DNA of 64,000 bases from Brumimicrobium glaciale (GTDB lineage: Bacteria > Bacteroidota > Bacteroidia > Flavobacteriales_D > Crocinitomicaceae). The stretch spans positions 248,001 to 312,000 of the forward strand of contig NZ_SETE01000003.1 in assembly GCF_004152935.1 (NCBI RefSeq), written 5' to 3'. Every line of letters begins with the position of its first letter. Position 1 is the first letter of the stretch. A model generated the notes under the pieces. That model ran no database searches. It was given only the letters and a program-made list of their open reading frames with translations, and had not been told where the DNA came from. The position numbers were made by a program, and so were the translations under genes. Shown here one piece after another: positions 1 through 64,000 of the stretch.

Positions 1-1
1 A

Positions 2-976
2 TCTTGCAGAGATGTTGAGTTTAAAGGTGACTTCCCAAGAATGACTTATGCTGATGCAATGGAAATGTATGGTTCTGATAAGCCAGATATCCGTTTTGGA
101 ATGGAATTCAAGGATATGAACTCTGTAACGAAAGACAAAGGTTTTAAAATCTTTGATGATGCAGAATTGGTTTTAGGAATTGTAGCTGAAGATTGTGCAA
201 TTTACACACGTAAACAATTAGATGCATTAACGAAATGGGTTCAACGTCCACAAGTTGGTGCGAAAGGTTTGGTTTATGCGAAATATAACGATGACGGAAC
301 TTTCAAAAGTTCAGTTGATAAGTTTTATAGTCAAGAAGATTTACAAGAATGGGCAGATTTAACAGGAGCAAAACCTGGAGACTTAATGTTCATTATGAGT
401 GGAGATACTGACAAAGTACGCAGTCAAATGAGTGACTTGCGTTTGCACATGGGAGATGAATTGGGATTAAGAAATCCGAATGTATTCAAACCATTGTGGG
501 TAATGGACTTTCCGTTATTGGAATGGGATGAAGAGGCGAATCGTTTCCATGCAATGCATCACCCGTTTACTTCGCCAAAAGCAGAAGATATTGCTTTATT
601 GGAAACTGATCCAGGAAAAGTACGTGCAAATGCTTATGATTTAGCGATGAATGGTGTTGAATTAGGTGGAGGTTCAATCCGAATCCATGACAAAACACTT
701 CAGGCAACGATGTTAAAGCTCCTTGGATTTACTGAAGAAGAAGCAAACAAACAATTTGGATTCTTAATGGATGCCTTTGAATTTGGAGCGCCACCACACG
801 GAGGTATTGCTTTCGGATTAGACCGTTTGGTAGCAACAATGGGTGGTTCAGATTCGATACGTGATTATATTGCATTCCCAAAAAACAATTCTGGTCGTGA
901 TGTTATGATTGATGCTCCGGCAACAATTGATAATGAACAGCTGAAGGAATTGGGATTATTGGTTAATTTGCAGTAA
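2..976 (+). CDS. aspS: Aspartate--tRNA ligase, 3' part (5' end outside window)
   Basis: Class II aminoacyl-tRNA synthetase that charges tRNA-Asp in the cytoplasm. The reading frame is open from the first bases of the window, so the gene is cut at its 5' end; the internal ATG at 41 is not the start. The text preceding it reads [19 protein letters not shown], the catalytic core of bacterial AspRS, followed by [11 protein letters not shown], the bacterial insertion (GAD) domain, and the class II motif 3 near the C terminus ([16 protein letters not shown], then [11 protein letters not shown]). Only about the C-terminal half is present. A strong hairpin terminator follows about 55 bp after the stop. 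Identification is secure; eukaryote-like AspRS lacks this insertion domain. Confidence 0.97.
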
Positions 977-1031
977 AGACGTTTTGCAAAACTTCCGTAC
1001 ATCAAATCATTTAAGAAAATATATTTTAAAC

Positions 1032-1062
1032 AAAAAAGAAGCGCTAATGGCGCTTCTTTTTT
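1032..1062 (+). terminator. Rho-independent terminator after aspS
   Basis: A perfect inverted repeat with 13-bp arms (1032-1044 and 1050-1062), core GAAGCGC/GCGCTTC, a 5-base loop TAATG and a run of T on the 3' side. It lies 56 bp after the aspS stop codon and is the natural end of that transcript. Confidence 0.9.
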
Positions 1063-1371
1063 GTTGTACAGATTTCCATAGGCGATTATTCAACTCAACG
1101 AACAGTTCCTTATATTAAAATTTTTTAAAAGATCTCTTTATTAGAAACCAGCAATCCAATTGAAAGTTAGGTATGAATAATAAAACACAATTATTCGTAT
1201 ATCAATTGTGAAAACAAATATTCTATAACTTCCAATGTGCATCAATTTCTTTGTTTTTTACCATTTCTTGTAAAAGTCTGGCATTCCAATTGCTTAACTT
1301 GCCACAAATTCTTTGAAATGAAGTGAATTTCAAAATCGAATAAACAATACTAATTTGAACATATTATTATT

Positions 1372-1379
1372 TACTTTTG
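1372..1379 (+). promoter_or_regulatory. Bacteroidota -7 promoter box (TACTTTTG)
   Basis: The octamer TACTTTTG matches the Bacteroidota -7 consensus TAnnTTTG and lies 17 bp upstream of the ATG at 1397, leaving a short leader. No well-spaced TTG -33 element is obvious: the nearest, at 1355-1357, is 14 bp away instead of 17-19. Confidence 0.5.
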
Positions 1380-1396
1380 CATAAAATATTTATCTC

Positions 1397-1981
1397 ATGA
1401 AATTAATTGTTGTACTTTTTTTGATGGCCATGACGCCAATTGCTATTTCTCAAAATGAATGGTGGAAAACTGGAAAGAATTCTGAATCAAAGAACAAAAC
1501 TGAAGAGGCAAAAGAGAAAGAGACCATAAAAGCAGTAGAAAAAGTTTCGCCGGAAATTTCACCAAAAGTGTCTGATGATGTTTGGATAAATGACAGTATC
1601 ATCGAACCTAAGACCATTAAGCCGGGGAAAATTAATGTGGTTAAAAGTGGATCGGTAGATAAAATAATTAAATTCAAATCTGCAACTATTCCGCCGAATA
1701 TGGGACCATTGATGGATGGATTCCGAATTCAATTATTTTTTGATCAAAACAGAACTGCAGTTGACAAAGCAAGAGCTACAATTCTTCAAATGGATGATGA
1801 ATCTCCAACTTACGTTAAATATAAAGCTCCGAACTACTTCTTAATGCAAGGTGACTATAGAACACAATTAGAGGCTGAGAAAACACGTGCAGCCTTAATT
1901 TCTGAATTTCCAGAAGCAATTGTTGTTGAGGATAAAATTTATTTGCCAAAAATAAAAGAAGAGATTATTGAAGAAGATTAA
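1397..1981 (+). CDS. Secreted SPOR-domain protein
   Basis: A 194-residue protein with an N-terminal Sec signal peptide (about residues 1-19, ending AIS-Q), a charged Lys/Glu-rich linker (about 20-100) and a C-terminal SPOR-like domain (about 105-185). The domain shows the pattern common in Bacteroidota: GFRIQLFFDQNR, then a helix with KARATIL, then APNYFLMQGDYRTQLEAEK. SPOR domains bind denuded septal peptidoglycan, so the protein probably acts in the periplasm during division or wall remodelling. It is a single gene with its own -7 box. It converges with the next gene across a repeat-rich spacer. The domain call is fairly sure; the physiological role is inferred. Confidence 0.8.
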   Translation: MKLIVVLFLMAMTPIAISQNEWWKTGKNSESKNKTEEAKEKETIKAVEKVSPEISPKVSDDVWINDSIIEPKTIKPGKINVVKSGSVDKIIKFKSATIPPNMGPLMDGFRIQLFFDQNRTAVDKARATILQMDDESPTYVKYKAPNYFLMQGDYRTQLEAEKTRAALISEFPEAIVVEDKIYLPKIKEEIIEED

Positions 1982-1982
1982 T

Positions 1983-2150
1983 TAAGTTGATGAGTTATCA
2001 AGTTTTCAAGTTAAAGAGTTGTCAAGTTATCAAGTTATGCTGTGGGTTGTTGTAAGGCAACTTATTTCACCACCATAACTTGAAAACTACCCAACTTGAT
2101 AACTTGATAACTACCTAACTTGATAACTACCCAACTTAATAACTCGCTAC
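1983..2150. repeat. Inverted cluster of short AGTTATCAAGTT repeats between convergent genes
   Basis: The left half (1983-2040) carries several copies of the 12-mer AGTTATCAAGTT or close variants. The right half (about 2083-2150) carries its reverse complement AACTTGATAACT in tandem with a period of about 15-16 bp, interspersed with CTACCC/CTACCTA. Together they form a large imperfect fold-back between the stop of the SPOR gene and the stop of the minus-strand gene at 2156. An open frame on the minus strand through this block (2062-2256) is repeat sequence and not a gene. Confidence 0.8.
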
Positions 2151-2155
2151 CTCCT

Positions 2156-3184
2156 TCAAATAAAATCAAAACCTGTAATATAAGTCGGACTATTAAACAC
2201 AGTTTTCGGTTGTCCTTTCGGCGTTCGAATAACCAAGTCAACATCCTGAACACCATTTACTTTATTCAAAAGTCCCCAATTGACTTTATCCTTATTCGAT
2301 TTATAAAGCGGTTCCTTTTCATCGACCCACCAAATTATAGTATTCGTTTTTTCTTGAAATAGAATTCCTTCAAATAGTTTTTCGAGATAATCTGATTTAC
2401 CTTCCTTACACCAAATTGAATCTACAACTGTGAAAACATGCGAATTGGGACGAATAACTTTTCTTAATCCAGGAACAAAAGGAATAATATTTCTCATTAA
2501 AGTACCATTTCTGCCTGGCAGTCTAGTAATTTTCCATTCTGCACTGTGCGTTTTTGCTAAAGCAACTACTTCCCCATTTATAGTTAATGTATAAAATGGA
2601 TCGTCATTAAAAGTGTGCTTTGTGAAAAACAATGGATGCTTTCCATAAGTTTCTTCAATTTTTTCACGAATAAAATCATTGACTTTAGTTGGCGCTACTT
2701 CTGCGATGTTTTTTGGTTTTACGCGACTAAAGCTTTGCGTAGCAATTTTAGCAACGGTGTAAAAATCAAAATTTTGACTCATCCAAAGTGATCGCTCATT
2801 TCTAGGATCTATATAAGCATAAAATAAATCTGGATTATCATCTTCCAGTTCAAAAGCACTTTCAAAAAAGCCACCAATTCGAGATTTAAGTCCCGAATTA
2901 GTGGCTTTGGATTTTGGTTGTTTATTTGTCGCCTGCATTCCTAAATCGAAAGCAAAGTAACGAACATACCAATTTTTTGGTCTTCTACAAAAAGTAATGT
3001 TACCTAAAACTTTTCCATTCCGTTCCAAATTTAGAAACAACGGACGATAAACTTGCTTGATGCGTTTCTCTAATCTTTGGTGTTGATAACGTGCTCCATT
3101 TGATCCCAATGTAACGGATTTCAACAACTCTAATACGTCGTCGTTATAGCTTTCACGCAATACAAATGGAGGATTTATTTTCAT
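2156..3184 (-). CDS. GNAT-like hypothetical protein
   Basis: A 342-residue cytosolic protein without signal peptide or membrane segment. The N-terminal half resembles a GNAT acyltransferase fold: RPLFLNLERNGKVLGNITFCRR looks like the central beta strands, and FYAYIDPRNERSLWMSQNFDF resembles the acetyl-CoA-binding and C-terminal strands (V/I-xPxxRxxG-like with Arg but no clear Gly). The C-terminal half (about 190-342) has a second alpha/beta part with no motif I recognise. The stop lies at the repeat block and the start is 22 bp after the stop of the upstream alcohol dehydrogenase gene, so the two are probably co-transcribed. The substrate is unknown. Confidence 0.5.
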   Translation of the reverse strand: MKINPPFVLRESYNDDVLELLKSVTLGSNGARYQHQRLEKRIKQVYRPLFLNLERNGKVLGNITFCRRPKNWYVRYFAFDLGMQATNKQPKSKATNSGLKSRIGGFFESAFELEDDNPDLFYAYIDPRNERSLWMSQNFDFYTVAKIATQSFSRVKPKNIAEVAPTKVNDFIREKIEETYGKHPLFFTKHTFNDDPFYTLTINGEVVALAKTHSAEWKITRLPGRNGTLMRNIIPFVPGLRKVIRPNSHVFTVVDSIWCKEGKSDYLEKLFEGILFQEKTNTIIWWVDEKEPLYKSNKDKVNWGLLNKVNGVQDVDLVIRTPKGQPKTVFNSPTYITGFDFI

Positions 3185-3205
3185 TTTTGTAAAATTATAA
3201 AATAA

Positions 3206-4366
3206 TTAGAAACTCATTTCAATTATTTTTTCTGCTTCACTCGGTGTCAAATCTTTACGCTCACCTAATGCTTCCCAACCACGCTCTTCAAAACGTTTTC
3301 TAATCGTTTTAGGTGTAGATTTGTAGTCGTCTGTATAATCAGAAAGCTTTGTTTGAACTCCTAAAGACTCAAAGAAAGTTTTTGTTCTGTGAATTGCTTC
3401 TTCACCGCAAGATCCTTCTAGTCCAAAAATTCTTTGACCGTATTGAATCAGTTTTTCTTTCTTATTTTCAAATTTAACTTTGTACAAATTCGGAGCAATA
3501 ATCGCCAACGTTCTTGCATGATCTATCCCGTGCAAAGCTGTTAATTCGTGACCAATCATGTGCGTTGCCCAATCATAAGCTACACCTGCTCTCAAAGTTC
3601 CATTTAATGCCATTGTAGCGCACCACATTAAATTACTTGCTGCTTTATAATCTGCTGGATTATCCATTACTTTTGGCCCAACTTCAATTAAAGTAGAAAG
3701 GATTCCTTCTGCGATTCTTTCCTGCAATAAATTATCAGATGGATACGTCATGTATTGCTCCAAAGTGTGCATGTAGGCATCAACAATTCCGTTAGCGATT
3801 TGCTTTTTCGGTAATGTTTTAACGACAGTTGGATCTAAAAATGAGAATTTAGGAAAACCTTGTGGCCCGCCCATTGTTCTCTTTTCTTTTAATCTGCTGT
3901 TTGAAATCACAGCACCAGAATTCATTTCTGAACCTGTTGCAGGTAAGGTTAAAACTGTTCCAAAAGGAATTGCATATTCAAACTTACATCCTTCTTTCAT
4001 CGTTAAAACGTCCCAAGGATTACCATCGTATTTTGCTGCTGAAACGATAAATTTTGTTCCATCAATAACAGAACCTCCACCAATTGCTAAAACAAAATCA
4101 ACGGGATTTTCTTTTATTTGTTCAACTGCCTTCATTAAGGTATCATATTCTGGGTTTGCTTCGATTCCTGAGAATTCAACAACTTCATAGTCTTTTAAAG
4201 ATTCCATTACTGAATCATAAACACCATTTTTCTTGATGCTTCCACCGCCATAAGTAATCATAATTCGATTTCCTGCAGTTGCATCTTTTATTCTAGCCGG
4301 AATTTGATCATAAGTATCTTTTCCGAAGATAATTTTTGTAGGGTTGTAATATTCAAAATTGTTCAT
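3206..4366 (-). CDS. yqhD: NADPH-dependent iron-containing alcohol/aldehyde dehydrogenase, YqhD type
   Basis: A 386-residue group III metal-dependent alcohol dehydrogenase, almost the same length as E. coli YqhD (387) and similar throughout: MNNF..PT.I.FGK, ITYGGGS.KK.G, GGGSV.DGTKF, TLPATGSE.N.GAVIS, DWATHM.GHELTA.HG.DHA. The four metal ligands are at D196, H200, H269 and H283, two residues from the known YqhD set D194/H198/H267/H281. The family reduces short and medium aldehydes, including methylglyoxal and lipid-peroxidation aldehydes, with NADPH, and acts in the cytoplasm. It is the first gene of a likely pair with the GNAT-like gene downstream. The exact substrate is not predictable. Confidence 0.9.
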   Translation of the reverse strand: MNNFEYYNPTKIIFGKDTYDQIPARIKDATAGNRIMITYGGGSIKKNGVYDSVMESLKDYEVVEFSGIEANPEYDTLMKAVEQIKENPVDFVLAIGGGSVIDGTKFIVSAAKYDGNPWDVLTMKEGCKFEYAIPFGTVLTLPATGSEMNSGAVISNSRLKEKRTMGGPQGFPKFSFLDPTVVKTLPKKQIANGIVDAYMHTLEQYMTYPSDNLLQERIAEGILSTLIEVGPKVMDNPADYKAASNLMWCATMALNGTLRAGVAYDWATHMIGHELTALHGIDHARTLAIIAPNLYKVKFENKKEKLIQYGQRIFGLEGSCGEEAIHRTKTFFESLGVQTKLSDYTDDYKSTPKTIRKRFEERGWEALGERKDLTPSEAEKIIEMSF

Positions 4367-4514
4367 TTGGTATATTTTTATTGTGTTTTATTCTGCATCA
4401 TTAAGCAGACTTATAATACAAGTTAAAGTGATATTAGTTTTGTACAGCTACTAAAATAAGAATATTGAAGGTAGTATAGTGTTAAAATATACGAAGAGTT
4501 GGGAGGGGATGTTT

Positions 4515-4574
4515 GCGCTGTAATGGAACGCGGATGACGCGGATCTTCGAACGCGGATTATTGCGGATTTTTTT
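4515..4574 (+). repeat. Dispersed repeat, copy 1 (GCGCTGTAATGGAACGCGG family)
   Basis: About 58 bp beginning GCGCTGTAATGGAACGCGG and containing three CGGAT direct repeats. By eye it differs from the copy at 14794-14852 at about five positions. Only one half is present here: the inverted partner half seen at 14951-14962 is replaced by a different palindrome. Confidence 0.8.
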
Positions 4575-4632
4575 GGTATGGATAGTTGATTGGTTGCTCT
4601 TTGTTAACTGGTATTTTCGAAACCTCACAATG

Positions 4633-4685
4633 CCTTCGACAGGCTCAGTCAACGGGATAACTCTCCGGCGCTAGCTTGTCGAAGG
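4633..4685. repeat. CCTTCGACA palindromic repeat
   Basis: Inverted arms CCTTCGACAGGCT (4633-4645) and AGCTTGTCGAAGG (4673-4685) match with one mismatch around a 27-base loop. Palindromes with this core are frequent between genes in Bacteroidota genomes; a role in transcript ends or mRNA folding is inference. Confidence 0.75.
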
Positions 4686-4769
4686 TGACGGAATCCTAAA
4701 AGCAACCCTAAACCCAGCAAGTAGACAAAAACCTACCGCATATTGCTTACAGCCTCCTGGCCTAAAAAC

Positions 4770-5402
4770 TCAGATCGTCTCAAACAAATCATCCATCGGC
4801 CTACGCACTTTTTTGAATTGCAAACGGTAATCTTCTTCTGATCTGTAACCTAATGCAAAAATAACTACGGCATCAAGATTTTGAGCTGTAAAACCTAAAT
4901 CTTCGTTCAGTTTTTTGCGGTTAAATCCTTCCATCGGACAGGCATCAACTCCTTCGATAGCACAAACTGTCATTAGGTTTCCTAAAGCGATATACACTTG
5001 ATTGTCCATCCAAATTTTTTGTTGTTCTTCTGGAATCGATAAACTAACACGTAATGATTTATCATAATCTTGCATGGCCTTGTGAGTAACTTCCAATTCA
5101 TTGGTTTGTGCAGCCGTTTCAATAAAAGAATCAATATCCTCTGGCTTGACATCCGTTTTACGGCACATAATCATTAAGTGCGAGGCATCCTCGATTTGAG
5201 GTTGATTATAGGCTATTGGTGTAATCTTCTTTTTCACCTCGTCGGATTCCACCATTACGAACTTCATCAATTGCAATCCCATTGAAGTTGGCGTTAATTG
5301 CAAGGCCTTTTTTATTCTATTAATTTTTTGTTCTGACAATTTCTTTGAGGAGTCGAATTTTTTAACTGCATACCTCCATTTTAAAGCTTCAATTACATCC
5401 AT
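4770..5402 (-). CDS. NfsB-like NAD(P)H-dependent nitroreductase
   Basis: An FMN-dependent nitroreductase-family enzyme of about 210 residues. It shows the NfsB-type N terminus (MDVIEALKWRYAVKKFDSSKKL, FMN-contacting Arg/Lys residues), a TPTSMGLQLMKFV segment, the helix IALGNLMTVCAIEGVDACPMEGFN and the C-terminal FALGYR. Such enzymes reduce nitroaromatics and quinones or dihydropteridine using NAD(P)H. An in-frame ATG 12 bp upstream (5414) would add MQQN. I prefer 5402 because it aligns with the start of E. coli NfsB and because the AGGA at 5416-5419 is too close to 5414. The gene is single and divergent from the dksA-like gene. Confidence 0.88.
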   Translation of the reverse strand: MDVIEALKWRYAVKKFDSSKKLSEQKINRIKKALQLTPTSMGLQLMKFVMVESDEVKKKITPIAYNQPQIEDASHLMIMCRKTDVKPEDIDSFIETAAQTNELEVTHKAMQDYDKSLRVSLSIPEEQQKIWMDNQVYIALGNLMTVCAIEGVDACPMEGFNRKKLNEDLGFTAQNLDAVVIFALGYRSEEDYRLQFKKVRRPMDDLFETI

Positions 5403-5460
5403 ATTTTGTTGCATTTCCTGATTATTTACAAAAATACTTTTTCACAATCGATAAAAGCAC

Positions 5461-5490
5461 TTGATTGAAAACGAAATTCGATTATATTTG
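5461..5490 (+). promoter_or_regulatory. Promoter of the dksA-like/lspA pair
   Basis: TTG at 5461-5463, a 19-bp spacer and TATATTTG at 5483-5490 match the Bacteroidota consensus TTG-N17-19-TAnnTTTG. The ATG at 5528 lies 37 bp after the -7 box. Confidence 0.7.
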
Positions 5491-5527
5491 TTCATTCACA
5501 TTTTTAATATCTAAACTATTATAAGAA

Positions 5528-5911
5528 ATGGCAAACGAAAAGACAAGATTCTCAGATGAAGAATTAAAAGAGTTTAAAGACATAATTGACAATAAACTGA
5601 TTGAAGCAGACGAAGATTTACAAATCTTAAAAAACTCACTTTCACACAAAGACGACCACGGGACTGATGATACAGGACGTTCATTCAACATGATGGAGGA
5701 CGGATCTGATACATTATCACGCGAAGAAATGTCTCAATTGGCTTTACGTCAAGAGAAGTTTATTACAGCTTTGAGAAATGCTTTGATCAGAATTGAAAAT
5801 AAAACTTATGGTATTTGTAGAGCAACTGGAAAATTAATTCGCAAGGAAAGATTGAAATTAGTTCCACATGCTACTTTAAGTATTGAAGCTAAAAATGCAC
5901 AAGACTCCTAA
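5528..5911 (+). CDS. TraR/DksA-family protein lacking the usual zinc cysteines
   Basis: A 127-residue protein with the DksA/TraR plan: an N-terminal coiled coil (about 10-85, with acidic tip region SHKDDHGTDDTGRS) and a C-terminal zinc-finger-like end (YGICRATGKLIRKERLKLVPHATLSIEAK). In canonical members the finger has four Cys; here only one remains and the last pair is replaced by Ser, as is common in Bacteroidota orthologues. DksA-type proteins enter the RNA polymerase secondary channel and modulate initiation. The close spacing to lspA (12 bp) and the shared upstream promoter indicate one operon. Whether it behaves as true DksA is not known. Confidence 0.85.
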   Translation: MANEKTRFSDEELKEFKDIIDNKLIEADEDLQILKNSLSHKDDHGTDDTGRSFNMMEDGSDTLSREEMSQLALRQEKFITALRNALIRIENKTYGICRATGKLIRKERLKLVPHATLSIEAKNAQDS

Positions 5912-5923
5912 AAGAATTAAGGT

Positions 5924-6595
5924 TTGAGAAAACGGTATTTAATTACATTTGGTATAGTTCTATTCATTTTGGTTATTGACCAGGTTATCAAATTCTGGAT
6001 CAAAACAAGTTTTGCGTTCGATGACCCGAGTGTTCCACTTATTGGTGAATGGTTACAATTGAACTTTGTAGAAAACCAAGGAATGGCTTTTGGAACTCAG
6101 TTGGGTGGTGGAATGTGGGGTAAACTCACACTTTCTATCTTTCGGGTTGTGATGATTGGTGCAATTATTTATTACATTCTCAAACAAATTAAAAAACCAG
6201 ATGTAAAACTAGAATTTCTGATCGTCTCAGCTATGGTGCTCGCGGGTGCTGCTGGAAATCTATTTGATTCAATGTTTTACGATTTCATTTTTAGGGATTA
6301 TTTTGATCCTTGTATTTCTTATAACCAAGTGGAGGGATCTGGAATTTTTTCAGAATGCTCCTATTTTGGCTATACAGAAATGGTTGAAGTGCGTCACCGT
6401 GGATTCCTCTTTGGTAATGTGGTTGACATGTTTCAATTCAATGTAATATGGCCTTCTTGGGTTCCATGGCTTGGAGGCGGACAAGTGTTTCCAGCAATTT
6501 GGAACGTGGCAGATTTTGCAATTTCTTGTGGGATGATTTTGGTGTTATTACGCCAAAAGATTTATTTCCCAAAGGAAAAAACAAGTAAAGAGTAA
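5924..6595 (+). CDS. lspA: Signal peptidase II (lipoprotein signal peptidase)
   Basis: An inner-membrane aspartic protease that cleaves prolipoproteins after lipidation. It has four hydrophobic segments (about residues 5-25, 70-88, 98-115 and 190-212), an N-terminal DQVIKFWI motif, NFVENQGMAFG, and the two catalytic Asp motifs GNVVDMF and WNVADFA. At 223 residues it is longer than E. coli LspA (164) because of an insert around 115-165, which is typical of Bacteroidota. The start is the TTG at 5924, 12 bp after the upstream stop; no ATG fits ahead of the first membrane segment. Confidence 0.95.
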   Translation: MRKRYLITFGIVLFILVIDQVIKFWIKTSFAFDDPSVPLIGEWLQLNFVENQGMAFGTQLGGGMWGKLTLSIFRVVMIGAIIYYILKQIKKPDVKLEFLIVSAMVLAGAAGNLFDSMFYDFIFRDYFDPCISYNQVEGSGIFSECSYFGYTEMVEVRHRGFLFGNVVDMFQFNVIWPSWVPWLGGGQVFPAIWNVADFAISCGMILVLLRQKIYFPKEKTSKE

Positions 6596-6607
6596 GTTGA
6601 GGTTCAT

Positions 6608-6656
6608 TTTAAATCTCTCAATAGTTAGAGGTTAACTCAAAATTGAGAGATTTAAA
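6608..6656. repeat. Inverted repeat after lspA, possible terminator
   Basis: Perfect 15-bp AT-rich arms (6608-6622 and 6642-6656, core AAATCTCTCAAT) around a 19-base loop, 13 bp after the lspA stop. No clear T-run follows, so a terminator role is likely but not certain. Confidence 0.55.
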
Positions 6657-6731
6657 TATAAGATTCACAAAAATGGTGAGTAACTATTTTCTTGATTTAA
6701 CTTTACTTTCATATTACAGAAAATTTAAATA

Positions 6732-7256
6732 ATGAAACAAATATTTTTATACCTTAGTCTAATTTCTTTAAGTCTAATTTTTACAAACTGTAAAAGTGAT
6801 GATTATTTAGACTCTAATAATGAGTCTTCCGAAAATGGCACTTCTCCAGAGAATACAGATGATTACGTAGAATTCGATTTGCGTCCCTACGAAATCAATG
6901 CATCCTTACTCGTCCCAAAAAACGAAAGAGCGACAATAAAACATCAGCTGGATACTTATGTTTGGGATCTTAAAATGGGAAAACAAACTTACATTACCAT
7001 CCTAGATTGGGGAACAGTTAATGGTTTTGAGAAATACCTTGAAAAATTAGAAAACCACTCTGAAACTGTCGATTTTATAGAAAAAGAAAAGAATTTTGCT
7101 ATCTATAAACTTACTACAGGAACGAGTAAAGTAACTTACCATACTGTTGCACAACACGAAATTGATGGAATAAACTATCTTTTTGAATCAAGCAGTAATG
7201 GACTTTCACAAGATGGTGTTGAACATGCTGTTTTTTCTGTGAAAAGCGTTGAGTAA
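6732..7256 (+). CDS. Putative lipoprotein of unknown function
   Basis: A 174-residue protein with a type II signal peptide: a hydrophobic core followed by the lipobox-like FTNC (Cys at about 20), then an acidic Asp/Ser/Asn-rich linker (SDDYLDSNNESSENG) typical of Bacteroidota surface or periplasmic lipoproteins. The mature part (about 45-174) is a compact alpha/beta domain with no recognised motif. It follows the lipoprotein signal peptidase gene, but the hairpin at 6608-6656 separates them. Function unknown. Confidence 0.7.
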   Translation: MKQIFLYLSLISLSLIFTNCKSDDYLDSNNESSENGTSPENTDDYVEFDLRPYEINASLLVPKNERATIKHQLDTYVWDLKMGKQTYITILDWGTVNGFEKYLEKLENHSETVDFIEKEKNFAIYKLTTGTSKVTYHTVAQHEIDGINYLFESSSNGLSQDGVEHAVFSVKSVE

Positions 7257-7446
7257 ATAATTATTAAGGTTTAATTATTAATGGTTAACGCTAAGTGGTT
7301 TGAGATAGTTATTAATGGTTAATTTTTAATTATTAACGCTCAGTAGTTGGGTACAATTATAATGATTAATGATGTAGTAACTTGAAATTCAGTTTATTAA
7401 CCACCAAACCCCACCCCATTAGACTTCTTGTCCGACAACTGGCGGA
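7257..7446. repeat. Convergent spacer with decayed direct repeats
   Basis: Between the convergent lipoprotein and LETM1-related genes, the block TTATTAATGGTTAA occurs twice (around 7275 and 7309), with ATTATTAA plus CGCTnAGT nearby both times. It reads as a partly decayed direct repeat of about 50 bp. No terminator hairpin with a T-run is evident. Confidence 0.4.
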
Positions 7447-8703
7447 TTAATCATTAGGTTTTTCCACCTCATTTTCTTTAAAAGCAGAAGGAATTAAATC
7501 TGGAATTATTTTTAAAATCAGAGGCAATAAAATCAATCCACCAGGCAGCATAAAAATTGCTAAGGCAGGTAAAGATTTCGCTAAATCCTTAAATTGGGCT
7601 TTCACTTTCTCTTTTTCTTCTGCATCTAGCTCATGGTTGAAAGACTTATTTACCAAAAAGATTAATTCTTTACTTTCTCTTAATTCTTCAATGAATTTAT
7701 CTTTATTTCTTCCTAAAATCTTTATCCAGCGTTTAGAAAAATTTCCATAGAGTTGTTCATACGAAGAGCGTTCTTGCAGAAACGTAATTTGATGATTATT
7801 CTCCATCACAAATCTCTCAATCATTATAATTGAACGTTCCTTTTGCTCGTTATTTACGTTTAAATGCTTGCATAATCTATTGAGATAAACAATCTCTTCT
7901 CTCATTTCAGATAAGTCAGAATGAACAGTCAAAACTGCCATATCAACCAGGTAAAACTTATACAAATCATCATTTTCATCAGGTAAAACAATGTCCTCAA
8001 TGTATAATTCCTCGTCTTCTAATTTTTGTTTAAATTCTTTTCTGCTCTTGTCGTCCATGTTTGCCGAAGCAAGGTAAACGGTTAAAATTTGATCTTCAAT
8101 TTCTTGAATCTTATGATCCACTCTAGACATTATACCAATCGTATTTAAAGCGCCTAAGACAAAAGAATCATAACTCTCTTTAAGTTCTTTTTTGTTGATT
8201 ATAAATGAACGAAACGCCAACACATCTAAGTAAACCAGACTATTGTTTAAGTAATTAACCCACAATTGATTTCCAATAGTTTTCTTTAGGTGAACGCGTC
8301 TTTTGAGAATACTTTCCAACTTGATCCCATCGTTTTCCTTAAATAAAAGTTTAAGTACGTTCAAGGAAGCTTTGTTGTTATATTGCTCATAAAACTCCAA
8401 TAAAGAAGTGACAAATTCTTCTTTAATTACAGTTTCCTTCTCAGAAAGGTAAACCAAGAGTAAACATTCAAACAGTAGGAAAGTGGTTTTTTCATCGGTT
8501 GTCCATTTCTTTGAAATGTCGCTTTTAAAAAACAAGAACTCGCTTGGAAAGCCAAAAACAATTCCGGAATTAAAAAACACACTGTGCAGAAAGTTTTCTT
8601 TTGACACATAATCAGGCCTAGCAATCGACTCAAAATCAATCACGCCATCATTAATCAATGAAAAATACTTATCAATCCAATTTTTGGAACCCGGTTGCAT
8701 CAT
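7447..8703 (-). CDS. LETM1-related protein with TerB-like middle
   Basis: A protein of about 418 residues resembling the family annotated in flavobacteria as LETM1-related biofilm-associated protein. The C-terminal segment KAQFKDLAKSLPALAIFMLPGGLILLPLILKIIP looks like the LETM1 membrane region (hydrophobic stretch then IPDLIPSAF). The middle (about 190-310) is helical with repeated acidic segments of the TerB type (RVDHKIQEIEDQIL, LTVHSDLSEMREEI). I take the ATG at 8703 (MMQPGSKNWIDKYF) because family members begin with a similar N-terminus; a GTG at 8751 would add 16 residues. Location is probably membrane-associated. Molecular function is not established. Confidence 0.65.
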   Translation of the reverse strand: MMQPGSKNWIDKYFSLINDGVIDFESIARPDYVSKENFLHSVFFNSGIVFGFPSEFLFFKSDISKKWTTDEKTTFLLFECLLLVYLSEKETVIKEEFVTSLLEFYEQYNNKASLNVLKLLFKENDGIKLESILKRRVHLKKTIGNQLWVNYLNNSLVYLDVLAFRSFIINKKELKESYDSFVLGALNTIGIMSRVDHKIQEIEDQILTVYLASANMDDKSRKEFKQKLEDEELYIEDIVLPDENDDLYKFYLVDMAVLTVHSDLSEMREEIVYLNRLCKHLNVNNEQKERSIIMIERFVMENNHQITFLQERSSYEQLYGNFSKRWIKILGRNKDKFIEELRESKELIFLVNKSFNHELDAEEKEKVKAQFKDLAKSLPALAIFMLPGGLILLPLILKIIPDLIPSAFKENEVEKPND

Positions 8704-8845
8704 TTTTGAGCTATTCTGTAAATTAAAAGATAAAGATAGATAATTCTCCACTTTAATTTAAAAGTTTGACAAAATAAAAAATGTTGTCTAAACCTCTATC
8801 TTTTCTTATAATTGCAGTAATTCACTAAATTCCAAACAAACTAAG

Positions 8846-9676
8846 ATGTATAGATTCTGGATTATCATTGTTTTCTTACTTTTTACAATAAATGGACATT
8901 CACAGAAGAAAATTGCTTCTTTACCTCCTGCTTTAGTAGAAAGTTCTGCTCTAATTAAATACAAATGCTCATTTCTTACTTTAAATGATTCTGGAAATAA
9001 GGCAAAAATATTCGTTTTCAATAATAAAGGAAAAATCAAACACTCTTGCGTAATTAATAACGCTACAAATATAGATTGGGAAGCTTTGGCTTATGATGGT
9101 GAAACTTTTCTGTATATCGGAGACATTGGAAACAACGAAAACAAACGAAAAGACCTGGTTATTTATAAAGTTAAAATGAAAGATGTTCTTGAGAAAAACA
9201 GTGTCGAAGCCGTTAAAATTTCATTTAGTTATCCAGAACAAAATAGATTTCCACCTAATCAACCTGCGTTGTATTACGATGCAGAAGCGCTGATTGTAAA
9301 AGATAATCAATTAATGATTTTCACTAAAAACAGAACAGTTCCTTTTGATGGGATTTCTAAGGTTTATACGCTCCCAACAAAAGCGGGGACTTATGAAGCT
9401 TATTTAAATGACGATTTAAAACTTTTACCAACCAATTGGAAAGAGGAGAGTATTACTGATGCGACATATTTTGAGGGGGAATTATTTATTCTTACTTATT
9501 CTAAAATCTATAAGTTAGTTTGGAAAAATGGCAATTGGATTCAGAAAAAGGAATATCTCCACGATTCTTGGACGCAAAAAGAGGGAATTGCGGTTGATAA
9601 GAAATTTATCTATTTGACAGATGAAAATGAATCTGGCATATTTACAGGGAATTACCTCTACAAATTAAAGAAATGA
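8846..9676 (+). CDS. Secreted protein, predicted beta-propeller-like
   Basis: A 276-residue protein with an N-terminal Sec signal peptide (about 1-19, cleavage near GHSQ). The body contains WEALAYDGETFLYIGDIGNN and YDAEALIV, the DWE-A followed by GDIGNN pattern common in Bacteroidota secreted proteins that are thought to fold as a beta-propeller. There is no sorting domain at the C terminus, so it should stay in the periplasm. Its stop codon overlaps the start of the phosphatase gene (ATGA), so the two are translationally coupled. Ligand or substrate unknown. Confidence 0.65.
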   Translation: MYRFWIIIVFLLFTINGHSQKKIASLPPALVESSALIKYKCSFLTLNDSGNKAKIFVFNNKGKIKHSCVINNATNIDWEALAYDGETFLYIGDIGNNENKRKDLVIYKVKMKDVLEKNSVEAVKISFSYPEQNRFPPNQPALYYDAEALIVKDNQLMIFTKNRTVPFDGISKVYTLPTKAGTYEAYLNDDLKLLPTNWKEESITDATYFEGELFILTYSKIYKLVWKNGNWIQKKEYLHDSWTQKEGIAVDKKFIYLTDENESGIFTGNYLYKLKK

Positions 9677-10332
9677 TAGATTTCAAGAATATCGACACAG
9701 TAATTTTTGATATGGATGGAGTTTTAATTGACTCTGAACCGATGTGGAAAGCTGCTGAAATTAAAGTCTTTGCTACCATTGGAATTGATTTCATCAAAGT
9801 AGGAGGAGAAAAAACTGTCGGATTACGCATCGACGAAGTTATAGATTATTGGTATTCTAAATATCCATGGAAAAACAAATCCAAAGCACAAGTCGTTGAT
9901 GAAATCATGGAGGAAATGGTTAATGGAATTAAAGCCACTGGTCAACCCATGAAAGGTGTTGTTGAAATTCTTGAATACTTTAAATCGAAAGGGTTAAAGA
10001 TAGGATTAGCGAGTTCATCCCTACAGATTCTTATCGACACCAGCTTAGAAAAATTGGGAATAACTCATTACTTCGACAAAACATTTTCTGCTCAATATTG
10101 CACTTATGGCAAACCACATCCTGAAGTTTACATTAAAGCAGCCAATGAACTTGGAAGCGAACCACAAAACTGTTTGGTGATTGAAGATTCTTTGAATGGA
10201 GTAATCGCAGGAAAAGCAGCGAAAATGAATGTTGTGGCGGTTCCAGATGGATCACATACCATTTCTGAGCAATTAAAAGTGGCGGATTTACGGGTGGATA
10301 GTCTGGAGGAATTGTTGGTTATATTTTTATAA
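9673..10332 (+). CDS. hxpB: HAD-family sugar phosphatase, HxpB/YniC type
   Basis: A 219-residue HAD superfamily hydrolase of the beta-phosphoglucomutase/hexitol phosphatase subgroup. Motif I is FDMDGVLIDSEPMW (nucleophile D14 and acid D16), motif II is GLASSS, motif III is the Lys of YGKPHPEVY, and motif IV is IEDSLNG. The segment GLRIDEVIDYWYSKYPW matches E. coli HxpB (YniC), which dephosphorylates 2-deoxyglucose-6-P and hexitol phosphates. The start overlaps the stop of the upstream gene by 4 bp. The last codons and the stop codon lie inside a 58-bp perfect palindrome. Substrate range is inferred from the family. Confidence 0.85.
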   Translation: MIDFKNIDTVIFDMDGVLIDSEPMWKAAEIKVFATIGIDFIKVGGEKTVGLRIDEVIDYWYSKYPWKNKSKAQVVDEIMEEMVNGIKATGQPMKGVVEILEYFKSKGLKIGLASSSLQILIDTSLEKLGITHYFDKTFSAQYCTYGKPHPEVYIKAANELGSEPQNCLVIEDSLNGVIAGKAAKMNVVAVPDGSHTISEQLKVADLRVDSLEELLVIFL

Positions 10333-10379
10333 CACCGTAGCGGCGCAATGCATTGCGCCGCTACGGTGTTATAAAAATA
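10322..10379. repeat. 58-bp perfect palindrome, likely bidirectional terminator
   Basis: Two 29-bp arms with no loop, core CGGCGCAATG|CATTGCGCCG, flanked by ATAACACCGTAG on one side and its complement on the other, ending in A/T runs. It starts inside the phosphatase gene (stop codon 10330-10332) and ends 15 bp before the stop of hemL on the other strand, so it can end both transcripts. The centre shares the GTAG-GGCG pattern with the palindromes at 21709 and 33071. Confidence 0.9.
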
Positions 10380-10394
10380 ATTTATCGATAAATT

Positions 10395-11684
10395 TTACCC
10401 AAAAACCTCATCCAAAGCATTCTTAAACTGCTGTGCTGCATTTTCAAGAATCTCTTTTGTATGCACGTAAGAAATAAATCCTACTTCATATCCACTTGGT
10501 CCAACGTAAACATTACGCTCTAAAAGTGCTTTGTGTAATTTTTTAAATGGCGTCATATCAGTATCAATCTGAGAAGCACTTCTGATGGTTGTTTTATCAG
10601 AAAAAGCGATCCAGAAAATTGAACCAATGGTAACCAATGCAAAGTTATATCCTTTCTCTTTGGCGTGAGAGTTTATGCTATTCACCATAGTTTGTGTGCG
10701 CTGTTCTTGGTCTTCGTAAAAACCAGGACGACTACAAACTGTAAGTTGTGCTATTCCTGCTGACATTGCAACTGGATTTCCGCTTAATGTTCCCGCTTGA
10801 TAAACTGGACCATCTGGAGACACACTTTTCATGATGTGATTTTTTGCACCATACGCTCCAACTGGTAAACCACCACCGATGATTTTTCCGTAAGAAACGA
10901 TATCTGGAGCAATATCATAATATTCCGCAGCACCAGAAAATGCTACACGGAATCCAGAAATTACCTCATCAAAAAATAAGAGAACATTGTGTGCTGTACA
11001 AATTTCGCGAAGTTTCAACAAGAAAGATCTTTCTTGTAATAAAAGCCCGTTGTTGGCTGGAATTGGCTCTATAATAACACAAGCTAATTCATGAGCATAC
11101 GTTGCAAAAGCGGTTTCTAATGCTTCAACATCATTCAATGGAATTACAATTGTATCTGCAACTACATTTTCAGGTACACCTGCGCTTGAACTCAATCCTG
11201 TTGTTACCAAGCCAGAACCTGCATTCACCAATAATGAATCTACGTGTCCATGGTAACATCCTTCAAATTTCAATATTTTGTTTCTTCCTGTATACCCACG
11301 TGCCAGACGAATTCCTGACATTACCGCTTCAGTTCCAGAACTTACGAAACGAATTTTATCGATATAAGGATTACGAGATATAATAATTTCAGCAAGATCA
11401 TTTTCTAATCTTGTTGGTGCACCAAAACTGGTTCCATTGGCTAAATTATCAACGATGTTTTGGTGTACGTCTGGATAATTATGTCCTAAAATATGCGGAC
11501 CAAAACTACAACAGAAATCTATGAATTGATTTTCATCTTCATCCCATATATAAGGGCCTTTTCCTTTTTTTATAAATAAAGGAGCACCTTCTACCGCCTT
11601 AAAAGCACGAACTGGAGAGTTTACTCCACCAGGGAAATAGTTAAGCGCTTTTTCGTATAATTTTTCAGAATTCGAACGTTTCAT
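10395..11684 (-). CDS. hemL: Glutamate-1-semialdehyde 2,1-aminomutase
   Basis: A PLP enzyme that converts glutamate-1-semialdehyde to 5-aminolevulinate, the C5 entry to haem. Signatures are SPVRAF near the N terminus, SSGTEAVMSGIRLARG (phosphate binding), FDEVISGFR, and SYGKIIGGGLPVGAYG with the Schiff-base lysine at about K267 (E. coli K265). I take the ATG at 11682-11684 (MKRSNSEKLYEKA); a TTG 9 bp upstream is less likely. About 429 residues, matching the family. It is single and convergent with the phosphatase across the 58-bp palindrome. Confidence 0.97.
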   Translation of the reverse strand: MKRSNSEKLYEKALNYFPGGVNSPVRAFKAVEGAPLFIKKGKGPYIWDEDENQFIDFCCSFGPHILGHNYPDVHQNIVDNLANGTSFGAPTRLENDLAEIIISRNPYIDKIRFVSSGTEAVMSGIRLARGYTGRNKILKFEGCYHGHVDSLLVNAGSGLVTTGLSSSAGVPENVVADTIVIPLNDVEALETAFATYAHELACVIIEPIPANNGLLLQERSFLLKLREICTAHNVLLFFDEVISGFRVAFSGAAEYYDIAPDIVSYGKIIGGGLPVGAYGAKNHIMKSVSPDGPVYQAGTLSGNPVAMSAGIAQLTVCSRPGFYEDQEQRTQTMVNSINSHAKEKGYNFALVTIGSIFWIAFSDKTTIRSASQIDTDMTPFKKLHKALLERNVYVGPSGYEVGFISYVHTKEILENAAQQFKNALDEVFG

Positions 11685-11784
11685 TGACAACAATTTTTAT
11701 TTACTACAAATTTAGTGATTACTTAGGAGATTTGTGAGATTTTTCAATGAATAATACCAGATTGAATACTTAAATTAAAGTTTA

Positions 11785-11956
11785 GATAAATACAATTATA
11801 ACTTTCTTTAATTGTATTTATCTCTGTTTTAAAGATAGATAAATACAGATATAGTTTTTCCTATTTGTATTTATCTCCGTTTCAAAGACGATAAATACAG
11901 ATATAAAATTGTATATTTGTATTTATGTGGTAAATTCTCTTGATAAATACAGATAT
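11785..11956 (+). repeat. Tandem array of 52/53-bp palindromic units ahead of the AAA ATPase gene
   Basis: Forward half-sites GATAAATACA(G/A) begin at 11785, 11838, 11890 and 11942. Inverted half-sites TGTATTTATC (last copy ending G) lie at 11813, 11866 and 11918, each inside (A)ATTGTATTTATC or ATTTGTATTTATC. Both series repeat every 52-53 bp, and the spacers (TCTCYGTTT-AAAGA) are also conserved, so this is 3.3 copies of a palindromic unit. The last forward half-site overlaps the start codon of the ATPase (ATG at 11955). The -7 box at 11912-11919 is inside the last inverted half-site. An operator array is the simplest reading. Confidence 0.9.
11912..11919 (+). promoter_or_regulatory. -7 box (TATATTTG) inside the repeat array
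   Basis: TATATTTG matches TAnnTTTG exactly. The corresponding positions of the earlier unit read CCTATTTG, so only the last copy forms a consensus box. The ATG is 36 bp further on, a normal leader length. Confidence 0.55.
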
Positions 11957-13382
11957 GATAGGAAGAAAAGAACAGAAAAAACTGATGAATGGATTTCTTG
12001 ATAAAAAGAAATCTGCTTTTTTAGCTGTAACAGGCAGACGAAGGGTTGGAAAAACATATCTTATAGATGAAGTATATGACAATCATTTATGTCTGAGAAT
12101 AACAGGGATACAAGACGCCGACATACAAACGCAAATATATAATTTTACACAAAAAATAGCAGAATACTCAAAGCTGCCCATTGTGACTCCTCCTAACAAC
12201 TGGCAAGAAGTATTTTCACTGTTGAAAATTTATTTAGGGTCACTGCCAAAAACTAAAAAGCAGGTAATTTTCATTGACGAATTACCTTGGATAGCCACAA
12301 AGCGTTCTGGATTCATACAATTGTTAGCGCACTTATGGAATGATTATTTATCCAAAGAGAAACATTTTATCTTGGTGGTTTGTGGTTCTGCAACTTCTTG
12401 GATTACGGAAAAAATAGTAAATGATAAAGGTGGTTTTCACAACCGATTAGACCAAGCGATCCAACTAAAGCCATTTACTTTAAAAGAAACTAAAGATTTC
12501 TTGATGAAAAAAGAAATTAAGCTTACAGATCAAGCCATAACAGAAATATATATGGTCATGGGTGGTATTCCGTATTATTTAGATCAAATAAAAAAAGGAG
12601 AATCAGTAAGACAAATAATAGCGAGACTTTGTTTTGCTGAAAATGGAATTTTAAAAAATGAATACGTAAATCTATATAAAGCCCTGTTTGAAAACTCGGA
12701 CAATCATGAAGCTATAGTAGCAGCATTGGCAACTTCTCAAAGTGGTTTAACAAGAATACAAATCATTAGCAAATCCAAGGTGAAAGAAGGTGGCCCCTAT
12801 ACAAGAGCAATAAACGACTTATTGGTTTCGGGCTTTGTGGAAGAAGTGCTGCCTTATGGAAGAAGTAAGAGAGGAGCTTTATACCGATTGATAGACGAGT
12901 ACTCAGTCTTTTACCATAAATTTATTACCAAAAACAAGAAAAAAGGAAAAGAGATCTGGGCAACCTTGCACCAATCTCAGCAATATAAAATTTGGACAGG
13001 CTATGCTTTTGAAAACTTATGCCAACGCCATATTGATGAAATAAAAAATGTCTTGGGAATTTCAAGTGTTTACACCGAGCATTATTCTTTTAACAGTAAA
13101 ACAGATGGAAGCACACAATCCAATTACCAAATTGATTTGATAATTGATCGAAAAGACGACTGCATCAATTTGTGTGAATGTAAGTTTCACAATGGCGAAT
13201 TCACAATAACTAAAGAATATGCCGCAAAACTTAGAAACAGAAAACAAGCATTTATAGAAAGTACAAAAACAAAAAAGACAGTTTTCAATACCTTAATTAC
13301 TAATCACGGGGTTAAGGAAAACGAACATTTCTTGGATGTGATAGATGTGAGTTTCACAGTGAGTGATTTGATGAAGGGATAA
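11955..13382 (+). CDS. AAA ATPase with C-terminal DUF234 nuclease-like domain
   Basis: A protein of 475 residues from the ATG at 11955 (a TTG at 11940 would add MINTD, but those codons are repeat sequence). The N-terminal ATPase_2-type domain has Walker A GRRRVGKT (27-34), Walker B VIFIDELPW, the sensor-like VVCGSATSW and GGIPYYLDQI. The middle is a winged-helix region (SGLTRIQIISKS, GALYRLIDEYSVFYHKF). The C-terminal DUF234 domain has a PD-(D/E)xK-like core, QIDLIID followed by CECK. These archaeal-type ATPases are widespread accessory genes in Bacteroidota with no agreed function. The upstream repeat array is its most unusual feature. Confidence 0.85.
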   Translation: MIGRKEQKKLMNGFLDKKKSAFLAVTGRRRVGKTYLIDEVYDNHLCLRITGIQDADIQTQIYNFTQKIAEYSKLPIVTPPNNWQEVFSLLKIYLGSLPKTKKQVIFIDELPWIATKRSGFIQLLAHLWNDYLSKEKHFILVVCGSATSWITEKIVNDKGGFHNRLDQAIQLKPFTLKETKDFLMKKEIKLTDQAITEIYMVMGGIPYYLDQIKKGESVRQIIARLCFAENGILKNEYVNLYKALFENSDNHEAIVAALATSQSGLTRIQIISKSKVKEGGPYTRAINDLLVSGFVEEVLPYGRSKRGALYRLIDEYSVFYHKFITKNKKKGKEIWATLHQSQQYKIWTGYAFENLCQRHIDEIKNVLGISSVYTEHYSFNSKTDGSTQSNYQIDLIIDRKDDCINLCECKFHNGEFTITKEYAAKLRNRKQAFIESTKTKKTVFNTLITNHGVKENEHFLDVIDVSFTVSDLMKG

Positions 13383-13508
13383 AAGGGATAAATTTACTCG
13401 CTAGTTTTCCGCTAATACTCAACTCTCGTCCACATTTTCATAACTTTTATATCTATGACTACTAATATTTTTCCTATTTTCGGATTCTTTAATTAAAACA
13501 CTCCAATA

Positions 13509-14789
13509 ATGTCAGAATATAAAAACACACTTGCTTTTGCACAAGAAAAAGACCAAAATGATCCATTAAGAAAATGGCGTGATGAATTCTTTATTCCTGA
13601 CTTTCATGAAAAGCCTGTGGTTTACCTTACCGGAAACTCCTTAGGATTACAACCTAAAAGAACGCAAAAATACATTCAACAAGAATTAAATGATTGGGCG
13701 AAATATGGAGTTGAAGGGCATTTTGATGCTAAGAACCCATGGTTTTCTTACCATGAATTACTCACAGAAAAAGCAGCGAAAGTTGTTGGAGCAACTAGTA
13801 AAGAAGTTGTCATCACACATTCTTTAACTACGAACTTGCATTTATTGATGGTTTCATTTTATAAACCAGAAGGAAAACGCATCAAGATATTATGTGAAGG
13901 AAAAGCATTTCCATCTGATCAATATGCATTACAATCGCAAGTAAAATTCCACGGTTATTCAATTGATGAGTCAATCGTTGAAATCTTCCCAAGAGAAGGA
14001 GAACATTTAATCAGAAATGAGGATGTTATTGCCAAAATAAATGAAATAGGTGATGAATTAGCAATGGTCATGATTGGTGGAATGAACTATTACACTGGTC
14101 AACTTTTCGACATGAAATCCATCACTGAAGCAGGACATCAAGTCGGTGCAAAAGTTGGTTTTGATTTAGCACACGCAGCAGGAAATGTTGAACTTTCGCT
14201 TCACGATTGGAATGTCGATTTCGCAGCTTGGTGTACTTATAAATATATGAATTCTAGCCCAGGTGGAGTTGCCGGATTATTCGTTCACGAAAAACACGTA
14301 ACCAACGACGACTTACCTCGTTTTGCAGGTTGGTGGGGACACGACAAAGAAACACGATTCAAAATGCAACCTGAATTTCAACCCATTCAAAGTGCAGAAT
14401 CTTGGCAATTGAGTAACGCTCCAATTTTAGGAATGGCGGCTCACATGGCTTCTTTGGATATTTTTGAAGAAGTTGGAATGGAAGCCATCAGCAAAAAACG
14501 TGATGATTTAACCGCGTATTTAGAGTTTGTTATTCATGAAGTTTCAAAAGAATCAGAAAATGCAGATTTCGAAATAATTACGCCTAAGAATCCTGCAGAA
14601 AGAGGTTCTCAGCTGAGTATTTTAGCACACGGACAAGGAAAAGATTTATTTGACGCAATGGCAAAAGAAGGAGTCGTAGCAGATTGGCGAGAGCCAAACG
14701 TGATTAGAATCGCTCCAGTTCCATTGTATAATTCTTATGAAGATGTTTATCGTTTTGGAGAAATCTTGAAGAATTCAATCAAGAATTAA
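13509..14789 (+). CDS. kynU: Kynureninase
   Basis: A PLP enzyme of 426 residues that cleaves kynurenine to anthranilate and alanine in tryptophan breakdown. Signatures: YLTGNSLGLQPK at the N terminus, HSLTTNLHLLM, GFDLAHAAGNVEL with the PLP-ring Asp (about D219), and WCTYKYMNSSPGG with the Schiff-base lysine at about K245. The C-terminal GSQLSI and WREPNVIRIAPVPLYN are also typical. No other kyn or nad gene is near, so the product may serve NAD synthesis or catabolism. A dispersed repeat element begins just after the stop. Confidence 0.96.
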   Translation: MSEYKNTLAFAQEKDQNDPLRKWRDEFFIPDFHEKPVVYLTGNSLGLQPKRTQKYIQQELNDWAKYGVEGHFDAKNPWFSYHELLTEKAAKVVGATSKEVVITHSLTTNLHLLMVSFYKPEGKRIKILCEGKAFPSDQYALQSQVKFHGYSIDESIVEIFPREGEHLIRNEDVIAKINEIGDELAMVMIGGMNYYTGQLFDMKSITEAGHQVGAKVGFDLAHAAGNVELSLHDWNVDFAAWCTYKYMNSSPGGVAGLFVHEKHVTNDDLPRFAGWWGHDKETRFKMQPEFQPIQSAESWQLSNAPILGMAAHMASLDIFEEVGMEAISKKRDDLTAYLEFVIHEVSKESENADFEIITPKNPAERGSQLSILAHGQGKDLFDAMAKEGVVADWREPNVIRIAPVPLYNSYEDVYRFGEILKNSIKN

Positions 14790-15111
14790 TTAGGCGCTGT
14801 AATGGAACGCGGATGAAGCGGATCTCCGAACGCGGATTAACACGGATTTTTATTTTATTCGAAACAGTAAGTGTATTTATTCACCTGTGGTGAATCAGAT
14901 ACAAAAAGATCTGTGAAAACCCATGCTGCTTTAGCATCCGTGTCATTCGTGTTCCATTGCGCAAACCATACCTTGCAATAGAAAATAAATATTTTTTAAC
15001 TTCGATATTTAATATCAATTTTTACTATTACTTTTCATCTTTACTTGAATGAAACATAATACGTTCTACACGTTAATAATTAAACATTTATAATTAACAA
15101 TTAAAAGAACC
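14790..15111. other. Intergenic region kynU to saccharopine-dehydrogenase-like gene
   Basis: Apart from the repeat element (14794-14962), the remaining 150 bases are AT-rich with no consensus -7 box; a TACTTTTC at about 15029 is the nearest match. Confidence 0.5.
14794..14962. repeat. MITE-like fold-back element, copy 2 of the GCGCTGTAATGGAAC family
   Basis: The left end GCGCTGTAATGGAAC and right end GTTCCATTGCGC are inverted copies of each other with a small indel. Inside, GCGGAT/CACGGAT units on the left face ATCCGTGTCATTCGTG on the right. The left 58 bp match the copy at 4515-4574. There is no coding capacity; the element is 169 bp and lies 5 bp after kynU. Confidence 0.8.
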
Positions 15112-16188
15112 ATGATAAAGAAAATTGGTGTTTTAGGCTTAGGAAAAGTGGGTAGTTTAGTTGCTACTTTATTGAGTTCAAAGTATGAAGTAGAAGGAAT
15201 GGATCAGGCGAAATCTGATGAGGAATTTTCTTTTGAAGTTAAAATTGGCGATGTTTCTAAAGACGAGACTATTCGTGAATTTTTGAAAGACAAGCAAGCA
15301 ATCGTTTCCTGTTTGCCTTACTTTTTGAATATTAAAATTGCTCAAACGGCTGCAAATATGGGCGTTCATTACTTCGATTTAACGGAAGATGTGCCGACAC
15401 TGAATGCTATTCAAGAAATGGCGAAAGACAGTAAAGCAGTTATGGCGCCACAATGCGGACTAGCTCCTGGATTTATTGGAATTTTAGGTGCTGGATTGTA
15501 CAATCAATTCTCTGAAATTCGTTCTGTTAAACTGAGAGTTGGTGCTTTGCCTCTTCATCCTATGGGACAATTGGGGTACAGTTTTACTTGGAGTGCGGAT
15601 GGAGTTATCAATGAATACCTCAACGATGCTGAAGTAATTCACAATGGTGATCGAAAAATGGTGAGTTCACTTGACGATGTGGAATCTATCAACATCAACG
15701 GACGCCAATATGAAGCATTTTCTACTTCTGGTGGTTTAGGAACAATGTGCGCAACTTTAGACGGAAAAGTAGACACTTTGAACTACAAAACCATGAGGTA
15801 CCCTGGTCACCGCGATGGAATGAAATTATTCCTTTATGATCTTGGAATGAAAAACGACAGAAAAATAGCCAAAGAAATCTTGATGAACGCTTTGCCATTA
15901 GTAGACGATGATATCGTTTTGGTTTACGCCGCTGTAGAAGGAAAAATCGATGGTCAGTTAAGAAGAAAAGAATTCAGCGAATCATACAGAAACATCGAGA
16001 TAGAAGGTAAAGACTGGCGAGCAATTAGCTGGACTACAGCTTGTAGTATTTCTGCGGTAGTTGATTTAGTTTCAGAAGGAAAATTGAAAAATCAAGGTTT
16101 TATTAAGCAAGAAGAAATTCCTTTGGAATTATTTTTGGAATCGCATTTTGGATCTATGTATGAAAAACATAAGGACAAAAATAATTAA
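15112..16188 (+). CDS. Saccharopine dehydrogenase family protein
   Basis: A 358-residue enzyme with an N-terminal Rossmann fold (IGVLGLGKVGSLVATLL, residues 4-20), CLPYFLNIKIAQTAANMGVHYFDLTED typical of the saccharopine/homospermidine dehydrogenase family, and APQCGLAPGFIGILGAGL. The C-terminal substrate domain ends EIPLELFLES. The family includes lysine-pathway saccharopine dehydrogenases and less-defined oxidoreductases; a role in lysine breakdown is plausible in Bacteroidota but not shown by neighbours. It converges with ftsH across a strong terminator. Confidence 0.8.
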   Translation: MIKKIGVLGLGKVGSLVATLLSSKYEVEGMDQAKSDEEFSFEVKIGDVSKDETIREFLKDKQAIVSCLPYFLNIKIAQTAANMGVHYFDLTEDVPTLNAIQEMAKDSKAVMAPQCGLAPGFIGILGAGLYNQFSEIRSVKLRVGALPLHPMGQLGYSFTWSADGVINEYLNDAEVIHNGDRKMVSSLDDVESININGRQYEAFSTSGGLGTMCATLDGKVDTLNYKTMRYPGHRDGMKLFLYDLGMKNDRKIAKEILMNALPLVDDDIVLVYAAVEGKIDGQLRRKEFSESYRNIEIEGKDWRAISWTTACSISAVVDLVSEGKLKNQGFIKQEEIPLELFLESHFGSMYEKHKDKNN

Positions 16189-16293
16189 TTACGAAAAGAA
16201 CATTTGCTGAAATGTAACGAGGATATCGCATATCAACTAACCCGGATTTTAGGGATCTTTTTTCTTGAGAATAGATAACTCGGGATTAATTTT

Positions 16294-16489
16294 AAAAAAG
16301 AGATCCGATAGCTATCGGATCCTCAGTCGTTGCACTTCATCGGAATGACAGATATCGATTGTTGTAGGATGAAAAAAAAGTTACTCAAGCTTCGCTTGAG
16401 TAACTTTTTTTTCAATAAACTGTCTGTCCAATTGTCATCCCGAACAGAATTTAAAATTTTTGATTTTAATGATGGAGGGATCTCTTTTT
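16294..16489. repeat. Fold-back repeat element with AAAAAGAGATCC ends
   Basis: The left end AAAAAGAGATCC (within 16294-16306) is mirrored by GGATCTCTTTTT at 16478-16489. Inside, CATCGGAATGACAG on the left faces TGTCATCCCGA on the right. The left half also contains the palindrome CCGATAGCTATCGG. The centre is occupied by the terminator hairpin at 16372-16412. It resembles small dispersed elements common in Bacteroidota and has no coding capacity. Confidence 0.7.
16372..16412. terminator. Bidirectional terminator between convergent genes
   Basis: Perfect 19-bp arms (16372-16390 and 16394-16412) with a 3-base loop, GC-containing upper stem GTTACTCAAGC and eight A/T at the base on both sides. 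It can terminate the saccharopine-dehydrogenase-like gene on the plus strand and ftsH on the minus strand. Confidence 0.9.
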
Positions 16490-16602
16490 GAAAGGCTAAA
16501 TTAATTCATAACTAACCGATTTATGAACTTAGAGAGATTCTCAGACACTGAGAAACACTTAAAATTAAGTATTCAAAATTATCAATTGTCCATTATCAAT
16601 TG

Positions 16603-18513
16603 TTAATTGTCATCCGGTTTCAACAATCTCTCCGCCTTCCTCATTCCTAAGATTTTCTCTAAATCATTTATATCCGCAACTTCTTTGTCCAATAATAAAC
16701 TTGCCAGTTTTTTAAGTTCTACTTCATGTTGGGATAGAATTTCCTTTGCTCTTTTGTATTGCGTGATGATGAGTTTGTGGACTTGTTTGTCGATTTCTTT
16801 TCCCATTTCTTCGCTATATGGTTTACCCATCATGCTTTGATATTGTCCAGAGGAATCATAATAACTAATTGGACCAATATTTATATCCAAACCATAAAAT
16901 GCGACCATACTGTACGCTTGTTTGGTTACTTTTTCAAGATCGTCCAAAGCTCCTGAAGATATTTCATTGAATATAATTTCTTCCGCTGCTCTACCACCTA
17001 ACATTGCACAAATTTGATCCGTAAATTGTGCTTTGGTAATTATATTTCGTTCTTCAGGTAAATACCATGCAGCGCCTAATGATTGTCCTCTTGGAATGAT
17101 AGAAACTTTTACCAGAGAATCGACATTTTCCAAATACCAACTTGCTACCGCATGTCCTGCTTCATGGTGTGCAACAATCATTTTCTCGTTTGGAGAAATT
17201 ATTTTACTGCTCCTTTCTAAACCACCAACCACTCGGTCACGCGCTTCTGTGAAATCAATTTGACTCACAACTTCTTTCTTTTTACGAGCTGCTAATAATG
17301 CCGCTTCATTACAAATATTTGCGATATCCGCTCCTGAAAAACCAGGCGTTAAAGAAGCCAATAAATCAACATCTATTGTATCGTCCTTTTTAATACGTTT
17401 TAAATGGACATTGAAAATTTCTTCTCTTTCAATTTTTGTTGGTAATTCTAGATAGATATGACGGTCAAATCTTCCCGCTCTTAACAATGCCTTATCTAGA
17501 ATATCTACTCTGTTGGTTGCTGCCAAAACAATTACCCCCGTATTGGTACCAAAACCATCTAATTCAGATAGCAATTGGTTTAATGTGTTTTCTCTTTCGT
17601 CATTGGATTGAAAAGATTTTGCTTTATCACGGCTTCGTCCTACAGCATCTATTTCATCAATAAAAATGATACTCGGCGCCTTTTCTTTTGCTTGTTTAAA
17701 CAAATCTCTGACCCTTGAAGCTCCTACTCCCACAAACATTTCTACGAACTCTGAACCCGACATAGAAAAGAAAGGAACTTGCGCCTCTCCAGCAACCGCT
17801 CTTGCCAACAATGTTTTACCTGTTCCCGGAGGTCCTGTCAATAAAATACCTTTTGGGATTTTTGCTCCAAGATTAGTATATTCTTCAGGGTTTTTAAGAA
17901 AATCAACAAGCTCCATTATTTCAACTTTGGCTTCTTTCAAACCAGCAACATCTTCAAATGTCACCTTACTTTCGATATCTATGTCTACAGGTTTTGCAGT
18001 GGTCTTTCCAAAATTACTCATTGCGCCACCTATTCCACCGGATGATTTCATTCTGCGCATTATGAATAACCAAAAAACCAGGATTAAAAAGATAGGAAAA
18101 AGCCATGAAATGATGCTTGTCCATTCAAATCGATCTTCATATAAAACTCCAACTTTATCTTCTGGAAGAAAGCTATCCTGAACTTTTTCCAGTTTGTTTT
18201 CGAAGCTTTCTACAGAACCAATCTCCATAATAAAATGTGGTCCTACTTCATTCGTAACATCCTTATATTTATCTTCAGAAAGTAGGTCCTTCTTTATATA
18301 AATCTCTGCTGTTTCTCTGTTTATAACTACGATTTTCTCAACCTCAGTTTGACTCAGCATTTCCTGCTCAAATTTTAACCAACTAATTTCATTCTTCTCG
18401 GTGAAAGGATTGAAAAAGAAGCTGAAGATTAGAATTAAAAACAATCCATATATAAAATATTGATTATACCTTTTTAGGGATTTATTTTGGTCACCATTTT
18501 TCTTTGTACTCAC
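16603..18513 (-). CDS. ftsH: ATP-dependent zinc metalloprotease FtsH
   Basis: A 636-residue membrane-anchored AAA protease that degrades membrane and regulatory proteins. There are two transmembrane segments (about 20-36 and 132-152) enclosing a periplasmic domain, then the AAA module with Walker A GPPGTGKT (227-234), Walker B IIFIDEID (282-289) and the second region of homology [21 protein letters not shown]. The M41 protease has HEAGH at 450-454 and the third zinc ligand probably D525. Length is close to E. coli FtsH (644-647). The gene stands alone between a terminator and the divergent polA region. Confidence 0.97.
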
Positions 18514-18890
18514 AAATAATATTTTTATAAATCATGTAAACAATTAGGCTTATACCCATTGCATTTAAATAAAAACAACTGGATTCTTATTTAGTTGATA
18601 GGAAAGCCTATCGTCAACACAATATACCATATTTAAAAATGCAAAAGCAATTCTACTTCCTAATGTAATGCTTAAAATGACGAATATCATTTACTTAAAT
18701 GATATTATAAAATAATCTGAGAATTAATCAATTTGAATAGGTACTGAATAGAAATTAGGAGCTATATTGATAATATCTGGAAATTATTCATTACCAAGTT
18801 TTTTTTACCACCCCTAGCGCGTTAACCATTTACAACTAATAATTAATCATTAAAAACCCTATCTTTGAATTCAATTCAAAATCTCACGTT
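18514..18890. other. Divergent intergenic region between ftsH and polA
   Basis: 377 bases with no gene. Two hairpins are visible: GATAGG-AAAG-CCTATC flanked by GTT/AAC (18595-18619) and AATATCATTT/AAATGATATT (about 18684-18706). The first lies about 80 bp upstream of the ftsH start and could be in its leader. The polA -7 box is at 18860-18867. Confidence 0.55.
18860..18867 (+). promoter_or_regulatory. -7 box of polA (TATCTTTG)
   Basis: TATCTTTG fits TAnnTTTG and lies 23 bp upstream of the polA ATG at 18891. No TTG at the expected -33 distance is seen. Confidence 0.55.
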
Positions 18891-21704
18891 ATGTTGACTC
18901 CAAAAACGGAAAAAAAACTTTTTTTACTTGATGCATTTGCCTTAATTTATAGGTCTTATTTTGCATTTTTCAAGAATCCACGTATAAATTCTAGAGGAGA
19001 AAATACTTCCGCTGCTTTTGGATTCACCAATGCGATGTTGGATGTAATTAAGAAAGAAGAGCCAACACATATAGCAGTGGTTTTTGATCCTCCGGGTGGA
19101 GCAACAAATCGAATTGAGGAATATTCTGAATACAAAGCACAACGTGAGCAAATGCCTGAGGATATTCGCAGTATGATTGAGCCAATTAAACGTATTATTG
19201 AAGCTTTCAAGATTCCTATTCTGATGAAAATGGGTTTTGAAGCAGATGATGTGATTGGAACTTTGGCTAAAATGGCTGAAAAAGAAGGTTTCACCACTTA
19301 TATGATGACTCCAGACAAGGATTTTGGTCAATTGGTTTCGGAGAATATCTTTATGTACAAACCTGGTCGTGGTAAAAAGCCAGCGGAGGTTTGGGGTGTT
19401 CCAGAAATTCAAGAAAAGTTTGAAGTTGAGGATCCTTTGCAAGTGATTGATATTCTCGGAATGTGGGGTGACGCTTCAGATAACATCCCGGGAATTCCTG
19501 GAATTGGAGAAAAGACAGCAAAGAAACTCGTAAAAGAATACGGTTCGATGGAAGGTCTTTTTGAAAATGTTGACAAACTAAAAGGAAAACAAAAAGAGAA
19601 TGTCATCAACTTTAAAGAGCAAGGAATTCTTTCGAAAAAACTAGCTACAATTATTTTAGATGTTGATGTAGTTTTCGATGCGGATGACCTAATCATTTGT
19701 CCACCAGATGAAGATAAAATACGTGAGATTTTTACCGAACTAGAATTTAGAGGAATTGCTAAACGTGTTTTGGATGAAGAATTGGTAATTACTGCTCCAA
19801 CTAGCCCTTCGACTGACGGGCAATTAGATTTATTTGGCACGACAACTGTTTCGACTTCTCAAGAACCGGCTCAAGTTGAAGTTACAGAAATGAAAACCTT
19901 AGATACTGAAAAAGCGACTTATCATTTTGTAGAATCAGAAAAAGAACAACAAGATTTAATCGAATTATTATTAAAACAGAAGTCAGTTTGTTTTGATACT
20001 GAAACGAACAGTTTAGAAGCAAGAAATGCAGATTTAGTTGGAATAGCATTTTCCTTTAAAGCGAAGGAAGCTTATTATGTTCCATTCCCAGAAGATTTTG
20101 ATGAAGCAAAAACGTTATTAGATGTCTTCGCTCCTTTCTTTACTTCAGAGAAAGTCGAGAAAGTAGCACACAATATAAAGTATGACGAACAAGTAATTAA
20201 CCGTTACGGTATTAAATTACGTGGCCCGAGATTCGATACGATGATTGCGCATTATTTGCTATCACCGGACAGTCGACACAGTATGGATTCTTTGGCGGAG
20301 TATTATTTAAAATACACGACTTTCCCTATTGAAGATTTGATTGGTAAGAAAGGAAAGAATCAAAAAACAATGCGTGATATTGAGCAAAAAGATATCGTGA
20401 ATTACGCTTGTGAAGATGCAGACATCACCTGGCAATTGAAAGAGATTTTCGAACCTGAAATTCAGAAAGATCATTTGAAAGATTTGTTCTATGATATGGA
20501 AATGCCTTTGACTTCTGTGCTGAAAGCAATGGAGCAAGAAGGAATTCAGCTGGACATTGAGAGTTTGAAGACGTTCTCAGCCGAATTAGAAATTACTTTA
20601 AATGAGATTTCAGAAAAAGTACTAGAATTAGCTGGAGTTGAATTCAATTTAGATTCACCAAAGCAATTGGGTGAGGTTCTATTCGAAAAATTAGAGATTT
20701 CTAAAAAACCAAAGAAAACCAAAACAGGACAATATTCTACATCAGAGGATACGCTTCAAAAACACGTAAATGACCATGAAATTATTCCTTTGATTTTGGA
20801 TTACCGTTCATTGCGTAAATTAAAAAGCACTTATGTTGATCCTTTGCCAACGCTTGTTGATGAACAAGATGGTAGATTACATACGCATTACATGCAAACC
20901 GTTGCAGCAACAGGAAGATTAAGCTCTACGAATCCAAACTTGCAGAACATTCCGATTCGTACACCAAAAGGACGAGAAATTAGAAAAGCATTTGTTGCAA
21001 AGAATGATGATTACTTCTTGATGGCTGCCGATTATTCTCAAATAGAATTGCGTATTATCGCGGCATTGAGCGGTGATGAAAACATGATTAATGCATTCCA
21101 AAACGGTTTAGATATTCACGCAGCAACAGCAGCAAAAGTTTACGGAATTGAAATAGATGAAGTAACCAGAGACCAAAGGAGTAATGCAAAAGCAGTCAAC
21201 TTTGGAATAATCTATGGTCAATCAGCATTTGGATTATCTCAAAATTTAGGAATTTCTCGAAAAGAAGCAAAATCAATCATCGACAGTTATTTTGAGCAAT
21301 ATCCTACAATTAAATCCTACATGGAAAAAGCGAAGGAAGAAGCCAAAGAAAAAGGATATGTTGAAACCATAATGAAACGCCGTCGTTATTTGCCAGACAT
21401 TCATTCTTCGAATGCAATTGTAAGAGGTTTCGCAGAAAGAAATGCCATTAACGCTCCAATTCAAGGAAGCGCTGCTGACATTATCAAAGTTGCAATGATC
21501 AATATTTACAACAAGATGAAAGAGCAAAATCTAACCTCAAGAATGTTACTTCAAGTACATGATGAGTTGGTTTTTGATGTTTTAAAATCAGAAAAAGACA
21601 TTGTAGCGAAAATCGTAAAAGAGGAAATGGAGGGCGCTGTTAAATTGGTTGTTCCGTTGGATATTGAAATGGAATTTGCTACGAATTGGTTGGAAGCTCA
21701 CTAG
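18891..21704 (+). CDS. polA: DNA polymerase I
   Basis: A 937-residue family A polymerase for gap filling and repair. Residues 1-300 form the 5'-3' exonuclease (LLDAFALIYRSYFAF, FEADDVIGTLA, GDASDNIPGIPGIGEKTA). Residues about 340-530 form a 3'-5' exonuclease that looks active, since CFDTETNSLEARN keeps the DxE motif and YACEDADITWQL keeps the YxxxD motif. The polymerase domain has motif A AADYSQIELRIIA, motif B RSNAKAVNFGIIYGQS and motif C QVHDELVFDV. The stop codon lies at the edge of a 60-bp palindrome that probably ends the transcript. Confidence 0.98.
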   Translation: MLTPKTEKKLFLLDAFALIYRSYFAFFKNPRINSRGENTSAAFGFTNAMLDVIKKEEPTHIAVVFDPPGGATNRIEEYSEYKAQREQMPEDIRSMIEPIKRIIEAFKIPILMKMGFEADDVIGTLAKMAEKEGFTTYMMTPDKDFGQLVSENIFMYKPGRGKKPAEVWGVPEIQEKFEVEDPLQVIDILGMWGDASDNIPGIPGIGEKTAKKLVKEYGSMEGLFENVDKLKGKQKENVINFKEQGILSKKLATIILDVDVVFDADDLIICPPDEDKIREIFTELEFRGIAKRVLDEELVITAPTSPSTDGQLDLFGTTTVSTSQEPAQVEVTEMKTLDTEKATYHFVESEKEQQDLIELLLKQKSVCFDTETNSLEARNADLVGIAFSFKAKEAYYVPFPEDFDEAKTLLDVFAPFFTSEKVEKVAHNIKYDEQVINRYGIKLRGPRFDTMIAHYLLSPDSRHSMDSLAEYYLKYTTFPIEDLIGKKGKNQKTMRDIEQKDIVNYACEDADITWQLKEIFEPEIQKDHLKDLFYDMEMPLTSVLKAMEQEGIQLDIESLKTFSAELEITLNEISEKVLELAGVEFNLDSPKQLGEVLFEKLEISKKPKKTKTGQYSTSEDTLQKHVNDHEIIPLILDYRSLRKLKSTYVDPLPTLVDEQDGRLHTHYMQTVAATGRLSSTNPNLQNIPIRTPKGREIRKAFVAKNDDYFLMAADYSQIELRIIAALSGDENMINAFQNGLDIHAATAAKVYGIEIDEVTRDQRSNAKAVNFGIIYGQSAFGLSQNLGISRKEAKSIIDSYFEQYPTIKSYMEKAKEEAKEKGYVETIMKRRRYLPDIHSSNAIVRGFAERNAINAPIQGSAADIIKVAMINIYNKMKEQNLTSRMLLQVHDELVFDVLKSEKDIVAKIVKEEMEGAVKLVVPLDIEMEFATNWLEAH

Positions 21705-21708
21705 GCAT

Positions 21709-21768
21709 GTTTTGTGGGTGATTTGTAGGGGCGATTTGCAAATCGCCCCTACAAATCACCCACAAAAC
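21709..21768. repeat. 60-bp perfect palindrome after polA
   Basis: Two 30-bp arms with no loop, centre GCGATTTG|CAAATCGC, flanked by GTAGGGGC/GCCCCTAC. With a two-base bulge the pairing continues outward to TAGGC/GCCTA and takes in the polA stop codon (21702-21704). It may act as a terminator. The GTAGGGGCG core is shared with 33071-33095. Confidence 0.9.
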
Positions 21769-21993
21769 GCCTATGCAAAGCGTAGTTTTAATCAAAAGGA
21801 AACATTTCTAAATTTCTTCCGACATCAATCGGTCATCGTTGGACATCGTTCAGTCACCTCTCCGGCTTTCTTCCGTCATCGTTTGGTTATTCTCTTTTAA
21901 AATTAAACAACCAAATGAGATTTACAAGTCAAGTAAATGAAACAAAATACTTGACCATTAGGTTGTCAATTATCTTGTTATTGATACTCAAAA

Positions 21994-23631
21994 TCATTGT
22001 TTAATCACCCAGTAACCAGCTTTAGTTGATCCTTTTCGCTCAATAATATTAGCGTTTTTAAGCTTTTCAATATAGTTCTCAACCGTTCTAGCTGTCTTGC
22101 CAATCTGTTCTGCAATCTCTTTAGCTGTAGTGTATGGTTCCTCAACAATAATTAAGAAAGTATCTTCTGTCGCCTTTCCAAAATCATTCCGAATTCGTTC
22201 CGAAATCATTCCAAATTTCTTCCGAATTTCTTCCGAAATATCCCTGTCAGATTCAACATCTATTTCTTCAACAATCTCGGTTATCAATTTCACAATAGTT
22301 GAATCGAAAGTAATATCATAAATAGGATCAGAATTATTGTACTCTTTCCATTTAGAATCAATTTTATCGAATCCAAAACCAGCATTTTCAGCCAAGCGAA
22401 CCATTCTAAATAATTTAGAAATGATTGGGTTACGCGGGATAGATAAATCTTTCTCTTTTAACTCTTCGATAGGTTTGGGCAGTCCACCAGGATTATAAAA
22501 TTCAATGCTGTCTTCAAAAATTCGGATACGAGAATATGCAGGCGAAAAATAATCGGCATGCATTAATAAATTCACTAATGCTTCTCTCATGGCCAAAAGA
22601 CCAGGTGAAAGTTCTTCTCCAAATCCTTCGCTATTGACTATGAATTCAACATCAATGTTTTTTTTAAGTCTCGTGAAACACTCAAAGTAGCATTCCCATA
22701 AATTTTGATAATCATCTTCATTTAAGCGAAATGTATAGCGAGATCTAGCGTCCTCGTATGAAGTACCTGGAATCTCTAATAAATCAATTCTAAAATCGGG
22801 GAAATGAGTTTCAATAGAATCCCGCTTACCAAAAAATAGCAAACCTCCATAAGTACATTGTCCACTTGCTTTATCAATCACTCGCATTTTTGAAAGTAGC
22901 TCGCCTTCATCGTAACGATTGTAACTAATCCCTGGATTGAAACGCGACATGTAATCACGGTATTGACGAATGGACCTGTCATCTAAATCTGCTCTTGAAC
23001 TATCTTTAGCCACTTCAGACGTTTTAGTTCCAAAAGTTTGATCACGGTACATAGCGTCTCTTTCTTCAGGAGTAGCTTTTTGATCCGCACTTCCTCTCCT
23101 TATGAATGTATTCGTTTGACTATTGAAGTAAATGGGCTTCTTATCAGACGCAGGAATATAAAAAGCTATAATGTTTTTGTCATCAATTTTATACTTTGCA
23201 GCTTGTGGATTAAGGGTCTGTGAAGAAATAAGTAGTGCATAGTTGACATAGATATTTTTTTCTTTATCAAGACAAAATTTTCAAACATAGCCTTAGCTAC
23301 GTTTTAAAATTTTAACGCAGAGAAAGGAAAAAAGAACAAGTCAAAATGGATTAGTTATTTCCTCATAGACCCTAGGTATCGCATTAAACTTCTGACCATT
23401 TCGAAGAGTTGCAAGAAAATCTTGCTCTATCTTTTCGGGATTTGTAACTCCTTGAATTTCGAATCTTTTTCCAATTTCCTTAACGCCGAAAACAAGCCAA
23501 CCTCCAACTGAATTTGAAAAAGCACTTACAGTTTCCCAAGAAGATTTAGGTATTTCAGCTTTCGCCTCTTTGACCTCAAAGTCTTCCCATTCTAAGTCAT
23601 TTAATTTATCTATTAACTCCTCTTTATTCAT
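21994..23631 (-). pseudogene. AlbA_2/ATP-binding transcriptional regulator, interrupted by a small repeat insertion
   Basis: Two open stretches in the same frame form one protein. The N-terminal part (23341-23631) has the AlbA_2 (Schlafen-like) DNA/RNA-binding start: WEDFEVKEAK and FSNSVGGWLVFGVKE. After an insert of about 69 bp with three in-frame stops, the frame reopens at about 23278 as KNIYVNYALLISSQTLNPQ and runs through IAFYIPASDKKPIYF, RRGSADQKATPEE to the RecG-like ATP-binding C-terminal module (MREALVNLLMHADYF, IEFYNPGGLP, NPIISKLFRM) and a winged helix (TAKEIAEQIGKTARTVENYI). The part from 23052 alone would lack the whole AlbA_2 domain, so I call it broken. Confidence 0.8.
23271..23343. 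repeat. Small hairpin element inserted in the AlbA_2 gene
   Basis: The core is an imperfect hairpin AAAATTTTCAAACATAGC-CTTA-GCTACGTTTTAAAATTTT (23275-23314), followed by AACGCAGAGAAAGG. The flanking words TTTTGACTTG and TTTTGTCTTG (minus strand) are direct repeats with one mismatch and could be a target-site duplication. The insert length is 69 bp, a multiple of three. The same hairpin, with compensating changes in the stem, occurs in the element at 49068-49232. Confidence 0.75.
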
Positions 23632-23845
23632 GCTAAGGTAATTCTTCGGTTTTCTTTATAAGCTTTAAGGTATTCTAAACTGATATACTCTCAAATATAA
23701 TAATTTATTGTTGTTGGAAAATTATTGTTGAAATAGGGTTTCGATTTTTATCCTCTTCCTTAACCACAAACATTTTTATCTTCAATCCACCCTCAAAATC
23801 CCCAAAAGAAACTTATATTTAGTTCCCAAAAGATAAAATACAATT

Positions 23846-25924
23846 ATGCAACAAATAAAAAGCTACATCTGTGGTGAGTGGAAAAGTGGAGAAGGTTCTG
23901 AAACCGAATTACACAACGCTATTACGGGTGAGAAAATAGGAAGTGTTTCCAGTAAAGGATTTGATTTTGCTGAGATTTTAAACTATGGTCGCACAACCGG
24001 AGGAAAGAAATTAAGAAAAATGACTTTCCATGAGCGTGGTCGAATGTTGAAAGCACTTGCACTCTATCTTTTAGATAATAAAAAGAAATATTACGAAGTG
24101 AGTGCTTGGACAGGAGCAACAAAATCAGATTCATGGGTAGATATCGAGGGTGGAATTGGGAACTTATTTGCCAATGCCTCATTGAGAAGACAATTCCCAG
24201 ATTTACCTTATTATGTTGATGGAGACCCAGCAATGTTATCAAAAAACGGAACTTTCATTGGTCACCACATTATGGTACCAAAAGAAGGAGTTGCTATTCA
24301 CATTAACGCATTCAACTTTCCTGTTTGGGGAATGTTAGAAAAAGTTGCGGTGAATTTAATGGCTGGAGTTCCTGCTGTGGTTAAACCTTCAAGTGTGACA
24401 AGCTATTTAACGCAAGTTGTAGTTGAAGATATTATTGCTTCTAAAATATTACCAGAAGGTTCTTTACAACTGGTTTTAGGTTCTGCAAGAGAACTTATTG
24501 ACAGTGTAACATCTTCTGATATCGTAACATTCACAGGAAGTGCAAGCACAGGATTGAAATTAAAATCTAATCCAGTAATTACACAAAATAACGTTCCTTT
24601 TAACTTAGAGGCAGATTCGCTAAACGCTATCGTTTTAGGTAAAAAAGCAACTCCAGACACACCAGAATTCGCAATCTTCGTAAAAGAAGTTGTACGTGAA
24701 ATGACAACAAAAGCAGGTCAAAAATGTACCGCAATTCGTAGAATTTTCGTTCCAGAAGAATTAATGGATGAAGTGCAAGCAGCTATTTCTGCTCGTTTAG
24801 CTACAACAACAATTGGTGATCCATCTGTGGAAGGAGTTAGAATGGGATCTTTGGCTTCTCCAGACCAAGTAAAAGAAGTACGTGAGAAAGTTGAGGAACT
24901 TATGAAATCACAGAAAATCGTTTATGGTGATATGGATGAATTTGATGTTACTGGAGCAGAAAAACACATTGGAGCATTTTTCCCACCGATACTTTTCAGA
25001 AATGATAGTCCGTTCGAAAAACTAGATGTGCATTCTATTGAAGCATTTGGACCAGTTTCGACAATGATGCCTTATAAAACAATAGAAGACGCAATCGAAT
25101 TAACCAAATTAGGGAAAGGTTCATTGGTTTCGTCAATCGTTACGCCTTGCAATGACGAAGCGACTCAATATGTACTCGGAGCAGCGTGTATGAATGGACG
25201 AATTTTGGTACTGAACGAAGAATGTGCTAGAGAAAGTACAGGACATGGTTCTCCACTTCCTTTATTGGCTCACGGTGGTCCAGGAAGAGCTGGAGGTGGT
25301 GAAGAAATGGGTGGAATGCGTGGAGTTATGCATTATCTACAGAGAACAGCAATCCAAGGTCACCCAACGACAATAACAGCGATAACGCAAGTTTATCAAC
25401 AAGGAGCAAAAGGAACTGAATTGGATGAACATCCTTTCAAAAAGTACTACGAAGAATTAAATGTAGGTGATCAATTGATTACAGAAGCACGTGAAATTAC
25501 GGCTGATGACATAGATCAATTTGCCGCTTTATCAGGAGATAACTTCTACGCTCACAAAAGAGATACAGATTTTACAGGAACAATGTTCGACGAACAAGTT
25601 GCGCATGGTTATTTCTTAATGAGTGCTTCTGCAGGATTGTTTGTAGACAGTTACGAAATGAATCCAGTTTTATTGAACTACGGAATCGATAATTTACGCT
25701 TTACAAAACCAGTTTATGCAGGTTCAAAAATGCACATTCGATTCACTTGTAAAGAAATGGTTCCAAATGATACAACACCAAAAGAAGATGATCCAAAAAC
25801 GCTAATCAAACGAGGTATCGTTAAATGGCTCGTTGAAATGTTGGATGAAGATACAGAAGAACCATTGGTTGGATTCGCTACGATTTTGACGATGGTGAAA
25901 TTGAAAGATCAATCGGAGAAATAA
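23846..25924 (+). CDS. paaZ: Bifunctional oxepin-CoA hydrolase / semialdehyde dehydrogenase PaaZ
   Basis: A 692-residue fusion that opens the oxepin-CoA ring in phenylacetate breakdown and oxidises the resulting semialdehyde. The N-terminal aldehyde dehydrogenase domain (1-520) has the general base E255 (FNLEADSLN) and the catalytic C294 (GQKCTAIRR), one residue off the E. coli numbers 256 and 295. The C-terminal MaoC hydratase domain (about 535-690) has D565 and H570 in LSGDNFYAHKRD, matching E. coli D561 and H566. No other paa gene is in the window, so the partners must lie elsewhere or the enzyme serves a different CoA thioester. Confidence 0.95.
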   Translation: MQQIKSYICGEWKSGEGSETELHNAITGEKIGSVSSKGFDFAEILNYGRTTGGKKLRKMTFHERGRMLKALALYLLDNKKKYYEVSAWTGATKSDSWVDIEGGIGNLFANASLRRQFPDLPYYVDGDPAMLSKNGTFIGHHIMVPKEGVAIHINAFNFPVWGMLEKVAVNLMAGVPAVVKPSSVTSYLTQVVVEDIIASKILPEGSLQLVLGSARELIDSVTSSDIVTFTGSASTGLKLKSNPVITQNNVPFNLEADSLNAIVLGKKATPDTPEFAIFVKEVVREMTTKAGQKCTAIRRIFVPEELMDEVQAAISARLATTTIGDPSVEGVRMGSLASPDQVKEVREKVEELMKSQKIVYGDMDEFDVTGAEKHIGAFFPPILFRNDSPFEKLDVHSIEAFGPVSTMMPYKTIEDAIELTKLGKGSLVSSIVTPCNDEATQYVLGAACMNGRILVLNEECARESTGHGSPLPLLAHGGPGRAGGGEEMGGMRGVMHYLQRTAIQGHPTTITAITQVYQQGAKGTELDEHPFKKYYEELNVGDQLITEAREITADDIDQFAALSGDNFYAHKRDTDFTGTMFDEQVAHGYFLMSASAGLFVDSYEMNPVLLNYGIDNLRFTKPVYAGSKMHIRFTCKEMVPNDTTPKEDDPKTLIKRGIVKWLVEMLDEDTEEPLVGFATILTMVKLKDQSEK

Positions 25925-26068
25925 AAGGTGGCTTCGGCTCCGCTCAGCCAACTTTTATTCCCTCGGCCAAGTTTTATTCGCTCAGTCTGATTTAAATCTA
26001 CATATTTCGAATAAGGGATTTGTATTTTAAGGTTGAGTAAATTGAAACTAAAGAAATACATAATATGC

Positions 26069-26100
26069 AAAAAGCGACTTTCTTTCGAGAGTCGCTTTTT
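26069..26100 (+). terminator. Terminator downstream of paaZ
   Basis: Stem AAAAAGCGACT/AGTCGCTTTTT (26069-26079 and 26090-26100) with an extended upper stem and TTTC loop, followed by T. It lies about 145 bp after the paaZ stop and works for both strands, including the convergent permease gene. Confidence 0.8.
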
Positions 26101-26177
26101 TATTATCGTTTATTTAATTCTGTAAATCTAATTCTAGTATGAAATTTATTATTAAAAACTCCCTACTCAATACTGAT

Positions 26178-27215
26178 TTATGACATTATCCGCGCATAGA
26201 CCGAAGTACCAGGGAATTTCTCCATGATTTTTTTGATTAATGCTGTAAGTGGGATAGACAGAATAAGTCCCGGAATTCCCCAAATGAAGCCCCAAAGCGC
26301 TAACATTATTAGAACGGTGACTGTATTTATTGAGAATGATTTTCCCATTAAAATTGGTTCTATAATTCCTCCAAATAATGCCTGAACACCTGTAATGATG
26401 ATAATGAAGAACAAGAGCGTTCCTGTTACATTTAATTCTACAAGCGCGAAAATTGTTAATACAACTACTGAAATCACAGATCCAATCATCTGGATGAAGT
26501 TGATTAAGAAAGCGAAAACACCCCAGAATATTGGGAAACTCACATCGAATGCGTAACAAGCCAAACTGAATCCTAATCCGGTGAAGAAGCTCAAAATGAA
26601 TTTCACTACGATAAACTTAAATATGTCTTTTTCAATTTGTCGGAACGTCTTGACAGAGGCGTGTTTTTGCCTAAAAATCAGTAATTCCATGACTTTTTGC
26701 ATATTCATGGAGCCTGCTAACAGCAAAACCATAAAAAACAAGGTCATTAATAGCATGGTTATGAAGTTCTTCGCCATGTTTAAACCATTTCCAACATTCC
26801 CAAAAATGTTAGCACTGATTTTTTCGTCATTCATTAAAGCTTGAAATTTTGTTTCATCTTCGGCAGGATGAATACCCATGAAATCAACTACAGGAGACAC
26901 TACATCATTGATCCTATCTTCGAATTTATTTACAAAATCATCATCGGCACTCGTTAATTCTTTACCCGTAAGTTGAACCATTTCATAAGCTCCTTTAAAA
27001 CCTGTTGAAACGATTAAAAGAACAATGATTACTCCAATAAAATTTGGAACACCCTTTTTTCTAAACCATCTCATTAATGGAGAAAAAAGTAAGGCAGCAA
27101 AAAGCGCAAATGTAAATGGGATAAAAATTACTGAAAGTAAATTTAACAAATACAAAATCAACGGAACTACTATGATTAATAGTAGCTTTCTGATGGCTAA
27201 TAATTCTTTTCGCAT
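26178..27215 (-). CDS. AI-2E family permease
   Basis: A 345-residue inner-membrane protein of the AI-2E/PerM family (formerly UPF0118). About seven or eight hydrophobic segments: two near the N terminus (about 10-45), one at 60-78, a soluble domain (about 85-150), then segments at about 155-175, 200-240, 245-270, 275-295 and 300-330. The C-terminal motif GGIIEPILMGKSFSINTVTVLIMLALWGFIWG is the family signature. Family members have been linked to autoinducer-2 export or Na+/H+ exchange; the substrate here is unknown. Confidence 0.9.
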   Translation of the reverse strand: MRKELLAIRKLLLIIVVPLILYLLNLLSVIFIPFTFALFAALLFSPLMRWFRKKGVPNFIGVIIVLLIVSTGFKGAYEMVQLTGKELTSADDDFVNKFEDRINDVVSPVVDFMGIHPAEDETKFQALMNDEKISANIFGNVGNGLNMAKNFITMLLMTLFFMVLLLAGSMNMQKVMELLIFRQKHASVKTFRQIEKDIFKFIVVKFILSFFTGLGFSLACYAFDVSFPIFWGVFAFLINFIQMIGSVISVVVLTIFALVELNVTGTLLFFIIIITGVQALFGGIIEPILMGKSFSINTVTVLIMLALWGFIWGIPGLILSIPLTALIKKIMEKFPGTSVYARIMS

Positions 27216-27492
27216 TTCTATTCTTTAGAGAGGTCAATATTAAGAAATAAAAACATAAGATTCCTTATTTATAAAGTAGCAAATTTACAATTATTGATAA
27301 AAAACAGAAAAGTTATTTAGTACTAAAATGGTAAACGGCTTTCAAAGTTTTAACTTGGAGTAATAGAATTGAATATTTTCGAAATCTTTACTCGGGGATT
27401 TACGAATGAAAAAAACTAAGTGCGAATTAAAAAAATATTAGCAAATACTATTTCATTAAAATACTTATCTTTAAAATCTTAAATTAGACAAC

Positions 27493-28722
27493 TTGAACCA
27501 CAAAGTATTATACCTTTCTTACGATGGAATGACCGACTCTCTTGGTCAATCTCAAGTTCTACCTTATCTTTTTGGTTTGGCAGATAAAGGTATTTGTGTT
27601 CATTTAGTAAGTTTTGAGAAGAAAGAATTCTCCAAAGATATTCCGCGGATTAAGGAACTTTGTGCAGAAAATGGAATTCTTTGGTATCCGCAACAATACA
27701 CTAAAAAACCACCATTAATTTCTACTGTTAAGGACATCAGGCGAATGAAAAAAGTTGCCCTTAATCTTCATAAGGCAGTAGATTTTGATTTGGTACATTG
27801 CCGAAGTTACATTCCAGCAATTATTGGGCGATTTCTCCAGAGAAAGAAGAACCTAAAATTGGTTTTTGATATGCGAGGGTTCTGGGCAGATGAACGTATT
27901 GAAGGTGGAATTTGGGACGTTAAAAGTCCTGTTTTTAAGACTGCTTATCAATTTTTCAAACGCAAAGAAATAGAATTCTTTAATGAAGCTGATGCTGTTG
28001 TTTCGCTGACTAACAATGGTAAAAAAGAAATAGAATCCTGGGACAATATTCCTAAGTTACCCAAAATAGAAGTGATTCCATGTTGCGTAGATTTAGATCA
28101 TTTTCGTTCTGAAAAAGTGGATAAAAATGCTTTGGAAGAGAAACGTATTCAACTTGGGATTTCAAAAGACGACTTTGTTTTAGGTTATGTTGGTTCAATT
28201 GGAACTTGGTACATGTTGCCAGAAATGCTAGACTATTATGCTGTTTTACGTCATCAAAAGCAAAAGAGTAAATTTCTATTCATTTCAAGAGAACCAAAAG
28301 AGAATATCGTCAATCTTGCTAAAGAAAAAGGCATTCCAGAAGATGAAATTATCGTTACAGGAACGACTCATAATGAAGTTCCATTGCATGTATCTTTATT
28401 TGATTTTTCAATCTTCTTTATTCGTCCTACTTTCTCTAAAAGAGCATCTTCTCCTACAAAACAAGGTGAATTAATGGCATTAGGAATTCCAATTATTTGC
28501 AATGCAGGTGTTGGAGACACGGATATGATTATTAAAGATGCAAATGCTGGAATTGTTTTAGAAAAACTAGATTCAGAAAGTTACCAAGCTTGTAATTTAG
28601 ATCCATCTGATTATAATGTAGCGGAAATTAGGGCCGGAGCGGAGAAATGGTACAGTTTGAAAAATGGTGTAGAAAAGTATTTTGGAATTTATGAGTCGCT
28701 TCTTGGTTCAAAAAAGGACTGA
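27493..28722 (+). CDS. Group 1 (GT4) glycosyltransferase
   Basis: A 409-residue cytosolic GT-B glycosyltransferase. The N-terminal acceptor domain has GMTDSLGQSQVLPYLFGLADKG and HCRSYIPAIIGRFL; the C-terminal domain has GYVGSIGTWYMLPEML and a weakened EX7E region (SSPTKQGELMALGIPIICNAGVGD). The start is a TTG at 27493, with a near-consensus -7 box TATCTTTA about 20 bp upstream; no better ATG precedes the first strand. It probably builds a surface glycan. It converges with the membrane protein gene at 28748. Confidence 0.85.
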   Translation: MNHKVLYLSYDGMTDSLGQSQVLPYLFGLADKGICVHLVSFEKKEFSKDIPRIKELCAENGILWYPQQYTKKPPLISTVKDIRRMKKVALNLHKAVDFDLVHCRSYIPAIIGRFLQRKKNLKLVFDMRGFWADERIEGGIWDVKSPVFKTAYQFFKRKEIEFFNEADAVVSLTNNGKKEIESWDNIPKLPKIEVIPCCVDLDHFRSEKVDKNALEEKRIQLGISKDDFVLGYVGSIGTWYMLPEMLDYYAVLRHQKQKSKFLFISREPKENIVNLAKEKGIPEDEIIVTGTTHNEVPLHVSLFDFSIFFIRPTFSKRASSPTKQGELMALGIPIICNAGVGDTDMIIKDANAGIVLEKLDSESYQACNLDPSDYNVAEIRAGAEKWYSLKNGVEKYFGIYESLLGSKKD

Positions 28723-28747
28723 ATTAAGTGAAATTAGATTGAATAAC

Positions 28748-30136
28748 TTACTCTCTAATTTCAATTCTAGTATACTCAGACTCATCTAAATTGAAATAAT
28801 TAGCATTCAAATTTGAAAGATCATAGATTTCCCATCTTCTAAACATATATTCCGTTGGCTTTATTATATTATTGTTATTTGAGAAATAATAATCGTCATC
28901 TATAACTATTGAAACACACTTTTCGTTATGAATAGAACTAAAAATGAGCGATTCAACCGGATAAGACCAATTGGCATCATACATCAACTTTTCTTGATTA
29001 ACAATGAATTTAGTTCCATCTCTCTCCTGTGAAATATCGATTATATTTTTCATTTCATCTAAACGATAAGTGAACTGTTTTCCAGTATCCCAAATTGAAT
29101 AAAACCTAAACATAAATACCACAGAAATTAATCCGAGGAGAGTGTATTTATAAAAGTTTGTAGAAAAAAGAGAAATGCAATAGACAAAAGTAAATCCGGA
29201 AATAAACATAAGTGAGAAATTCACTTGTTCTTTATAACGAGACAAACCAAATCCATAGGACGAAACATTCACCATTATAATAAGTCCAATAAGGAAAAGT
29301 GTATAGCCTAATAAAAGCATATATTTCCTTTTTAAAATCATTACGGTGATTGTAGAAAAAACCAGAAGCGCCCAATCCCAATAGTTGATTGCAATGTATG
29401 ATAACCAAGATTTTAAATATTTGAAATCATAAACATTGTTGCTCAAACTGCTTAGAAAGTCTGCAGATTTTGCTTTTTCATAATCACTTATTACGAAAGG
29501 TTTGAGAACGATAAACAATACAATCATGATGATGTAAGGTAAATATTTTTTAATCTTAAAATCCTTCTTTTCAAATGCGTAAATCAATAGCGTATAGACA
29601 AGTAAGATAATCGCATAGAAGTGAGCTGTTATAATAAAGAAAGCTAAAATGATTAATATAAAATGTCTGAATTTATGCTTGGAATTATTGAAAATCACAT
29701 AAAACAGCACCAATAGTCCCATTGCATAATAGAATTCGAAAATCGGAACGAAAAACCCTGACGAGATGCCTAAGAACTGAATAGAAAGCAGGATGAGACC
29801 GGCATAAACATCATTAAAAACATAGCGTGTTATGAGATACAAACTATAAAAAAACAAGACATGTCCGATGGAAGAAATCAAAACTACGGTTTCCATTTTA
29901 AGTCCAAGATTACTTCCAATCCAAGGAGCGACTTGGGATAGAATTAAAATATATCGATCATGTTCAACCCAAAAAGATTCATTGTTTACAACCCTAAAGA
30001 AATAGTAGGAAGCATCTGCCATCAATCTTTCTTCTCTATAAAAGACGGCCAAAATGATCAATAAGAAGAAGAATAAATGAGTGATGATATCAATGACCTC
30101 AACATCAGTACTTTTATTTTGTATAGATTTCAACAT
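28748..30136 (-). CDS. Polytopic membrane protein, possibly GT-C type
   Basis: A 462-residue inner-membrane protein with around ten or eleven hydrophobic segments between residues 15 and 345, and a soluble C-terminal tail of about 115 residues (FRFYSIWDTGKQFTYRLDEM onward). After the first segment comes an extracytoplasmic loop with SYYFFRVVNNESFWVEHDRYI; an acidic/aromatic first loop is a feature of GT-C glycosyltransferases, but no firm DxD motif is seen. The neighbouring glycosyltransferase suggests a surface-glycan job. Function is uncertain. Confidence 0.5.
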   Translation of the reverse strand: MLKSIQNKSTDVEVIDIITHLFFFLLIILAVFYREERLMADASYYFFRVVNNESFWVEHDRYILILSQVAPWIGSNLGLKMETVVLISSIGHVLFFYSLYLITRYVFNDVYAGLILLSIQFLGISSGFFVPIFEFYYAMGLLVLFYVIFNNSKHKFRHFILIILAFFIITAHFYAIILLVYTLLIYAFEKKDFKIKKYLPYIIMIVLFIVLKPFVISDYEKAKSADFLSSLSNNVYDFKYLKSWLSYIAINYWDWALLVFSTITVMILKRKYMLLLGYTLFLIGLIIMVNVSSYGFGLSRYKEQVNFSLMFISGFTFVYCISLFSTNFYKYTLLGLISVVFMFRFYSIWDTGKQFTYRLDEMKNIIDISQERDGTKFIVNQEKLMYDANWSYPVESLIFSSIHNEKCVSIVIDDDYYFSNNNNIIKPTEYMFRRWEIYDLSNLNANYFNLDESEYTRIEIRE

Positions 30137-30236
30137 GACTTTCCGTAAGGATTTATAAGGTGGTAAAACTATGAAATTAAATCATATTAAATTTTAGGTT
30201 GATAAAGGGAAGAGAAGGTTTTATAAAGCAAGAGAA

Positions 30237-30426
30237 ATAATCACTTTTCACAAAAACACCTTGAAAATAACTATTTTTCACAGGAAATAATCGTTTTTCA
30301 CAGAATTGATTAATTTATGACTATCTTTGAATAATCGTTTTTCATAAAAACCACCGTAAAATAACTGTTTTTCACAAGTAATAATCATTTTTCACAAAAA
30401 CACATGAATTATAATCACATTTCACA
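30237..30426 (+). repeat. Array of seven 16-bp repeats ahead of and into the fic gene
   Basis: Copies of ATAATC(A/G)TTTTTCACA, or the ATAACT variant, start at 30237, 30267, 30287, 30331, 30361, 30381 and 30411. Intervals are 30, 20, 44, 30, 20 and 30 bp, so nearly all are multiples of ten (one helical turn). The long 44-bp gap contains the -7 box TATCTTTG (30322-30329). The last copy lies inside the coding sequence, encoding Asn-His-Ile-Ser-Gln near the N terminus. Some copies are followed by AAAAACACC. The layout suggests a phased operator. Confidence 0.9.
30322..30329 (+). promoter_or_regulatory. -7 box (TATCTTTG) within the fic repeat array
   Basis: Exact match to TAnnTTTG. It occupies the single irregular gap in the array, with three repeats upstream and four downstream. 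Transcription from here would start about 65-70 bp before the ATG at 30404. Confidence 0.6.
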
Positions 30427-31945
30427 AAAGGTGAAAATTTTCCATGGTAGAACTGCTCCAGAAGAAGGGGTTTTAGTTGGTTATGGAGCCTTAATGGAGC
30501 GTTTTAATTTAAGCGTCCCTTTACCTGATATATTATCATTAATTAGTTTCAAAAACAGGAAGTACAACGAAAGGAATTGGCAAGTTTTTACCGCGCGACA
30601 CCAACCTGAAGACACATTATTTAAGCACCTTGTATTTGCACTAAAATATGAAGGAGTGAATTTGTTATTATTAAAAATATTATTCGAAAATCTAAGTGAA
30701 AAAGATGCCATAAAATTATTCCAAGAAGAGCCTACAGGCCAATACAGTAAAAGATTGTGGTTTTTATATGAATGGTTACTTAATAAAGAATTACCAATTG
30801 AAGATTTGACAATTGGAAACTATGTCAACGCAGTAGATTCGTCTTTACAATACTCCATTCCAAAAGGAGAAAAAACGAGCCGGTTTAGAGTTATGAACAA
30901 CCTACCAGGTACTATTGATTTTTGTCCATTAATTAGAAAAACTGAAAAATTAGAAAACTATTTTTCCGCTGATTTCTCTAGTCAGAATAGTAAATATCTA
31001 AAAGAAATAAGAAAGGACGTTCTTCAGAGAGCTTCTGCATTTATGTTATTAAAAGATTCAAAAGCTTCTTTTTCAATTGAAGGAGAAAGTCCTAAAAGTA
31101 AAAGAGCCGCTCGTTGGGGTCAAGCCATAGGTCAAGCTGGTGTAAACGAACTCACAAAGGAAGAGTTGGTCAGATTACAGCAGGTTGTTATTGAAAGTTC
31201 CAGATTTACTAAAATGGGATTTAGAGAAAAAGGAGGTTTTATAGGCGATCATGATAGACTTACCGGAGAACCATTACCAGATCATATTTCTGCAAAATGG
31301 AGTGATTTAAATCAATTAATGAATGGTTTAACTGATACAAACAAATTATTTATAAATAATAAGTTTGATGCTGTATTGGCTGCTGCATCCGTAGCTTTTG
31401 GTTTCGTGTTTATTCATCCATTTTTCGATGGAAACGGCAGAATTCATCGGTATTTGATTCATCATTTGTTGGCCACAAAAAAGTTTACTCCCCAGGGTAT
31501 TGTTTTCCCCGTATCAGCAGCTATTTTAAACAATATAGTTGACTACAGAAATGTGCTTGAATCTTATTCACATCCAGTATTAGGATTTATTAAATGGGAA
31601 ATCACAAAAGATAACAATGTTGAAGTTATTAATGATACGATTGACTATTATAGATATTTCGATGCAACACAAGTAGCTGAATTTCTATATAAATGCGTTG
31701 AAGAAACAATTGAAATCATTATTCCAAATGAGGTTTCTTACCTCACAAAATATGACGAATTTAAAAGAATACTGGATGATGAGTTTGAGATGCCTGATAA
31801 AATTGTGGCCTTACTCGTAAGGTTTTTAGAACAAAATGAAGGTAGGTTATCAAATCGAGCGAAAGAAAATGACTTTGACAATTTAACCGATTCAGAAGTT
31901 AAGCAAATAGAAGAATTATTTCTATCGATAATGCAAACGAATTAA
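30404..31945 (+). CDS. fic: Fic-domain protein (probable AMP transferase), class II
   Basis: A 513-residue protein. The Fic core has the full active-site motif HPFFDGNGRIHR (H338 to R349) and the flap region GGFIGDHDRL. An inhibitory helix motif SFSIEG (S222, E226, G227; pattern [S/T]xxxE[G/N]) precedes the core, which makes it a class II, self-inhibited Fic protein. The N-terminal about 200 residues and C-terminal about 120 residues have no motif I can name. Fic enzymes usually transfer AMP to a target hydroxyl. No antitoxin gene is adjacent, in line with internal inhibition. The target is unknown; the promoter carries a seven-copy repeat array. Confidence 0.92.
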   Translation: MNYNHISQKVKIFHGRTAPEEGVLVGYGALMERFNLSVPLPDILSLISFKNRKYNERNWQVFTARHQPEDTLFKHLVFALKYEGVNLLLLKILFENLSEKDAIKLFQEEPTGQYSKRLWFLYEWLLNKELPIEDLTIGNYVNAVDSSLQYSIPKGEKTSRFRVMNNLPGTIDFCPLIRKTEKLENYFSADFSSQNSKYLKEIRKDVLQRASAFMLLKDSKASFSIEGESPKSKRAARWGQAIGQAGVNELTKEELVRLQQVVIESSRFTKMGFREKGGFIGDHDRLTGEPLPDHISAKWSDLNQLMNGLTDTNKLFINNKFDAVLAAASVAFGFVFIHPFFDGNGRIHRYLIHHLLATKKFTPQGIVFPVSAAILNNIVDYRNVLESYSHPVLGFIKWEITKDNNVEVINDTIDYYRYFDATQVAEFLYKCVEETIEIIIPNEVSYLTKYDEFKRILDDEFEMPDKIVALLVRFLEQNEGRLSNRAKENDFDNLTDSEVKQIEELFLSIMQTN

Positions 31946-31965
31946 ATCCTTATTAAATCAAAGGT

Positions 31966-32955
31966 TTAACCCTTCAAAAAAGTCTCAATCTGTGCTTTTA
32001 TCCCCACAATATCTTGGTCTACCATACATTTAAAATGTTTTTTCGGACATTTTGAAAATCCAATTTTCGAACACGGTCGGCAAGACAATCCTTTTACTTC
32101 ATGAATTGAATAAGAATTTGGTGATTGAGGTCTGTAAGGATACATTCCAAAGTCTGGAACTGTATTTCCCCAAATACTCACAATTGGCAATTCAAAAGCA
32201 GATGCAATGTGCATCATTCCTGTGTCGTTGGTGATCAACAATTGCGCGTCTTTTACCACTTGTGCTGATTCATGAATTGAAAGTCCACCACAAGTATTGT
32301 TGATATTTTGATTCGGTAATAATTGCTTGATTTTTTCTGCTTCTTCACGATCTCCTGGACCTCCTACTATTACAATTGGAAGAGAAATATCGCGTAAAAC
32401 TTCACTCATTTGTTCAGCAGGCATTCTTTTGGTCGCAAACTGAGCACCAATAGCTACTGCAAGGTATTTTCCTTTCGTTGGAAAGCGTTTAGAAAACGAA
32501 ATAAAGTCGATTTTTATACGGAAATCTAAACCTTTGTTATCATTCTTTACTCCTATTGGTTTGACCGCTTCAAAATAACGATCTACAATGTGAATATCGG
32601 GCATTAAATTCCATTTGAAATTCACATATAGCCATTTTTGCACATTCAGTTTTGGGAAAGAAAAACTCTCTTTTCGTAAATTACTCTTGATTTTTGAAGT
32701 CCGTAAGTTTTTATGTAAATCGATTACGTAATCAAACCCAGCAACTTTCAAATCTGCTAAAACAAGATGATTATCCTCTCCCCATTCGTGCACAAAATCA
32801 ACATGTGGATTGGTAGAATAAAGATCTGAGAATTGTTTTTTTGTTAAAACATGCAATTCCACATTCGGAAGCTGTTCCTTAATGCAACGCAAAACTGGAC
32901 TTGTTAGAACAATGTCGCCAATAGAACTGAAACGAATGACAAGAATTTTGGTCAT
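31966..32955 (-). CDS. Glycosyltransferase family 9 (heptosyltransferase-like)
   Basis: A GT9 protein of 329 residues from the ATG at 32955 (a TTG at 32961 would add two residues). Signatures: MTKILVIRFSSIGDIVLTSPVLRCIKEQLP, VDFVHEWGED, VIDLHKNLRTSKI, AIGAQFATKRMPAEQ, IVGGPGDREEAEKI, and LLITNDTGMMHIASAFELPIVSIWGNT. Family members transfer heptose or other sugars to lipopolysaccharide core on the cytoplasmic side. The C-terminal Cys cluster (GLSCRPCSKIGFSKCPKKHFKCM) is frequent in this family. The gene is likely single. Confidence 0.92.
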   Translation of the reverse strand: MTKILVIRFSSIGDIVLTSPVLRCIKEQLPNVELHVLTKKQFSDLYSTNPHVDFVHEWGEDNHLVLADLKVAGFDYVIDLHKNLRTSKIKSNLRKESFSFPKLNVQKWLYVNFKWNLMPDIHIVDRYFEAVKPIGVKNDNKGLDFRIKIDFISFSKRFPTKGKYLAVAIGAQFATKRMPAEQMSEVLRDISLPIVIVGGPGDREEAEKIKQLLPNQNINNTCGGLSIHESAQVVKDAQLLITNDTGMMHIASAFELPIVSIWGNTVPDFGMYPYRPQSPNSYSIHEVKGLSCRPCSKIGFSKCPKKHFKCMVDQDIVGIKAQIETFLKG

Positions 32956-32961
32956 GTGCAA

Positions 32962-33358
32962 ATGTAATTAGAAATTACGAATGGATGAATTACGAATTAC
33001 GAATTGTTTGACTTAGTAAAGTTCGGATTCAATAAAACAAAATGTATGGATTTGGACGGTTTGCAATTTATAGGGGCGGTTACAAACCGCCCCTACGTAC
33101 AAACTGCTTTGCGTACCATATTCGACAAGCTCAATGCAGCGCTCTGTTCCTCTGCGAATCTTTGCGTCTTTCTTCCAATCATCTCCACGTCATTCTTCCT
33201 CCCAAAAAACTTTTATTTTCAAAAACACTTGCATTCTAATTAACTTTTTCACTATCTTAATTTAGAATAGTCAGAATTAGACAGAGTTAATCTTGCTGTA
33301 TCTCTGACCAACCACTAACTTAGCATTCTCAAATTACGAGGGCAGAAATTTTAAGATC
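32962..33358. other. Intergenic region between GT9 gene and helicase gene
   Basis: 397 bases between divergent genes. They contain the small GTAGGGGCG palindrome (33071-33095) and the nearby words TTCGACAAGCTCAATGC and CTCTGCGAATCTTTGCG that look like fragments of common Bacteroidota dispersed repeats. Two overlapping open frames on the plus strand (33004-33243) run through this repeat material and are not supported as genes. Confidence 0.55.
33071..33095. repeat. Small palindrome of the GTAGGGGCG family
   Basis: Perfect 11-bp arms TAGGGGCGGTT (33071-33081) and AACCGCCCCTA (33085-33095) around ACA. It shares the core with the palindrome after polA but lacks the long outer arms. Confidence 0.8.
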
Positions 33359-35650
33359 ATGAAGCAAATTACAATCGACATTCAGTCACCGGCAGATTTT
33401 ACAGAAAGGTTCATTAACCAAACCAATCATTCTGTGTTTCTTACAGGAAAAGCGGGGACAGGAAAAACTACCTTACTCAAGAAAATTATTGATTCTACAC
33501 ACAAAAACACTGTAGTCGTTGCACCTACGGGAATTGCTGCTCTAAATGCTGGTGGTGTTACAATTCACTCGTTTTTTCAATTGCCTTTTGCTGCTTTTAT
33601 TCCAGATTTTGGTCAGCCTCCATTTGTTGGACAACGAACGCAATTCAATACCAAAACGACTTTGCAACAGCATTTCAATATGAACAAAAAGAAGAAAGTT
33701 ATCTTTCTGAAATTGGAATTATTGATTATCGATGAAGTAAGTATGTTGCGTTCAGATCTATTGGATGCTATGGATTTTATGTTGCGTAAAGTCAGAAGAA
33801 ATGACACACCATTTGGAGGAGTTCAAGTTTTATTCATTGGAGACTTAATGCAACTTCCACCAATTGTAAAAAGAGAAGAAAAACCAACTTTAGATAAATA
33901 CTATAGAGGAAGTTTCTTTTTTAATGCTCAAGTTATTCAAGAACAACCACCACTTTACATTGAATTAGAGAAGATTTACCGTCAAAATGATCCAGAATTC
34001 ATCGAATTATTGAATAATTTGCGAAATAATCACATTTCTGATGAAAATGTAGCTTTATTAAACAATTACGTAAAACCAGATTTCGATTCAACAAAGCATG
34101 AAGGATTTATTACTTTGACGACGCACAATGCAAAAGCGGATGAAATAAATGACAAAGCTTTAAGAGCATTAAGCGGTAAAACGAGAGATTATGATGCTAA
34201 GGTAGCTAAGAAGTTTCCAGATCACATGTTCCCTATTCCAAAGACAATGGAATTAAAAATTGGTGCTCAAGTGATGTTCATCAAAAATGACATGTCTCAT
34301 GAAAAGCGCTACTATAATGGTAAAATTGGACGCGTAACAGAACTTTCAGCAGACGAAATTCGGGTAACTTTCCCAGAAGAAAAACTGACTATTACTGTTG
34401 AACCTTATGAATGGGAAAATGTAAAATTCACATTAGATGAAGCATCTGGAGAAATAAAAGAAGAGGTGATTGGAACTTTTGTTCATTTCCCACTAAAATT
34501 AGCTTGGGCAATTACGGTTCATAAAAGTCAAGGTTTAACTTTTGAAAAAGCTGTTCTGGATTTGTCTAATGTTTTTGCATCAGGTCAAGCTTATGTTGGA
34601 CTATCGCGTTTAGTTTCATTAAAAGGATTGGTATTGATGAGTCCAATTCGTTTAAATGGATTGCGAAATGACCAAAACGTAGTCGATTATGCTAAAAACA
34701 AAGCGGATGAAAAACTTTTAACGCGAAAACTAGAATTAGGAACGGTTTTATATTTGCAAAAACGATTACAAAAAACCTTCAATTGGGATGCTATGGTGAG
34801 TCGTTGGTTGGCACATGAGGTAGCTCATAAAACTGCTGGTCCAAGAAGTGAAATGGCAAAAAACAAAGTTTGGTTTGAAGATCAAATCAATGCATTGATG
34901 AGTACTTTGGAGCCTTCTCGAAAATTCAGGTCTCAATTGATTAAGATTTGTCAGCCAGATCAAATGGATATTGAAGTTTTATATGAGCGTTATGAAGCGG
35001 CATATAATTATTTTATGAAGACATTAGAGCCAATATTTAGAGGAAATATCAAACAACTTTTGTTGCTAGGTAAAAAATCAAGTGTAAAACAATATTCAGA
35101 GGATTTAGGAGAATTAGACGATTTATTGACGGATGTGATCATCGATTTAAAGAAATCAAGAAAACTGGTTCAAAACCTCTACAACGGAAAAGAATTGTCG
35201 AAAGAAAACATTTGGGACGATCAGATTCGTAACTTTAAGATTGCAAAAATTCAAGTAGTAAAAGAAGAAATTCGCCGTGAAAATCCAACTTTGGGAGAAT
35301 TAGAAGATTTCTTTGAAGAAAAAGTTGAAGCCAAGAAAAAGACAAAATCTAAAACACCTAAAGAAAGTACATTTGACAAAACCTTAGTAATGTTCGAAAA
35401 AGGTTGGGCAGTTAAAGAAATTGCGGACAAAAGAGTGCTAACAGAGCAAACAATTTACAATCATTTGGCTAGACTTGTAAAAGATGAGAAGATCGAAATA
35501 GACGCCGTCATTGATCAAGAGAAAATTGAAATTTTGAAAGACAAACTGGGAACAGAAATTGAAACTACATTATCAGAAGCTAAAGAACTTGTCGGGGAAA
35601 GTATTTCATGGGAGGAATTGAGAATTTATTATGGTGGAAACTTGAAGTAG
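33359..35650 (+). CDS. Pif1/RecD-like superfamily 1 helicase with C-terminal helix-turn-helix
   Basis: A 763-residue helicase. The N-terminal half carries motif I GKAGTGKTTLLKK, motif Ia VVAPTGIAALNAGG, motif II LLIIDEVSMLRSDLLDAMD, motif III GVQVLFIGDLMQLPPI, motif V-like VHKSQGLTFEKAVLDL and motif VI YVGLSRLVSLKGL. The C-terminal about 100 residues contain a helix-turn-helix segment (KGWAVKEIADKRVLTEQTIYNHLARLV) of the HTH_40 kind found at helicase ends. Such Pif1-like proteins are common in Bacteroidota and probably act on replication or repair intermediates. Confidence 0.9.
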   Translation: MKQITIDIQSPADFTERFINQTNHSVFLTGKAGTGKTTLLKKIIDSTHKNTVVVAPTGIAALNAGGVTIHSFFQLPFAAFIPDFGQPPFVGQRTQFNTKTTLQQHFNMNKKKKVIFLKLELLIIDEVSMLRSDLLDAMDFMLRKVRRNDTPFGGVQVLFIGDLMQLPPIVKREEKPTLDKYYRGSFFFNAQVIQEQPPLYIELEKIYRQNDPEFIELLNNLRNNHISDENVALLNNYVKPDFDSTKHEGFITLTTHNAKADEINDKALRALSGKTRDYDAKVAKKFPDHMFPIPKTMELKIGAQVMFIKNDMSHEKRYYNGKIGRVTELSADEIRVTFPEEKLTITVEPYEWENVKFTLDEASGEIKEEVIGTFVHFPLKLAWAITVHKSQGLTFEKAVLDLSNVFASGQAYVGLSRLVSLKGLVLMSPIRLNGLRNDQNVVDYAKNKADEKLLTRKLELGTVLYLQKRLQKTFNWDAMVSRWLAHEVAHKTAGPRSEMAKNKVWFEDQINALMSTLEPSRKFRSQLIKICQPDQMDIEVLYERYEAAYNYFMKTLEPIFRGNIKQLLLLGKKSSVKQYSEDLGELDDLLTDVIIDLKKSRKLVQNLYNGKELSKENIWDDQIRNFKIAKIQVVKEEIRRENPTLGELEDFFEEKVEAKKKTKSKTPKESTFDKTLVMFEKGWAVKEIADKRVLTEQTIYNHLARLVKDEKIEIDAVIDQEKIEILKDKLGTEIETTLSEAKELVGESISWEELRIYYGGNLK

Positions 35651-36057
35651 TAAAGCTTTATAACTACTTTAGGCGATTTAAGAATTGAATTTTATAGATT
35701 AAGTAAATTAAAGGACTAACCAGCTAAATAGCAATTATTTGAAAGGGCTACCTGTTTAATTCACAGGATTTACCACAACTTTAATGTAAATATCTTAACC
35801 CATATAATCACTTGTTATTAAGTGTATTAAAATAAATTCTTCAATCCAAAAATCAAAAATTTTATAGGTTTTTAGAATGACGATTTCATGGATTTATACG
35901 TTCAAAAAGGGGGAGTTTAGCAAGAGGAATCACTTCTTCTATTTTAAAAGCATCAATGTAGCAGTGTTATTCGATAAAAAAAACCGTGAGACCTCGGAGA
36001 GAATAACCCCTCCAAAATCTCACGGAAACTACACTACTACTATGCACCTTTAATATT
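35651..36057. other. Intergenic region between helicase and T9SS cargo genes
   Basis: The 407 bases lie between two convergent stops. Only the terminator for the minus-strand gene (35984-36025) stands out. I see no hairpin close to the helicase stop and no coding potential. Confidence 0.5.
35984..36025 (-). terminator. Terminator of the type B T9SS cargo gene
   Basis: Stem CCGTGAGA/TCTCACGG (35984-35991 and 36018-36025) with an inner GGAGG/CCTCC pairing. On the minus strand it is followed by eight or more T. It lies about 33 bp after the stop of the gene at 36058. Confidence 0.8.
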
Positions 36058-38661
36058 TTATCTTGTCACATGAATATATCCATGCCCCTCTATGTTTTCA
36101 CCGTTTTTGCCTTTGGCAGAATATTTTATGAAGTAAACTCCATCGCTAACATTGTCACCATTCCATTTAAAATCTATTGAATCGAAAGTATATACCTCAA
36201 CTCCCCAACGGTTGAGTATAAATCCTTCAATTGAAACAACATTTTCAGAAGTTACCTTATAGAAGTCGTTGTCTCCATCTCCATTTGGAGTAAATATATT
36301 TGGAAGAACAACATAAATATCTCCTGATTCTAAATTAATGATTCGTGAAACGGTGTCAGTACAAATTCCATTTTGCACAACCAATGTTACCGGATAAACG
36401 CCTCCATTTTCATACGTTTGATTTTCATCACCTGGGAAATCTGAAGTGTTTCCATTTCCAAAATCCCAAAAATAATCTATCGCATTGCTGCTATTGTCTT
36501 CAAAATTAATTGTCATGGGAGCAACTCCTGAAGTTGTATCTGGTATAAAATCAGCTATTGGTGAAGGATAAACAAAAATTGAAGTCGTTAATGTATCTTT
36601 ACAACCATTAACATCTGTTCCAATTACCTGAAAATTGATAGTTCCTTCGGTAGCTGGAAATGGCACTCCATTAGTGACAATTGGTGACCATTCATAAGTT
36701 GCTGCCCCATCAGCAGTAAAAGCAATCATATCTCCAACACAAGCTTCATTTACCTCATCAATTAAAGAAATTGTAGGATTTGGATTCACTTCAATTAAGG
36801 TATCTAAAGTGTTTTCACAACCAAATGCAGAAATAACAGTTACTTGATAAGTTGCAGTTGTATTTATCATAAATGGAACTCCATTCGTCACACCATTATC
36901 CCAAGAATAAGTATCTCCGCCACTTGCCGTCAAAGTGATTGAATCTCCTTCACATGGTGTATTGTCAAAAGCATCCAATGTTATTGATGGTAAAGGATTC
37001 ACCACTTGATTGAATACTTGTGGATTGTTTGCACCACAACAATTTATGATATTCGAGAAAGGAGTAAATGAGTAATTCGTTGTTGTATTTGGCGAGAAAA
37101 ACAAAGTATCACCTGTGGAAATATTTGTTGCGGTAAATTGATTTGCACCCTCGGTATAATTTATATCCACTGGATTTGTTGCATTTAAAACTTCGAAAAT
37201 TACCCAAGCATCTTCTCCTTCACATACAGGACCACTAGATTCAATAATTTGATAGCTTTCGTCTAAGTAACCAATCGTTATATAACGTGTACTGTTCATC
37301 GGAATCTGAGCTGTAGAAATCCCCGAAACACTTAATCTTCCATTGTTTTCACTAAATACAATTCCACTGGCTTGAGAATAAAGATCAGCGTCAGAAAAAT
37401 CTCCATCTAAATCAACCATTAATCTGATTTTTGACAAATCTATGTTGGCAATGGGAGTACAAGGTTCTAAAAGAATATCTACATTAAAATTTTGATTAAA
37501 ATCAGAGTTTGTTACTTTATATTCACGTGCTAAACGTGAAGAAATTGGACTTGGAGCCTCTGTATTTGATGCAACGGAACCACATAAATTAGCAGCATTA
37601 TGCCCTACAGTCACATAAGAAATATCAGTATTAATAACACCAATGTTACCTTCATTTGATATCGCAAGTGCATCAACATAAATTCTAAATTTATCATCAA
37701 AACTATGAGATTGTTTTTGGTATAAATCTTCAATATCATCTCTTCCGATTCCTACAACATCATTATGATAAACTGGGTTAACGCTGGCATCCCAAATCAA
37801 AGTTCCATCAGTGGCAACATAATCTCCATTTGTTCCTCCACCTTGATTTTTTAAAGTAACTCCATATATTATCGCCAAATAAGTATGAACTTTACTCATT
37901 TCTAAATCTGTAAGATCTCTATTAAAAAATAAAACTTCATGCATATATCCGTTGTAGGCAGAAGTTCCTTCTCCAGGGTTATATCCTAAATACAAACCTG
38001 TTGCTCCAGTAGATTGAGATGCCACATTATTAGTAATTAGCCCTCCTTTATTATATGCTTTCAAACTTGATGCATTTGAGCGATTTCCTTTGTATGAAAT
38101 AATATTAGGCGTATTGGTTTCAGTCCAGTCTCTTGCTGCATTTAATGAATTAAACGAACCTAATCCAATTGCTATTCTTCCATTGGCATTAAGATTTCTA
38201 CACTGTATTCCTGTGGTTCCAGAATTATAAAGTGTAAAATGACCATTAGCTGATAGAGGTGCTGGCATATAATAAGAACAAAAATAAGTTCCTTGATCAT
38301 TGGCATTTATATTCGCTAATAAAGTTGGTGGGTTGGGGTTATTTAATCCTTGAACCGTTCCAATATTTTGACCTGCATAAGAATTTCCTAAAAAAGCGAT
38401 TGTTCTATTATAATTAGAAATATTTCCCGTTGGTGTAATTTCTAATTGTGGATATGGTGCTTGTGCATCCGTTACGGAAACAGCTCCTGCTCCAGTTGGA
38501 AATTGTGTTGTCCAAGTGGTTACATTTCCAGCGGCCAAATCATCTGCCCTAAACCAAGATGTTAGTCCAACTGTTCCAACACCTCCTGGAGAGATTTGTG
38601 CTTCTAAAAAGGAGGAAGAAGCAATCAACAATAAACAAAGTAATTTATTCATAGCTTTCAT
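36058..38661 (-). CDS. Type IX-secreted surface protein with PKD domain and type B sorting domain
   Basis: An 867-residue exported protein. A Sec signal peptide (about 1-21, ending LEAQ) is followed by a concanavalin/LamG-like region (about 30-270: GLTSWFRADDL, HTYLAIIYGVTL), then Ig-like modules with paired Cys repeats (CEGDSITLTASGGDTYSWDNG, CVGDMIAFTADGAATYEWSP), a PKD domain (VAPMTINFEDNSS, YFWDFGNGNTS) and the C-terminal gliding-motility CHU_C/type B sorting domain (LPNIFTPNGDGDNDFY, ILNRWGVEVY, DGVYFIKY). Type B cargo is typically linked to SprF-dependent export to the cell surface. Ligand unknown, possibly an adhesin. Confidence 0.9.
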   Translation of the reverse strand: MKAMNKLLCLLLIASSSFLEAQISPGGVGTVGLTSWFRADDLAAGNVTTWTTQFPTGAGAVSVTDAQAPYPQLEITPTGNISNYNRTIAFLGNSYAGQNIGTVQGLNNPNPPTLLANINANDQGTYFCSYYMPAPLSANGHFTLYNSGTTGIQCRNLNANGRIAIGLGSFNSLNAARDWTETNTPNIISYKGNRSNASSLKAYNKGGLITNNVASQSTGATGLYLGYNPGEGTSAYNGYMHEVLFFNRDLTDLEMSKVHTYLAIIYGVTLKNQGGGTNGDYVATDGTLIWDASVNPVYHNDVVGIGRDDIEDLYQKQSHSFDDKFRIYVDALAISNEGNIGVINTDISYVTVGHNAANLCGSVASNTEAPSPISSRLAREYKVTNSDFNQNFNVDILLEPCTPIANIDLSKIRLMVDLDGDFSDADLYSQASGIVFSENNGRLSVSGISTAQIPMNSTRYITIGYLDESYQIIESSGPVCEGEDAWVIFEVLNATNPVDINYTEGANQFTATNISTGDTLFFSPNTTTNYSFTPFSNIINCCGANNPQVFNQVVNPLPSITLDAFDNTPCEGDSITLTASGGDTYSWDNGVTNGVPFMINTTATYQVTVISAFGCENTLDTLIEVNPNPTISLIDEVNEACVGDMIAFTADGAATYEWSPIVTNGVPFPATEGTINFQVIGTDVNGCKDTLTTSIFVYPSPIADFIPDTTSGVAPMTINFEDNSSNAIDYFWDFGNGNTSDFPGDENQTYENGGVYPVTLVVQNGICTDTVSRIINLESGDIYVVLPNIFTPNGDGDNDFYKVTSENVVSIEGFILNRWGVEVYTFDSIDFKWNGDNVSDGVYFIKYSAKGKNGENIEGHGYIHVTR

Positions 38662-38901
38662 AGTAATTTTGTTTCACCAAAGTTGAACAAATATATAACC
38701 TCTACTATTATTAGTGAAATTAATTAGGACTACAAATGGACTACAGCATTAGACATACTATTGATTAACATTGAGATATGTAGGACAATAAGGGTACAAA
38801 AAGTAATAAAAACTCCTTATTAGGATTTGCTTATTTTGGTTTAAAATGCATAAGGAAGGATAAAAACTCGATCTTTGGATTAGAAAAACCTTTATTAAAC
38901 A

Positions 38902-40182
38902 TTAAAGATGCTCAACAAAATCTACAAGTAGTTTCACAATATTATTATAAGCAGCAAAAGTCAATTCTTCATAAGTATCATGAACATCATGATAGTTTAT
39001 ATTAGGACCCATCGTATAAATAAAAAACGAAGGAACTCCTTTAACATGGAAATGATAATGATCACTATTGGCTGTTTCAGCTCTGGATTTTACTTGACTT
39101 AAATAATTTTTCTCCTCATTAATGGCTTTCAATTGATCGAACTCTTTTTTATGAATTCGTCCATTTACGGCAGTAATCCCATCCTCACCGCTTCCCATAA
39201 TATCGAGGTTTAGCAGGAATTTAATCTTGGAGAAGTTCATAGATTTACTATCCACGAAATATTTTGAACCAACAAGACCAGCTTCTTCACCTGCAAATGC
39301 AATGAACACGATGTTATATTGACTTGGATTCTCAACAAAATAATCTGCCATAGAAATCAACATCGCTGTTCCACTGGCATTGTCATTTGCACCGGGAAAA
39401 TACGTTTCAGGAGAAGTTCCCATTCCACCTAAATGATCATAATGTGCAGTGAAAACAATTGTTTCTGCTTTTCTCGATTTCTTTTTTGCTGGAAGATATC
39501 CAACCACATTTTTACTTTCGAAATTTTTGATGAATTCAGCTTCTATTTTGACATTTAATACCGTTTTAGCATCAATTTTGCCCGACTTAACATGTAAAAC
39601 AGGATTTTTCAACTGAGTTCTTCCTACCGACCAAGTAAATTTCTGATCCGTTGAATAAACAACAGCTCCCAAAACAGCTAAAGAATTAAATTGATGAACA
39701 GCAGAGTAAGTTGCTTGAGGTGACATTCCCGTGAGGTCAATATAAAATCCGTTTTTTTCACCGTTTCTTACTTGCTCAACCAAAGGATCTAGTAAATGAG
39801 ATTGTGATAAAACACTCGTATCCACCTCAACTAAATTTAATTCACCTTCAAAAGACCCTGATGCATCATCAACTAAATAATCGATTCCTGGCTTTAAAAT
39901 TTCACCATCTGCTTTTACTTCTACATTTCCTGGAAAAGTATTGACATCAAGTTGGAAAGATTGGAAATAAGAATCATTCCTAAAATAAGGTTGTAGTCCC
40001 GCTTTTTGAAATTCAGCTGAAAGAAAATCGGCTGCTTTATTGACTCCGTTATTTACATAACCTCTTCCATAGAGTGAATCGCTGCACAGCACTTCTGTAA
40101 TCCGTCTTGCTTTTTCTTCTTGACCAAATGTCAAAAATGAAATTAAAATCCCCAGAAAAAGCAAAACCGTTTTAGTCAACAT
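38902..40182 (-). CDS. Secreted M28-family zinc peptidase
   Basis: A 426-residue metallopeptidase with a Sec signal peptide (about 1-20, cleavage near TFGQ). Zinc ligands and catalytic residues of clan MH are visible: TAHYDHLGG (His, Asp), GANDNASGTA (bridging Asp), FAGEEAGLVGS (catalytic Glu pair), LNLDIMGSG (Asp) and SDHYHFHVKGVP (His). Family M28 cleaves N-terminal residues from peptides, and this one should act in the periplasm or outside. The start overlaps the end of the upstream hypothetical gene by 11 bp, so translation is coupled. Confidence 0.9.
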   Translation of the reverse strand: MLTKTVLLFLGILISFLTFGQEEKARRITEVLCSDSLYGRGYVNNGVNKAADFLSAEFQKAGLQPYFRNDSYFQSFQLDVNTFPGNVEVKADGEILKPGIDYLVDDASGSFEGELNLVEVDTSVLSQSHLLDPLVEQVRNGEKNGFYIDLTGMSPQATYSAVHQFNSLAVLGAVVYSTDQKFTWSVGRTQLKNPVLHVKSGKIDAKTVLNVKIEAEFIKNFESKNVVGYLPAKKKSRKAETIVFTAHYDHLGGMGTSPETYFPGANDNASGTAMLISMADYFVENPSQYNIVFIAFAGEEAGLVGSKYFVDSKSMNFSKIKFLLNLDIMGSGEDGITAVNGRIHKKEFDQLKAINEEKNYLSQVKSRAETANSDHYHFHVKGVPSFFIYTMGPNINYHDVHDTYEELTFAAYNNIVKLLVDFVEHL

Positions 40183-41200
40183 ATCTTCTTGTTATAAAAT
40201 GTCCAAATTCATCAACCGAAGAGTCTTCTTTATTCCAGTTGTTATGCGCTGCAATTTCACTCAGTTTTTTTAATGATGCTTCGTTACTTTCAAGTCGATC
40301 TAATTGATCAATTGTATCGTTGTATAAATTGGAGTCACCATCAAAAAGCTCATTGATAAACTGCAAACGGTCATTTAAACCAATAGCCCCTTTTAAAGAG
40401 CTTATTTTTGAAGTTCCTAATCTATCACCTCTTGCTTCTTTATTTGCTTTTGAAAAACGTGCATAAAAAGAAGCTGTTTTATCATCACCTCCTTGCAACA
40501 CTTCATGCAAAGAAGTACTTGGCTTTTCTTGAATTAAGGTCTCTTCTTTTTGAGCTATCGACTCATTAATCTTTTCTTCTTTTGGCGCTTCCTTTTCAGT
40601 TATTGGTTCAGAAATTTCAGCTTTTTTTACTTCAACCTTTGGTTCTACTTCCTGAATATCTTCAACGATCTCATTAATTGACTCTTCCTTCTTGTTATTC
40701 AGGTTCTCAGCAACTGTTTCTGATTCATGAGCAGACTTCTCTGCTACTTTCGCAGTATCAAATCCTCCAGAAAAATCAAATTGAACTCTACCATCATCTT
40801 TAACCACCGCCTTTTCAGGTGTTGATTCCTCGTGAATATCAGAATCTACTTCCTCAGATTTATATTCTTCTATGATCTCCTCCTCTTCTTCAACTATTTC
40901 ATGCTGCTCCACTATTGCTTCCATATAATTTTCAGCAAGAGGTTGTTTGGTTTCAATAGGCTCGACCTCTTCTTCTTTATTTAAAAAAGGTAAAATCGGA
41001 TTCGCTACTTTATCCGTCGATTTTCCGTAAACACTTTCTTCCTTTGCTTTGTAATTCAAAATAACAGCTCTTTCATAGAGTTTTCTGGAAAGTGTTTCAA
41101 ATTCTACTAATTCTTCCTTAGATAACTTAGAAGTTGAAAGTTGACTTGTTAGCTCATTTAATCGAGAACTAATGGACTGAAGGGTATCGAATGAAGTCAT
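40172..41200 (-). CDS. Hypothetical acidic cytosolic protein
   Basis: A protein of about 342 residues from the ATG at 41200 (MTSFDTLQSI); an upstream TTG at 41227 is less likely. It has an N-terminal helical segment (residues 1-60, LSSRLNELTSQL...), a long low-complexity Glu/Lys-rich middle (about 70-240) and a conserved-looking C-terminal helical domain (SKISSLKGAIGLNDRLQFIN, then FDGDSNLYNDTIDQLDRL). No signal peptide or membrane segment. It is translationally coupled to the M28 peptidase. Function unknown. Confidence 0.65.
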   Translation of the reverse strand: MTSFDTLQSISSRLNELTSQLSTSKLSKEELVEFETLSRKLYERAVILNYKAKEESVYGKSTDKVANPILPFLNKEEEVEPIETKQPLAENYMEAIVEQHEIVEEEEEIIEEYKSEEVDSDIHEESTPEKAVVKDDGRVQFDFSGGFDTAKVAEKSAHESETVAENLNNKKEESINEIVEDIQEVEPKVEVKKAEISEPITEKEAPKEEKINESIAQKEETLIQEKPSTSLHEVLQGGDDKTASFYARFSKANKEARGDRLGTSKISSLKGAIGLNDRLQFINELFDGDSNLYNDTIDQLDRLESNEASLKKLSEIAAHNNWNKEDSSVDEFGHFITRRYVD

Positions 41201-41409
41201 ATAATGATAAAATAAATTGTGTCTCAAAAATAGTCATACCGATTATTATTTTAGTACGATTTAGACTAAAAAGTCTTAAATCTTCAAAATATATGTCGGC
41301 TTTATATCAAAACCATTCCCAATTAAGAATAAGGTCTTTGAATGGTATAAAAATAAACACCTCCTTCCAAAACATGAAAGAAGGTGTTTAAAACATTAAA
41401 TAACAAGGA

Positions 41410-42570
41410 TTATAAAGTTCCTCTCAATTCTTGTTCACGCTCGATAGATTCGAACAATGCTTTAAAGTTACCAGCTCCAAATCCTTTCGCTCCCATTCTC
41501 TGAATTACTTCAAAGAATAAAGTTGGACGATCTTCAATTGGCTTAGTAAATATCTGTAATAAATAACCCTCTTCGTCAGCATCAATCATAATTCCAAGAC
41601 TTCTCAATTGATCGATATCTTCCTGTAATTTGTGATCGTGTTTGTCCAAACGAACTGGCACATCATCATAATATGATTTTGGAGGCGTACTCAAAAACTC
41701 AATTCCTCTTGCACGCATTTCACTAACCGTTTTCAAAATATCATCAGTTGCAACAGCAATATGTTGAACTCCTGATCCTTCATAGAAATCTAAATACTCT
41801 TCAATTTGAGATTTTTTCTTTCCTTCAGCTGGCTCGTTAATTGGGAATTTAATTCGACCATTACCATTTGACATTACTTTAGACATCAAAGCAGAATATT
41901 CAGTGGTAATTTGCTTGTCATCAAACGAAAGGAAGTTAACAAACCCCATTACATCTTCATACCATTTTACCCAAACGTTCATTTCATTCCAACCAACGTT
42001 ACCCACCATGTGGTCAATAAATTTCAATCCAACAGGCTCTGGGTTATAATCAGATTCCCATTTTCTAAATCCAGGAAGGAAGTCACCTTTGTAGTTTTTA
42101 CGCTCAACAAACATGTGAACAGTTTCTCCGTAAGTATAAATACCAGCACGAACAACTTCACCATGCTCATCAGATTCCACTTTTGGCTCCATGAAAGATT
42201 TAGCACCTCTTTTTATCGTTTCTTCGTATGATTTACGTGCATCTTCAACCCATAAAGCAACGATTTTAACTCCGTCACCATGCTTTTTTACATGCTCTCC
42301 AATTTCTGAATCGCTTTTCAAAGCTGTTGTCAATACAATTCTAATTTTGTCTTGCTTCAAAACATAAGATGCTCTGTCTTTTACTCCAGTTTCTAATCCT
42401 GCATAAGCATGTGATTGAAATCCGAAAGCTGTTTTATAAAAATGAGCTGCTTGCTTTGCATTCCCTACATAAAACTCAACATAATCAGTCCCTAATAAAG
42501 GTAGGAAATCTTGTGCTCCTTCAAATATTTTCTCTAATCCGTACTCTACATTTTTAATATCTTTTGCCAT
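41410..42570 (-). CDS. hppD: 4-hydroxyphenylpyruvate dioxygenase
   Basis: A 386-residue Fe(II) enzyme that turns 4-hydroxyphenylpyruvate into homogentisate in tyrosine breakdown. The iron ligands are H187 (FIDHMVGNV), H270 (GVQHIAVATDD) and E354 (FFEVIQRMG). C-terminal motifs LLQIFTKP and GAKGFGAGNFKALFESIE are typical. It lies 39 bp downstream of hmgA on the same strand, so the pair forms an operon for two successive steps of the homogentisate pathway. Confidence 0.97.
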   Translation of the reverse strand: MAKDIKNVEYGLEKIFEGAQDFLPLLGTDYVEFYVGNAKQAAHFYKTAFGFQSHAYAGLETGVKDRASYVLKQDKIRIVLTTALKSDSEIGEHVKKHGDGVKIVALWVEDARKSYEETIKRGAKSFMEPKVESDEHGEVVRAGIYTYGETVHMFVERKNYKGDFLPGFRKWESDYNPEPVGLKFIDHMVGNVGWNEMNVWVKWYEDVMGFVNFLSFDDKQITTEYSALMSKVMSNGNGRIKFPINEPAEGKKKSQIEEYLDFYEGSGVQHIAVATDDILKTVSEMRARGIEFLSTPPKSYYDDVPVRLDKHDHKLQEDIDQLRSLGIMIDADEEGYLLQIFTKPIEDRPTLFFEVIQRMGAKGFGAGNFKALFESIEREQELRGTL

Positions 42571-42609
42571 TGCAATATTTTTATGATTGTTTATATTTTT
42601 CCTTATTTA

Positions 42610-43770
42610 TTAATCTTCTAACCAACTGTAAGCATAATCTTTGTCACTAATATCCAATGCTGTTTGCGTCAATTTAAGTGGTTTAAAAGTATCCACCATA
42701 ACTGCTGTTTCGCCCGTTTCTTTTTTACCAATACTTCTTTCCATCGCTCCAGGGTGCGGCCCATGAGGAATCCCCATCGGGTGTAAAGAAATAAATCCTC
42801 TTTCCACATGATTTCTTGACATAAAATCACCGTCAACATAGTAAAGCAATTCATCTGAATCGATATTACTGTGGTTGTACGGAGCTGGAACTGCCTCTGG
42901 ATGGTAATCGTACATACGCGGAACGAATGAACAAATTACAAAATTATGCGCTTCAAATTGTTGATGAATTGGTGGCGGCAAATGAACTCGACCTGTGATG
43001 GGTTCGAAATCTTTTATATTGATTGCATAAGGGAAATTATAACCATCCCAACCAACGACATCAAACGGATGAGAGGCATAAGTTAAATGATGAAGAACGT
43101 TTTGCTTTTTGATTTTCATCAAGAATTCACCCTTCTCATCATTGGTTTCTAGTTCGCTTGGCGCTCTAAAATCACGCTCACAATATGGAGAATGTTCTAG
43201 TAATTGACCAAACTCATTTCTGTATCTTTTAGGCGTGTACATTGGAGAAAAAGATTCCACTATAAATAAGCGGTTTTCTTTTCCGTCAAAGTGAATTTGA
43301 TAAATAATTCCTCTAGGCACAATTAAATAATCTCCAGGTCCAAAAGGAATATTTCCGAGCATTGTTTTCAATGTTCCTGTTCCTTCATGCACAAAAATCA
43401 TTTCATCTGCATCTGCATTTTTATAGAAATAATTTTTCATTGACTCTTGAGGAGAAGCTAATGCAATGTTTAAGTCATCGTTAAACATTACTATTTTTCT
43501 ACTGTCCAAGAAGTCTTCTTCTGATCTTACATTAAAACCATTTAGCATTTGACTTCTTACAGACTTTTCTACTGCTGCATAAGGCGTAAGATCTATGGTT
43601 TCACCTATTTCTTTCACCATTGTTGGACGGTGAACGTGATAAATTAGTGATGCTGTTCCGCTGAAACCTTCTGTTCCAAAAAGCTGCTCATAATAATATC
43701 CACCCTCTTCTTTTTTGAAAGTGGTGTGTCTTTTATGAGGAATTTTACCAAGTTTTGAATAAAACGGCAT
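42610..43770 (-). CDS. hmgA: Homogentisate 1,2-dioxygenase
   Basis: A 386-residue Fe(II) dioxygenase that opens the ring of homogentisate to maleylacetoacetate. Recognisable segments: HVHRPTMVKE near the N terminus, VHEGTGTLKTMLG and PFGPGDYLIVPRGIIYQ in the cupin, PFDVVGWDG, and the metal-site region YNHSNIDSDELLYYVDGDF with GIPHGPHPG. It matches the shorter prokaryotic form common in Bacteroidota. It is the first gene of a two-gene operon with hppD. Maleylacetoacetate isomerase and fumarylacetoacetase are not in the window. Confidence 0.95.
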   Translation of the reverse strand: MPFYSKLGKIPHKRHTTFKKEEGGYYYEQLFGTEGFSGTASLIYHVHRPTMVKEIGETIDLTPYAAVEKSVRSQMLNGFNVRSEEDFLDSRKIVMFNDDLNIALASPQESMKNYFYKNADADEMIFVHEGTGTLKTMLGNIPFGPGDYLIVPRGIIYQIHFDGKENRLFIVESFSPMYTPKRYRNEFGQLLEHSPYCERDFRAPSELETNDEKGEFLMKIKKQNVLHHLTYASHPFDVVGWDGYNFPYAINIKDFEPITGRVHLPPPIHQQFEAHNFVICSFVPRMYDYHPEAVPAPYNHSNIDSDELLYYVDGDFMSRNHVERGFISLHPMGIPHGPHPGAMERSIGKKETGETAVMVDTFKPLKLTQTALDISDKDYAYSWLED

Positions 43771-44484
43771 AAAATTGAAATTTAAAATGAATTGATATGA
43801 TTTTTAGGTAGACAAGTAATTAAGAACGAAATCATTCTGGATTGCGCTTCAACAATGCTTTTCTTTTGTTACTTAAACTTCCGAATACATTCATAAAAGT
43901 AAAATTCTTAATTCACACAAATATATAAAAATCAAACGGCTTAAAAAAGTATTCTTTTGATGTTCTTAGAATTCACATTTTAAACATTTCTTGCGACTAG
44001 ACAAAAAAGAGAATTCTCCGACTCTAACACATCATGTGATGAAAGAATTCCTTGAGTGTCTCAAATAGCACAAAAGGGTTTCCTCATGAGTTACTATCGA
44101 ATTAAACAGTCACATTAGCTACTAGTATGAAAAATATTTAAATGACTGATATTCAAAAGTAAAGCACGGAATTATTTAGTTTTTAAATTAATAAGAAAGA
44201 AAAAGTCAGTAATAGTGTGATTGAAACCGGCATCATTTGCTGAAATAATAAATCAATATTATCTCAAAGGAGGATTACACTTTTTATAAGCAATATTAAA
44301 GTGTTTTTTTGTATATTTATACGAAAGGTATAACAAACGTGCCCAACAATCTATTGTCTGGTTCAATAAATACGCATTTGACAAAAATGCTATAGATTAA
44401 CGCTTAACAGCAATAAATTAAAATAAAGTTTCAACTTTCTGGGTTGAAATATTATGAATAATAAACACTATACTGCAAAAGAAG
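43771..44484. other. Long divergent intergenic region hmgA / REC-Crp gene
   Basis: At 714 bases it is the longest space without a gene that I find in the window. It should hold two divergent promoters. Visible items are an imperfect hairpin around CATCATGTGATG (about 44030-44041) with flanking GAATTC words, and a TATATTTA box at about 44312 on the plus strand, but no exact TAnnTTTG match. I see no ORF, tRNA or repeat shared with other parts of the window. Confidence 0.5.
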
Positions 44485-45552
44485 ATGAAGATACTCATTA
44501 TCGAAGACAATAGGAATGCACGCGAAAACATTACCGAAATTCTAGAACTTGCCAACTTCAAAGTTTATACGGCCGAAAACGGTGAAATTGGTCTTGAAAA
44601 AGCAAAAAAAATACATCCTGATGTTATAATATGTGATATTATGATGCCTGGAATAGATGGTTATGAAGTTCTGAGCCAATTAGGTAAAAAGAGTGATACG
44701 GCAAGTATTCCTTTTATTTTTCTCACGGCAAAAGCAGAAAAAACCGACAGGCGTAAAGGAATGCGTTTGGGCGCAGATGATTATTTGACGAAGCCTTTTA
44801 GTGACACCGATTTAATTGAAGCTATAGAAAGTAGATTTAAAAAGCATGACTTTTTAAAAAAGGAGTATTCTCAAACCATTGAAGGAGTTTCGCAATTTAT
44901 AGAAGCTGCCTCCAACTATTTAGATTTAGATCACTTGACTAAAAACTATTCACTGAAAGAATATAAGAAGAGAGATGTAATCTATATGGAAGGCAACTCT
45001 GCCAATTTCATGTATTTTATAAAAAGTGGTGCACTAAAAACATATAAGACAACAGAAAAAGGAAAAGAATTTGTAACAGGATTGTACAGTATTGGGAATT
45101 TTGTAGGTCAACTTTCGTTATTATCAAATAATGGAAGCTATATTGAGTCTGCGGCAGTTTTAGAAGATGTTGAACTTTACGAAATTCCTAAATTAAATTT
45201 CACAACACTGATTCATGCAAATAAAGATATTGCCAATAAATTTGTGAGTTTAGTTTCTAATAATTTAGTGGACGTTCAAGAACAACTTCTTCATGTAGCT
45301 TATTCAACAGTTAGACAGCGTTTAGCAAAAATAATATTAAAGATACATAGCAAACGTATTTTAACCATGAACGAAGGAAATGACATTAGTATAACCAGAG
45401 AAGATCTTGCAGGACTTATTGGTACCGCAACTGAAACTGCCATACGAAGACTAACGGATTTTAAGGAAGAAGGTTTAATAACTATTGACCACAGCAGTAA
45501 AATAAGAGTAGAAGATAAAAAATCACTTAAACACATTGCGTTATATGGATAA
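44485..45552 (+). CDS. Response regulator fused to a Crp/Fnr-type transcription factor
   Basis: A 355-residue regulator. The receiver domain (1-120) has the acidic pair EDN, the phospho-acceptor Asp in VIICDIMMPGIDGYE (about D53), the Thr of FLTAKA and the Lys of YLTKPF. A cyclic-nucleotide-binding-like domain follows (about 145-270: YKKRDVIYMEGNSANFMYFIKSG), then a Crp-type HTH (ISITREDLAGLIGTATETAIRRLTDF). No sensor kinase is adjacent. The receiver-Crp fusion occurs in other flavobacteria. Targets are unknown, but the neighbouring hmgA promoter is possible. Confidence 0.9.
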   Translation: MKILIIEDNRNARENITEILELANFKVYTAENGEIGLEKAKKIHPDVIICDIMMPGIDGYEVLSQLGKKSDTASIPFIFLTAKAEKTDRRKGMRLGADDYLTKPFSDTDLIEAIESRFKKHDFLKKEYSQTIEGVSQFIEAASNYLDLDHLTKNYSLKEYKKRDVIYMEGNSANFMYFIKSGALKTYKTTEKGKEFVTGLYSIGNFVGQLSLLSNNGSYIESAAVLEDVELYEIPKLNFTTLIHANKDIANKFVSLVSNNLVDVQEQLLHVAYSTVRQRLAKIILKIHSKRILTMNEGNDISITREDLAGLIGTATETAIRRLTDFKEEGLITIDHSSKIRVEDKKSLKHIALYG

Positions 45553-45584
45553 AGTGTGAATAATCTGTTTTTAACTCAAGATAT

Positions 45585-46505
45585 TTACAAATGGAATTCC
45601 ACTGAGTCGCGTTTTGCTTGACGCTCCATTATGGCTGGGAGAAATTCTTGTGTAACTGCAATCAGTTCAGATGTTGTAATAGTTAATGCTATGTTGTTTT
45701 CAGACTGCAACAACCATGGTTTTCGTTGATCAAAGGGATATTTACCAAATATAACTACAGGAGTTCCATAAACTAAGATATTGGACTGATCGAGAATCCA
45801 TTCATCAGCCCAATTATAGAGCCAGTATGCATCTTCATTGTACAAACGAATGCATGCATGTGAAGCAGGATAACCCGGAAGTGCATATTGGTGCATTGAA
45901 ACTCCTTGAAAATTGGCTATGTTAAAATACCAATCCATCACCCATGATTTGTTTACTGTTGAGATTGTCCTCTTGGATTTCCAATTTGTGGAAAACAGAC
46001 CTGTTGGTGTAGGGGTAGCTTGCTTACCAAGACTTGCTGGTCCCCACTTTATTCGACTACCGTTTTCATAAACAGCAAATGCCTGGGCATAATAGGAAAT
46101 GAAGAGGATTTTATGAATAGTGCTAAGTTCAGCCACATTTTTTGGAAAGGGAGAATATAATGCAATTCCAACTCCAACTGTATCTGGAAAAACAAGCGTA
46201 TCAAGTTTTAGCAAACTCTTTCGGTCAATTCTATTAAGTACAAGTAGTGCTTGAAGTGTATCTCCAGGTGGCAAAGACATAAGCCAATCGTTTGAATCTT
46301 TTGTAGAAATCAGGTGATAATTTACCTGAGGCAACAACGGAATTTTCACGGCTGTGGTATCCGATTGTGTTTCTAATTTTTTCTTCTCTAATAAATGAAT
46401 TGCTTTTGGGGACTCCGAAGTACATTGTATTAAAATAAATAGACTCAATACAACGAATATTTTATATCGTAGGTGATTAAAAAATTGTTTTCTAGTCTTT
46501 ATCAT
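45585..46505 (-). CDS. L,D-transpeptidase (YkuD) domain protein
   Basis: A 306-residue envelope protein. The N terminus is hydrophobic (about 13-27) and ends in ILIQC, a weak lipobox, so it may be a lipoprotein. The YkuD domain shows GVSMHQYALPGYPASHACIRLY: the conserved His and the catalytic Cys are present, but the usual SHGC is SHAC. Such enzymes make 3-3 peptidoglycan cross-links or attach proteins in the periplasm. Gene is convergent with the REC-Crp regulator (32 bp apart). Confidence 0.85.
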   Translation of the reverse strand: MIKTRKQFFNHLRYKIFVVLSLFILIQCTSESPKAIHLLEKKKLETQSDTTAVKIPLLPQVNYHLISTKDSNDWLMSLPPGDTLQALLVLNRIDRKSLLKLDTLVFPDTVGVGIALYSPFPKNVAELSTIHKILFISYYAQAFAVYENGSRIKWGPASLGKQATPTPTGLFSTNWKSKRTISTVNKSWVMDWYFNIANFQGVSMHQYALPGYPASHACIRLYNEDAYWLYNWADEWILDQSNILVYGTPVVIFGKYPFDQRKPWLLQSENNIALTITTSELIAVTQEFLPAIMERQAKRDSVEFHL

Positions 46506-46595
46506 TTTCTGATTTATGTACTTTGTGTTTCTCTCGTAAACTTATGGATTATTCACAACAATAATGATAGAAACCTATAAGGTAGCTAAAAAAGA

Positions 46596-46640
46596 GATTC
46601 CTCTTCGTTCCAATTAATTCATTGGTACGAAGAGGAAATC
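46596..46640. repeat. Hairpin upstream of the L,D-transpeptidase gene
   Basis: Arms GATTCCTCTTCGTTCCAAT (46596-46614) and its near-complement (46621-46640) differ by one mismatch and one extra base, with a 6-base loop. It may be a terminator-like end for a transcript from outside or a dispersed repeat. Confidence 0.6.
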
Positions 46641-46748
46641 TGTCTTGTTTTATTTTCAGAACATCGGCAGAAACAACTTTTACAAATAGGATGTTTTGAC
46701 TTTATCTAACTGAACTATTCTAAAAACTGAATAAATCAACAGAAAATC

Positions 46749-47231
46749 TTATTTCTTTATGATTCTAAAGGTTTTAAAGGATTGTTCATTATTATTTTTT
46801 ACAACCAATAGATAAGTTCCATTATTATAATTCTCTAAATTCAACCGTTGCGTATTTGTTTGATCTGTTTTAATTGTGAAAACTTGTTTTCCGTTAATAT
46901 TGTATAAGCTGATTTCGTATATATCTGATTTTTTAAAATCTATATTTACAAAATTAGTTGTTGGATTAGGGTAAATGTTCAATCCTTCCAATGGCGAATA
47001 ATTATCTAAATCTGAGGTTCCAATTATATTTGGGCCTAAAAACCCTTCGGAAATGTGAATGTTTCCAATAGTTGTTTCCTGCACTGCAACCTCTCCTAAG
47101 GTATAAATTACAGTTTTAGTTCCGTTGATTACCGAGGCGCCACCACTGTCTAAACTACTTTTAATTATAGTGGTTTGACTAAAACCTACTGTTACAACGA
47201 ACGATGTTATTATTGTGACTAATTTTTTCAT
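46749..47231 (-). CDS. Small T9SS-exported protein with type A sorting domain
   Basis: A 160-residue protein: signal peptide (about 1-18, ending GFSQ), a short mid-section (20-75) beginning TTIIKSSLDSGGASVI, and a type A C-terminal sorting domain (LNIYPNPTTNFVNIDF, ISLYNINGKQVF, NGTYLLVVKNN, KTFRIIKK). Almost the whole mature protein is the sorting domain plus a mini-domain. It begins 3 bp after the upstream stop and is probably translated with it. Confidence 0.9.
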   Translation of the reverse strand: MKKLVTIITSFVVTVGFSQTTIIKSSLDSGGASVINGTKTVIYTLGEVAVQETTIGNIHISEGFLGPNIIGTSDLDNYSPLEGLNIYPNPTTNFVNIDFKKSDIYEISLYNINGKQVFTIKTDQTNTQRLNLENYNNGTYLLVVKNNNEQSFKTFRIIKK

Positions 47232-47234
47232 AAT

Positions 47235-49013
47235 TTATTTTTTAAATACTACAAAATCAAACGCTCTGTTTTCGACTGCACCAGAAATGTTATACGTTGT
47301 TATACGAAACTCATGTGCAAATTTATCAACAGTAATAAACCCAATAAATCCATCTCTCATGGTCGCTATTACTGTGTAGGATACTAAACCCGTTGAAGAG
47401 ACTTTGAAATCTCCTGTACCCATTAGCATTGAAGTAAACCCATCTGAAGAAGATGCCGCAAAAGTAACACCATTAGTTCCCACTGAACCAAATAAATAGG
47501 CTTTCATATCTGCAGTTCCTGAATGTGTTGCCGTTATGTTTCCATCAACATTACCAATAACATCACCTGTTAAATCACCTGTTACATCACCCGCAACATT
47601 TCCTGTAACATTTCCTGTAACATTAAGTGCTCCGTTAATAGTTACTTGGTTCGCACTAAAATCTCCTCCTATTAAAGGGATTCCACTATCTGAATTTTCG
47701 ATGTATAATTTGTTGCTTCCTAATTCGTTATAACCCGATCTGTGACCAATAAAAATATTTCCATTGCCTAAAGTTTCAAAACCCGCTTTGTGACCAATGC
47801 TAATGTTTTCATTTCCATTGACATTAAAACGTAGCGCTTCGTTGCCTATGGCCACGTTACTATTTCCATTTTGGTTCTGCAATAAAGTTTGAGTACCAAT
47901 TGCTACATTACTTAAACCTGCAGTATTATAATACAAAGCACCATAACCTATGGCAGAGTTTCCTATACCTGAAGTATTAGATGTTAATGTACTATTTCCT
48001 ACTGCTGTATTCCAATTATCACCATCGTCTGCATCACCAGATTGATTTCCTAAAAACACTGAATAGGTATCTGTTTTACCGTTAGACAAATCGTTAATTT
48101 GACCAACTGAACTTGTACTTAACACTTCCCATGTTGCTTTTCCGTTAGCATCAGAAGTTAAAACTTTAGCAGCTCCTTCTGTTCCATCTATAATGGCAAT
48201 AGAACCGTTAATAGTTACTTCGTTTGTGTTAAAATCTCCTCCTATTAGAGGCGTGTTGCTATCTGTGTTTTCAATGTAAAGTTTGCTGCTTCCTGTTTCG
48301 TTGTATCCTGATCTGTAGCCAATAAAAACATTGCTATCACCTATGCTATTATGGCCCGAATAGGCACCTAAAGAGGTGTTTCTAGTACCAGATATATTAT
48401 TATAAAGAGTCCCTGCTCCATTTGCTGTGTTATAACTTCCTGTTGTATTGTTTTGTAGCGAAAATACGCCTATAGCATTATTACCACTTCCATTAAGATT
48501 TTCTTTAAGTGAGTAATTACCAAGAGCTGAATTATCTAAATTACCACCAATTTCTGATGTTCCGGAATAATTACCTAAATACAAAGATGTGAGATCGCCG
48601 TTAACATCTGCTAGTTGATTTAGTTTTTTCGCACCATTACCGTTTTCGGCATATATAGCATAGGGAACAGTCTTAAATGCAGTAGTTCCAAAATCTTCAT
48701 ATCCACTCCCTGTATCTATTTCTACTTTTAAGAACAGTTCATTATACCAACCGATGTCGTCATATAATCCGCTTACAGGAGTACCTTCACCAATACTTAA
48801 AATGATAATTCCATTGGCATCTGTTGTTGCGCTTTGCGTTTCTTTGTATTCTAGGATTGTACCGTTTTCAAGAACACTAAACTGTACTTGAACCACTTGG
48901 TTTTGCAATACAGTGCCGTTGTCCAGAATAATGGCTTTATAGTTTATACCTTGCTGAGCAAATAAACTACTTGTAACTAAAAATAAGGCTAAATAAAATA
49001 ATATATTTTTCAT
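47235..49013 (-). CDS. Secreted repeat protein with adhesin-head-like repeats
   Basis: A 592-residue exported protein: signal peptide (1-19, FAQ), an N-terminal beta domain (20-125: QGINYKAIILDNGTVL), then two blocks of repeats. Both blocks carry the units N-x-A-I-G and NTxxG resembling YadA/hyalin head repeats, and both end in an almost identical segment, FIGYRSGYNETGSSKLYIEN versus FIGHRSGYNELGSNKLYIEN, followed by PLIGGDF and a TINGS/TINGA stretch. A tetrapeptide tract (GNVTGNVAGDVTGDLTGD) lies between about residues 465 and 495. No sorting domain; the partner gene downstream supplies one. Role probably adhesion or surface structure. Confidence 0.75.
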   Translation of the reverse strand: MKNILFYLALFLVTSSLFAQQGINYKAIILDNGTVLQNQVVQVQFSVLENGTILEYKETQSATTDANGIIILSIGEGTPVSGLYDDIGWYNELFLKVEIDTGSGYEDFGTTAFKTVPYAIYAENGNGAKKLNQLADVNGDLTSLYLGNYSGTSEIGGNLDNSALGNYSLKENLNGSGNNAIGVFSLQNNTTGSYNTANGAGTLYNNISGTRNTSLGAYSGHNSIGDSNVFIGYRSGYNETGSSKLYIENTDSNTPLIGGDFNTNEVTINGSIAIIDGTEGAAKVLTSDANGKATWEVLSTSSVGQINDLSNGKTDTYSVFLGNQSGDADDGDNWNTAVGNSTLTSNTSGIGNSAIGYGALYYNTAGLSNVAIGTQTLLQNQNGNSNVAIGNEALRFNVNGNENISIGHKAGFETLGNGNIFIGHRSGYNELGSNKLYIENSDSGIPLIGGDFSANQVTINGALNVTGNVTGNVAGDVTGDLTGDVIGNVDGNITATHSGTADMKAYLFGSVGTNGVTFAASSSDGFTSMLMGTGDFKVSSTGLVSYTVIATMRDGFIGFITVDKFAHEFRITTYNISGAVENRAFDFVVFKK

Positions 49014-49067
49014 GGTATTTGTTTTAATTGTTAATCATCTGAATTGTTCTTTGCGTTAAAAATCAAG

Positions 49068-49232
49068 CTAGTGCTGTAATTCATAAATAGCGATGCTTAA
49101 ATTTTGCTTCATTTTTTCTTTAGACAAGGCAAAATTTTCAATCATAGCATTAGTTATGGTTTAAAATTTTAACGAAGTATAAAGGGAAAAAGGAGTGAAA
49201 TAAGCGATGGAATTTATGAATTACAGCACTAG
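49068..49232. mobile_element. MITE-like element with 21-bp perfect terminal inverted repeats
   Basis: The ends are perfect inverted repeats (49068-49088 and 49212-49232) starting CTAGTGCTGTAATTC, with more imperfect pairing inside. The very centre is a hairpin AAAATTTTCAATCATAGC-ATTA-GTTATGGTTTAAAATTTT (49131-49170). The outermost bases read TAGTGCTG...CAGCACTA, consistent with a TA target duplication. There is no coding capacity. It lies between two secreted-protein genes. The central hairpin is the same as that inserted in the AlbA_2 gene at 23271-23343. Confidence 0.85.
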
Positions 49233-49242
49233 TATGTTCCTA

Positions 49243-50703
49243 TTATTTTTTAATAATCTTTTTAATACTGTTCCCTTTATTGGTTTCAACTTCTAAAAAA
49301 TAAATACCAGATCGTAAATCACTTACGTCTATAGTTTTAGCATCACTTTGTAATATCAATTGTCCAAAACAATTATAGATAACCGCTTTTTTATATTCTA
49401 AATTATCTGTGAATTGCATTTGCAAAAGGTTATCTACTGGATTGGGAAATACGGTGAAGTTTTCGGATAAATAGTGATCCGAAACATTTAAATAAAGTTC
49501 GGTTAAATCATAGACAGCTAGCCTACCTCTATTGCTACTATTAGAAGGTGTGCCAATCGCTATTGTATTTGCGTTGGATGACAAACTAACACTATATCCA
49601 AAACCACCAACGTTACTTCCAGCGACATAAATATCAACACCTATTTGTGTCCAAACATTTGAAATATTCATATACACATTCACATAACCTGGCTCATATC
49701 CTATGGTTTGAATTGCTCCAATAGCAACTATTTTTCCATCCGACGATAAACTTACACTATGTCCTGATTTATCACCTGCTGCTTTTCCATTAATATCATC
49801 ACCCACTTGAGCCCATACTCCTGAACCGAATTCATAAACACGGACATGACCAGAACTATTTCCATTCTCGTCATTTAAAGTTGCTCCGATTGCAACTGTT
49901 GCTCCATCTGATGATAAACTAACACTCCATCCTGAATAATCACCTGCGGCTTCGCCATCAATGTCATCGCCCATTTGAATCCATACTCCTGAAATATTTT
50001 TATAAACGCGAACATGCCCAGCGTTAATTCCATTTTCGCCATTACCTCTTGCTCCGATAGCTACTATAGATCCGTCGGATGATAAACTAACACTCCATCC
50101 TGAATAATCGCTGCCCGCTTCGCCATCAATGTCATCCCCCATTTGAATCCATACTCCTGAAACATTTTTATAAACACGCACATGTCCCGACCAAAAAACA
50201 CTCCCGCTTTTATGATTGTTAGGAGCTCCAACAGCGAGAATGCTGCCATCAGCAGACAAACTTACACTCCATCCGAAATCATTAGCTATTGCTTCTGCAT
50301 TAATATCTGCGCCAATTTGAACCCAATCTCCTAATTCAAATTTATAAATTCTCACTTGACCTGCCGAATTACCATTTTCATCATTTCCAGGTGCTCCGAT
50401 AGCTAATGTTGTTCCGTCAGATGATAAACTAACACTACTTCCAAACCTATCAATTTCTGCTTCACCTATAATATCATTTCCCATTTGAACCCAATCTCCT
50501 GCACTTTTTTTGTAAACACGTGTAAGACCTGTATCTGAATTGTAACCAGTTGCTCCAACTGCAACTGTTTCTCCGTCAGACGACAAACTTACACTTCCTC
50601 CTAAACCATCTCCAATTTCTCCATTGATATCAGCACCAATTTGAGTTTGTGAATGAATTGTGATTGAGCTTAATAGCACTAAATAAATTATTATTGTTTT
50701 CAT
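49243..50703 (-). CDS. T9SS-exported seven-bladed propeller-like protein
   Basis: A 486-residue secreted protein. After the signal peptide (1-18, HSQ) come seven repeats of about 50-60 residues, each with G-x-SVSLSSDGxxxAxGA and RVYK...WxQxGxDIxGEA, which suggests a seven-bladed FG-GAP/integrin-alpha-like propeller. The repeats are close at DNA level too, so recombination between them is plausible. The end is a type A sorting domain (FTVFPNPVDNLLQMQF, VIYNCFGQLIL, SGIYFLEVETNKG, KKIIKK). It should be anchored at the cell surface; ligand unknown. Confidence 0.88.
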   Translation of the reverse strand: MKTIIIYLVLLSSITIHSQTQIGADINGEIGDGLGGSVSLSSDGETVAVGATGYNSDTGLTRVYKKSAGDWVQMGNDIIGEAEIDRFGSSVSLSSDGTTLAIGAPGNDENGNSAGQVRIYKFELGDWVQIGADINAEAIANDFGWSVSLSADGSILAVGAPNNHKSGSVFWSGHVRVYKNVSGVWIQMGDDIDGEAGSDYSGWSVSLSSDGSIVAIGARGNGENGINAGHVRVYKNISGVWIQMGDDIDGEAAGDYSGWSVSLSSDGATVAIGATLNDENGNSSGHVRVYEFGSGVWAQVGDDINGKAAGDKSGHSVSLSSDGKIVAIGAIQTIGYEPGYVNVYMNISNVWTQIGVDIYVAGSNVGGFGYSVSLSSNANTIAIGTPSNSSNRGRLAVYDLTELYLNVSDHYLSENFTVFPNPVDNLLQMQFTDNLEYKKAVIYNCFGQLILQSDAKTIDVSDLRSGIYFLEVETNKGNSIKKIIKK

Positions 50704-50758
50704 AATATCTTGTTTTATATATGTTGTTTTATATGTGTTGTTTAATCTAACTTTTAGA

Positions 50759-51940
50759 TTATTTTATCTCTACTAATTCAATTATTGAATATTCTAACTC
50801 ATCAAAATGGCCTATTTCCTCGCGAATTATTTTTGCGTAAATACCCGGTTTGTCAAGAATCATCCAATATTTAACTTTAGCTTCTCCATCGAAACCTTCA
50901 AAAACTTTACAGTTAAATTCGCCAGCAGGAACAGTTATGCTTTCAGTTGTTGCCATTCTATAAGGGTCAGGTTCTTCTTGTGGAAAAAAGTCGTTGTACA
51001 TATTATACATTTCGTCTTTATAGCTTTCAGAAAATTGAACAGTATCATTTTGAGAAATGCTTAAATTGACTAAACTGATGCTTCTCTCTTCTAAATTTAT
51101 GTCGATTTTAGACAACAAGGTAGTGTATCTAAAAGATGAAGTATTCGGTATTAACTCACTTTGTTTATACTTTAAATAAGTAGTGTTTTCTAGTTCATTT
51201 AACAAAGCATCTAAGTTTGTCCAGGGTGAATTTTCGTTAGATTCTTCTGTGAAATCTTCAAAACTGAAAGATAATTTTTCAATATCCATTGTTGAAGTTT
51301 CTTTTTGGCCAATTATTTCTTCTCCATTTTTAACTAGGATAAATCCATTTTCTGAAAGCTCTTTTATTGTACTTTTCCCTTTCAATAATCTTGATTTACC
51401 AATGAATAACACTGATTTTTCTTCTGAATTATAAACCCAAGTTCCTTTAGTTGTTGTTAAAGCATCACTAATAGGAGAAACCTCAGTTAATGTAAAGACG
51501 TCTGGAAGTTCAATTTTCAGTAATTGTGTTTCATCAAATTCATTTTCTAATTTCCATGATCCTGCTAATTTTGAAACTTTATTTTGCTCAACTATTTTTT
51601 TAAAATCTAGTTTTAGATAGGTTACTTTTACACCCTCTTTTTCAACAATCAGCTCTTTATCCGTAAGAATTAAAATTTTATCGTTTCCATTAAAATCTTT
51701 GTCAATATCAGATTTCATTTCAATTTCATTGCTTTTTTTGTTGTAATTCCAGGTTCCTATTTCCATTCCCATCATTAGCATTTTTCCGTCTTTGTTGTAT
51801 TCTTTAATCACGAATGGATTTTGAGTCTCATCAGCAGTTTCAACTTTGGTTACAAGCCAACTTCCAATAATTTTAGCTTCTTGCGCTTTTGAAGAAAAGC
51901 TACAAAGAATAATAATAACTGTGATTGCCAATGTTTTCAT
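50759..51940 (-). CDS. Exported protein with two lipocalin-like domains
   Basis: A 393-residue protein with a signal peptide (about 1-19, KAQ). Two N-terminal domains of about 100 residues each start IIGSWLVTKVE and KLAGSWKLENEF and end in similar strand patterns (GTWNYN, GTWVYNSEEKSVLF), which is the lipocalin-like tandem seen in Bacteroidota. The C-terminal part (about 260-393) has GEFNCKVFEGFDGEAKVKYWMI, similar to DUF3108-type outer-surface proteins. It is upstream of the propeller gene on the same strand. Function unknown. Confidence 0.6.
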   Translation of the reverse strand: MKTLAITVIIILCSFSSKAQEAKIIGSWLVTKVETADETQNPFVIKEYNKDGKMLMMGMEIGTWNYNKKSNEIEMKSDIDKDFNGNDKILILTDKELIVEKEGVKVTYLKLDFKKIVEQNKVSKLAGSWKLENEFDETQLLKIELPDVFTLTEVSPISDALTTTKGTWVYNSEEKSVLFIGKSRLLKGKSTIKELSENGFILVKNGEEIIGQKETSTMDIEKLSFSFEDFTEESNENSPWTNLDALLNELENTTYLKYKQSELIPNTSSFRYTTLLSKIDINLEERSISLVNLSISQNDTVQFSESYKDEMYNMYNDFFPQEEPDPYRMATTESITVPAGEFNCKVFEGFDGEAKVKYWMILDKPGIYAKIIREEIGHFDELEYSIIELVEIK

Positions 51941-52164
51941 AATAATCTATTTAGTACAACTGTTAAATTCTTTTATCGTTAATGTTTTGTTCTGCTTGGT
52001 TTTAATAAAATAATGGTGCTGGTCATCAATCCATAACTGCCTAGCTATTTTAACTTTAATAAGAAGGCGTTTCCCTCATCATTACTTTTAAAGTCTTGCA
52101 GATACCCAAGGGTTTTGCAGAAAAAAATGATGCGATTATCCAATTTTTCAGAGCAGTTTTTTTA

Positions 52165-53025
52165 TTATTCCTTTTGTTGCATTTTTATCATTTTTTGAAT
52201 CATATCATAAGTTTGTCGTAGTTCTTCTTCGCTCATTTCGCTCATTTCCTCATCATTGGCGATGGCCCCTTTTTTCCATTCCTCATAACTCATTTTTGAT
52301 AACTTTTCCATTTCTTTATCCATCTCACCATTCATTTCATCGTCCATCATACTCCCATTGAAATCATCATTATTCATTTGATTGGCAGATTCTTGAATTT
52401 TATAATTTGGTAATTTGAAATTGTCTTCTGGCACAGATACATTGAACTTAATAGAAACTGCTTCTGTTAAAGTTTTTATCCCTAAAAGATTAGATTCAAG
52501 TTTTAAAAGCACACCTTTATGCAACCATTGTTTTGCACCTAGGAGTGTCCAAACTTCGCAGTCATACCCCATAAAGGTTTCGTCAGCAATTTTTTCTCCG
52601 CCCATTGCTATCATCATTTCTTTTCCTGTTTGTTGGGCATCGGCATTGTCCTCCATTGACATCATTGCCGCACTTTCAGTTGATATTATAAGCTCATTTT
52701 TAAAGTCAACAGTGTAAATTAGACCATTCTCAATTTTGGTCATATTGTGTGTTTCTGTTGTTTCATTTTGTTCTTTGTCGAAAAGTTTAATGTATGTCGT
52801 TTGCGAAGATTTCAGTTCTTTTAATTCAATGGATCCATATTCTTTAAAATACAGTTCTTCAACTCCACTTCCTGATATTTTGCTCCCCATAATTTCACCA
52901 TTAACGGTTGTTTTATAGTTTACTATTCCTGATTTTACATCATATCGTTTTATGGTGTTTTGACTGGTTCCGTTGCAACTAATTAAAATAATTGCTAAAG
53001 AAATTATGATGCTTAATTTTTTCAT
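52165..53025 (-). CDS. Lipoprotein, DUF4412-like
   Basis: A 286-residue protein with a lipobox (LISC, Cys 17) after a short signal. The middle (30-205) has YDVKSGIVNYKTT and the pattern of a beta-rich domain with AMGGEKIADETFMGYDCEVW, resembling DUF4412. The C-terminal about 80 residues are Met/Asp/Glu-rich and helical (MNGEMDKEMEKLSKMSYEEW and a repeated EEMSEMSEEEL). Metal binding by the Met/acidic tail is a speculation. Neighbours are secreted proteins of the same strand. Confidence 0.6.
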   Translation of the reverse strand: MKKLSIIISLAIILISCNGTSQNTIKRYDVKSGIVNYKTTVNGEIMGSKISGSGVEELYFKEYGSIELKELKSSQTTYIKLFDKEQNETTETHNMTKIENGLIYTVDFKNELIISTESAAMMSMEDNADAQQTGKEMMIAMGGEKIADETFMGYDCEVWTLLGAKQWLHKGVLLKLESNLLGIKTLTEAVSIKFNVSVPEDNFKLPNYKIQESANQMNNDDFNGSMMDDEMNGEMDKEMEKLSKMSYEEWKKGAIANDEEMSEMSEEELRQTYDMIQKMIKMQQKE

Positions 53026-53088
53026 GATTAAAAGACTTAAAATTTTATTTATTCTTTTTAAAATTTAGAAACACTTCATTTATTTAAA

Positions 53089-53156
53089 GAGCAGAAGTGC
53101 ATACTATTTTATGCTTTAAATATGCTTTAAATATGCACTCCTGTATTGTTCTGCTC
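53089..53156. repeat. Compound hairpin downstream of 53201-53680
   Basis: Two nested inverted pairs: GAGCAG (53089-53094) with CTGCTC (53151-53156), and GTGCATA (53097-53103) with TATGCAC (53132-53138). Between them ATGCTTTAAAT is repeated in tandem. It may end the minus-strand transcript ending at 53201, although there is no T-run. Confidence 0.55.
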
Positions 53157-53200
53157 AATAAACGTCTTGTACTATTCACTCCAAAAGAGAGATTGGTTTA

Positions 53201-53680
53201 TTACTTTATCACCTCCCAAGCTTTAGATTCTACAAATCCTGTTATCGCATAATCTTGTGAGCTCATGAAATTGGTGCAGGTACCTTCAAATGAAATTTTT
53301 CTTACTGATGTACGCGTCATTGTCCCTGAAATTGTTCCGTAATAATCTGTTCCTGATGTAATACTAACCCCTGGATCGCTATCGGAATCATTATTTTCTA
53401 CACCATTAACTGCTCTTGGAAAACCAGAAACAACGATACTGAAATTACTGCCCATACCAATATTGACGGTATTTACATAATTACCTTGGGCATCTTTAAT
53501 TAACCCAACCTCCGCATTTGTTGCTTCTTTAAACAACACCCCATCCAAATAAACTTCATAGCTTCCTTTTACTTCTACTGTTGGAGGAAGTACAGCTTCA
53601 ACTTCATCCTTTTTGCAAGAACTAGTGGCGAAAACAAAAACTCCTAATAAAACTGTGAGTACTAAAATTGACTTTTTCAT
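53201..53680 (-). CDS. Putative lipoprotein
   Basis: A 159-residue protein with a type II signal peptide (lipobox SSC, Cys at about 22, followed by KKDE). The mature part is a beta-rich domain (residues 38-159: VKGSYEVYLDGVLFKEATN, GTISGTMTRTSVRKISFEGTC) similar in form to small Bacteroidota DUF-type lipoproteins, with no motif I can name. It lies 18 bp downstream of the OmpA-family gene and is likely co-transcribed with it. Confidence 0.6.
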   Translation of the reverse strand: MKKSILVLTVLLGVFVFATSSCKKDEVEAVLPPTVEVKGSYEVYLDGVLFKEATNAEVGLIKDAQGNYVNTVNIGMGSNFSIVVSGFPRAVNGVENNDSDSDPGVSITSGTDYYGTISGTMTRTSVRKISFEGTCTNFMSSQDYAITGFVESKAWEVIK

Positions 53681-53698
53681 AATTTATTTTTTATTAAT

Positions 53699-54949
53699 TT
53701 AAAATTTTACGAATTCGACACGTCTGTTATTCGCTTTTCCTTCTGGAGTGTTATTATTATCAATAGGCTTGCTTTCTCCAAAACCATCAGATTTAAGTCT
53801 TTTTTTATCAATTCCCATTTCAATTAATTTATCCATAACAGCTTTTCCTCGGGCTTTAGATAATGTCATATTGAGTTCATCTCCTCCATCACTGTCGGTA
53901 TGTCCTTCAACACTAAAATTTAGGTCTGATTCTTTTTGCATTAACTGATGAATTTCATTGATTGGCCCCATACTTTCGGCTTTTAAAGTCGCTTTGTTTA
54001 CATCGAATTTTATTCCGTTTACAATGATTTTTCCTTCTGATAAAACCCTGTCGTAATATTTTACACCTCCTTTGGCAATGCGAATGTTTTTAAAATAAAA
54101 AGGCTTATCCTCTTCCAATTCTGCCCAATATGCTTGCAAGCTAAGACCAGTTGGATTTCCTTGATAGTGAGGAACATTTATTACTCGCGTATCATCCATA
54201 TACACTTTGAATTTACCTTTTGTAAAAGCAATGGAAACGTGAATCCAACGGGCATCTTTAACGTTTTTGTAATCTATCTCTGGAACTTCACCTTTTACCT
54301 TACTTAATTTTTCATCCACACCACCCGAACTGACATCCATATACATATCATATTGATCTCTCTTTTGATTTTTCGTGTCATACAAGTAAACTGTTATTCT
54401 ATTTCCATTAAAAGGTTTGTAAAAATCAAATTCTATGGTAAAGATTTCAGGTAAGTAATCTTCTTTGGAATTTTTTATATAGGGCACAATTTCAGGAGAC
54501 CCATCAATAAACATTATTACATTTTCGCCATCAATGCTTGCGATTTCAACTTGTCCTTTTACTAAATCCCACCTACTCGGAAATTCACCATTTTCTTCAT
54601 CCTTACTTGGTCCGTCTTCAAAAATTACAGTTTCGCCAGGAATAAAATCAAACTTGCTCCAAACAACGTTTGGTTTTTTTAAGGTATCCTCAAATTCTTC
54701 TGAAGTTTCTTCACCTTTTTTAACTTCTTTTTTATTGGTTTGCTTCTTGCCATCTAATACATCTTCTGCCTTATTAAATTGTTCATCAATTTTTTCATTT
54801 ATTCGGCGTTCGCTGCGTTTTTCGGCTTCACTTTCAACTTTCTTTTCGGCTTTCTTTTTTAAATTATTTAAAATTTGACCTTCAGAATAGTTAGGTGTTA
54901 AAAAAAATAATCCAAAAAATAAAAGGACTTTAGGAAATAATAGTTTCAT
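53699..54949 (-). CDS. OmpA-family outer-membrane/peptidoglycan-binding protein
   Basis: A 416-residue protein with a signal peptide (about 1-24), a Lys/Glu-rich coiled-coil region (25-95), a middle LamG-like region (about 100-290, WHVSIAFTKGKFKVYMDDTRV-type strands) and a C-terminal OmpA domain (about 310-416) with the peptidoglycan-binding pattern: IKFDVNKATLKAES, EGHTDSDGGDELNMTLSKARG and GFGESKPIDNNNTPEGKANNRRVEF. It probably links outer membrane and cell wall. First gene of the pair with the lipoprotein 53201-53680. Confidence 0.85.
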   Translation of the reverse strand: MKLLFPKVLLFFGLFFLTPNYSEGQILNNLKKKAEKKVESEAEKRSERRINEKIDEQFNKAEDVLDGKKQTNKKEVKKGEETSEEFEDTLKKPNVVWSKFDFIPGETVIFEDGPSKDEENGEFPSRWDLVKGQVEIASIDGENVIMFIDGSPEIVPYIKNSKEDYLPEIFTIEFDFYKPFNGNRITVYLYDTKNQKRDQYDMYMDVSSGGVDEKLSKVKGEVPEIDYKNVKDARWIHVSIAFTKGKFKVYMDDTRVINVPHYQGNPTGLSLQAYWAELEEDKPFYFKNIRIAKGGVKYYDRVLSEGKIIVNGIKFDVNKATLKAESMGPINEIHQLMQKESDLNFSVEGHTDSDGGDELNMTLSKARGKAVMDKLIEMGIDKKRLKSDGFGESKPIDNNNTPEGKANNRRVEFVKF

Positions 54950-55239
54950 GTTTAGTGATTTTTAAAAAAAATGTTTTTTGAATTCTTATCAAAGTAACCG
55001 CTACTTTTTCGCCTTTGAAATGACATAGGTCAGTCCACTGAATTTTATTTATGAAAATATAGACTCTAGGATATTCTGATTTAATGATTAAACCAAATAT
55101 TAAAACCGCTTAAAAAAACACCCATTTATTCAATAATCAATTCTTGAAACCCCAATTCTCAATTCCATAAAAAAAACACATGGTTTAATTCTATAGTCGT
55201 GCCAAGTCATTATATTCGCACTTATAAATAAAGTAAGCT

Positions 55240-56196
55240 ATGAAAAAGATTTTAGTTATCGGTGCGGGAGGTCAAATTGGGACAGAGCTTGTGCTATTAT
55301 TGGAAGAGAAATTTGGTAAAGATGCTGTTTGGGCTTCTGACATCAAAGACGATTGCCCGAAAGCATTAAAACACTCCAATTATGTTGCCCTGAATGTGCT
55401 TGATAACGATAAATTATCTTCTATTGTAAAAGACAAAGAAATCACTGATGTTTATTTATTAGCTGCTTTATTGTCTGCAACAGCTGAAAAAGATCCGAAA
55501 TTTGCATGGAAATTAAACATGGATGGACTTTTCAATGTTTTGGATTTAGCAAAAGACGGTCATATCAAGAAAGTATTTTGGCCAAGTTCTATCGCTGTTT
55601 TTGGTCCAACGACTCCGAAGAGAAACACACCGCAACATACGATCATGGAGCCAAGTACGGTTTACGGAATCTCTAAACAAGCGGGCGAACAATGGTGTGC
55701 TTGGTACCACGAAAAATATGGTGTTGATGTACGCAGTATTCGTTACCCAGGATTAATTTCCTACAGCACGCTTCCTGGAGGTGGAACTACAGACTACGCA
55801 GTTGACATTTTCTATCATGCTAAACAAAATTCAGAATACACATGTTTTGTGAATGAAGAAACAACTCTTCCAATGATGTATATGGACGATGCAGTTCGTG
55901 CAACGGTTGAATTAATGGAAGCGCCTGCAAGTAAAATCAAAATTCGCAGTTCTTATAACTTAGGAGGAGTAAGTTTTACGCCAGAAGATTTGAAGGAAGA
56001 AATCAAAAAGCAAATTCCAGATTTTAAAATTGGATACGAACCAGATTTTAGACAAAAAATTGCTGATTCTTGGCCAGAATCTATCAATGATGAAAGTGCT
56101 CAAAAAGACTGGGGATGGAAACATGAGTATGACTTAAAAAAATTGGTTGGTGTGATGTTGGAAAATGTCGACACAGAACTCATGTTCAATAAGTAG
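55240..56196 (+). CDS. L-threonine 3-dehydrogenase, SDR/GalE-like type
   Basis: A 318-residue NAD-dependent short-chain dehydrogenase. The Rossmann motif is GAGGQIG (residues 8-14), the catalytic pair is YGISK (Tyr-xxx-Lys), and WPSSIAVFG precedes it. The sequence TLPGGGTTDYAVDIFYHA and LPMMYMDDAVRATVELMEA closely resembles the SDR-type threonine dehydrogenase described from flavobacteria, which oxidises L-threonine to 2-amino-3-ketobutyrate. The usual partner, Kbl (2-amino-3-ketobutyrate CoA ligase), is not adjacent. An upstream TATATTCG could be its -7 box. Other epimerases of this family cannot be fully excluded. Confidence 0.82.
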   Translation: MKKILVIGAGGQIGTELVLLLEEKFGKDAVWASDIKDDCPKALKHSNYVALNVLDNDKLSSIVKDKEITDVYLLAALLSATAEKDPKFAWKLNMDGLFNVLDLAKDGHIKKVFWPSSIAVFGPTTPKRNTPQHTIMEPSTVYGISKQAGEQWCAWYHEKYGVDVRSIRYPGLISYSTLPGGGTTDYAVDIFYHAKQNSEYTCFVNEETTLPMMYMDDAVRATVELMEAPASKIKIRSSYNLGGVSFTPEDLKEEIKKQIPDFKIGYEPDFRQKIADSWPESINDESAQKDWGWKHEYDLKKLVGVMLENVDTELMFNK

Positions 56197-56417
56197 TCTT
56201 TGCAAGAAAACTTCAAAGACATGGCTTGTGAAGTTTTCTTATAAAAGACTTGAAAATGATTAGTTTTCTTGCGGACACTAAGTAATATTATATTGAACAT
56301 TTATTTTTCACTTCAGTATCTTTTTTAATTTATTGAAGAATTTCAAGCATCGAATCACGCACTTTTATTATGCTAATTTTCGTATTTTAGCATTTGTATT
56401 TTTCAAACAAATATTTC

Positions 56418-57899
56418 ATGAATTATAAAACAAACGAACTCAAAATAAGCAACACTTTAACGGGTGAAAAAGAAATCTTTAATTCCATTTTAGATGGTTT
56501 TGTTGGACTCTATGTTTGTGGACCAACTGTATACAGTGACGTTCATTTGGGGAACTGTCGTACGTTTATTTCCTTTGATGTAATCTATCGTTATCTATTG
56601 CATTTAGGTTACAAAGTTCGTTACGTTAGAAATATTACTGATGCTGGTCACCTTGAAAATGACGCGGAAGAAGGAGAAGATAAAATTGCTAAAAAAGCGA
56701 GATTAGAACAGTTGGAACCGATGGAAATCGTTCAACGTTATACTTTAGATTTTCATAAAGTATTGAATCAATTTAATAATCTTCCGCCAAGTATTGAACC
56801 AACAGCAACTGGTCATATTATCGAGCAAATCGAAATGATTCTCGATATTATAGAAAATGGATTTGCTTATGAAGTGAATGGATCTGTTTATTTTGATGTT
56901 GAAAAATACAATGAAACAAATAATTACGGTGAACTTTCAAAACGAAAAATTGAAGATCTAGTTGCTGGAACACGCTCATTAGATGGTCAAGAAGAGAAAA
57001 AATCTCCACTTGATTTTGCTTTATGGAAAGATGCAAAACCAGAACACATCATGAAATGGCCTTCACCTTGGGGATTAGGTTTTCCAGGATGGCACTTGGA
57101 ATGTTCTGCAATGAGCACAAAATATTTAGGAGAACAATTTGATATTCATGGAGGTGGAATGGACTTAAAATTCCCACATCACGAATGTGAAATCGCACAA
57201 GGAACAGCCGCAAATGGGAGTAAACCAGTAAATTACTGGATGCACGCCAACATGCTGACTTTGAACGGTAAAAAAATGAGTAAATCGACAGGAAACACTT
57301 TGCTTCCTGAGGAATTATTCTCTGGAGATAACGAAACTTTAGGTCGTGCTTATCATCCGATAGTTGTGCGCTTCTTTATGATGCAAGCGCATTATGCAAG
57401 TGTTTTAGATTTCAGTGCAGAAGCTTTAAATTCCTCTGAAAAAGGATTCCTTCGTTTAATGGAAGCGATGAAAGTATTGGAGGAAATCGGAACCAGCGAA
57501 AAATCATCTATTGATGTTGAAGGTTTAATTCAGAAATTCTACAACGCAATGAATGATGACTTTAACACACCAGTTTTAGTTGCTCATTTATTTGATGCGG
57601 CTAAATTCATTCAGTCTGTAAATTCAGGAAAAGAAACTATTTCTGCTCCAGATAAAAAGATTTTGACTTTTGCAATGAATGAATTCGTATTCGACGTGCT
57701 AGGTTTAACAGTTGTTTCAGAAGAGAAAGGAGCAAACAATGAGAGTCTTGACACTGTTATGGAATTAGTACTTCAAATGCGTCAACAAGCAAGAGAAAAT
57801 AAAGATTGGACAACTGCTGATGCGATTAGAGACAAACTGAATGAAGCAAAAATCGTTGTAAAAGACGATAAAGAAGGTGCAACATGGAAAATTCAATAG
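56418..57899 (+). CDS. cysS: Cysteine--tRNA ligase
   Basis: A class I aminoacyl-tRNA synthetase of about 493 residues from the ATG at 56418 (a TTG at 56394 would add eight residues). The HIGH motif is present as VHLGN, the Zn site uses the Cys of VCGPTV, CSAMS, and HHECE, and the KMSKS motif is [43 protein letters not shown] is diagnostic for CysRS. Its last 16 bp overlap the start of the PLP decarboxylase gene, in a different frame. Expression of the two must be linked. Confidence 0.97.
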
Positions 57900-59326
57900 A
57901 ATCAATAACAGAACAGCTTAAAAAATTAGAAGAACAAGTCAAAGAGATTTCTCCGGATGCTGAAAAAAGAAAAGAAATTTTTAGTTCTTATCACGCATTA
58001 ACGGAAAGGCATTTAGAAAGTCTCGAAGATCAAAAAGCGTATGACGGAAGTCCATCTGATCTTGATTTATATACCTTAAAAGACACGCCGGAAGATACTT
58101 CAAAAACCATAGCTACAATTGAAAATGACATGCTTCCGAAAGGAATCGTTGCAGCTTCAGGTGGACACATGGGATATATTCCAGGCGGAGGAATTTACAC
58201 TTCTGCGATTGGCGATTATTTAGCAGCAATCAGCAATGCATATAGCGGAGTAAATTATGCTTCTCCCGGAGCCGTGGCAATGGAACACGCATGTTTAGAT
58301 TGGTTGAAATCTGTTTATGGTTTTCCAAAATCTGCTGTTGGAAATCTAACTTCTGGCGGCTCAATTGCTAATTTAATTGCATTGGGAGCAGCGAGAGATC
58401 ACAAAGAAATTCTCGATAATATAAAACATTCGGTAGTTTACATGTCCGCCCAAACACATCATTCTGCTCACAAAGCGCTAAGAATTTTGGGTTTACATCA
58501 AATGGTTTTAAGAGCAATTCCGACTGATGAATTTCATAGAATGAATCTTTCGGAATTGAAGCTTCAAATTGAGAAAGATAAAGCAGAAGGATTAACGCCT
58601 TCAATTTTAATTGGAAGCGCTGGAACAACAGATACTGGAGCAGTTGATCCCTTAGATGAAATGGCTGGAATTGCCAAAAGAAATAAGCTGTGGTTTCATG
58701 TCGATGCGGCTTATGGCGGATTTTTCATTTTAACAGATACTGCAAAAGTTAAATTCAAAGGCATCGAAAAAGCAGATTCTATTATTACTGATCCGCACAA
58801 AGGAATGTTTTTGCCTTATGGAATTGGAGCAGTCTTGGTGAAAAATGCTGAAGCTGTTTTTGAATCCAATAGAATTACAGCAAACTATATGCAAGACAGT
58901 TTAGCCGAGGAATCACCTTTAGATCCGTCCGATGTTTCTCCAGAGTTAACAAAGCATTTCAGGGCTTTAAGAATGTGGCTTCCACTAAAAACGCATGGAG
59001 TTGCTCCATTTAAAGCCGCACTTGAAGAAAAACTTTTATTGACGACTTATTTCAGAACCGAAGTAGAGAAGCTAGGTTTCAAAACTGGACCAACTCCCGA
59101 TTTATCGGTGAGTTATTTCTGGTATCCATTTGGCGAAAATGAAAACGAACTCAATCGAAAACTGATGTCGCTTTGTCACAATGATGGTAGAGTATTCATG
59201 TCTTCCACTAAAATTGAAAATAAATTCGTAATCCGTATGGCGATTCTCTCTTTCAGAACGCATAAAGCCGAAATTGACAAAGCCTTGGACATGTTATTAG
59301 AAAATTTATCAAAGATAAGAAGCTAA
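57884..59326 (+). CDS. Pyridoxal-dependent group II decarboxylase
   Basis: A 480-residue PLP enzyme of the aromatic-amino-acid/glutamate decarboxylase family. Signatures: [49 protein letters not shown] with the PLP Asp, and the Schiff-base Lys in [16 protein letters not shown] 16-bp overlap with cysS places the ATG at 57884 inside cysS. The substrate is not deducible: family members act on tyrosine, DOPA, tryptophan, or diaminobutyrate. It is the last gene before the tRNA; no transporter or other amine gene is adjacent. Confidence 0.85.
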
Positions 59327-59373
59327 CAATCTTTAATTTACAATTTATTTTGAAATTATTATTTTAAAATGTT

Positions 59374-59402
59374 TTGAAATCAATTAAATCTAAGTATCTT
59401 TG
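59374..59402 (+). promoter_or_regulatory. Promoter of the initiator tRNA gene
   Basis: TTG at 59374-59376, an 18-bp spacer and TATCTTTG at 59395-59402. This is the best match to the Bacteroidota consensus in the window and lies 72 bp ahead of the tRNA. Confidence 0.8.
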
Positions 59403-59474
59403 CAACCCGTTTGGATACGGAAAGCGTTACGCAATAGCGCTCAAAATTAGATAATAAGTTACATAAAGATATAT

Positions 59475-59550
<76 letters not shown>

Positions 59551-59552
59551 TT

Positions 59553-59585
59553 AAAACGGCAATTGAGAAATCAATTGCCGTTTTT
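59553..59585 (+). terminator. Terminator after the initiator tRNA
   Basis: Stem AAAACGGCAATTGA/TCAATTGCCGTTTT (59553-59566 and 59571-59584) with a GAAA loop and a T-run. It begins 3 bases after the tRNA. Confidence 0.9.
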
Positions 59586-60135
59586 GGTTTTGTTAGGTTT
59601 GCTTGTCGGACTCTTTATCCGTCAGCTGACTGACATAGGTTATCCTGTCCACCGTTACTTCGAGCAGAATGAGAAACAAAGCGAAAGCCAAGTTTTGGAC
59701 TATACCTTATTCTTGGCCTGACTACTCTTTTTCAATCTCTTAAACCAATACAGAAACCCGTTGCCATTTTTGATCTTACAGTTTTTTTTTCGAATAACAC
59801 TAGATGAGAAGTTTATCGATGTGAAACAGTTGCGTATTAGTTGAATTTTGAAAAATCAGAATGCAGTCCCCCCTTATTTACAAAACGGAAGTCAACCAAA
59901 AAATATATTATAGTAAATTACCACTAGCTATTAAAATAACTAGAGCACTTACTCCAAACACAGAGGACTGACTGTAAATGTATTGACACGAATCCACCCC
60001 TCAAAAGGGCAGAAACACTATACAATACAGAAAATACCAGACCAACAAAACTTGTCAATTAAGACAACTAATGTAACTTTACAGCGTTAACTAAATATTA
60101 ATATAAAATTAATATACTAATTGACTCGAAATTAT
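59586..60135. other. Intergenic region tRNA to polysaccharide cluster
   Basis: About 550 bases. It holds the tRNA remnant (59603-59654), a block with the word TTCTTGGCCTGACTACTC and otherwise AT-rich sequence; no ORF of convincing composition, integrase or direct-repeat pair was seen. A TAACTTTA box at about 60073 could be the promoter for the glycosyltransferase gene. Confidence 0.5.
59603..59654 (+). pseudogene. Degenerate remnant of the initiator tRNA
   Basis: The stretch shares ordered blocks with the 3' part of the intact tRNA: TCGGnCTCnT, CATAGGTT and TCCTGTCC, then CCG, with a 4-base deletion in the T-loop and an insertion after the anticodon stem. It cannot fold into a tRNA. It may be a relic of a duplication or of integration at the tRNA 3' end. 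Confidence 0.45.
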
Positions 60136-60957
60136 ATGAACAAGCTTTATAAAGCAAGAACAGTAATTCTAATTCCACATTATAATAACTTAAAAGGTCT
60201 TGAAAAATCAATTGAATCAGTCAATCATTCCCAAGCTATTGATATTCTTATAATAGATGATGGTAGTACATCATCTCAGGTTCCAGACCTGTTAAAATTA
60301 CAAAAAATTTCAACAAAAAACTCTAAAATAATTCTTTTTTTATCAAAAAAAAATGAAGGGATCTCATCTGCTCTAAATCGAGGTCTAGATATTATTCTAG
60401 AATTAAACCAATATGAATTCATAGCACGTCTTGATTGCGGCGATACCTGCGTGGTAAATAGATTTTTTCTACAAGAAAAATACTTTGATAAGAACGATAC
60501 AACAATGTTAGTTGGTTCGTGGGCAAAATGGATCGATCAAGCTTCAAATAATGAAGTGTTTAAGTTTAAACCCGCAGTAGATCATAAAAAAATCATGAAG
60601 ATGATGTCTGTCCGTTGTAACTTTATACATCCAACTGTTATGTTCAGAACTTCTGTAGTTAAAGAATTAGGAAAGTATCCTGACCAATATACGGATGCTG
60701 AGGATTATGCCTACTTCTTTAATATTTCCAAAAACTATAAAACCGCAAACATTCCAAAGTATTTAACTAATGTAGATTATAATATTGAGGGAATTTCTGT
60801 AAAAAATAGAAAAAGTCAAAATAGAAGTAAAATAAAAGTCATCAATGCATATGGTAAAAAGGATATTTACCAGCTTTACGGCTTCTTATACAACTTCCTG
60901 CTACTTGTAGCTCCTGCTAAACTTGTTTTTTTATTAAAGAAAAAAGTTTTTTCATAG
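60136..60957 (+). CDS. Family 2 glycosyltransferase
   Basis: A GT-A glycosyltransferase of 273 residues from the ATG at 60136 (a TTG at 60121 would add five residues). It starts TVILIPHYNNLKGLEKSI, followed by DILIIDDGSTSSQV with the nucleotide-binding DD, a loop SKKNEGISSALNRGL and FIARLDCGDTCVVNRF with a D-x-G-D acidic motif. The C-terminal part (TDAEDYAYFFNI) has the ED catalytic pair and a hydrophobic end (about 255-270). It begins a cluster of surface-polysaccharide genes; the next start codon follows the stop without a gap. Confidence 0.88.
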   Translation: MNKLYKARTVILIPHYNNLKGLEKSIESVNHSQAIDILIIDDGSTSSQVPDLLKLQKISTKNSKIILFLSKKNEGISSALNRGLDIILELNQYEFIARLDCGDTCVVNRFFLQEKYFDKNDTTMLVGSWAKWIDQASNNEVFKFKPAVDHKKIMKMMSVRCNFIHPTVMFRTSVVKELGKYPDQYTDAEDYAYFFNISKNYKTANIPKYLTNVDYNIEGISVKNRKSQNRSKIKVINAYGKKDIYQLYGFLYNFLLLVAPAKLVFLLKKKVFS

Positions 60958-62043
60958 ATGACTATAATTCACGTCGTAGAACCATTTGCTACAGGAATAA
61001 ATACATTCATTCGTGAATTAGTAACAGGCATGCCCAATGATCAGCATATAATAATTCATGGTGAAAGAGATGACAATCGAAAACTGAAATCTATTATTGA
61101 TGAGTACGGTAGCAATGTGAAATTTGTTCGTTGGGAACATGCACAAAGAGAAATAAGGATTTTTAAGGACTTAAAAAGTTATTTTAGTTTAAAAAAGCTA
61201 TTAAAACAGTATTCATTTGACATTTTACATTTGCACTCATCTAAAGCCGGAACGATTGGAAGTTTTTGGAGTTTTATCAATGGGAAATCAAATGTTGTAT
61301 ATACCCCAAATGCCGTTTCTTTCTTAAGAACCGACGTGTCAAAAATAAAAATTAAACTATTCAAAATAATTGAGAAGTGCATCTATCGATCTGGAGTAAA
61401 CATTGTAAGTTGTTCTCCATCAGAATACGATGCGTACAAAGATATTTCTGTAAACACCGGAGTGATAAGAAATGGGATAACCATTGACGCAAGTGTGAAG
61501 AAAAATTTACCTAGGGAAAAGAGACAATTAAGCGTAGTTATAAATGGAAAAATTACAACACAAAAAAATCCGGAAGTAATTAATAGAATCGCCAAACACT
61601 TTGTAGGTGATTCGTCTATCGAATTTAACTGGATAGGCGACGGGGAATTGAAAAACGTTTTAAAAGCTAACAATATTAACATATTAGGTTGGCGCACAAA
61701 AGAAGAGGTATTCGAGCATTTACAAAGTGCAGACCTCTATTTATCCGCTTCCTTATGGGAGGGACTGCCTTTGTCTGGTATTGAAGCAATGTCTTTCAAA
61801 CTACCTTTAATTTTAAGCGATTGCTCTGGAAATGTGGATCTAGTGGAAGACGGAACGAATGGTTACACTTTTCATTCTGAAAAACAAGCGATTAAATACA
61901 TAGAAGAGCTCAAGAATAATCCACAAAAGATTAAAAGAATGTCTGATAATTCTCAAAAAATGTACGAAAACTACAACAATTACATTTGTGCTAAGAATTA
62001 TAGAGAATTATATAAGAAATTGACAAAAATTAAAGCAAAATAA
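60958..62043 (+). CDS. Group 1 (GT4) glycosyltransferase
   Basis: A 361-residue GT-B enzyme. The N-terminal domain has HLHSSKAGTIGSFW; the C-terminal domain has INGKITTQKNPEVINRI, WIGDGELKNVL, NILGWRTKEEVFEHLQSADLYLSASLWEGLPLSGIEAMSFKLPLILS with the EX7E motif (E of WEGLPLSGIEA). The start immediately follows the upstream stop and its own stop overlaps the next ATG by one base, so all three genes are co-translated. A role in O-antigen or capsule assembly is likely. Confidence 0.9.
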   Translation: MTIIHVVEPFATGINTFIRELVTGMPNDQHIIIHGERDDNRKLKSIIDEYGSNVKFVRWEHAQREIRIFKDLKSYFSLKKLLKQYSFDILHLHSSKAGTIGSFWSFINGKSNVVYTPNAVSFLRTDVSKIKIKLFKIIEKCIYRSGVNIVSCSPSEYDAYKDISVNTGVIRNGITIDASVKKNLPREKRQLSVVINGKITTQKNPEVINRIAKHFVGDSSIEFNWIGDGELKNVLKANNINILGWRTKEEVFEHLQSADLYLSASLWEGLPLSGIEAMSFKLPLILSDCSGNVDLVEDGTNGYTFHSEKQAIKYIEELKNNPQKIKRMSDNSQKMYENYNNYICAKNYRELYKKLTKIKAK

Positions 62044-63308
62044 TGTCAAAGTCTAGATTAGTCACTCTTTTATTAATTGCCCTATTGGCAATACATCTTT
62101 CAAATGCGATGTATTTCACTGGAATATTTACGTTAATTATTTTTGTCGTTGTATTATTCTTGGGGAACTTGGCTTCTCGTCTAAAAGTACTTTTAAGTAA
62201 TAAACTATTCTGGATTCTTATCATCCCTTTTCTCGTTTACACTGTATCAATTATATATTCAGAGGATCTACATTTTGCTTGGAAAAAACTGGAAATCGGA
62301 TTATCAATTCTAATTTTCCCGATAATGATTGGCTTAACTAACATTGAGCGAAAGGACATAATCCTTTTCCTAAAATGTATGATTCTGCTTGTTGCCTTCT
62401 TACCTGTTATTGGGTTTGTAAACCAATACTCAAGCTACCTAGTGTTTAATGATACTGGAGCTTTTTATAATGATAACTTAGTCTCCATTTTAGGCAAACA
62501 GGCGGTATACTATGGATTCTTTATAAATGTAGCACTGTTAACACTGTTTGCACTCTTGAAAAAAGGTGAAATTAAGAGCAATACAGCACGTATTATAGGT
62601 TCAGTATCATTTATACTTCTCATTTGCACACAGTACTTATTAGCCAGTAGAATTGCTATTGCTCTTACTGCATTAATGATTGTAACTTTCGCAATAGCGT
62701 ATATGGCCAAACACCTTCGAAGGAGTCAGCTTATATTATTTTCAACAGGGTTTGTTCTAATGGGTGTAGTACTGTTATTTTCATTTCCTAAAGTTCTCAA
62801 AAGGTTTCAAAGTATTAAGCATATCGAATACAAATTCGATAACCCAAACCCGATAAATCATTTTAACGGAGAAATTAAAAAAGAAAACTGGAACGGTTTA
62901 AATACTCGGCTTGCCATTTGGGAATGTACCCTTGACGCAATCAAAATAAAGCCGCTGTTTGGTTATGGAATTGGTGACGGACAAAAGGAATTACAAGAAA
63001 TATATAAAGAAAAAAACTTCATTCTCGCTAAATCAAACTATTATAATACACACAACCAATACCTCCACTTTACTTTAATAGGAGGGGTTTTAGGACTTCT
63101 TGCTTACACCTTACACTTGCTCTATTTTGTACGTTATTCCATTCAAAAAAAGCATTGGTTGCTATTTGGATTTTTATTGATTTATATGACCACAAGCCTA
63201 ACGGAAAATATACTCGGGCGTAATCAAGGAGTGGTTTTTATCAGTCTATTATTGAGTATATTGGTGTATTTCAGCGGTAAAATAAAAAATAACACATTCA
63301 GTTTATGA
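62043..63308 (+). CDS. O-antigen ligase/polymerase family membrane protein
   Basis: A 421-residue inner-membrane protein with about eleven hydrophobic segments and one large periplasmic loop (about 250-320) that contains RLAIWECTLDAIKIKPLFGYGIGDG and THNQYLHFTLIGGVLG, the pattern of the Wzy_C/WaaL family. Such proteins polymerise or ligate lipid-linked glycans at the periplasmic face. It overlaps the GT4 gene at its start and the next gene at its stop (ATGA). Ligase and polymerase cannot be told apart by sequence. Confidence 0.88.
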   Translation: MSKSRLVTLLLIALLAIHLSNAMYFTGIFTLIIFVVVLFLGNLASRLKVLLSNKLFWILIIPFLVYTVSIIYSEDLHFAWKKLEIGLSILIFPIMIGLTNIERKDIILFLKCMILLVAFLPVIGFVNQYSSYLVFNDTGAFYNDNLVSILGKQAVYYGFFINVALLTLFALLKKGEIKSNTARIIGSVSFILLICTQYLLASRIAIALTALMIVTFAIAYMAKHLRRSQLILFSTGFVLMGVVLLFSFPKVLKRFQSIKHIEYKFDNPNPINHFNGEIKKENWNGLNTRLAIWECTLDAIKIKPLFGYGIGDGQKELQEIYKEKNFILAKSNYYNTHNQYLHFTLIGGVLGLLAYTLHLLYFVRYSIQKKHWLLFGFLLIYMTTSLTENILGRNQGVVFISLLLSILVYFSGKIKNNTFSL

Positions 63309-64000
63309 AAATATTCTATCAACATACAAGATTAATAATACTGACTCTATCAGTCTTAAACATAATAGTACACATCACTGGTTTCTATTATGGAATAGAT
63401 TTATTTAATCTCTTTTCTACTCTAGTTATTTCTGAGTTACTATTAATAATACTATACTTAATCATAACAGTTTACAAATGGATTAATGATGGCTTCATAA
63501 AAACAGAAACAGAGCAAATAAACTTTTCGAAACAAGTGTCAAGATCAATTTCTAAAAATCTTGAAAGGATTGAGAAATTTGAAAATACCATTATTGATGA
63601 AATAAAAAACTCACATAAGAAAAATATAGCCCCTCTTTTCAGTCAAAGTGAAGCAATTTTAGATTCAGTTAACTTACTCAGGGAGCAGACAAATCACAAT
63701 AATGATGAGAATTTAAGAAAGCACAAAATAATAGGATCTGCTCTTGAAAAAACCGAGAAGCTATCAGAAAATTCCATCGAAAAAATGGATGAAAATAATG
63801 ATTATCTTAAAAATTTAGAGGAAGTAGTTAATGAAAAGACAAGTAAGCTTTTTACTAGATTTACTCAAATCGATACAAATAATAATTCAATGATTCTAAA
63901 GCTAGAGCAAATAGGTCAGGCAATAGCTAAGAACAATGAAAAACTAAACACGATAAAGGCAACGGTTAGCGAAGAGGTAAATAAAAGTAATGAAAAAATT
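63305..64000 (+). CDS. Membrane and coiled-coil protein, 3' end outside window
   Basis: The ATG at 63305 overlaps the upstream stop (ATGA), and the frame stays open to the end of the window (232 codons). The N terminus has two hydrophobic segments (about 10-27 and 38-57), followed by a long charged, Asn/Lys/Glu-rich region with heptad-like patterns (residues 70-232: ISKNLERIEKFENTIIDEIK, LEQIGQAIAKNNEKLNTIK). It could be a chain-length-type or scaffold protein, or carry a transferase domain beyond the edge, but no domain is recognisable here. The operon context points to polysaccharide synthesis. Confidence 0.75.
   Translation, partial: MKIFYQHTRLIILTLSVLNIIVHITGFYYGIDLFNLFSTLVISELLLIILYLIITVYKWINDGFIKTETEQINFSKQVSRSISKNLERIEKFENTIIDEIKNSHKKNIAPLFSQSEAILDSVNLLREQTNHNNDENLRKHKIIGSALEKTEKLSENSIEKMDENNDYLKNLEEVVNEKTSKLFTRFTQIDTNNNSMILKLEQIGQAIAKNNEKLNTIKATVSEEVNKSNEKI

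Follow-up and report, generated by a model that had tools for sequence, protein, structure and literature searches.

PDC-S27 is a single-gene defense candidate in which an ATPase is combined with a PD-(D/E)XK domain; the family is reported to be common, with 3503 archaeal and 4562 bacterial cases in the census and classification of PMC12988326, a paper that regards most candidates of this sort as still awaiting validation. Its main text nowhere uses the words "palindrom," "inverted repeat," "promoter," or "operator." Among the matches listed from the open literature (titles and the beginnings of abstracts), there was no report of palindromes at PDC-S27 genes.

We analyzed a window of 64,000 nucleotides from Brumimicrobium glaciale (contig NZ_SETE01000003.1, positions 248,001 to 312,000), in which an array of palindromic half-sites leads into an ATPase gene that we take to lie between hemL (on the complement) and a kynureninase gene. 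The encoded protein is a full-length match to the PADLOC profile PDC-S27 and has the domain plan described in PMC12988326.

The nearest solved fold is that of 2qen, a Walker-type ATPase of Pyrococcus abyssi that covers 350 residues. No DNA site is known to us for 2qen. Archaeal Orc1/Cdc6 initiators recognize inverted repeats next to the genes that encode them, and the origin-DNA-bound structure 2qby joins AAA+ to a winged helix, as the window protein probably does; however, Foldseek superposes them only loosely (rmsd 8 to 15), the window protein has a nuclease-like domain, its palindrome is centered on the predicted promoter, and we found no evidence at the window locus of a replication link of the Orc1/Cdc6 kind. 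IniR, according to PMC5760070, is a signal-transduction ATPase that serves as the dedicated regulator of one promoter, which is the role proposed here for the window ATPase, but it controls another operon, iniBAC. Insertion of IS1272, as outlined in PMC5678879, involves inverted-repeat structures, a likeness to the loci described below, and no target-site duplication; IS1272 carries a transposase gene, whereas these loci carry an ATPase-nuclease gene with, in some of them, complete palindromes at each end.

Results

The array and the protein encoded behind it

Seven half-sites in strictly alternating orientation occupy positions 11784-11955 and run into the ATG at 11955 of the 475-aa ATPase gene (11955..13382, forward strand). 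The arms are 15 bp long (AGATAAATACARATA or its complement). Half-sites 1 (AGATAAATACAATTA, 11784..11798), 3 (11837..11851), 5 (11889..11903), and 7 (11941..11955, extending to the start codon) are on the forward strand, and half-sites 2 (11809..11823), 4 (11862..11876), and 6 (11914..11928) are inverted, on the reverse strand; relative to the ATG they start at -171, -146, -118, -93, -66, -41, and -14. Successive centers are 25, 28, 25, 27, 25, and 27 bp apart, and half-sites of the same orientation recur every 52-53 bp, or about five helical turns. TRF reported a tandem repeat at 11783-11926 (period 53, score 176), and a repeat search of the window returned 53-bp units with an additional half-site at 11938-11957. 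Half-sites 3 and 4 form the strongest palindrome in the 120 bp preceding the ATG, and 0 of 200 dinucleotide shuffles matched it. TAnnTTTG is the Bacteroidota-type -7 promoter motif; a predicted box of this type, TATATTTG (11912..11919, forward strand), is present in the last full repeat unit only, where half-site 6 overlaps it. The preliminary description of this DNA, with half-sites alternating about every 26 bp in tandem units, a last half-site at the ATG, and a -7 box confined to the last unit, is thus borne out. Another tandem repeat of the window lies at 49713-50184 (period 168, 2.8 copies).

The reading frame does open at a TTG inside the repeat (11940), as was noted earlier, but we reject a start at that TTG on the evidence of the homologues, which align from MIGRK/MTGRK and make the ATG at 11955 the probable start codon. 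The start codon sits where homologues start, which lends no support to the earlier suggestions that the original 5′ end was sacrificed as the array expanded or that translation proceeds through it.

The PADLOC match (606 bits, E = 1.1e-182) spans residues 1-473 and profile positions 4-473 of 474. Pfam ATPase_2 (PF01637) scored 72.8 bits against a cut-off of 33.2, and DUF234 (PF03008) scored 17.3 bits, below its gathering cut-off of 22.5; ATPase_2 and PDC-S27 thus suit the protein better than the earlier label "DUF234 ATPase." We presume the ATPase to be of the STAND/MNS-clade type. It had no match in NCBIfam, and a sequence search of solved structures gave no credible relative (single match, E = 0.57). 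In an alignment of 37 homologues, the Walker A motif (GRRRVGKT, residues 27-34; 12033..12056, forward strand) is invariant as GRRR-x-GKT except at one position, D108-E109 are invariant, and E353, D394, E408, and K410 are invariant in all rows. D394, E408-x-K410, and E353 together form a PD-(D/E)XK signature in the C-terminal domain (residues 330-475; 12942..13379, forward strand; delimited by alignment and predicted structure), which we call PD-(D/E)XK-like, a label taken from PMC12988326.

An AlphaFold2 model built from eight sequences (mean pLDDT 85.6) has three parts: the ATPase core, then at residues 248-312 a helix-helix-helix-strand-strand segment, and finally a C-terminal alpha/beta domain. 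The middle segment (predicted helices 248-258, 267-274, and 280-292; strands 295-298 and 309-312) is a probable winged helix, and alignment and model together place the probable winged helix-turn-helix domain at residues 245-315 (12687..12899, forward strand). The top Foldseek match among solved structures, 2qen (E = 6.7e-12, TM = 0.48 by query length), was followed by Orc1/Cdc6, ORC, and NLR ATPases, with loose superposition.

Upstream palindromes at homologous loci

Homologues were gathered from genomes of the window's order, phylum, and family and from plasmids, phages, and viral contigs. From 138 loci we used 106 nonidentical ones, 32 being excluded as duplicates (24) or for want of a usable start (8). 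We scored inverted repeats within 120 bp upstream of each gene against dinucleotide shuffles. An upstream inverted repeat was significant at P ≤ 0.05 in 89/106 homologue loci and in 9/113 control genes from the same loci, and at ≤ 1/200 in 71/106 and 4/113, respectively (Mann-Whitney P = 1.8e-32, for loci that are related, include sister genomes, and are not independent). The comparison of homologue upstream regions that the preliminary description had called for thus returned such palindromes, although in differing spelling. Several of the 17 loci without a significant palindrome show a visible but weak repeat; the haloarchaeal locus L088 has no palindrome, and the other haloarchaeal locus, L087, was left out of the scoring.

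The 89 significant loci have two (27 loci), three (23), four (32), or five to seven (7) half-sites. Spelling varies by subfamily and includes GATAAATAC/GATAAATCC, GCCAAA, TTCCGCG-like, TTCCAAA, CCCAAAT, TAAAGTAGT, and others. The upstream palindrome was significant at a Butyrivibrio plasmid locus (L084), and palindromes were visible by eye but below threshold at two loci of Wolbachia phage WO (L089 and L094; equaled in 23 and 12 of 200 shuffles). At L089, two tandem palindromes with CCGCGG arms are visible by eye before the homologue, which adjoins phage head genes. A comparison set of DUF4143 ATPases had a significant upstream repeat in 8/30 loci, a proportion between that of the controls and that of PDC-S27; among 40 family genomes, these ATPases gave 19 matches in G157 and 23 in G228. 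The PDC-S27 family is patchy (29/299 order genomes, 43/240 family genomes). A viral scan with a single sequence found no homologue, and an alignment-based scan found 12 loci. By these sequence comparisons, the window array is one local instance of a rule that runs through the PDC-S27 family.

The palindromes also coincide with the predicted promoters. TAnnTTTG occurs within 70 bp upstream of the gene in 80/106 loci, compared with 7.0 expected from shuffles, and it was found 0 times in an equal-size stretch inside the genes of the 106 loci. Of the 89 loci whose repeat was significant, 72 have such a box; in 61 of the 72 it falls within the proximal inverted pair. If the predicted box is used, transcription would start after most of the palindrome.

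Possible specificity of palindrome for gene

The strict form of the window palindrome occurs at this locus only in the window's genome, by which a REPIN/REP-type genome-wide repeat family is rejected for this palindrome. A looser pattern searched in 15 genomes also found the same place in the relative G290 and one dissimilar match in G204. This, together with the 89/106 loci above, is the opposite of what the preliminary description had named as contrary to its proposal, namely orthologues lacking the array and repeats spread genome-wide. The putative dedicated palindromic operator that it proposed has good comparative support, from the homologue palindromes and from the window palindrome not being scattered through its genome.

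A strict GCCAAA-type palindrome was found in 40 copies in 21/240 family genomes, compared with 0 for the reversed control pattern. By hand count, 32 of the 40 are no more than about 170 bp away from a PDC-S27 gene (in one case a partial gene), and the other eight are solo, at seven places. The window's genome has a near-perfect solo GCCAAA palindrome outside the window (L171, G000:C3:330068-330114); the 1.5 kb around it showed no credible remnant of the ATPase. It also has a PDC-S27 paralogue (L041, G000:C5:141500-148900, at about 2926-4451 of that piece) that is 43-45% identical to the window ATPase, with a GCCAAA-type palindrome on each side of the gene. In the 16 compared genomes with at least two homologues, half-sites differ between paralogues in most, and several share the GCCAAA core.

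We compared operator distance with protein distance over 87 loci, using partial correlation with the other domains removed and Mantel tests. Operator distance correlates with every protein domain tested; the partial correlation was 0.167 for the winged helix (Mantel P = 0.001), 0.153 for the ATPase, and -0.022 for the nuclease. Among 23 windows of 35 aa, the strongest positive value (0.182) was at residues 261-295, overlapping the predicted recognition helix (280-292), and some windows were equally strongly negative (-0.214 at residues 341-375). The correlation with the winged helix offers modest support for a palindrome read by its own protein; it is weak, and that of the ATPase domain is nearly equal.

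The hemL-kynureninase locus in relatives

The kynureninase gene is present in nine of the 10 genus genomes and lies beside hemL in six: the window's genome (G000), G280, G290, G151, G115, and G088. The ATPase gene and the array occur together at this locus in the window's genome and in G280; in G280, hemL is seen in L009, an extra small ORF lies between, and the ATPase gene is frameshifted. In G290 (L155, contig C33), the hemL-kynureninase spacer has a clean array of the window's palindrome without the gene, and in G151, G115, and G088 the arrays are decayed and the gene is absent. These last four genomes gave no PDC-S27 homologue at the search thresholds used. Once the gene is taken out, the half-sites of the window array align one by one with those of G290, the indel being the gene plus about 40 bp. 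The kynureninase tree pairs G000 with the gene-less G151 and places G280 elsewhere (supports 0.84-0.95), so that either the gene was gained or lost more than once or the locus was exchanged.

Palindromes on both sides of the gene

In 32 of the 82 loci with enough sequence, the half-sites that precede the gene appear again, in both orientations, directly 3′ of its stop codon, and 31 of these 32 recurrences beat all 100 shuffles. A right-hand palindrome was not found in the other 50, the window gene included; a possible remnant half-site there (GATAAATTTAC, 13387..13397, forward strand) is not significant, as 55/100 shuffles of the downstream region score equally well. At L148 and L170 (G699:C125), seven half-sites stand 3′ of the gene and the 3′ end region is duplicated, as if several units had decayed side by side; past the known gene's end, L170 showed no coding remnants. 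At L027, the C-terminal part of a second PDC-S27 gene survives as a convergent remnant, roughly 370-900 bp beyond the stop; its best piece has 74% identity across 39 residues.

We compared 170 homologue pairs at ≥ 62% identity, many of the close ones representing a single locus whose flanks are homologous too. Four pairs lie in unrelated surroundings (L033/L134, L069/L070, L122/L131, and L109/L145, with gene nucleotide identities of 93.6, 90.4, 85.1, and 84.6%, respectively). In each, the shared DNA ends at the outer palindromes or within about 40 bp of them, with no flank homology within the fetched flanks (178 to about 2000 bp). L067/L070 and L047/L128 have a common right flank and share only the palindrome stretch on the left; in L147/L148, the genes are 97% and the left flanks 68% identical. 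Three further candidate pairs were rejected: the left flanks of L034/L037 are weakly similar, the flanks of L042/L044 are homologous, and in L072/L077 the right flank of one resembles the left flank of the other. For L041, comparison with L166 as a pre-insertion site showed the same neighbors in sequence too diverged to place the edges.

A further site is seen with and without the gene. Between G702 (L133) and G703 (L175), the left flank is 92% and the right-flank pieces are 95% identical, with about 0.8 kb extra further right in G703; G703 is without the gene and keeps two palindromes, of which the inner one matches the right-hand palindrome of G702. Six more places, spread over six genomes, carry solo palindromes, and two pairs of these each represent one site shared by sister genomes; L172, at first taken as solo, in fact follows a partial gene at a contig end.

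Two accounts of how genes came to be missing or present are compatible with an operator. According to the first, the palindromes are operators only, and the gene is a passive cassette that is gained and lost through host recombination between repeats and through horizontal transfer. We put this at little short of an even chance: the gene-less junctions fall in repeats, the family is patchy, and the paralogues within a genome have diverged, but on its own it leaves unexplained the arrival at unrelated sites and the homology that ends near the palindromes.

According to the second, which we regard as unlikely but worth keeping in view, the palindromes mark the ends of a mobile element with a single gene, and its ATPase-nuclease recognizes them and moves the unit of palindrome, gene, and palindrome, the operator being the usual autoregulation of such elements. 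The four pairs that share only the gene and a stretch bounded near the outer palindromes point this way, as do the palindrome left at L175 and the solo copies elsewhere. On the other hand, no target-site duplication was seen by eye in alignments of the similar-gene pairs, Pfam has no transposase among the nine families at E ≤ 1, a right-hand palindrome was not found in most of the 82 loci, most of the closest pairs are the same locus, and recombination between repeats of about 49 bp also accounts for the losses. Paralogues within the 16 multi-homologue genomes are only 38-58% identical, with no recent copies, which slightly lowers its probability further. The broader proposition that PDC-S27 genes as a class are single-gene mobile elements, with their own palindromes serving as operators and as ends for excision and insertion that leave solo palindromes behind, strikes us as rather doubtful; if it were true, what is labeled defense would be the competition of such an element with other mobile DNA.

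Other possible readings of the array

It is improbable that the array is bound by a regulator whose gene lies elsewhere. Some genomes in which no homologue was detected do retain arrays, which something else could maintain there, but in the window's genome the site exists at this locus only, and spelling changes with gene subfamily.

Least probable is that the array acts as RNA, through leader hairpins that regulate the gene or through repeats yielding a type III toxin-antitoxin-like RNA: tandem repeats do stand immediately 5′ of a possible toxin-like gene, but because the predicted -7 box is inside the last palindrome most of the array is expected to lie outside the mRNA, which argues against a transcribed antitoxin, mismatches in 1391 arm pairs have no clear G-U bias (25 in sense RNA vs. 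20 in antisense), Rfam has no match for the array, and Pfam gives ATPase families and no ribonuclease after the repeats.

Discussion

We consider it probable, with some reserve, that the array serves as an operator in several copies, read by the very protein whose gene it controls, and that the palindromes are acquired and lost jointly with the gene. The first part is argued from a palindrome that overlaps the gene's own predicted promoter, is conserved with the gene, follows the protein in its spelling, and is unique to its locus, and the second from the unit edges in the four pairs and the gene-less arrays.

Under this operator reading, the winged helix of the ATPase, as a dimer or oligomer, would bind half-sites spaced so as to return to the same face of the DNA, and the bound protein would cover the -7 box and repress its own promoter. 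A potentially harmful ATPase-nuclease would thereby be kept low until a trigger releases it. Palindromes spelled differently in each subfamily would mean that paralogues need not fully cross-regulate. Palindromes and gene may be gained or lost jointly, through recombination between repeats or through the activity of the protein itself, with solo palindromes left behind.

The window gene looks like a possible phage-defense enzyme within a self-regulated, possibly mobile one-gene unit. For the family, a cognate palindrome would give most PDC-S27 members a ready candidate binding site, so that specificity, regulation, and mobility could be put to straightforward binding and reporter assays. Solo palindromes, in turn, may be the footprint of past carriage of the gene.
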